DNA of 25,188 bases, taken from contig JAFUPG010000049.1 of assembly GCA_017481325.1 (NCBI GenBank), positions 1-25,188 of the forward strand, given 5' to 3'. The translations under genes and the position numbers were made by a program. Positions 1 to 25,188 of the stretch are shown here, in pieces; the first letter of the stretch is position 1; every line of letters begins with the position of its first letter. The notes beneath the pieces were generated by a model that was not told the DNA's origin, did not search any database, and saw only the letters and a program-made list of their open reading frames with translations. Origin of the DNA: Oscillospiraceae bacterium. GTDB lineage: Bacteria > Bacillota_A > Clostridia > Oscillospirales > Oscillospiraceae.

Positions 1-75
1 CGCCGCATCTGTAGCGCTCCTTCGTCGCTGACAGCTGCGCAGCCACGTCGCTACGCTCCTCGCAATGACATTGCG
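1..75. repeat. Interspersed-repeat-like non-coding segment
   Basis: Non-coding. Read on the minus strand it has the form TGTCATTGCGAGGAGCG followed by TAGCGACGTGG, which resembles a widespread class of short palindromic intergenic repeats seen in many bacterial genomes. Positions 61-67 and 69-75 form a perfect 7-bp inverted repeat (CGCAATG / CATTGCG). The segment is cut by the window edge. Assignment to a repeat family is from memory of the motif; copy number in the genome cannot be seen here. Confidence 0.45.
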
Positions 76-145
76 TAATATGAAACCTTACTCATAGTAC
101 GAAATCCTTCCTGATACGGGAGGCTTTGGCTGCGGCAAACTGTTC

Positions 146-402
146 GACAAATTTCTGTTTGACAGACGAAATAATTCAAATCCGTGCCGAAGGCACACCT
201 CAGTTTTTAGTCCTTAGCTCTTAGTTATTAGTTCCTAAACAGCCTGACAAATTTCTGTTTGCCGCACGAAATAATTCAAACTCCGTGCCGAAGGCACACC
301 TCAGTTTTTAGTCCTTAGCTCTTAGTTGTTAGTTCCTAAGCAGACCGACAAATTTCTGTTTGACGGACGAAATAATCCAAATCCGTGCCGGAGGCACAGT
401 TT
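146..402. repeat. Tandem ~100-nt repeat, two full units and one partial, each with a stem-loop
   Basis: Units start at 146, 246 and 347 (periods 100 and 101 nt) and all begin GACAAATTTCTGTTTG. Each contains a small hairpin, GTGCC-GAA-GGCAC at 184-196 and 285-297 and GTGCC-GGA-GGCAC at 385-397. The first two units then carry a low-complexity stretch of degenerate TTAGTCC/TTAGCTC/TTAGTTA steps. The third unit diverges after about 402. Units differ by a few substitutions and one indel, so they are not an assembly duplication of identical sequence. No convincing coding potential: short reading frames in this stretch overlap one another and lack ribosome sites. Role unknown. Confidence 0.85.
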
Positions 403-515
403 CGCTTTTCCCTTACCGCCTCGCCGCAGAACGCCGTATATGCCCCGTTTTGGCTTATCCCGCTCGCTTTCCGAAGTATTTTTTCGTATCCCGGCGGCTT
501 CTCCCATGCTCCTAC

Positions 516-544
516 TTGCAATTTGCCTCAATTAGTGATATTAT
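516..544 (+). promoter_or_regulatory. Sigma-A promoter of the dapA cluster
   Basis: TTGCAA at 516-521, a 17-nt spacer, and TATTAT at 539-544. This predicts a start near 551 and a leader of about 45 nt with an AGGAGG ribosome site before the ATG at 596. The leader is too short for a lysine riboswitch, and none is seen upstream. Confidence 0.7.
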
Positions 545-595
545 TTACACGGACGAAAAGCGAACTCTGTTTAACTACCCACAGGAGGTAATGTT

Positions 596-1489
596 ATGAA
601 GAAATTACAAGGCTCTATCGTTGCTCTGGTTCGACCCTTCAACGCTGACGGCTCCATCGATTTTGACCGCATCCGTGCCCTGGTGGATTGGCACATCGAC
701 AACAAAACCGACGCCATCTTAGCTTTGGGTACCACCGGCGAAACCGCCTCCACCACCCTGGAGGAGGATATTAAGACTCTGGAAGTGGTCATTGACCAGG
801 TCAAGGGTCGTGTGCCTGTCATTGCCGGCAGCGGCTCCAACTGCAGCGACATGCAGAAGGAAAAGAGCATCATCTACTCCAAAATGGGCGCCGATGCCCT
901 CCTTTGCATCAGCCCCTACTATGTCCGTGCCAACGAAGAGGGCATGTACCGCCATTTCATGATGTCTGCGGACGAAGATGTCGCCCCCATCATCCTGTAT
1001 AATGTCCCCGGCCGCACCGGCTGCAAGATCTCCGAGAACGTGGTGCGCCGTCTCAGCACCCATCCCAATGTCATGGGCATCAAGGAAGCCAGCGGCGACA
1101 TGAGCTATGCGGTGAAGATCGCCCGTTACCTCTCCGACGACTTTGCCATGTACTGCGGCAATGACGATATCACTATCCCCCTCATGAGCGTGGGTGCCTC
1201 CGGTGTCATCTCCGTCTGGGCGAATGTGATGCCCAGAGAGTGCCATGATATGATTTTTGACTATCTGGAGGGTCGCCGGGAACAGGCAGCAGCTACCCAG
1301 CTAAAGTATCTGGAGCTGATGAACACCCTCTTCATTGAGACCAACCCCATTCCCGTGAAGGAGGCCATGAACCTCATGGGTCTTGAGGCAGGACATTTCC
1401 GTATGCCCATGTACCCCATGGCGCCGGAGAACCGTGCCAAGCTGGCCGCTGTCATGAAGGCCGCAGGTCTTCCTGTCCTGGAGGGCTGA
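596..1489 (+). CDS. dapA: 4-hydroxy-tetrahydrodipicolinate synthase
   Basis: Condenses pyruvate with aspartate semialdehyde, the first committed step of the lysine/diaminopimelate pathway, in the cytoplasm. The 297-residue length is normal for the family. The TIM-barrel signature residues are visible: GTTGETAS at about 45-52, the catalytic-triad tyrosine in LYNVPGRTG (Tyr135), the substrate-binding Arg140, and the Schiff-base lysine in GIKEASGDM (Lys163). The start ATG is preceded by CAGGAGGTAA at good spacing. It is the first gene of a forward cluster and is followed 4 nt later by dapB, so the two consecutive enzymes of the pathway are almost certainly co-transcribed. No lysine riboswitch or T-box is visible upstream. 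Confidence 0.95.
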   Translation: MKKLQGSIVALVRPFNADGSIDFDRIRALVDWHIDNKTDAILALGTTGETASTTLEEDIKTLEVVIDQVKGRVPVIAGSGSNCSDMQKEKSIIYSKMGADALLCISPYYVRANEEGMYRHFMMSADEDVAPIILYNVPGRTGCKISENVVRRLSTHPNVMGIKEASGDMSYAVKIARYLSDDFAMYCGNDDITIPLMSVGASGVISVWANVMPRECHDMIFDYLEGRREQAAATQLKYLELMNTLFIETNPIPVKEAMNLMGLEAGHFRMPMYPMAPENRAKLAAVMKAAGLPVLEG

Positions 1490-1493
1490 TGGT

Positions 1494-2207
1494 ATGAAGA
1501 TTTTCCTCAGCGGTTACGGCAGAATGGGCAAAATGATCGAGGCCCTGGCTCTGGAACAGGGCTGGGAGATCCTGGGTCATGCGGACATCACCTGCCCCGA
1601 GAATTACGACACCGCCCCCAAGGCAGACGTATGCATCGATGTCTCCGCTCCTGCCGCCCTTCCCAGGCTGGCGGACTATATCCGCCGCACCGGCACGCCT
1701 CTGCTCTCCGGCACTACGGGCTATGCCGAGCCGGATTTCGCCCTTTTGAAAGAGCTCAGCGCCGCAGTCCCTGTGGTCTGGTCTGCCAACTACTCCACCG
1801 GCATTGCCGTTCTGCGGCGGATGCTCCGGGACTATGCCCCCATCCTGGCCGATTGGGACAAGGAGATCGTGGAGAAGCACCATAATCAGAAGGTGGACGC
1901 CCCCAGCGGCACCGCCAAGGTGCTCCTGCAGGAGCTGGACCCCCGGGGAACTGCCACAGTGATCCACGGCCGTCAGGGCATCTGCGGCAAGCGGGATCCG
2001 AAGGAGATCGGTGTTTTCGCCCTCCGTGGCGGCACTGTAGCAGGGGAGCATCAGGTGTTCTTCTTCTCTGAGGACGAAGTGCTGGAGCTGACCCACAAGG
2101 CCAGCAGCCGCCGCATCTTTGCCGCCGGTGCGCTCCGTGCCGCCAAGGCGCTGACGGAGAAAGCCCCCGGCTATTACGATTTGGAACAACTCATTTTTAA
2201 GGATTAA
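1494..2207 (+). CDS. dapB: 4-hydroxy-tetrahydrodipicolinate reductase
   Basis: NAD(P)H-dependent reductase acting directly after DapA in the diaminopimelate pathway. Nucleotide-binding start LSGYGRMGKM (residues 5-14) and the catalytic/substrate-binding signature HHNQKVDAPSGTA (129-141, with the His pair, Lys133 and SGT) are intact. At 237 residues it is somewhat shorter than the ~265-residue Gram-negative enzymes, with a compact region between the Rossmann start and residue 60, but no motif is missing. Starts 4 nt after the dapA stop, with GGAGGG lying inside the dapA end as its likely ribosome site. hisS follows after 12 nt. Confidence 0.94.
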   Translation: MKIFLSGYGRMGKMIEALALEQGWEILGHADITCPENYDTAPKADVCIDVSAPAALPRLADYIRRTGTPLLSGTTGYAEPDFALLKELSAAVPVVWSANYSTGIAVLRRMLRDYAPILADWDKEIVEKHHNQKVDAPSGTAKVLLQELDPRGTATVIHGRQGICGKRDPKEIGVFALRGGTVAGEHQVFFFSEDEVLELTHKASSRRIFAAGALRAAKALTEKAPGYYDLEQLIFKD

Positions 2208-2219
2208 AGGATAAAAACT

Positions 2220-3572
2220 ATGGAAAAAATCAGACCCCGTACCCTGTCGGGCTTTATGGAGCTGCTCCCCGGACCCCAGATGCGCATGGAGCGCATGATG
2301 CAGATCCTCCGCAGCAGCTTCTCCCTCTATGGCTTTGCCCCCATCGATACCCCCATCATCGAGTCCGCCGAGATCCTCCTTGCCAAGGGCGGCGGCGAAA
2401 CCGAAAAGCAGATCTACCGCTTCCAGAAGGGCGACAGCGACCTGGCACTCCGCTTTGACCACACCGTGCCTCTGGCCAAGTACGTTGCCCTCCACGAAAA
2501 CGAGCTCTCCTTCCCCTTCCGCCGCTATGCCATCGGCAAGGTCTACCGTGGCGAGCGTGCCCAGCGTGGCCGTTTCCGTGAGTTCTATCAGGCGGATATC
2601 GATATCATCGGCGATGGCAAGCTCTCCATCATCAACGAGGCGGAGATCCCCTCCATCATCTACCGTGTGTTCTCTCAGTTCGGCCTGAAGCGCTTCTGCA
2701 TCAGCGTCAATAACCGCAAGATCTTAAACGGCTTCTACGCTCTCCTGGGTCTCACGGAGCAGTCCGGCGACATTATGCGCACCGTGGATAAGTTAGACAA
2801 GATCGGCCCGGAGAAGGTGCGCCGCATTCTGGTGGACGACCTGGGACTCAGCGCAGAAAATGCCGATGAAATTCTGAAGTTCATCGCCATCCGTGGCACC
2901 AATTCCGAAGTCATCGCCGCCCTGGAGGGCTACCGTGGCAAAAACGAGGTCTTCGACCTGGGTCTTGACGAACTGATCGCCGTGTGCAAGTATCTGGCGG
3001 ACTTCGGTGTCCCCGAGGAGAATTTTGCGGTGGATCTCACCATTGCCCGTGGCCTGGACTACTACACCGGCACGGTCTACGAGACCCGTATGCTGGATCA
3101 CCCCGAGATCGGCGCTATCTGCGCCGGTGGCCGCTACGATAACTTAGCGGAGTATTACTCCTCCCGCAGCCTCCCCGGTGTGGGCGTGGCCATCGGCCTG
3201 ACCCGTCTGTTCTATGTGCTGGAAGAGCAGGGCATGCTGAACCCCGAGCTGCCCACCGCTCCGGCAGACTGCCTGATCCTGCCCATGAGCGAGGACCTGG
3301 GGCCTGCCATCTCCCTGGCCACCTATCTCCGCTCCCGTGGCATCCGCACCCAGCTCTATGCCGAGCAGAAGAAGTTCAAGGCCAAGATCCAGTATGCCGA
3401 TAAGCTCCGCATCCCCTATGTGATCTTCCTGGGCGAGGACGAGATCGCCAACAACACCTGCACCCTGAAGAAGCTGGCCACCGGCGAACAGCTGAGCCTG
3501 AGCCAGGAGGATGCAGCCACCACGATCTTAGACGGTACCGCCTACAGTGGCACCGTTATCATTGAAAAGTAA
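2220..3572 (+). CDS. hisS: Histidyl-tRNA synthetase
   Basis: Class II aminoacyl-tRNA synthetase charging tRNA-His. Class II motif 2 is at about 108-130 (YRGERAQRGRFREFYQAD) and the histidine-binding HisA signature is present as ARGLDYYTG in the central region, which separates it from the HisZ regulatory paralogue. A C-terminal anticodon-binding domain follows (about 345-450). The length of 450 is slightly above the usual ~420-430. The substrate-pocket segment reads ALRFDHTVPLAKYVA rather than the LRPEGT-type segment of the E. coli/B. subtilis enzymes, a form I associate with the archaeal/eukaryotic-like HisRS clade found in some bacteria. It precedes aspS, a common Gram-positive pairing. The start is supported by an AAAGGA stretch 10 nt upstream. 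Confidence 0.94.
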   Translation: MEKIRPRTLSGFMELLPGPQMRMERMMQILRSSFSLYGFAPIDTPIIESAEILLAKGGGETEKQIYRFQKGDSDLALRFDHTVPLAKYVALHENELSFPFRRYAIGKVYRGERAQRGRFREFYQADIDIIGDGKLSIINEAEIPSIIYRVFSQFGLKRFCISVNNRKILNGFYALLGLTEQSGDIMRTVDKLDKIGPEKVRRILVDDLGLSAENADEILKFIAIRGTNSEVIAALEGYRGKNEVFDLGLDELIAVCKYLADFGVPEENFAVDLTIARGLDYYTGTVYETRMLDHPEIGAICAGGRYDNLAEYYSSRSLPGVGVAIGLTRLFYVLEEQGMLNPELPTAPADCLILPMSEDLGPAISLATYLRSRGIRTQLYAEQKKFKAKIQYADKLRIPYVIFLGEDEIANNTCTLKKLATGEQLSLSQEDAATTILDGTAYSGTVIIEK

Positions 3573-3587
3573 GAGAGGTAGATAACC

Positions 3588-5363
3588 ATGATGCAATCCC
3601 GTACCCATAACTGCGGCCAGCTCCGCATGGAAAACGTCGGCGAGAAGGTCAAGATCGTCGGCTGGATGGAAAATGTCCGTGAAGTGGGCAATAACTTTGC
3701 CTTTGTCGTTCTCCGTGATTTCTACGGCACCACTCAGGTAGTCGTTGAGACCGAGGAGATGATGAATATCATCAAGCCCCTGAACAAGGAGTCCACCATC
3801 TCCGTCGAGGGCACTGTCCGTGAGCGTGCCAGCAAGAACCCCAAGCAGGCCACCGGCGAGATCGAAGTCGTCCCCGAGAAGATCGAAGTCCTGGGTCGCT
3901 GCCGCTACAACGAGCTGCCCTTCGAGATCAACCGCAGCCGTGATGCCGACGAAGCCGTCCGTCTGAAGTACCGCTACCTGGATCTCCGTAACCCCGCTGT
4001 CAAGGACAAGATCGTCCTGCGCTGCAACGTGGTCGCTGCTCTGCGCAAGGCCATGACCGACCACAACTTCCTGGAGATCACCACCCCCATCCTCACCGTC
4101 TCCTCTCCCGAGGGCGCAAGAGACTACCTGGTTCCCTCCAGAAAGCACCCCGGCAAGTTCTACGCTCTGCCCCAGGCACCTCAGCAGTTCAAGCAGCTGC
4201 TCATGACCTCCGGCTTCGACCGCTATTTCCAGATCGCCCCCTGCTTCCGTGATGAGGATGCCCGTGGCGACCGCAGCCCCGGCGAGTTCTACCAGCTGGA
4301 TATGGAGATGGCATTTGCCGGTCAGGATGATGTTTTCGCTATCTTAGAGGACGTTCTGCCTCCCATCTTTGCCAAGTATGGCAAGTACAATATTGCTTCC
4401 ACCGCCCCCTTCAAGCGTATTGGCTTCCTGGAGGCCATGGATAAGTACGGCTCCGACAAGCCCGACCTGCGTATCGACCTGGTGCTGCAGGATATGACCG
4501 AGCTGGTCAAGGGCATCGACTTCGCCCCCTTTGCCGAGGGTAACACCGTCAAGGCCGTGGTGGTGGAGAACTGCGCTCTGGCACGTAAGGCTGTGGATAA
4601 GCTTATTAACGAAGTGGAAGTCATCGCCGGCAACAAGCCCATGTGGTTCAAGCTGGATGAGAACGGCGAGCTGGCAGGCGGCGTGTCCAAGTTCTTACAG
4701 GAGCGCAAGGCTGCCATCGTAGAGGCTCTGGGTTTGAAGCCCGGCTGCTTCGTAGGCATCACTGCCGGCAAGAAGCTGGCCGCCCAGAAGACCGCCGGTG
4801 TGCTGCGCCGCATCCTGGGCAACACCGTCCCCGGCCACATGGACAAGGAGCGCTACGAATTCTGCTGGATCGTGGACTTCCCCATGTACGAGATCGGCGA
4901 GGAGTCCGGCGAGCTGGAATTCTGCCACAACCCCTTCTCCATGCCCAACGGCGGTCTGGAGATCCTGGAGAAGGCAAAGAAGGGCGAGATTGACCCCCTG
5001 TCCATCACTGCCTTCCAGTACGATCTGGTCTGCAACGGCGTGGAGCTGTCCTCCGGCGCTGTCCGTAACCACGACCCCGAGATCATGATCAAGGCCTTTG
5101 AAATGGTTCGTCTGGGCGAGGAGGATGTGAAGGCCAAGTTCCCTGCCATGTACAACGCCTTCTGCTACGGCGCACCTCCCCATGCAGGCATCGCCCCGGG
5201 CGTGGATCGCATGGTCATGCTGCTGGCAGGCGAGGACTCCATCCGTGAGATCATTCCCTTCCCCATGAATAAGAATGCCCAGGACGTCATGATGGGCGCC
5301 CCCTCCGTGGTAGAGCCCAAGCAGCTGTCTGACGTGCATATCGCCATTGTCAGCGAGGAATAA
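3588..5363 (+). CDS. aspS: Aspartyl-tRNA synthetase
   Basis: Class II synthetase charging tRNA-Asp. Domains in order: N-terminal OB-fold anticodon-binding domain (about 1-110), catalytic core with the flipping-loop/active-site segment QAPQQFKQ (196-203) and motif 2 FRDEDARGDRSPGEFYQLD (220-238), a bacterial GAD insertion domain (about 290-420), and motif 3 GVDRMVMLL near the C-terminus. The 591 residues fit the bacterial type. The RSPGEFYQLDMEM version of motif 2 differs from the RQPEFTQ version usual in E. coli and Bacillus; I associate it with alphaproteobacterial and actinobacterial enzymes. Starts 15 nt after hisS with GAGAGG upstream; the first two codons are both ATG. Whether it also charges tRNA-Asn cannot be judged. 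Confidence 0.95.
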   Translation: MMQSRTHNCGQLRMENVGEKVKIVGWMENVREVGNNFAFVVLRDFYGTTQVVVETEEMMNIIKPLNKESTISVEGTVRERASKNPKQATGEIEVVPEKIEVLGRCRYNELPFEINRSRDADEAVRLKYRYLDLRNPAVKDKIVLRCNVVAALRKAMTDHNFLEITTPILTVSSPEGARDYLVPSRKHPGKFYALPQAPQQFKQLLMTSGFDRYFQIAPCFRDEDARGDRSPGEFYQLDMEMAFAGQDDVFAILEDVLPPIFAKYGKYNIASTAPFKRIGFLEAMDKYGSDKPDLRIDLVLQDMTELVKGIDFAPFAEGNTVKAVVVENCALARKAVDKLINEVEVIAGNKPMWFKLDENGELAGGVSKFLQERKAAIVEALGLKPGCFVGITAGKKLAAQKTAGVLRRILGNTVPGHMDKERYEFCWIVDFPMYEIGEESGELEFCHNPFSMPNGGLEILEKAKKGEIDPLSITAFQYDLVCNGVELSSGAVRNHDPEIMIKAFEMVRLGEEDVKAKFPAMYNAFCYGAPPHAGIAPGVDRMVMLLAGEDSIREIIPFPMNKNAQDVMMGAPSVVEPKQLSDVHIAIVSEE

Positions 5364-5387
5364 ACCCACCTGAAAGGAGGCAGCCCC

Positions 5388-5765
5388 ATGCGGATTCGTG
5401 TTTTCGGTTTTTCCAGCGACTCCAACCGGCCGCCCTCCCGTTATGGCCTGATTTCTGCCATCCTCTCCTGTCTGCTCGTGGGAGCCGTTATGGTGCAGCA
5501 GATCCTGAAGGGTAGATGGGATAATCTCAGTATCCTGTTTCTGGCTGTGGCCTTTGCTGCCTCGGTTTATCACCTGATTTACCAGGCCAGGGGACTGTAC
5601 CGGCAGAAAAAGAAGCAATCCGAAGATGCAGAATTTATGCATAAAGCGGAAGAACCCGACTACGAGCTGCCCCAAAAAGGGGAGAATCTTTACTGTCCCT
5701 ACTGCGGCAGAGCCGTGGAAACGGACTACGAATTCTGCAATACCTGCGGAAAGAAGCTTCCCTGA
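5388..5765 (+). CDS. Small zinc-ribbon membrane protein
   Basis: A 125-residue protein of unknown function. Two hydrophobic segments (about 20-37 and 46-64) form a likely helical hairpin in the membrane, followed by a basic/acidic linker (about 68-96) and a C-terminal zinc ribbon with CPYCGRA and CNTCGKK pairs, so four cysteines in two CxxC knuckles face the cytoplasm if the ribbon is inside. It has a strong AAAGGAGG ribosome site and follows aspS by 24 nt, so it is probably the last gene of the cluster; a hairpin lies just downstream. I do not recognise a named family beyond zinc-ribbon domain protein. Confidence 0.8.
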   Translation: MRIRVFGFSSDSNRPPSRYGLISAILSCLLVGAVMVQQILKGRWDNLSILFLAVAFAASVYHLIYQARGLYRQKKKQSEDAEFMHKAEEPDYELPQKGENLYCPYCGRAVETDYEFCNTCGKKLP

Positions 5766-5781
5766 GAAAATCTATGCTCAC

Positions 5782-5825
5782 AATGCCCAAAAGCCTGCGG
5801 GAAAATCCCAAGGCTTTTGGGCATT
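5782..5825. terminator. Hairpin closing the dapA-aspS cluster
   Basis: Perfect 15-bp arms, AATGCCCAAAAGCCT at 5782-5796 and its complement at 5811-5825, separated by a 14-nt loop that can add a GGG/CCC stem. It lies 17 nt after the zinc-ribbon gene. There is no clear U tract after the plus-strand arm, so termination strength is uncertain. Confidence 0.65.
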
Positions 5826-5844
5826 CCTATGATTTGCAAAAATA

Positions 5845-5876
5845 TACATAAAATCGTGCATAATTTTGCATAATTT
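5845..5876. promoter_or_regulatory. Direct repeats upstream of the amino acid transporter promoter
   Basis: TACATAAAAT at 5845-5854, then two exact tandem copies of TGCATAATTT at 5857-5866 and 5867-5876, ending 3 nt before the -35 box. The half-site form resembles ArgR/AhrC operator halves (TGNATAAWW), which would suit an amino acid transporter. The match is by eye and the halves are arranged as direct, not inverted, repeats. Confidence 0.35.
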
Positions 5877-5879
5877 CCC

Positions 5880-5908
5880 TTGACAAATGGATTTTGATGT
5901 ATTAAAAT
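5880..5908 (+). promoter_or_regulatory. Sigma-A promoter of the amino acid ABC transporter
   Basis: TTGACA at 5880-5885, 17-nt spacer, TAAAAT at 5903-5908. The predicted start near 5915 gives a ~27-nt leader containing GGGAGGAAA before the ATG at 5942. Confidence 0.75.
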
Positions 5909-5941
5909 TCGGGCATCAATCAAATTTGTTCCGGGAGGAAA

Positions 5942-6793
5942 ATGAAAATGAAAAAGTTATTATCTCTGATTTTGGTTCTGAGCCTCATGACAGCTCTGCT
6001 GGTCGGCTGCGGCGGCAGCAGCGAAAGCGCCGACAAGGTCAAGGTCATCGATATCAAGCTCACTGAAGAAGAGTACGCCTTTGGCGTGGATAAGAACCAG
6101 CCCGAGCTGCTGGCGGAGGTCAATGCCTTCATCGGCAAGATCCTGTCCGACGGCACCTTCGAGGCCATCTGCAACAAGTATTTTGCTGACGGCGAGCCCA
6201 CGGCTGTCACCTCCGCCCAGCTGGACGAGAGCAAGGATCAGCTGATCGTGGCCACCAACGCCATGTTTGAGCCCTTTGAGTACACCGCCGGCGGCAAGTT
6301 CTACGGTATCGACATGGAGATCGCCGCTGCTCTGGCCGAATACCTGGGCAAGGAGCTGGTCATTATGGACATGGACTTTGAAGCCGTGTGTCTGGCCGTT
6401 GGCCAGGGCAAGTGCGACATCGCCATGGCGGGACTTACCGTCAACGAGACCAGAAAAGAGCACGTTGCCTTCACCGATGCCTACTATCAGGCATCTCAGG
6501 TCCTGGTGGTCAAGGCCGACGACACCACCTTCGATGCCTGCACCACCGCAGCCGAGGTGAAAGCCATTCTGAACGGCTTCGACAGCAAGACCAACTTCGG
6601 TGTCCAGACCGGCACCACCGGCCAGTACTATCTGGAGGGCGACGAGGACTGGGGCTTCACCGGCTTCGCCGTCACCACCACGGGCTATGTGTCCAGCGCC
6701 CTGGCTGTGCAGGATATGCTCAACGGCAATATCAACTATGTGCTGGTGGACGAGGCTCCCGCCAAGTTCATCGCCGATGCCTATAATAAGTAA
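5942..6793 (+). CDS. Amino acid ABC transporter substrate-binding lipoprotein, apparently circularly permuted
   Basis: Captures a polar amino acid outside the membrane and delivers it to the permease encoded next. Lipoprotein signal: basic start, hydrophobic stretch and lipobox LLVGC with Cys23. The core of a family 3 binding protein runs from about 97 (DQLIVATNAMFEPFEY) through GKCDIAMAGLTVNETR to about 283, where it stops at VLVDEAPAKFI. The stretch that normally follows that point, with its LTEEEYAFGVDK, ELLAEVN and DGTFEAICNKYF pattern, is instead found at residues 33-81, directly after the signal peptide. All parts of one domain are therefore present once, in rotated order, and 283 residues is a normal total. 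The substrate class (polar: Gln/Arg/His/Cys) is from family and context only. Confidence 0.9.
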   Translation: MKMKKLLSLILVLSLMTALLVGCGGSSESADKVKVIDIKLTEEEYAFGVDKNQPELLAEVNAFIGKILSDGTFEAICNKYFADGEPTAVTSAQLDESKDQLIVATNAMFEPFEYTAGGKFYGIDMEIAAALAEYLGKELVIMDMDFEAVCLAVGQGKCDIAMAGLTVNETRKEHVAFTDAYYQASQVLVVKADDTTFDACTTAAEVKAILNGFDSKTNFGVQTGTTGQYYLEGDEDWGFTGFAVTTTGYVSSALAVQDMLNGNINYVLVDEAPAKFIADAYNK

Positions 6794-6809
6794 GAAAAGA
6801 GAGCGGCAG

Positions 6810-6829
6810 GCCCCGTCTGAGGACGGGGC
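6810..6829. terminator. Intergenic hairpin between binding protein and permease genes
   Basis: GCCCCGTC-TGAG-GACGGGGC, perfect 8-bp GC-rich arms with a 4-nt loop. No U tract follows, so it more likely stabilises the upstream mRNA or gives partial termination, letting the binding protein be made in excess over the permease, a common arrangement in such operons. Confidence 0.6.
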
Positions 6830-6859
6830 GCTTGCTGTGTTTGGGAAGGAATTGATATT

Positions 6860-7597
6860 ATGGAAGCATTTCTCTCCGGCAGCGACTTCGGCCGGAAACT
6901 ATTGGAATTTTGGGACTGGTTTATGGTCAAGGGGGACTATATCGTCGTCCTGGAGGGTCTGAAAAACACCCTCATCATCGCCGTCCTGGGTCTGCTCCTG
7001 GGCATTATCGTGGGTACGCTCATTGCCGTGGTGCGGATTCTGCCCAAGTATCGTGTCTTCCCCCGGATTCTGGATAAAATCTGCAGCGTCTATGTGGGCT
7101 TCTTCCGTGGCACACCCATTGTGGTGCAGCTGCTGCTGGCTTACTATGTGCTGCTGCCGCTCATGGGGCTCAATTTCCCTGCCGTCTCCGTCTGCGTGGT
7201 GGTCTTTGGTCTGAACTCCGGCGCTTACGTGTCCGAGATGATGCGTGGCGGCATCCAGTCCGTTGACCCCGGCCAGCTGGAGGCGGGCAGAGCCGTCGGT
7301 CTCAGCTTCGCCACCTCCATGCTCCGCATCGTCATCCCCCAGGCCATCAAGAATATCCTGCCCAGCCTGGGTAACGAGTTCATCTCCCTGATCAAGGAGA
7401 CCTCCGTTGCCAGCTTCGTCACCACCGTGGATATCTACAAGGCCTTTAACTCCATCGCCAACCACAGCTACGAGTATATCGTGCCCTATCTGGCCATGGC
7501 CGTCGTCTATATTATTCTGGTGGCCGTCATCACCCTCTTGGTAAAGCTCATGGAAAGGAGGCTCTCCGTCAGTGATAAGCGTACAGCATCTAAGTAA
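6860..7597 (+). CDS. Amino acid ABC transporter permease (HisM/GlnP type)
   Basis: Membrane channel subunit of the polar amino acid uptake transporter. The 245 residues contain about five hydrophobic segments (near 30-55, 73-95, 95-120, 195-235) in the His/Glu/Gln/Arg/opine permease fold. The coupling (EAA) loop that contacts the ATPase is clear around 143-175, with [10 protein letters not shown] followed by [18 protein letters not shown]. The ATG at 6860 has AAGGAA upstream. The ATPase gene begins inside its last 26 nt, so the two are translationally coupled. Confidence 0.93.
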
Positions 7598-8369
7598 AGA
7601 ATTCGACGGCCAGCCCGTCCTGAAGGATATTTCCGAAGAGATTTTGGAAGGGGAGAAGCTGGTGCTCATCGGCCCCTCCGGCAGCGGCAAGAGTACCTTC
7701 CTGCGCTGCCTGAACTGCATGGAGGACCCCACCTCCGGCACGGTGATCTTCGACGGCTACGACCTGACGGATCTCTCCGTCAATATCAACGTCGCCCGCC
7801 GCAAAATGGGCATGGTGTTCCAGCAGTTCAATCTGTTCAACAATATGACCGTTCTGGAGAACATCACCTTAGCCCCCATCCACGTGGCCAAAAAGAAGGC
7901 GAAAAAGGAGAGAAGAAAGAGCTTCAAATCCTGGCTCGACCTCCCCGGCCGCATGGCGGAGAAGAAGGCCATCCGTGCCGCCGCTGAAGAGAAGGCCATG
8001 GAGCTTTTGAAGAAAATCGGCCTGGAGGACAAGGCCGATGCCTATCCTGCCACCCTCTCCGGCGGCCAGAAGCAGCGGATCGCCATTGTCCGTGCCCTGG
8101 CCATGGACCCCAAGGTGATCCTCTTTGACGAGCCCACCTCCGCCCTGGACCCCGAGATGGTCGGGGAGGTTCTGGAGCTGATCAAGAAGCTGGCGGATAC
8201 GGGCATGACCATGGTCATCGTCACCCATGAGATGGGCTTTGCCCGAGAGGTTGCCACCCGGGTCTGCTTCATGGATCAGGGACAGATCATCGAAACCGGC
8301 ACGCCGGAGGAGATCTTCGACCACCCCAAGCACCCCCGTCTGCAGGAATTCCTCAGCAAAGTCCTATAA
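7572..8369 (+). CDS. Polar amino acid ABC transporter ATPase (GlnQ/HisP type)
   Basis: Hydrolyses ATP to drive the transporter. Walker [10 protein letters not shown] (34-42), Q-loop around FQQF (83-86), signature LSGGQ (162-166), Walker B ILFDEP (183-188) and the switch histidine in VTHEMGFA are all present. It starts at GTG 7572, chosen because AAAGGAGG lies about 10 nt upstream and the protein then begins like the family ([12 protein letters not shown]). At 265 residues it is about 20-25 longer than usual: the excess is a lysine/arginine-rich segment at about 107-137, inserted where family members read APIKVKK and then [10 protein letters not shown]. It overlaps the permease gene by 26 nt and ends the operon at a strong terminator. 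Confidence 0.94.
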
Positions 8370-8376
8370 AATCATA

Positions 8377-8412
8377 AAAACCGGGACAGCCAAATTGGGC
8401 TGTCCCGGTTTT
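8377..8412. terminator. Bidirectional intrinsic terminator
   Basis: AAAACCGGGACAGCC at 8377-8391 and its perfect complement at 8398-8412, with a 6-nt loop; A tract on one side and T tract on the other in both directions. It sits between the convergent ATPase and SLH-protein genes and can serve both. Confidence 0.92.
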
Positions 8413-8423
8413 GCACACTTTAT

Positions 8424-9917
8424 TTAATTTGCATCAATCAGCTCCAGCAGGCGCAGCAGCATGGTCACGGCCTCGGCACGGTTCACCTGCGCCAGAGGAC
8501 GGAGGCTCCCATCGGGGTAACCCTGAATGACCCCCAGGCACTGTGCCTGTCCCATAGCCTCTCTTGCGTAGGGACTGATCTTGTCCCCGTCAGATGCGTG
8601 GGGCAGCCCTGTGGGCAGCTCCAGACCCTGATACCGGGCATAGCGCATCAGCATTACCGCAAACTGCTCTCGGGTCACATTGAGCTCCGGGCAGAACAAT
8701 CCATTACCCATGCCGTTGACGATTTTCCGCTCCACCGCCCACTGTACGCTGTCTGCAAACCAGACACCCTCGGGAACATCCGTAAAGCCGGAAGCTGTTC
8801 CCGGTGCCGCCTCCTCCGAGGCACGGAAGAGCATGGTGATAGACATGGCACGGGTCACAGGGGTACTTGCGGAGAAGGTAAAGGCAGAGGTTCCGAAGAT
8901 CAGCCCCCGGGCAGCGGCCTCAATGGCGGCCTCCCGATACCAGGCGTCTTCGGGAATGTCCGTAAACAGCTCCTTGGCGAAAACCGCCCGAACCACCATG
9001 GATTTTTCTGCGGTAAAGCTGTAGGGGTTGCTGCGGCTCAGGAGATTTCCCTCCAGATCAAACCAGGCGATGAAGCGGTCGCCCCAGGCATGGACGGTGA
9101 CCGTTTCTCCGACCGCATAGGTTCCTGCGCCGGAGGCCATACCCGAGGCGGTGGCCCACACGGTGATCACCGGATGATAGGCAGGCTCCTGGGCTACGGG
9201 CAGGAATTGGGCGTCCCGTTCTGCGTTGAGCTCTGTCTCCTGGGTGTAGCGCCAGGCATTCTCGTAGGGCACGCCGAAATAGTAGTAGGGATTGGGAGAG
9301 GTGGCGTCCCAGGACCAGCGGTAGTCCCGCTGGGGGTCGAAAATGTAGTATTTGCCGTCGATGAGAAGCTCCGTCCAGCCGTGGTGGCCGTTGGTGGTGC
9401 CGAACAGGGGCTCAATCTGGAAATTGCCCGTATGCACATAGGCATCGATGCCGATATAACGCACCAGCAGAGCAAAGGCGGCGGCATAGTCGTAGCACAC
9501 GCCCTCGCCGTATTTCATGGCATGGTAACTGCGGTTGACGATCTCGTAGGGGACGACCTCCTGACGGCCGGGGTCGGTGTAGCTCAGCTCATACTGGGGC
9601 ACAAAGCAGTCGTAAGCCGGCGCCCAGTTCTGAGAATAGGGCGCCCAGGAGTATGTAATATTGCAAACAACCCAATCGTAAGCGGCCTTAACTCTGGTAA
9701 AAGTATCCGCATCGCCGTAAGGCGTCAGAATTTCTTCCATCATCTCGTCGATTTCCCGGTAGCCCGTGGGCTGGGGGTGCAGCTCGATACCATTGAGCAG
9801 TGCCTTCATGTCCTCCATGTCCAGGGCATCGGCGGCGGAAACGGCGGGGATGCACAGGGAGATCAGCAGTACCAGCGCAAGAGCCAGCAGGCAGCTTCGT
9901 TTCAAAAATCGCTTCAT
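8424..9917 (-). CDS. Secreted transglutaminase-like protein with SLH domains
   Basis: A 497-residue exported protein. Signal peptide 1-28 ending AVSA. A transglutaminase-like/cysteine protease domain spans about 65-200, with the expected catalytic Cys in GEGVCYDYA (Cys141), His in GHHGWTE (His179) and Asp in FDP (Asp194). An InlB-like beta-grasp repeat follows (about 250-314), then three SLH domains (about 318-367, 378-427, 440-490) that should bind it to secondary cell wall polymer. It may remodel peptidoglycan or surface proteins; the substrate is unknown. I prefer the ATG at 9917 over the TTG at 9923 because it is ATG and lies 10 nt from AAAGGAG. It stands alone, with its own promoter and a shared terminator. 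Confidence 0.9.
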   Translation of the reverse strand: MKRFLKRSCLLALALVLLISLCIPAVSAADALDMEDMKALLNGIELHPQPTGYREIDEMMEEILTPYGDADTFTRVKAAYDWVVCNITYSWAPYSQNWAPAYDCFVPQYELSYTDPGRQEVVPYEIVNRSYHAMKYGEGVCYDYAAAFALLVRYIGIDAYVHTGNFQIEPLFGTTNGHHGWTELLIDGKYYIFDPQRDYRWSWDATSPNPYYYFGVPYENAWRYTQETELNAERDAQFLPVAQEPAYHPVITVWATASGMASGAGTYAVGETVTVHAWGDRFIAWFDLEGNLLSRSNPYSFTAEKSMVVRAVFAKELFTDIPEDAWYREAAIEAAARGLIFGTSAFTFSASTPVTRAMSITMLFRASEEAAPGTASGFTDVPEGVWFADSVQWAVERKIVNGMGNGLFCPELNVTREQFAVMLMRYARYQGLELPTGLPHASDGDKISPYAREAMGQAQCLGVIQGYPDGSLRPLAQVNRAEAVTMLLRLLELIDAN

Positions 9918-9945
9918 GAACAAATCGCTCCTTTCGGATAGTACT

Positions 9946-9973
9946 ATTATATGCGCCCTAATGGAAAATGCAA
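9946..9973 (-). promoter_or_regulatory. Promoter of the SLH/transglutaminase-like gene
   Basis: Minus strand: TTGCAT (9973-9968), 16-nt spacer, TATAAT (9951-9946). The predicted start is about 22 nt before the ATG at 9917, leaving room only for the ribosome site AAAGGAG. It is back to back with the promoter at 10012-10040. Confidence 0.8.
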
Positions 9974-10011
9974 GGAGAAAGATGTTGCGAAAACGAATTT
10001 TTACCTGCTTC

Positions 10012-10040
10012 TTGCAGCTTTTGCCACAAAATGCTATAAT
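10012..10040 (+). promoter_or_regulatory. Strong promoter upstream of a candidate small RNA
   Basis: TTGCAG at 10012-10017, exactly 17-nt spacer, TATAAT at 10035-10040. Predicted transcription start near 10047. No gene with a good ribosome site begins shortly downstream; the next well-supported start codon is at 10319, beyond a terminator-like hairpin. Confidence 0.78.
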
Positions 10041-10046
10041 GAGTGC

Positions 10047-10205
10047 AGAAATCCAAAGGGGGAAGATCCTCTTCCGCTACGATAACGGCAGCGTCTGCTA
10101 TTCCTACGAATTCACAGAGCTCTGAGCGCCCCGGCCGTGGCGGGCTCAAAGGGAAGATCTTTGATCCGCACTTTTCGCAAAAAGGCTGCCGAAAGGCAGC
10201 CTTTT
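10047..10205 (+). ncRNA. Candidate structured small RNA (unidentified)
   Basis: Bounded by the promoter at 10012-10040 and an intrinsic-terminator-like hairpin at 10180-10205. By eye it folds: a basal helix joining 10051-10058 with 10159-10165, continuing 10066-10075 with 10152-10158 (one small bulge), a hairpin at 10075-10093 and a GC-rich hairpin at 10124-10147. Size and closed-ends layout would fit a 6S-like or other regulatory RNA, but I do not recognise a family. The alternatives are a long leader for the WYL-sbcDC operon, or a tiny open frame (10039-10125, 28 codons), whose ATG overlaps the -10 box and so would lie outside the transcript. I found no known riboswitch signature in it. Confidence 0.45.
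10180..10205 (+). terminator. Intrinsic terminator or attenuator upstream of the WYL regulator
   Basis: AAAAGGCTGCC-GAAA-GGCAGCCTTTT: 11-bp arms with a GAAA tetraloop, then CCCTTT. It closes the candidate RNA or attenuates read-through into the downstream operon. Confidence 0.8.
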
Positions 10206-10281
10206 CCCTTTGCCGGAAAGGATCTCGATCTAACTGTCATAAAATGCTGACACTTATGTCCTATGAATTTGCGCAAAAGTA

Positions 10282-10290
10282 TGATATGAT
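10282..10290 (+). promoter_or_regulatory. Possible extended -10 promoter for the WYL-sbcDC operon
   Basis: TGATATGAT has the extended -10 form TGnTATNAT, with no good -35 at 16-18 nt. The predicted start is about 22 nt before the GTG at 10319. This is weak evidence; the operon could also depend on read-through from the upstream promoter. Confidence 0.35.
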
Positions 10291-10318
10291 AGAAAAAACG
10301 GACGAGGAGGCGAATACG

Positions 10319-11314
10319 GTGAAGCAGGCACCCCAGAAGATCAAGCTTTTGCTTCTATGGCAGCTGTTGCAGCAGGAGTCCGACGAGGAGCATCCCATTC
10401 GCACCCGGGAGCTCTTGCATTACCTTGGGCAGCGGGGCATCAACTGCGACCGCCGCACCCTGGCGCAGGATGTAGCAGACCTGAACAGCTGGGGCTTTGA
10501 GGTCATGTCAGTTCTCTGCGGCCATGAGAAGGGCTACTATGTGTCGGATCGCCGTTTCTCCGTGCCGGAGCTGCGGATCCTCATGGATGCGGTGCAGGCC
10601 TCGGACTTCATTACGGAGAAAAAGACCGAGGATCTGACGGACAAAATTGCCGCCATGGGTGGCAGCCACCGTGCCGCTCTCCTGAAGCGCAACGTTACCC
10701 GTTACAACGACCATAAGCGCAGCAACGAAAGTGTCTACTATATCATCGACACCATCGAAGAGGCGCTGTCCCAGGAGCACAAGGTCTCCTTTTATTATTT
10801 CACTCTGGACGAAAACCGCCAGAAGCACTACCACCGGGAGAAAATTCGCTACGTGGTGGAGCCGGTGGGGCTGGTGCTGGCCAGAGACCGCTACTATCTC
10901 ACCGCCATCTCCCCCTTCCGCGAGGGCTTAAGTGTCTACCGCATTGACCGCATGGAGGATGTCCGCATGGAACCGGAGGCCAGCTCACCCCAGGCAAGGA
11001 TGCTGCGCAGCATCGTGGCGGACTATGTGGGGCAGTCCTTTAAGATGTTCTCCGGCGAAAATCGCTGGGTCACGCTACAATTCAGCCGGGAGCTGATCGC
11101 CACTATTTTTGACCGTTTTGGGGAGAAAACCCAAATTGACCGCATTTCCGAAGAGGAATGCACCGCCACCGTGCCGGTGCAGACCAGTCCCACCTTCTGG
11201 GGCTGGCTCTTCCAGTTCGGAGACAAAATGCGGATCATCGATCCCCCAGATGCGGTGGCCGATGCCATCCGCTTCGTGGCCAAACTACCCTACCCAAAGG
11301 AGGGACAAGCATGA
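10319..11314 (+). CDS. WYL-domain transcriptional regulator
   Basis: Predicted DNA-binding regulator of 331 residues: an N-terminal winged helix-turn-helix (about 1-75, including TRELLHYLGQRG and DRRTLAQDVADL), a WYL domain (about 130-215, with the motif in the form RYYLTAISPFREGLSVYRIDR) and a C-terminal WCX-like extension. WYL domains are thought to sense nucleic acid or nucleotide ligands, and many such regulators sit beside DNA-repair or defence genes. The reading frame is open back to 10043, but the GTG at 10319 is preferred: GAGGAGG lies 8 nt upstream, the family similarity begins here, and a terminator hairpin lies in the upstream part. Its stop overlaps the sbcD start (ATGA), so it is coupled to the nuclease it may control. 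Confidence 0.88.
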   Translation: MKQAPQKIKLLLLWQLLQQESDEEHPIRTRELLHYLGQRGINCDRRTLAQDVADLNSWGFEVMSVLCGHEKGYYVSDRRFSVPELRILMDAVQASDFITEKKTEDLTDKIAAMGGSHRAALLKRNVTRYNDHKRSNESVYYIIDTIEEALSQEHKVSFYYFTLDENRQKHYHREKIRYVVEPVGLVLARDRYYLTAISPFREGLSVYRIDRMEDVRMEPEASSPQARMLRSIVADYVGQSFKMFSGENRWVTLQFSRELIATIFDRFGEKTQIDRISEEECTATVPVQTSPTFWGWLFQFGDKMRIIDPPDAVADAIRFVAKLPYPKEGQA

Positions 11315-12435
11315 AACTCATCCATCTTTCTGATCTTCATCTGGGCAAGCGTCTGGGCAATTTCAGCTTTTACGAGGATCAGGACTATATTCTCAAGCGC
11401 ATTTTGCAGATCATTGACGACGAAAAGCCCGATGCCGTCATGATCGCCGGGGATGTCTACGACAAATCCGTCCCCTCCGGCGAGGCGGTGCAGCTGCTGG
11501 ACAGCTTTCTGCACAGTCTGGCCAAACGGTCGCTGCCCACCCTGATCATCAGCGGCAACCACGATTCTGCCGAGCGCCTGTCCTTCGGCGGCCGCCTGCT
11601 GGAACGTGCCGGGGTCTATCTCTCCCCGGTTTATGATGGCAAAATCAGCCCCGTGACCCTCCACGACAGGCACGGCGACGTGCATTTCTGGCTGTTACCC
11701 TTCCTGAAGCCTGCCCATGTGCGCCGCAGCTTCCCGGAGGAGACCGTGGAAAGCTACACCGATGCCCTGGGCGTGGCCATCCGTGAGATGTGCATCGATC
11801 CGGCAGAGCGGAACGTGCTCCTGACCCACCAGTTTGTCACCGGCGGCGAGACCTGCGACTCCGAGGAGCAGAGTGTGGGCGGCAGCGACAATGTGGATGC
11901 CGCCGTTTTTGCCGACTTTGACTATGTGGCGCTGGGGCATCTCCACGGCCCCCAGAACATCGGTGACCATCGCATCCGCTACTGCGGCACGCCTCTGAAA
12001 TACTCTTTTTCCGAGGAAAAGCAGTTCAAAAGCGTGACTGTGGTCAAGCTGGAGGAAAAGGGGAATCTCCAGCTTCAGACCGTCCCTCTCCTGCCCAAAC
12101 GGGATCTGCGATCCATCTGCGGCAGCTTCCGGGAACTGCTGGACCCCGCCCTCAAAACCGAGGACTACATCCATATCATCCTCACCGACGAGGACGACAT
12201 CCCCGAGGCCATGGGGCAGCTCCGTGTCATCTATCCCAACCTGGTGCTTTTGAGTTATGATAACACCCGAACCCGCAGCAATCAACTGGTGGGCGGCGCA
12301 GAGGAAGTGCAGCGTAAAACGCCCTTAGCGCTTTTTGAAGAGCTGTTTTTCCTGCAGAATAACCGCCCCATGAGCGACGAGCAGCGTAGCCTTGCCCAGG
12401 AAATCATTGAAGCCGTACAGGAGGGAAGCCTATGA
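11311..12435 (+). CDS. sbcD: Exonuclease subunit SbcD (Mre11-like)
   Basis: Nuclease subunit of the SbcCD complex, which cuts DNA hairpins and protein-blocked ends during repair and replication. The 374 residues carry the calcineurin-like phosphoesterase metal motifs: SDLHLG (Asp8, His10), GDVYD (about 47-51), GNHD (about 83-86), LLTHQF and GHLHGPQ. The ATG at 11311 is chosen over an in-frame extension to 11158, because AAAGGAGGG precedes it and the family begins MKLIHLSDLH. It overlaps the WYL gene by 4 nt and sbcC by 4 nt, giving a translationally coupled three-gene operon. Confidence 0.95.
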   Translation: MKLIHLSDLHLGKRLGNFSFYEDQDYILKRILQIIDDEKPDAVMIAGDVYDKSVPSGEAVQLLDSFLHSLAKRSLPTLIISGNHDSAERLSFGGRLLERAGVYLSPVYDGKISPVTLHDRHGDVHFWLLPFLKPAHVRRSFPEETVESYTDALGVAIREMCIDPAERNVLLTHQFVTGGETCDSEEQSVGGSDNVDAAVFADFDYVALGHLHGPQNIGDHRIRYCGTPLKYSFSEEKQFKSVTVVKLEEKGNLQLQTVPLLPKRDLRSICGSFRELLDPALKTEDYIHIILTDEDDIPEAMGQLRVIYPNLVLLSYDNTRTRSNQLVGGAEEVQRKTPLALFEELFFLQNNRPMSDEQRSLAQEIIEAVQEGSL

Positions 12436-15194
12436 GACCGCTGAAACTGACCATTTCGGGCTTCGGCCCCTATGCCGGCACGCAGGAGCTGGATTTTAGC
12501 TCTCTGGGTAGCAGCGGCCTCTACCTGATCACCGGCGATACCGGCGCCGGAAAAACCACCATTTTCGATGCCATCACCTACGCTCTCTTCGGGGAGGCCA
12601 GCAGCGACGACAGAAAGTCCGATATGCTGCGCTCCAAATACGCCCGTCCCGAGGACCCTACCTTCGTGGAGCTGTGCTTCTCTTACGGCGGCAAGATCTA
12701 TACCGTCCGGCGGAATCCCGAGTACCAGCGAGTCAAGCTCCGGGGCACGGGAACAGCCACCCAGAGCGGCGAAGCGGAGCTGCGCTACCCCGATGGCCGT
12801 GTCGTCACCCGAAAAAACGAGGTCAACAAGGCCATCCACGAGATCATCGGCCTGACAAGGGAGCAGTTTTCTCAGGTGGCCATGATCGCCCAGGGCGAAT
12901 TCCGCAGGCTGCTGAAGGCAGGAACCACCGACCGGCAAAAGATCTTCCGGGACATTTTCAATACAGGACTCTATGTTACGGTTCAAAACCGCCTGAAAGA
13001 GCAGGCAAGCAGCCTGCGCCAGCAGCTGGAAACGGCCCGTCAGAGCACCCGGCAGTACATCGCAGGCATCTCCTGTGATGAGGAGAACCCTCTGTTCTCC
13101 CAGGTGCAAAAGGCCAAAAGCGGCGAGCTGCTTCTGACGGATGTGACGGCGCTGCTGCAGCAGCTTTTGCAGCAGGATCGGAGCTCTCAGGAAGGCTTAA
13201 GTGAAAAACTCAGCGCCGCCGAGCAGGCGCTGGAGCAGACCGCAGCCCTCCTGACCCGGGCAGAATCCGCCCAAAAGCTTCAATGGGAGCTGGCAAAAAA
13301 CGAGGCTGCGGCGCAGGAGTGCGCCTTACTCCTGGCCCGGGCGGAGGAGCGGTGGAATGCCGCCCGTGCCACCTTGCCGGAGCAGGAGCAGCTGGCAAAT
13401 ACCATCGCCCAACGCAGGGCGCTTCTGCCCTCCTACGACCTGCTGGAAGAAGAAAATCAAAAGCTCAGCCGCCGGAGAAGGGAGCTGCAGGCGGCGCAGA
13501 AAAACCGGCTCACCGCCCAGGACCGAATCGAGACCCTGCGCACCCACTGCGCTCAGCTGAAGGAGGAGCGCAAGGCGCTGGAGTCAGCCGGGGCAGAACG
13601 GGCAGAATGGACGGCGCAGCGGCAAATAGCCACCGACCGCCGGGAAAGCTACAGCAATCTCATAGGGGAGATCGATGAACTGCGGAGTCAGTACGTCCTG
13701 CTGCGCCAAAAGCAGGAGGCTTACTGCAAGGCCGATGCCAATTCTGCCCGTCTGGGGCAGATCTACGACGAGAAAAACCGTGCCTTCCTCCACGAGCAGG
13801 CAGGCATTCTGGCAAGCACCCTGGAGGAGGGGAGGCCCTGCCCGGTCTGCGGCTCCAAATGCCATCCCGAGCCCGCCGCCCTCTCTGCCCATGCTCCCAC
13901 GGAAGCTGACGTCAAGGCGGCGAAAATTGCCTTTGAAAAGGCCCGGAGCGCCACAGACAAGGCCAGCGGCGAGGCGGGAACCCAAAGGGGCATGGTAGAA
14001 GCCAGAAAAACCGCAATTCGGGAAAAGATAGCCCTCCTGCTCCCCGGCACAGCGGATCAGGAGGCAAGGGCGGCAGCGGCGGCGCAGGAATCCCTTTTGA
14101 CCGCTCAAATCACGGAGCTGAGCAGTAAAATAGCGGAGGCGGAGCAAAAAGAGCAGCGAAAGCGCCGCCTGGAAAGCCTGATCCCCGAACAGGAGCAGCT
14201 CCTGAACCAGGCGGAGACCGCTCTGACCGCCGCAAAGGAGCAGATCGCCGCTCTGGAGGCCGCTGTACTGAGCGGTGAAGAGCAGGTGGCCAAAGGCAAA
14301 GCCGGTCTGCAGCACTCCGGCAAGGCAGAGGCGCAGGAGGAGATCGACGGACTTCTCCGCCGAGCCGAAGCCCTGAAAAAGGCGCTGGATACGGCCCGGA
14401 GTGACTATACCGCCCGGGACAAGACCCTGGCAGAGCTTCAGGCAACCATCACCCAGCTGCGCAGCCAGCTCACAGAGGAGCCCGAGGGCAGCCTTGCGGC
14501 GCTGAAGGAACAAAAAGAGCAGCTGACAGGGGAGCGCAATGCCATCCTTCGGAGGCAGCGAAGCCTCCATGCCTCCATCTCCGCCAACGAGACCATCGCC
14601 GCACGGCTGGAGGAAAATGCCGCCCAGACCCAATGGTTGGAAAACCGGCAGATCTGGGTCAAAAACCTCTCAGATACCGCCAACGGCACCCTTGGCGGCA
14701 AGGAAAAGATCATGCTGGAGACCTATATTCAAATGACCTATTTTGACCGCATCCTAGAGCGAGCCAATCTGCGCCTTCGGAAAATGTCCGGCGGTCAGTA
14801 CGACCTGAAGCGCCGGGTGGGCACAGAGGATCTGCGAGGCCAGAGCGGCCTGGAGCTGGACATCATCGACCATATCAATGCCACGGAGCGCAGCGTCAAC
14901 ACCCTCTCCGGCGGCGAGGCCTTCCTGGCCTCTCTGTCCCTGGCGCTGGGTCTGTCCGACGAGGTGCAGATGTCCACAGGCATTCGCCTTGACACCCTCT
15001 TTGTAGACGAGGGCTTCGGCTCGCTGGATGCCGATGCCCTGAGCAAGGCCTACAGCACCCTGGCCGGTCTCACCGAGGGCAACCGTCTGGTGGGCATCAT
15101 CTCCCACGTGACGGAGCTGAAGGAACGCATTGACAAGCAGATCGTGGTGAAAAAAGACCACAACGGCATCAGCCACTGCCAAATCCACTGCTGA
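12432..15194 (+). CDS. sbcC: Exonuclease subunit SbcC (Rad50-like ATPase)
   Basis: SMC-like ATPase partner of SbcD. N-terminal Walker A GDTGAGKTT (35-43), two long alanine/glutamate/glutamine-rich coiled coils (about 175-440 and 500-770) joined by a zinc hook CPVC at 470-473, then the C-terminal half of the ATPase with signature LSGGEA (825-830) and Walker B LFVDEGFGSLD (from about 856). The length of 920 is in the lower range for SbcC but nothing is missing. It shares ATGA with sbcD. No strong terminator follows; the next 300 nt are non-coding. Confidence 0.95.
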   Translation: MRPLKLTISGFGPYAGTQELDFSSLGSSGLYLITGDTGAGKTTIFDAITYALFGEASSDDRKSDMLRSKYARPEDPTFVELCFSYGGKIYTVRRNPEYQRVKLRGTGTATQSGEAELRYPDGRVVTRKNEVNKAIHEIIGLTREQFSQVAMIAQGEFRRLLKAGTTDRQKIFRDIFNTGLYVTVQNRLKEQASSLRQQLETARQSTRQYIAGISCDEENPLFSQVQKAKSGELLLTDVTALLQQLLQQDRSSQEGLSEKLSAAEQALEQTAALLTRAESAQKLQWELAKNEAAAQECALLLARAEERWNAARATLPEQEQLANTIAQRRALLPSYDLLEEENQKLSRRRRELQAAQKNRLTAQDRIETLRTHCAQLKEERKALESAGAERAEWTAQRQIATDRRESYSNLIGEIDELRSQYVLLRQKQEAYCKADANSARLGQIYDEKNRAFLHEQAGILASTLEEGRPCPVCGSKCHPEPAALSAHAPTEADVKAAKIAFEKARSATDKASGEAGTQRGMVEARKTAIREKIALLLPGTADQEARAAAAAQESLLTAQITELSSKIAEAEQKEQRKRRLESLIPEQEQLLNQAETALTAAKEQIAALEAAVLSGEEQVAKGKAGLQHSGKAEAQEEIDGLLRRAEALKKALDTARSDYTARDKTLAELQATITQLRSQLTEEPEGSLAALKEQKEQLTGERNAILRRQRSLHASISANETIAARLEENAAQTQWLENRQIWVKNLSDTANGTLGGKEKIMLETYIQMTYFDRILERANLRLRKMSGGQYDLKRRVGTEDLRGQSGLELDIIDHINATERSVNTLSGGEAFLASLSLALGLSDEVQMSTGIRLDTLFVDEGFGSLDADALSKAYSTLAGLTEGNRLVGIISHVTELKERIDKQIVVKKDHNGISHCQIHC

Positions 15195-15389
15195 TGTCGG
15201 GACGAATTTGAAATATACGAAGGACGAATGGCCGATTACGAATTACCTGGATGAGACATGGCCTATGGCATTGCGTTGGTGCTGTGGGTATGACTTGCGA
15301 TGTGAGCGTTTGGCTGTTCGTTCTTTGTTTTTTAGGGCTGCAGCCCCTTGCTCCACGAAAAAAATAGCAAAAAAAAGAGAAATTACTGC
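15195..15389. other. Non-coding stretch after sbcC
   Basis: No credible gene. The first part (15201-15250) repeats the word ACGAA at irregular spacing, as in degenerate intergenic repeats. A perfect 12-bp palindrome GGGCTGCAGCCC sits at about 15340-15352, flanked by T-rich sequence before and A-rich sequence after (15325-15380), and may act as a weak terminator for sbcC. A 61-codon frame at 15208-15393 has no ribosome site and an unnatural composition. Confidence 0.4.
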
Positions 15390-15418
15390 TTGACAATCGG
15401 CTTCTTCGGGTGTATGAT
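15390..15418 (+). promoter_or_regulatory. Consensus promoter of the TrpX-like transporter operon
   Basis: TTGACA at 15390-15395, 17-nt spacer, TATGAT at 15413-15418. The predicted start near 15425 is 6 nt before the 30-bp palindrome at 15431-15460. Confidence 0.85.
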
Positions 15419-15430
15419 ATGGGAAATTCA

Positions 15431-15460
15431 GTTATTTAAAGCTTTAAAGCTTTAAATAAC
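15431..15460. promoter_or_regulatory. Perfect 30-bp palindrome in the transporter leader
   Basis: GTTATTTAAAGCTTT followed by its exact complement, no loop and no mismatch. It contains two overlapping copies of TTTAAAGCTTTAAA. Its place just after the predicted transcription start is typical of a repressor operator. As RNA it would fold only into a weak AT-rich hairpin without a free loop, so an operator is likelier than an attenuator. The cognate regulator is not identified in this window. Confidence 0.7.
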
Positions 15461-15495
15461 GAAATCAAACCATCCGAAGAGGAGACGATGACCCC

Positions 15496-16464
15496 ATGAA
15501 AAAGACAAGTATGATGAAACTGATGTCCCTGATTATGGTGCTGGGACTGCTTTTGAGCCTGACGGCCTGCGCAGAGAAGGACGACGGCAAGTATACCATC
15601 GGCATCTGCCAGCTGGCGCCCCACGAGGCGCTGGATGCTGCTACCCAGGGCTTTAAGGATGCGGTGATTGCCGCTCTGGGCGAAGAGAACGTGACCTTCC
15701 TGGAGCAGAACGCTGCCGGCGAGAACAATATGTGCACCACCATTGTCAATGACTTCGTATCCAAGAAGGTTGACCTGATCATGGCCAACGCCACCGGCGC
15801 TCTTCAGGCCGCTGCCAATGCCACCCTGGAGATCCCCATTCTGGGCACCTCCATCACCGAGTACGGTGTCGCCCTTGGCCTGGAGAACTTCAACGGCACC
15901 GTAGGCGGCAATATCTCCGGCACCTCTGACCTGGCTCCTCTGGAGGATCAGGCGCAGATGATCCTGGATCTGGTACCCGATGCCAAGACCGTTGGCATGC
16001 TCTATTGCTCCGGCGAGCCCAACTCCGCCTATCAGGTTCAGGTGGTCAAGGCTTACCTGGAGGGCAAGGGCATCACCGTGGAGGATTATTCCTTCTCCGC
16101 ATCCTCCGATGTGGCCATCGTAGCAGCCGCAGCAGCCGCTGCCTGCGATGCCATCTACATCCCCACGGATAACACTGCCGCCACCTGCACCGAGACCATC
16201 AACAATGTGGTTCTGCCCACCAAGACCCCCATCATCGCCGGTGAGGCCGGTCTCTGCAGCGGCTGCGGCATTGCCACACTGTCCATCAGCTACTATGAGC
16301 TGGGCAAGCAGACCGGTGAAATGGCTGCCAAGATCCTCAAGGGCGAGGCCGACATCTCCCAGATGCCCATTGCCTATGATCCTAAGCCCGTGAAGAAGTA
16401 CAACGCAGCCCTTTGCGAGGAGCTGGGCATCCAGATCCCCGAGGGCTACGAGCCTCTGAGCTAA
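15496..16464 (+). CDS. ABC transporter substrate-binding lipoprotein (TrpX-like, COG2984 type)
   Basis: Binds a small molecule outside the membrane for the permease and ATPase encoded next. Lipoprotein signal with lipobox LTAC (Cys25). The mature part has the two-lobed ABC_sub_bind pattern: ICQLAPHEALDAATQGF near the start, DLIMANATGALQAA, LGTSITEY, PNSAYQ, YIPTDNT and PIIAGEAGLCSGCG. In streptococci related systems (TrpXYZ) are linked to tryptophan; in other Firmicutes the substrate is unproven, and here no Trp T-box is seen. The 322 residues are a normal length. The ATG follows GAAGAGGAGA. A strong hairpin separates it from the permease gene. Confidence 0.9.
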   Translation: MKKTSMMKLMSLIMVLGLLLSLTACAEKDDGKYTIGICQLAPHEALDAATQGFKDAVIAALGEENVTFLEQNAAGENNMCTTIVNDFVSKKVDLIMANATGALQAAANATLEIPILGTSITEYGVALGLENFNGTVGGNISGTSDLAPLEDQAQMILDLVPDAKTVGMLYCSGEPNSAYQVQVVKAYLEGKGITVEDYSFSASSDVAIVAAAAAAACDAIYIPTDNTAATCTETINNVVLPTKTPIIAGEAGLCSGCGIATLSISYYELGKQTGEMAAKILKGEADISQMPIAYDPKPVKKYNAALCEELGIQIPEGYEPLS

Positions 16465-16476
16465 ATCCTTAAAAAA

Positions 16477-16518
16477 ACATAACTGTGCCTCCGCATATTT
16501 GCGGAGACACAGTTATGT
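16477..16518. terminator. Long hairpin between binding protein and permease genes
   Basis: 19-bp arms with one C-A mismatch (16477-16495 and 16500-16518) around a TATT loop, 12 nt after the binding protein stop. An A tract precedes it, but a U tract is missing on the plus side. It probably causes partial termination or protects the upstream mRNA so the binding protein exceeds the membrane subunits. Confidence 0.7.
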
Positions 16519-16551
16519 TGTATCGTATAAATTTCAAACAGGAGACAAAAC

Positions 16552-17457
16552 ATGAATCTATCGGGACTTTTTAACGCCATGCCCGGTGCCGTGGCGCAGG
16601 GCATGATCTGGGGCATCATGGCCATCGGCGTTTATATCACCTTCAAAATTTTAGATCTGTCCGACCTGACCGTAGACGGCTCCATGGTCACAGGCATGGC
16701 GGTCTGCGCCATGCTTATGGCGGCAGGCTGGAATGCCTGGGCGGCCATGGGCGTAGCAATTCTGGCCGGTATGGCTACCGGCCTGGTGACGGGCATTTTC
16801 CATACGGTTTTGGGCATTCCAGCCATTCTCTCCGGCATTTTGACCCAGCTGATCCTCTGGTCTGCCAATCTGAAGATCATGGGCAAGGCCAATCAGGCGC
16901 TGCCCGCCAGAAATTTCCCCGTGCTGATCTCCCAGCTGTATCAATATAAGGCGCTGTGGATCCTGGCGCTGTTTTACATCGTGCTGATTCTGGTGCTCTA
17001 CTGGTTCTTCGGCACCAAATTCGGCACGGCCATCCGTGCCACCGGCTGCAACGAGAAAATGGCCAGAGCCCAGGGCATCAACACCAACCGCAACAAGGTT
17101 CTGGGCTTTGTGATCTCCAACGGCATCGTGGCGCTCTCCGGTGCGCTCCTGGCCCAGTACTCCGGCAAGGCGGACATCAACGACGGCAGAGGCGCCATTG
17201 TCATCGGCCTTGCGGCGGTGATCATCGGCGATGCCCTGGTGGGAAAGCTGTCTACCAATTTTATCGTCCGTCTGCTGGGCGTGATCCTGGGCGGCGTGGT
17301 GTACTATCTGGTCTACCAGACGGTGATCTTCCTGGGGCTGGACACGGATCTTTTGAAGATGTTCTCCGCCATTGTGGTGGCGATTTTCCTGGCCGCACCC
17401 CACCTGAAGAAGACCTACTTCTCCAAATCCGTCAAAAAGAGCAGGGAGGTGAAGTGA
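16552..17457 (+). CDS. ABC transporter permease (COG4120 type)
   Basis: Membrane subunit of the TrpX-like transporter. The 301 residues have about eight hydrophobic segments. Family-typical elements: an early GIMAIGVYITFKILDLSDLT followed by DGSMVTG, a central IRATGCNEKMARAQGIN that resembles the coupling region of branched-chain/ribose type permeases, and GKADINDGRGAIVIGLAAVIIGDAL. AGGAGA precedes the ATG. It ends one base before the ATPase start. Confidence 0.9.
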   Translation: MNLSGLFNAMPGAVAQGMIWGIMAIGVYITFKILDLSDLTVDGSMVTGMAVCAMLMAAGWNAWAAMGVAILAGMATGLVTGIFHTVLGIPAILSGILTQLILWSANLKIMGKANQALPARNFPVLISQLYQYKALWILALFYIVLILVLYWFFGTKFGTAIRATGCNEKMARAQGINTNRNKVLGFVISNGIVALSGALLAQYSGKADINDGRGAIVIGLAAVIIGDALVGKLSTNFIVRLLGVILGGVVYYLVYQTVIFLGLDTDLLKMFSAIVVAIFLAAPHLKKTYFSKSVKKSREVK

Positions 17458-17458
17458 G

Positions 17459-18253
17459 ATGCTGGAAATCAAAAATATCACCAAGATCTTCAATGCCGGT
17501 ACGGTCAATGAGAAGGTGGCCATCGACGGCCTCTCCCTGACCCTGAACGACGGCGACTTTGTTACCGTCATCGGCGGCAACGGCGCCGGCAAATCCACCC
17601 TCCAGAACCTCATCGCCGGTACCTACCTCCCCGACGGGGGCGAGATCCTCATCGACGGCACCAATGTGACCAGGCTGCCGGAGTTCAAGCGTGCCAAATA
17701 CATCGGCCGAGTGTTCCAGGACCCCATGGTGGGCACGGCGGCGGATATGTGGATCGAGGAAAATATGGCGCTGGCCAAGCAACGGGGCAAGCGCCGAGGT
17801 CTCTCCTGGTCCATCTCCCAGTCGGATCGGGAGGAGTTTAAAAAGCAGCTTTCCGTCCTGGGTCTGGAGCTGGAGAACCGCCTGTCTACCAAGGTGGGGC
17901 TGCTCTCCGGCGGTCAGCGTCAGGCCATTACCCTGCTTATGGCTGCCATGAACCACCCCAAGCTGCTGCTTTTAGACGAGCACACTGCCGCCCTGGACCC
18001 CAAAACCGCCGCAAAGGTGCTGGAGATCACCCAGCATCTGGTAGAGGCGGACAAGCTCACCACCCTTATGATCACCCACAATATGCGGGATGCCATTGCC
18101 ATCGGCAACCGCCTGATCATGATGAACAACGGCAAGATCATCTATGATATCAGCGGTGAGGAGAAGAAAAAACTCACCGTCTCTGCCCTTATGGATCTCT
18201 TCGCCCGGGCATCCGACGGCAATTTCGCCAACGACCGCATGCTTCTGGGCTGA
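17459..18253 (+). CDS. ABC transporter ATPase (COG1101 type)
   Basis: ATP-hydrolysing subunit for the preceding permease. Walker A GGNGAGKST (39-47), signature LLSGGQRQA (148-156), Walker B with the unusual LLLLDEHTAALDP (169-181), where Glu-His replaces the common Glu-Pro; I know this DEHTAALDP form as typical of the COG1101 group that pairs with COG2984 and COG4120, so it supports the grouping rather than signalling damage. Switch histidine in MITHNMRDA. GGGAGGTGA just upstream serves as the ribosome site. The operon ends with a strong terminator. Confidence 0.93.
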   Translation: MLEIKNITKIFNAGTVNEKVAIDGLSLTLNDGDFVTVIGGNGAGKSTLQNLIAGTYLPDGGEILIDGTNVTRLPEFKRAKYIGRVFQDPMVGTAADMWIEENMALAKQRGKRRGLSWSISQSDREEFKKQLSVLGLELENRLSTKVGLLSGGQRQAITLLMAAMNHPKLLLLDEHTAALDPKTAAKVLEITQHLVEADKLTTLMITHNMRDAIAIGNRLIMMNNGKIIYDISGEEKKKLTVSALMDLFARASDGNFANDRMLLG

Positions 18254-18259
18254 CAAATC

Positions 18260-18294
18260 GGAGAGCCGCTCTTTTTTCAAAAGAGCGGCTCTCC
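18260..18294 (+). terminator. Intrinsic terminator of the TrpX-like operon
   Basis: GGAGAGCCGCTCTTTT at 18260-18275 and its perfect complement at 18279-18294 with a 3-nt loop, 6 nt after the ATPase stop. The downstream base composition (TTTCG) gives only a short T run. Confidence 0.88.
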
Positions 18295-18323
18295 TTTCGA
18301 AATAACACGGCTTTGACAAGCAC

Positions 18324-18355
18324 AAAGGGGCTGCAGCGATGCTGCAGCCCCTTTT
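18324..18355 (-). terminator. Hairpin downstream of the secreted-protein pseudogene
   Basis: AAAGGGGCTGCAGC and its perfect complement (18324-18337, 18341-18354) around a 3-nt loop. It lies about 12 nt beyond the reconstructed stop of the minus-strand pseudogene. The same GGGCTGCAGCCC core occurs at about 15340-15352. Confidence 0.7.
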
Positions 18356-18365
18356 CGGCGGTATT

Positions 18366-19431
18366 TTATTTGCCAAAGCAGGCCACAGCGGCATCGCCGT
18401 AGTAAAGCACTGCACCATGGCGGCCAAATCAAGGTCATCAGAGGACAGGATGCTCTTTGCATAGGCTTCCACGCTGTAGCCGATCTGCCCACTGGCCGGT
18501 TGGTCGCCCACAAAGGCCACAAAGTAGTACATATCTCGCAAATTCACAGACTTGATCTTGCGGAAGGTCACCTGCAAACGGCCATCGGAGAGCTCCGTAA
18601 ACTCCGTAAGCCGGTCAATCTCCTGCCCTGCGGCATCATACACAGCCACGGCGGTGATGTCCTCTTTGGTGTAACCGTCTGCCAGGGTCAGCTTTACATT
18701 CAGTTCCGTCCGGTCAGCGAAGGCCACGGTAAAGCCCATGTTGGTGACCGCCGTAATGCTGCGGTCGTTTTCCACATAAGTTTTCACGTCCGTGAGCGCT
18801 TCGGACAGAGTCTGGGTGGTGTACTGCTGATAGGCCTCCATACCGGCATTGACCGGGCAATCGGCACGGCGGTTGAAATGCTTTTGCGCAGCGGCACCGT
18901 AGTTCAGCGCATCGATGAGCAGGGTATACAGCTTCGGCTGGAATTCGTATTCAAAGGTATCGTAGCACAGCTCCGCATAGGCCAGCACGGAATAGACATC
19001 CACCGTGGTGATGAACTCATAGCCCTCGTCGTCAAAGAAATGCAGCACGGCACGCAGCTCACTGCCCATTTCCACGGACTGAATTCCGGGAAGGCTGAAT
19101 ACCATTCGTGTAGCATCGGCATAGAGCTTGGTGCTGCAGAGGGTGCGGTAGGTGTCTCTGGTGTGGCCGTTTTTGGTACAGGTGGCAGTGACGGCATTTT
19201 GCAGTTGGGTGCTGCTGTGGGTGCAGCTGCATTCAAGCCAAAGTCCGGCATTTCGCCGGAGCCCTCCAGGGTCAGCAGACCGGTGACGGTGTTCAGCGTC
19301 CAGGAGATGTTCTCACCGACGGTGCCGCTGTAGACGGTGGTCTCCTCCGCCCATACCCCAAAGCTGCACAGGAACAGAACAGAAACCAATAAAAACAGGA
19401 CAAAACAGCTCTTCCACTTAAGATTTTTCAT
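18366..19431 (-). pseudogene. Secreted protein of unknown function, broken by two frameshifts
   Basis: The start is sound: promoter, AAAGGAGG, ATG at 19431 and a signal peptide ending VWAEE, then VGENISWTLNTVTG and LTLEGSGEMPDF, a short beta-type motif common in exported clostridial proteins. Around 19230-19250 the sensible reading shifts frame, continuing as LECSCTHSSTQLQN and KNGHTRDTYRTLC and then a long regular region (PGIQSVEMG to GYSVEAYAKS). At about 18408-18420 it shifts again: the expected ending AVLYYGDAAVACFGK and stop at 18366 are in the third frame, while the unshifted frame runs on as nonsense across the neighbouring ATPase gene. Both shifts have the same sense. Real decay or two sequencing errors are both possible; the intact remainder suggests the event is recent. 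Confidence 0.75.
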
Positions 19432-19472
19432 GGGAAAATCCTCCTTTCGGAAAATAACGTGCCCTTTTCTCT

Positions 19473-19501
19473 ATTGTATCACAAAGGAAGCTGCTACACA
19501 A
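19473..19501 (-). promoter_or_regulatory. Promoter of the secreted-protein pseudogene
   Basis: Minus strand: TTGTGT (19501-19496), 17-nt spacer, TACAAT (19478-19473), about 42 nt before the ATG at 19431. The promoter is still of good quality, so the broken gene may be transcribed. Confidence 0.65.
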
Positions 19502-19514
19502 GTAGAATAGAAAA

Positions 19515-19543
19515 ACTCCTCTGCACAAATGGGGCAGAGGAGT
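19515..19543 (-). terminator. Terminator of the ACT-NUDIX operon
   Basis: ACTCCTCTGC and its complement (19515-19524, 19534-19543) around a 9-nt loop, followed on the minus strand by TTTTTCT. There is also a T run on the plus side (from 19547), so it could work both ways. Confidence 0.85.
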
Positions 19544-19554
19544 CGATTTTTTTG

Positions 19555-20109
19555 CTACAGCGTTTTCAGCTTGTCGTTGAGTTTTTGGTAGATGGTCTCC
19601 CGCATCCATTTCTCCGAGGAGGCAGCCACCGCCTCTTCCAACGGAAACCAGCGGACGGCCTTATTTTCGTCGGGCTTATGGTGGATGGGCTGCGCAGGAT
19701 CGGCCTCCAGAAGATAGGTCACGTTCAAATGCAGGTGTGAGGAGAGAAATTTGCCCTTCTTCACATGGCCGTCCACGCAGAGGATCTCCATGGAGTAGAT
19801 CTCCTCGGAAACGGGGTGCACCTCTTCCAGGCCGCTCTCCTCACGGGCCTCCCGCAGAGCGGTCTGCAGCAGGTCACGCTCTCCGTCGCAGTGGCCGCCC
19901 AGCCAGCTCCAGGCATCGTAGAGGTTGTGGTAAGCCATCAGCACCTGGGTTCTGTCCGGGGAAACGATCCAGGCGGAGGCGCTCATATGGGCAGAGGGAT
20001 CTTCCCGGGTGTAAAGATCGCCGCCCATGCTCAGGCGGCGCAGGATCTCCGCCTTGTCGGCGGCCTCCTGTGCATTAAACGGGGTATAAGCTTTGATTTT
20101 CTCTATCAT
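19555..20109 (-). CDS. NUDIX hydrolase
   Basis: A 184-residue predicted hydrolase of nucleoside-diphosphate-linked compounds; substrate unknown. The Nudix box is at about 71-94, reading GGHCDGERDLLQTALREARE then ESGL, with the metal-binding REAREE core (Arg86, Glu87, Glu90, Glu91). The upstream glutamate of the textbook box is displaced by one position, as is common in the GGHCDG subgroup. A WSWLGGH approach and an N-terminal helical region (1-40) fit the ADP-ribose pyrophosphatase-like/isopentenyl isomerase-like NUDIX proteins of Firmicutes. It starts 12 nt after the ACT-domain gene and ends at a terminator. Confidence 0.9.
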   Translation of the reverse strand: MIEKIKAYTPFNAQEAADKAEILRRLSMGGDLYTREDPSAHMSASAWIVSPDRTQVLMAYHNLYDAWSWLGGHCDGERDLLQTALREAREESGLEEVHPVSEEIYSMEILCVDGHVKKGKFLSSHLHLNVTYLLEADPAQPIHHKPDENKAVRWFPLEEAVAASSEKWMRETIYQKLNDKLKTL

Positions 20110-20121
20110 GATTGCGCCTCT

Positions 20122-20565
20122 TTAGCCTGCCAGAATGTGGGCATCCAGCACACCCTCCACCTGCCGCACCTCCTGCAGCAGCTGCTCTGCGCTGCCCTGA
20201 AGCTGGCCGGTTTCGGCGGAAATACTGACGGAGGCGCTGCCGCCGGTGGGAACGGTCTGGTGGATGGTGAGTATATTTGCGCCGAATTGGGCAAAAATGC
20301 TAAGGATGGAGGAGAGCAGACCCCGCTCGTCCCGGAGCATGAACTGGAAGTTCAGAATTCTGCCGGACATCATGTTCCGGAAGGGCATAATGGCGTCCCG
20401 GTACTTATAGAAGGCGCTGCGGCTGATGCCGGTGGCACGGGCTGCATCGTGTACCGTGCTGGCTCGCCCTGTCTCCAGAAGCCGTTTTGCCTCTGCCACT
20501 TTCAGGAAGACCTCGGGTAAAGCTGAGGCTTCTACAATATAATATTTCGGATAATCTGTGTTCAT
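20122..20565 (-). CDS. ACT domain-containing protein (UPF0735/PheB-like)
   Basis: A 147-residue protein with an N-terminal helix-turn-helix-like part (about 10-60, with KRLLETGRASTVHDAARATGIS and RSAFYKYRDAI) and a C-terminal ACT domain (about 68-145, with DERGLLSSILSIFAQFGANI), the small-molecule-sensing fold of amino acid enzymes and regulators. This matches the UPF0735 group related to Bacillus PheB, whose members often lie near homoserine dehydrogenase; none is next to it here. I place the start at ATG 20565, with AGGAGG 6 nt upstream, not at 20595. First gene of a two-gene operon with the NUDIX hydrolase. Confidence 0.88.
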   Translation of the reverse strand: MNTDYPKYYIVEASALPEVFLKVAEAKRLLETGRASTVHDAARATGISRSAFYKYRDAIMPFRNMMSGRILNFQFMLRDERGLLSSILSIFAQFGANILTIHQTVPTGGSASVSISAETGQLQGSAEQLLQEVRQVEGVLDAHILAG

Positions 20566-20614
20566 GTCCGCCTCCTGTGCATAAATTGTGCGCATTTGTA
20601 TCTATACGAAAAAC

Positions 20615-20643
20615 ATTCTATCACAGCTGCTGCGGAAATGCAA
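20615..20643 (-). promoter_or_regulatory. Promoter of the ACT-NUDIX operon
   Basis: Minus strand: TTGCAT (20643-20638), 17-nt spacer, TAGAAT (20620-20615). A weaker plus-strand candidate for the divergent ytvI-like gene overlaps it: TTGTAT at 20596-20601, 17 nt, TATCAC at 20619-20624. Confidence 0.7.
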
Positions 20644-20664
20644 GGCAGGAAAGGAGAAAACCCC

Positions 20665-21720
20665 ATGAAAAAAATCTACCGCATACTGATCCTTGCGGTG
20701 CTCGGTGTGGCAGGCATCTGGTTGACGGTGCGTTTTGCGCTGCCTATCGGGCTGCCTTTTCTCTGCGGCTGGGGGCTGTGCCGTCTGGCAAGGCGACCTG
20801 CCGCAGCTCTGTGCCGAGTGGCAGGTCTGCCCCGCTGGCTCAGCAGCCTTTTGTGCGTGGGAGGGGTATTTTTGCTGCTGTGCGGCGGACTTTACCTCCT
20901 GGGCTATGTGCTGCTGCTGCGCCTGCAAAACCTGGCAAGCCGTCTGCCGGAGATGATCTCCGCCATGGAGCAGCCGGTGGAGGAACTCTATGGGCGTTTG
21001 CTCCGCCTGACAAGCCGCCTGCCCGATTCCGTATCCCATGCCGCCGAAGGCTGGGTGCAGGAGCTCTTTGCCGGTGGCAGCGGCATGGTGGAGAACCTCT
21101 CCCAGTGGCTGCTGGATCTGGTGGGACGGGTGTTATCCTGTCTGCCGGGGCTGTTTCTGTTTCTGCTGGCAACTTTACTGTCGGCGTATCTTTTTTCTAC
21201 CCGGGAGGAAAAGCTCCGTTCTTTTTTGCGCCGGCAGCTGCCGGAACCATGGAAAAATCGCCTGCGCTCCGGCGGCAGGCGGTTAAAAAGTACGCTGAAA
21301 AACTATTTCAAGGCGGAGCTGAAGCTCTGTTCCCTGACCTTTGGTCTTTTGGCAGTGGGGCTGTTTTTCATCCGGGATTTTTCCTTCACTGCCATTCCCA
21401 TCGCCCTGGCCATTGCCGTGGTGGATGCCCTGCCGGTCTTCGGCTCGGGCACGGTGCTGATCCCCTGGGCAGTGATCGCCTTTTTGCAGGGCAACAGCGC
21501 CGTGGCGCTGGGACTGCTGCTCCTTTACGCTGTGGCTGCCGTGGGCAGAGCCTTTCTGGAGCCCAAATTTCTGGGCAAGCAGATGGGGCTGGACCCTCTG
21601 GTAACACTGCTCTGCCTTTACGGCGGCTTCAAGCTCTTCGGGATTCCGGGGCTGATCCTGACTCCGATCCTCGCCATGGTTCTGCTGCAGCTTTATGACA
21701 GCTTTTCCGCTCCTGCCTGA
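20665..21720 (+). CDS. AI-2E family / YtvI-like membrane protein
   Basis: A 351-residue polytopic membrane protein of the AI-2E transporter (UPF0118) family; the overall layout matches YtvI, a sporulation-associated member in Bacillus and Clostridia. Two N-terminal hydrophobic segments (about 5-40) are followed by further ones at about 55-90, then a soluble amphipathic region (about 90-150), a membrane segment around 155-180, and a C-terminal bundle from about 215 containing the family-typical ALAIAVVDALPVFGSG and VLIPWAV, then LEPKFLGKQMGLDPL. The start is ATG 20665, with GAAAGGAG upstream; the frame is open back to 20596 but without a ribosome site. Its last 28 nt overlap the end of the convergent MocR-type gene. 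A transported substrate cannot be inferred. Confidence 0.85.
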   Translation: MKKIYRILILAVLGVAGIWLTVRFALPIGLPFLCGWGLCRLARRPAAALCRVAGLPRWLSSLLCVGGVFLLLCGGLYLLGYVLLLRLQNLASRLPEMISAMEQPVEELYGRLLRLTSRLPDSVSHAAEGWVQELFAGGSGMVENLSQWLLDLVGRVLSCLPGLFLFLLATLLSAYLFSTREEKLRSFLRRQLPEPWKNRLRSGGRRLKSTLKNYFKAELKLCSLTFGLLAVGLFFIRDFSFTAIPIALAIAVVDALPVFGSGTVLIPWAVIAFLQGNSAVALGLLLLYAVAAVGRAFLEPKFLGKQMGLDPLVTLLCLYGGFKLFGIPGLILTPILAMVLLQLYDSFSAPA

Positions 21721-23108
21721 AAGCGCTCCAATATTTCTGCCAGAGTGGCAAGGGCGTGGGGCAGGTGATCGGTGTCCAGACAGGCATAGTTGAAGATCAT
21801 CACCCCACGGGAGTGGGGGCTGCGCTCATAATCGCTGAGAAAGCGGAGATCCAGCCCTTGCTCCCTTGCTTTTTGCCGCAGCAAGCTGTCTGCTGCCACG
21901 GGAGGCAGATGGAGCAAAAAATGGGTTCCGGCGCTCTCCTCCTCCACAGTGCAGCGCCCCCAAAGAGGGCTGCTGCGCAGCAGGCTGAGGATCTTGACAC
22001 GCTTGTCACGAAATCGCTTTTTCAGCCGGTTCAGGTGCTTCTCATAGCTGCCGGAGGCAATAAAATCTGCCAGGGTGTACTGCTCAAAGGCAGGCACGGC
22101 GCAGGAGTAAAAGCCCAGCTTTTCCTCCCACAGCCCCAGCAGCGAGGTGGGGAGGCATACATAGCTGATGCGCAGAGAGGGGGCAATGGTCTGGGAAAAG
22201 CTGCTGATATAGATCACCTTCTGCGCCCGATCCAGTGAGAACAGAGGCGGCACAGGATTGCCACGGTGGCGCAGCTCGCTGTCATAGTCGTCCTCAATGA
22301 TCCAGCGATCCTCCCTTTCCTCCGCCCAGGCTAGCAGCTCCATGCGGCGGCGAATGGGCATGACAATGCCCGTGGGGTAGTGGTGGGCAGGGGAGATGTG
22401 GGCGATCTGCGCCCCGCTCTGCCGCAGCGCCGTCTCCTGCATGCCCTGGCGATCCAGGGGAATGTGGCGAAGGAAAAGCTCATTGGCCTCATAGACCCGG
22501 CGGAGCTTGCTGTAACAGGGGTCCTCCAGGGCATAGATGCTCTGCCGTCCCAGAAGCTGGGCCAGAAGGCCGTAGAGATGTTCATTGCCTGCACCGATGA
22601 TGATCTGGTGGGGCGACACCTGCATGCCCCGGAAGCGGTAGAGATGGGTGGCAATGGCTTCACGCAGTTCTCTGACTCCACGGTAGTCCACCCGGTGCAG
22701 CAGAGATTCGCCTCTGGTGCTGATCACCTCCCGCATGGTCTTTGCCCAGACCGACAGGGGAAAGGGCAGGTCGCCGCCCCGTCCGCCGCTGAGATCCAGC
22801 AGCGCAGGCTTCGTCTCCTCTGCCTCCTGCAGAAGGGGAGGAAGCTCCTGCGTCTTTCCCATAGCACCGATGGCACAGACGTACACACCGCTGCGCTCCC
22901 TGGCATAGGCATAGCCCTCGGCAATGAGCTGGGCATAGGCGGTCTCCACGGTCACAATGCTCACGCCCAAATTGGCGCTGAGGCTGCGCTTGGAGGGCAG
23001 ACGGCTTCCGGCCGGCAGCTTGCCCGAACGGATATCCTCCCGAATATGGGTGTACAGGGCAGTGTATAAACTGCTGCCCTTTTCTTTTTCCAATGTATAA
23101 GTCAGCAT
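21693..23108 (-). CDS. MocR/PdxR-type GntR regulator lacking the PLP lysine
   Basis: A 471-residue regulator: GntR-type winged helix at about 5-75 (with SRLPSKRSLSANLGVSIVTV), a linker, then a type I aminotransferase-like domain (about 105-470). Most cofactor-pocket landmarks remain: GAGNEHLYG, EDPCYSKLR, ISPAHHYPTG and the aspartate/tyrosine of IIEDDYDSE (about 271-279). However, the position that normally holds the Schiff-base lysine (FSK) reads SSFSQTIAPSLR; Gln306 is encoded by CAG at 22193-22191. The protein therefore should not form the usual internal aldimine with PLP. It is divergent from an ECF S component gene, as PdxR-type regulators often are from vitamin B6 genes. The start is ATG 23108 with GGAGG upstream; an in-frame extension to 23201 runs through the intergenic region. 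Confidence 0.9.
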   Translation of the reverse strand: MLTYTLEKEKGSSLYTALYTHIREDIRSGKLPAGSRLPSKRSLSANLGVSIVTVETAYAQLIAEGYAYARERSGVYVCAIGAMGKTQELPPLLQEAEETKPALLDLSGGRGGDLPFPLSVWAKTMREVISTRGESLLHRVDYRGVRELREAIATHLYRFRGMQVSPHQIIIGAGNEHLYGLLAQLLGRQSIYALEDPCYSKLRRVYEANELFLRHIPLDRQGMQETALRQSGAQIAHISPAHHYPTGIVMPIRRRMELLAWAEEREDRWIIEDDYDSELRHRGNPVPPLFSLDRAQKVIYISSFSQTIAPSLRISYVCLPTSLLGLWEEKLGFYSCAVPAFEQYTLADFIASGSYEKHLNRLKKRFRDKRVKILSLLRSSPLWGRCTVEEESAGTHFLLHLPPVAADSLLRQKAREQGLDLRFLSDYERSPHSRGVMIFNYACLDTDHLPHALATLAEILERFQAGAEKLS

Positions 23109-23121
23109 GGTGTTCCTCCAT

Positions 23122-23166
23122 CTGGTCTTATTAAAAATACTTTTTCTGGTACTTTTTATCATACCA
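23122..23166. promoter_or_regulatory. Likely MocR operator in the divergent intergenic region
   Basis: CTGGT occurs at 23122-23126 and again at 23146-23150, 24 bp apart, and the second copy forms a dyad with TACCA at 23162-23166 (TGGTA-N10-TACCA). Repeated half-sites over about 45 bp are the usual layout for MocR regulators. The array ends 8 nt before the -10 box of the ECF gene, covering the -35 region. Confidence 0.5.
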
Positions 23167-23174
23167 ATTTGCAG

Positions 23175-23180
23175 TATAAT
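23175..23180 (+). promoter_or_regulatory. -10 box of the ECF operon, activator-dependent promoter suspected
   Basis: TATAAT at 23175-23180 with only CTTTTT/TTTTTA at the -35 distance. A good -10 with a poor -35 next to repeated half-sites suggests activation by the divergent regulator. The ATG at 23218 lies about 31 nt after the predicted start. Confidence 0.55.
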
Positions 23181-23217
23181 CCATAGCAGAACAAAAAGCA
23201 AGAAGAAGGTGGAAATT

Positions 23218-23739
23218 ATGCAAAAATTGCAGCGCCTGTGTCTGGCTGCTGCACTGGCCGCTCTGTGCTGTGCCGCAACCTTTATCCATATTCCATACCC
23301 TTTGGGCTACCTGAACCTTGGGGATTGCATTGTGTTGCTGTGCGGTGTGCTGCTGCCGCCCCTGTGGGCCATGGCTGCGGCAGGAATCGGGTCGGCTCTG
23401 GCAGATCTGTTTCTGGGCTACGCCCTCTATGCCCCGGCCACCCTGCTGATCAAGGCGCTGATGGCGTTGGTGGTCGCTCTGTTTTGCCGCCGTCAGATCC
23501 GCCCCGTCCGTAGTCTGATGGGCGGCATCCTCAGCGAAGGCTGGATGGTACTGGGATATTTTCTCTACGAAACGCTGCTCTACGGTGCTGCTCCTGCCGC
23601 CCAGAGCGCCCTCAGCGTAAACCTGCCCCAGGGAGCGGTGAATCTGGCAGTTGCCGCTGTGCTGCTCCTGCTGCTGCAAAAAAGTAAGTTATTAAATAAA
23701 ATGAGAAAAGGGATTCATGATGAAGAGCGAACTGTATGA
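23218..23739 (+). CDS. ECF transporter S component
   Basis: Substrate-binding membrane subunit of an energy-coupling-factor vitamin transporter; 173 residues with about six hydrophobic segments. Family landmarks: HIPYPLGYLNLGD near the start, GIGSALADLFLGYALYAPATLLIKALM in the middle, and GYFLYETLLYG followed by the conserved NLPQGAVN near the end. No ATPase or T component lies alongside, so it would use shared subunits (group II). Divergence from a MocR-type regulator makes a vitamin B6 precursor the leading guess; this is context only. The start is ATG 23218 with AGAAGGTGG upstream, not the in-frame start at 23107 that overlaps the regulator start. Its end overlaps the next gene. Confidence 0.88.
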   Translation: MQKLQRLCLAAALAALCCAATFIHIPYPLGYLNLGDCIVLLCGVLLPPLWAMAAAGIGSALADLFLGYALYAPATLLIKALMALVVALFCRRQIRPVRSLMGGILSEGWMVLGYFLYETLLYGAAPAAQSALSVNLPQGAVNLAVAAVLLLLLQKSKLLNKMRKGIHDEERTV

Positions 23740-24265
23740 ACAGGCCGCTGCCGTGACCCGAGCCCTGGTAGAAAAGGCCAAGCTCCGCAAGGGACAGATC
23801 GTGGTTGTGGGCTGCTCCACCAGCGAGATCTGCGGCAGCCGCATCGGCACCGACTCCCGTCCCGAGGCCGCCGAGGCAGTGTTCCGTGGGATCTATGACG
23901 TACTGAAGGCCGAAGGTATCTACTTGGCCGCCCAGTGCTGCGAGCATCTGAACCGTGCCATCGTCACGGAGGCTGCGGCCGTTCCCTTTGCAGAGCCCGT
24001 GAACGTGGTTCCCCAGCCCAAGGCTGGCGGCTCCTTTGCCACCGCTGCCTATGCCGCCTTTGAGAACCCCGTGGTGGTGGAGCATATCCGTGCCCATGCC
24101 GGCCTGGACATCGGCGGCACCCTCATCGGCATGCACCTGAAAGAGGTGGCTGTGCCTCTGCGCCTGGGCATTGACCGTCTGGGCGAAGCCCTGCTGCTGG
24201 CGGCCCGTACCCGTCCCAAGTTCATCGGCGGCATCCGTGCCAAGTACAACGAGGAACTGCTGTAA
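23717..24265 (+). CDS. UPF0340 (YwlG/DUF436) family protein
   Basis: A 182-residue cytoplasmic protein of a conserved Firmicutes family with no established reaction. Recognisable segments: LRKGQIVVVGCSTSEICG near residue 23, GIYLAAQCCEHLNRA around 72, an AKGGSF-like VPQPKAGGSFATAAY around 98, and DIGGTLIGMHLKEVAVP around 130. It overlaps the ECF gene by 23 nt and shares TAATG with the next gene, so it belongs to the same operon. The start has two consecutive ATG codons (23717, 23720). Confidence 0.92.
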   Translation: MMKSELYEQAAAVTRALVEKAKLRKGQIVVVGCSTSEICGSRIGTDSRPEAAEAVFRGIYDVLKAEGIYLAAQCCEHLNRAIVTEAAAVPFAEPVNVVPQPKAGGSFATAAYAAFENPVVVEHIRAHAGLDIGGTLIGMHLKEVAVPLRLGIDRLGEALLLAARTRPKFIGGIRAKYNEELL

Positions 24266-24876
24266 TGAAGGATCTCCCCATTTTTCCCTGTCAGGACGGC
24301 ATGGCCTCCCTGATCCTCAGCGAGATCCCTTATAAAAGGGAAGCCTACATTCTGGTACGCTCGGTTTTTGGATCCCTGGACGGTCTTTTACGGGAGTGCG
24401 CCGCTTTTTGCCGCAGCGCCGGCGCAGAGAGGATCTATGCCGGAGGCGAGCAGGATTTTTCTGCCTACCCCGTCTATGCCCACATTGTGGAGCGCAGCCT
24501 GGACAAGGCATTGCTCCCCGAAACCGAGGCGGAGGCGGTTTTGACCACCGATCCCGAGTGGACAGAATTATACAACCGCAGCTTCCACCACGTCCACGGG
24601 GCGAAAACCTACCGCTCTACCCCGGAAAATGCCTATTTTATCCTGGAAAAGGGTCAGCGTATCGGTCTGGGGCAGCTCATTGACAACGAACTGGCAGCAG
24701 TGGCCAGCCTGTCACCGGGCTGCGGCGAGAAGAGCCTGATCGCCCTGGCAAAAGAGCTGCCCGTGGAAAAAATCCGCCTCCTCTGCGCCGAGGAAAATGC
24801 CCCTGCCACCCGTCTTTACGACCGCCTGGGCTTCTCCCGGGATCGGGTAAAGCGGATCTGGTATCAGTTAGGTTAA
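24265..24876 (+). CDS. GNAT-family N-acetyltransferase
   Basis: A 203-residue predicted acetyltransferase. The first half (about 1-95) is a degenerate GNAT-like lobe; the second half (about 100-203) shows the typical fold order: YFILEKGQRIGLGQL as the central strands, ELAAVASLSPGCGEKSLIALAKEL at the acetyl-CoA-binding segment, and the ending LLCAEENAPATRLYDRLGFS. The usual RxxGxG/A acetyl-CoA loop is altered to SPGCGEKSL. Substrate unknown. The ATG overlaps the upstream TAA, so it is coupled to the UPF0340 gene. A new promoter follows for the aldolase. Confidence 0.82.
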   Translation: MKDLPIFPCQDGMASLILSEIPYKREAYILVRSVFGSLDGLLRECAAFCRSAGAERIYAGGEQDFSAYPVYAHIVERSLDKALLPETEAEAVLTTDPEWTELYNRSFHHVHGAKTYRSTPENAYFILEKGQRIGLGQLIDNELAAVASLSPGCGEKSLIALAKELPVEKIRLLCAEENAPATRLYDRLGFSRDRVKRIWYQLG

Positions 24877-24883
24877 AAAACAC

Positions 24884-24911
24884 TTGCATTTCATAACTTT
24901 TGTGCTATAAT
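24884..24911 (+). promoter_or_regulatory. Promoter of the aldolase gene
   Basis: TTGCAT at 24884-24889, 16-nt spacer, TATAAT at 24906-24911 preceded by TGC (extended -10). Strong by eye, as expected for a glycolytic gene. Confidence 0.85.
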
Positions 24912-24950
24912 ATGGACGAAATCCAATAAAATATCAAAGGAGTTTACATT

Positions 24951-25188
24951 ATGCCTCTGGTAACTACCACTGAAATGTTCAAGAAGGCCTACGAGGGCGG
25001 CTACGCCATTGGCGCTTTCAACGTCAACAATATGGAGATCGTGCAGGGCATCACCGAAGCCTGCGCCGAGACCAAGTCTCCTGTGATCCTCCAGGTTTCC
25101 AAGGGTGCCCGTGCCTACGCCAACCACACCTACCTGACCAAGCTGGTTGAGGCTGCTGTCATCGAGAACCCCGAGATCCCCATCGCTC
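24951..25188 (+). CDS. fba: Class II fructose-1,6-bisphosphate aldolase, N-terminal part
   Basis: Cut by the window end after 79 codons. The start reads MPLVTTTEMFKKAYEGGYAI, then GAFNVNNMEIVQGITEACAE and SPVILQVSKGAR, the typical opening of class II (zinc-dependent) FBP aldolases of the fbaA/fba family, which split fructose 1,6-bisphosphate in glycolysis. The zinc ligands and the catalytic aspartate lie beyond the window. Its own promoter and AAAGGAG ribosome site mark a new transcription unit. A tagatose-bisphosphate aldolase is the main alternative. Confidence 0.9.
   Translation, partial: MPLVTTTEMFKKAYEGGYAIGAFNVNNMEIVQGITEACAETKSPVILQVSKGARAYANHTYLTKLVEAAVIENPEIPIA

What the first reader, a model, noticed from the sequence alone, without database searches (positions are those of the whole stretch)
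5942..6793. Naturally circularly permuted amino acid binding protein
The protein begins, right after the lipoprotein cysteine, with the segment that normally ends family 3 binding proteins (IDIKLTEEEYAFGVDK, ELLAEVN, DGTFEAICNKYF; residues 36-81). It then runs through the normal N-terminal to hinge regions and stops at VLVDEAPAKFIADAYNK, exactly where the moved segment would normally continue. Every part is present once, so this is a rotation, not a duplication or fusion. The new ends fall in the loop after the second hinge, which moves the membrane anchor to a different face of the protein and may change how it docks on the permease. Whether this is already known in clostridial homologues I cannot tell.
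Basis: partly seen in the sequence, partly recalled or inferred. Interest (0 to 1): 0.72.

Follow-up and report, generated by a model that had tools for sequence, protein, structure and literature searches.

The report
Circularly permuted amino acid binding protein
This bacterial nutrient-capture lipoprotein has its parts in a naturally rotated order, and the same kind of rotation has arisen repeatedly, at three different cut points, in its clostridial relatives, so it is a recurring evolutionary move and not a one-off oddity.

Summary
The 283-residue ORF at 5942-6793 carries the normal C-terminal segment of an SBP_bac_3 protein (residues 33-82) right after its lipobox, then the normal N-terminal part, and stops where the moved segment would begin. 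Rotated in silico it aligns to AncQR in one piece with a higher score, and AlphaFold2 folds the moved segment confidently. One correction: the new ends lie inside the small lobe, before the second hinge (GlnBP ~171), so the lipid anchor moves from the large to the small lobe. The gene heads an ordinary amino-acid ABC importer operon; relatives in the same order are widespread in Clostridia. Three cut sites (types A, B, C), all inside the small lobe, are scattered over the tree; a single origin is rejected. In one genus the same locus is permuted in 16 of 59 genomes and canonical in others. '1.5-copy' proteins look like relics of tandem duplication. Natural permutants are known in other binding-protein families (TpMglB-2, betaine binders); my searches listed no report for this one.

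The parts
5933..5939 (+). Shine-Dalgarno-like GGGAGGA
   Evidence: Read in the sequence; 2 nt before the ATG at 5942, 8 nt before the ATG at 5948. Motif recognised from general knowledge.
5942..6010 (+). Signal peptide and lipobox LVGC; Cys23 at 6008-6010
   Evidence: Sequence; C23 invariant in A1 and A2; lipobox motif recalled.
6011..6037 (+). Short tether, residues 24-32, between the lipid anchor and the small lobe
   Evidence: Sequence; in 113 type A relatives measured by script this spacer is 6-25 residues in 111, 44 and 47 in two.
6038..6061 (+). Moved segment, part 1: last strand of the small lobe (residues 33-40)
   Evidence: Pairs with GlnBP 173-180; strand E33-36 in the model.
6062..6076 (+). 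Second hinge (residues 41-45)
   Evidence: Pairs with GlnBP 181-185 (hinge limits).
6077..6187 (+). Moved segment, part 2: normal C-terminal strand and two helices of the large lobe (residues 46-82)
   Evidence: AncQR 183-232 pairs with residues 33-82; helices 54-69 and 72-79, pLDDT block means 91-97 for residues 31-80.
6188..6238 (+). Junction linker joining the old C terminus to the old N terminus (residues 83-99)
   Evidence: Lies between the two aligned blocks.
6239..6481 (+). Normal N-terminal part of the large lobe (residues 100-180), with ligand residues G164, T166, R171
   Evidence: ligand residues by pairing with GlnBP G68, T70, R75.
6482..6496 (+). First hinge (residues 181-185)
   Evidence: Pairs with GlnBP 85-89.
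6497..6790 (+). Small lobe without its last strand (residues 186-283), with D270; protein ends here
   Evidence: VIA-align: model residue 283 pairs with GlnBP 171 (1ggg) and LAO 176; D270 pairs with GlnBP D157.
6860..7597 (+). ABC permease (BPD_transp_1; HEQRo_perm_3TM)
   Evidence: PF00528 88.4 bits; TIGR01726 76.8 bits, cut-off 42.2.
7572..8369 (+). ABC ATPase, closest to GlnQ-type models
   Evidence: PF00005 126.5 bits; best NCBIfam GlnQ 302.9 bits, below its equivalog cut-off of 379.

Best explanation
The gene encodes the substrate-binding lipoprotein of a polar-amino-acid ABC importer whose SBP_bac_3 fold is naturally circularly permuted (type A: order C-segment, N-segment, small lobe). 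Shown by computation: the rotation, the cut inside the small lobe, the retained residues that grip the alpha groups of an amino acid, the operon with permease and ATPase, and the repeated appearance of permutation in related clostridial proteins. Inferred: it works as an ordinary Venus flytrap (large lobe now one continuous chain, small lobe split between the two ends, both hinge strands kept), tethered to the membrane through the small lobe by a short linker. Inferred origin: tandem duplication and fusion of an SBP gene, then loss of the front of copy 1 (signal peptide kept) and the back of copy 2, as in the 1.5-copy relatives.
For: Order: rotated query one piece, 97.1 v 86.3 bits; 119 of 120 homologues. 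Fold: AF2 pLDDT 88.9, pTM 0.78, residues 31-80 at block means 91-97 with the canonical C-terminal elements; VIA-align ends canonical chains at e.g. GlnBP 171, LAO 176, ArgBP 196 for model residue 283 and leaves their remaining C-terminal part unmatched. Cut. Ligand residues G164, T166, R171, D270 kept; N106, Q222, T226, V269 stand for GlnBP D10, K115, G119, H156; six of these eight are in the invariant list of A1, T226 too, V269 is not. Operon: of 80 relatives 69 have at least 1.7 kb downstream; 68 have permease and ATPase there, 1 has them divergent. Recurrence: 113-row tree, 16 state changes, one clade of all permuted rows rejected. One-genus switch at one locus with shared flanks and one derived clade. 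Intermediates D2-CP-N1-D2-CP (55 of 120) and N1-D2-CP-N1 (10 of 120) next to type B (55 of 120).
Against: No experiment shows folding, binding or transport. The order-bound structure aligners could not superpose the moved segment, and no coordinates were available for a permutation-aware superposition; TM-scores are modest (0.38-0.48 by query length). In 6 of the 50 VIA rows the aligned range starts at model 42-55, so part of the moved segment was laid on another part of the target. No 1.5-copy intermediate was seen for the window's own tight family (only P0059, a repeat-ridden fragment), and its nearest canonical relatives are distant (about 40% identity), so its own route is inferred from relatives. 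Substrate unknown.
Confidence: 0.9

Rival explanations
1. A normally ordered SBP with an unrelated N-terminal extension.
For: The best stretches of Pfam and NCBIfam cover only about residues 86-274.
Against: Residues 33-82 align to the canonical C terminus, the rotated query scores higher in one piece, the normal C-terminal elements are missing at the C terminus, and the segment is strongly conserved.
Confidence: 0.02
2. A fusion of pieces of two different paralogous SBPs (C-segment of one, N-segment and small lobe of another) and not a rotation of a single parent.
For: Permutation by tandem duplication always joins two copies, and tandem SBPs exist (GlnP SBD1-SBD2; L205/L237). The nearest canonical relatives of the window family are too distant to decide.
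Against: In the genus-level case all three segments of the permuted protein are closest to the same canonical protein among the rows compared (L126 v L155: 89, 76, 67%), with related signal peptides and linkers. This is for relatives, not for the window family.
Confidence: 0.1
3. An assembly or gene-calling artefact.
For: Many relatives are MAGs; P0059 has exact internal repeats.
Against: Same order in records not marked as MAGs: Acetivibrio clariflavus (P0093), A. mesophilus strain N2K1 (L027) and Lachnospiraceae bacterium C6A11 (L063), and, for a separate event, Butyrivibrio sp. AE2032 (P0294); the ORFs I read have their own signal peptide at the new end.
Confidence: 0.01
4. The permutation was selected because it moves the lipid anchor to the small lobe (adaptation), and not merely tolerated.
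For: All three cut types (A, B, C), by my reading at window-equivalent positions 283/31, ~192 and ~213/217, lie inside the small lobe, and the events are many. PMC4990184 suggests an anchoring reason for TpMglB-2 (Discussion read).
Against: Cuts may simply be tolerated there; the permease tree of the one-genus case is not concordant with SBP order, as if the two orders were interchangeable. No functional data.
Confidence: 0.35

Closest known systems
SBP_bac_3 (PF00497) amino-acid binding proteins: AncQR, T. maritima ArgBP, E. coli GlnBP
   Same: Sequence family, two-lobe fold, alpha-group ligand residues, operon partners
   Different: Chain order rotated; termini and lipid anchor on the small lobe
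TpMglB-2 (Tp0684) of Treponema pallidum, 'Type Ic / Cluster Bc' (PMC4990184; passages, Discussion)
   Same: Natural circular permutation of a lipoprotein binding protein of an ABC importer, with Gram-positive homologues
   Different: Sugar-binding Type I / Cluster B fold, another cut with a fourth lobe crossing; the passages I read treat one permuted subclass
Glycine betaine binding proteins such as OpuAC (PMC2395249, section 11 read)
   Different: Deep relations between proteins under 24% identical, not repeated recent switches inside one family; the window's type A has another cut
Tandem SBDs of Lactococcus GlnP (6h30)
   Same: Contains the C-segment to N-segment junction seen here (query 45-276 spans SBD1-SBD2)
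   Different: Two complete canonical domains; here one set of parts

Membership tests
SBP_bac_3 (PF00497) | Profile score above the curated cut-off | tested here: met
   107.2 bits v 26.4
SBP_bac_3 (PF00497) | Canonical N-to-C order of the domain | tested here: not met
   Order CP-N1-D2; filed as a permuted variant
SBP_bac_3 (PF00497) | Residues binding the amino acid alpha groups (GlnBP G68, T70, R75, D157) | tested here: met
   G164, T166, R171, D270; roles of G68/T70/R75 from a passage of PMC7400645, of D157 recalled
Polar amino acid (HEQRo) ABC importer | Neighbouring permease of the HEQRo 3TM family and ATPase | tested here: met
   TIGR01726 76.8 v 42.2; PF00005
Polar amino acid (HEQRo) ABC importer | Known substrate (an equivalog model of the SBP passes its cut-off) | tested here: not met
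   All 13 NCBIfam models listed for the SBP are below cut-off, e.g. GlnH 91.5 v 303
Lipoprotein | Lipobox with invariant Cys, lipid attachment | not testable with these tools
   LVGC and invariant C23 seen; lipidation needs an experiment
Type Ic / Cluster Bc (TpMglB-2) | Type I sugar-binding fold with permutation | tested here: inconclusive
   Sequence matches shown are SBP_bac_3-type; TpMglB-2 is not in the fold rows shown, which proves nothing
OpuAC (PF04069) | Pfam match | tested here: not met
   Not listed for the window protein at E <= 0.1
Tandem SBD proteins (GlnP type) | Two complete domains in one chain | tested here: not met
   One CP and one N1-D2 in the window protein; one CP, one N1, one D2 in its 281-aa homologues

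The most novel reading that the evidence does not exclude
Clostridial amino-acid binding lipoproteins undergo circular permutation repeatedly, on the time scale of species within a genus, by tandem duplication and truncation, at three preferred sites that all put the lipid anchor on the small lobe; canonical and permuted versions are interchangeable on the same permease and are sometimes paired in one operon, so chain order is an evolvable trait of these importers, set by how the protein is tethered and not by the fold.
Probability: 0.5. Interest if true: 0.82.

Novelty: new variant of a known kind. Interest (0 to 1): 0.68.

Why it matters
Circular permutation is usually inferred between ancient, barely similar proteins. 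Here the same locus is caught in both orders within one genus, and forms that look like duplication intermediates still exist in relatives, so the mechanism and its functional cost can be tested directly. It also warns that annotation by profile or BLAST coverage misses chain order, and it makes the idea that tethering drives permutation (proposed for TpMglB-2) testable on many independent events.

Tried and rejected
Whole-genome search of the window's own assembly: none is held. Viral contigs: 31 pattern matches, none a relative. Rfam at gathering scores: no match in the window. PDB sequence searches: 92 distinct sequences at 0.01 with one protein and 109 with the profile, best 60 shown each; I saw no permuted chain among the rows shown (6h30 is a tandem), the rest were not seen. 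Fold searches are order-bound, so they show what is missing, not where the moved segment goes; for type B they also lay one lobe on the other (e.g. GlnBP 8eyz_B at 10% identity), so its likeness to OpuAC is only a lead. Coverage patterns alone were not trusted: G879 and G875 (L149, L150) matched 1-278 but read canonical.

Rejected: 'unique oddity', 'single ancient origin', 'artefact'. Caveats on the tree: the polyphyly was first suggested by the tree, so the AU group was not named blind; the fetched rows were chosen partly because they looked permuted. Of 259 ORFs with N1, 28 were dropped before the tree (19 with other or incomplete orders, 9 type A with weak scores), 205 remained after removing copies, and 116 were used (recount): the window family thinned from 83 to 11, the one genus from 25 to 9, and its L126/L161 sequence fell out by an oversight of mine. 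L112 then sat twice (as B and C); one search dropped that B copy and three long-branched rows (L230_2304, L016_2725, L203_1480). Changes may be gains or losses.

Literature: eight searches on permutation and one on GlnBP domains in the open-licence library; no report of permuted SBP_bac_3 proteins in the listings, but subscription papers are not held and the listings are short. PMC3688454 was checked for the word (one passage, unrelated). Horn et al. 2006 on OpuAC was seen only as a reference.

Full report
What was checked. The ORF at 5942-6793 is real and begins with a signal peptide and the lipobox LVGC (motif recalled). It scores 107.2 bits against SBP_bac_3, in two stretches. Against solved structures, residues 100-273 match residues 11-170 of the ancestral binding protein AncQR and residues 33-82 match residues 183-232, so the normal C-terminal segment stands first. 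The 33-82 piece alone is weak (15.2 bits), but a second chain (4f3p) gives the same split, and when the window protein is rotated in silico AncQR aligns in one piece (6-240 to 12-232) and the score rises from 86.3 to 97.1 bits. AlphaFold2 on a 63-row alignment gives pLDDT 88.9 and pTM 0.78; residues 31-80 have block means of 91-97 and show strand, strand, helix, helix, the elements that normally end the fold. VIA-align, which keeps chain order, ends the target at GlnBP 171, LAO 176 or ArgBP 196 when the model ends, leaving the rest of those chains unmatched; in 6 of its 50 rows the range starts at model 42-55, the others at 93 or later. Foldseek TM-scores are modest (0.38-0.48 by query length). 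This is what a permutation predicts, though no coordinates were at hand for a permutation-aware superposition.

Where the cut lies. GlnBP has a large domain (5-84, 186-224), a small domain (90-180) and hinges 85-89 and 181-185 (passages of PMC13229503, and PMC7400645; the first prints '181, and 189'). Aligned to E. coli GlnH, GlnBP 171-173 pairs with window 31-33 and hinge 2 with window 41-45. The lipid anchor, canonically on the large lobe, is now on the small lobe by a nine-residue tether; the large lobe becomes one continuous chain.

What it does. The residues that hold the alpha groups of the ligand in GlnBP (G68, T70, R75 from PMC7400645; D157 recalled) are kept as G164, T166, R171 and D270; N106, Q222, T226 and V269 stand where GlnBP has D10, K115, G119 and H156 (roles of the last three recalled). 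The next two genes are a HEQRo-type permease (TIGR01726 76.8 bits, cut-off 42.2) and an ATPase. None of the 13 NCBIfam models listed for the SBP passes its cut-off, so the substrate, probably a polar amino acid, is unknown. Of the 80 loci nearest by sequence, 69 have at least 1.7 kb downstream; 68 of these have permease and ATPase there and one (L063) has them divergent.

How common. 119 of the 120 listed homologues have the order CP-N1-D2 (66-98% identity; the exception P0059, 55%, has CP-N1-CP-N1-D2). In 84,980 species genomes 365 of 450 pattern matches encode a relative; 80 were kept and all 80 hold a CP-N1-D2 ORF. In samples that include the seed genome G005, the tight family was in 2 of 398 genomes of its phylum (E <= 1e-40) and in 17 of 245 of its class (52-72% identity over the N-part; all 17 read as permuted). 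In a sample of 250 genomes of the family of G001 (seed included), 33 loci were read and 26 genomes hold a permuted SBP_bac_3 gene of some type (14 A, 11 B, 1 C), a lower bound. Records not marked as MAGs include Acetivibrio clariflavus, A. mesophilus and Lachnospiraceae bacterium C6A11.

Independent events. In a tree of 113 rows (54 canonical, 38 A, 20 B, 1 C) built from separately aligned segments, the four states need 16 changes; type A needs 9, and the starred branches force 9; forcing all 59 permuted rows into one clade costs 966 log-likelihood units (p-AU 1.1e-71). The rows were not a random sample, the group was suggested by an earlier tree, and changes may include reversions: canonical L104 and L153 lie next to permuted proteins with 84% and 69% N1 identity.

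One locus, two orders. In the genus of G592 (seed included), 56 of 59 genomes have the gene at E <= 1e-30: 16 matched over nearly the whole permuted query and 40 only over N1-D2 (G927 only 139-282). I read all 16 of the former and 15 of the 40 others; they are type A and canonical respectively; the other 25 rest on coverage. Signal peptides and the stretch before N1 are related in both orders. In L174 the junction reads as the canonical C terminus followed by the canonical N-terminal linker, and the new C terminus stops just before the moved strand. L161's permease-side ORF has a match in all 30 other loci (short in L181), and its upstream divergent ORF in 26 of 30. The 16 permuted rows are one clade (99/91, 100% of 200 bootstraps) nested among canonical ones, so canonical is ancestral there. 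The permease tree (30 rows) is not concordant (4 changes, 2 forced), as if both orders had been combined with the same permeases. Butyrivibrio sp. AE2032 carries a permuted form 82% identical to L126 (P0294). Of 120 listed homologues of L126, 60 are type A, 58 canonical and 2 lack CP.

Route. Of 120 listed homologues of a type B protein, 55 are D2-CP-N1, 55 are D2-CP-N1-D2-CP (373-427 aa) and 10 are N1-D2-CP-N1 (354-392 aa). These 1.5-copy forms are what tandem duplication with truncation at either end would leave. A full tandem exists too (L205/L237, one gene). No such form of type A was seen in the window family's 120.

Comparison with the known. Natural permutation of binding proteins is on record for TpMglB-2, a sugar-binding Type I lipoprotein whose authors propose 'Type Ic' and suggest anchoring as a reason (PMC4990184; passages, Discussion), and among glycine betaine, molybdate and CysB-type proteins, at under 24% identity (PMC2395249, section 11). 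The present case differs in family (SBP_bac_3), in the number of recent events, in the three cut sites and in the surviving 1.5-copy forms. Eight searches of an open-licence library listed no report of it. I file the window gene as a new variant of a known kind.

Limits. Everything is computational. Frequencies are lower bounds from samples. The window family's own origin is inferred from relatives, its nearest canonical relatives being only about 40% identical. Whether the new anchor point changes docking or transport is untested.

Noticed in passing
L223-L236: Dual-SBP operons: SBP, permease, ATPase, then a second SBP. Of 14 loci picked because two SBP hits lay on one contig, 10 have a canonical first SBP and a CP-before-N1 last one, 2 (L230, L231) have CP before N1 at both ends, and in 2 (L233 with canonical first, L236 with type B first) the last gene is unclear; the small lobe of six of the CP-N1 last genes was below threshold.
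   Followed up: partly
P0122-P0175 and others: 1.5-copy SBPs with one N1 and two small lobes (D2-CP-N1-D2-CP, about 390 aa): which small lobe pairs with the single N1, or whether they alternate, is an open and testable question.
   Followed up: partly
L027, 7080-7217: In Acetivibrio mesophilus a degraded fragment resembling the window SBP (45.7% over residues 172-217, stops in frame) lies about 2.2 kb after the intact gene.
   Followed up: partly
7572-8369: The ATPase carries a charged insertion between the Q-loop region and the next helix; in the window family the gap measured 30-53 residues in the 31 proteins where my pattern worked (45 not parsed); outside it only four values (17, 17, 26, 26) were parsed and 119 were not, so it is not shown to be specific.
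   Followed up: partly
P0059: A 383-aa family member with exact internal repeats of signal peptide and junction; possibly a partial duplication, possibly an assembly fault.
   Followed up: no
L145, L151, L152: Very long ORFs (1000-1245 aa) with several SBP segments in series, probably multi-domain sensors or tandem SBPs.
   Followed up: no
genus of G592, permease tree: SBP order and permease phylogeny disagree, suggesting recombination between the SBP and permease genes.
   Followed up: partly
15496-18253: A second ABC operon in the window: lipoprotein, permease, ATPase, which looks from recall like the ABC_sub_bind (TrpXYZ-like) type.
   Followed up: no
8424-9923 (-): A secreted protein that looks from recall like a transglutaminase-like domain with S-layer homology repeats.
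   Followed up: no
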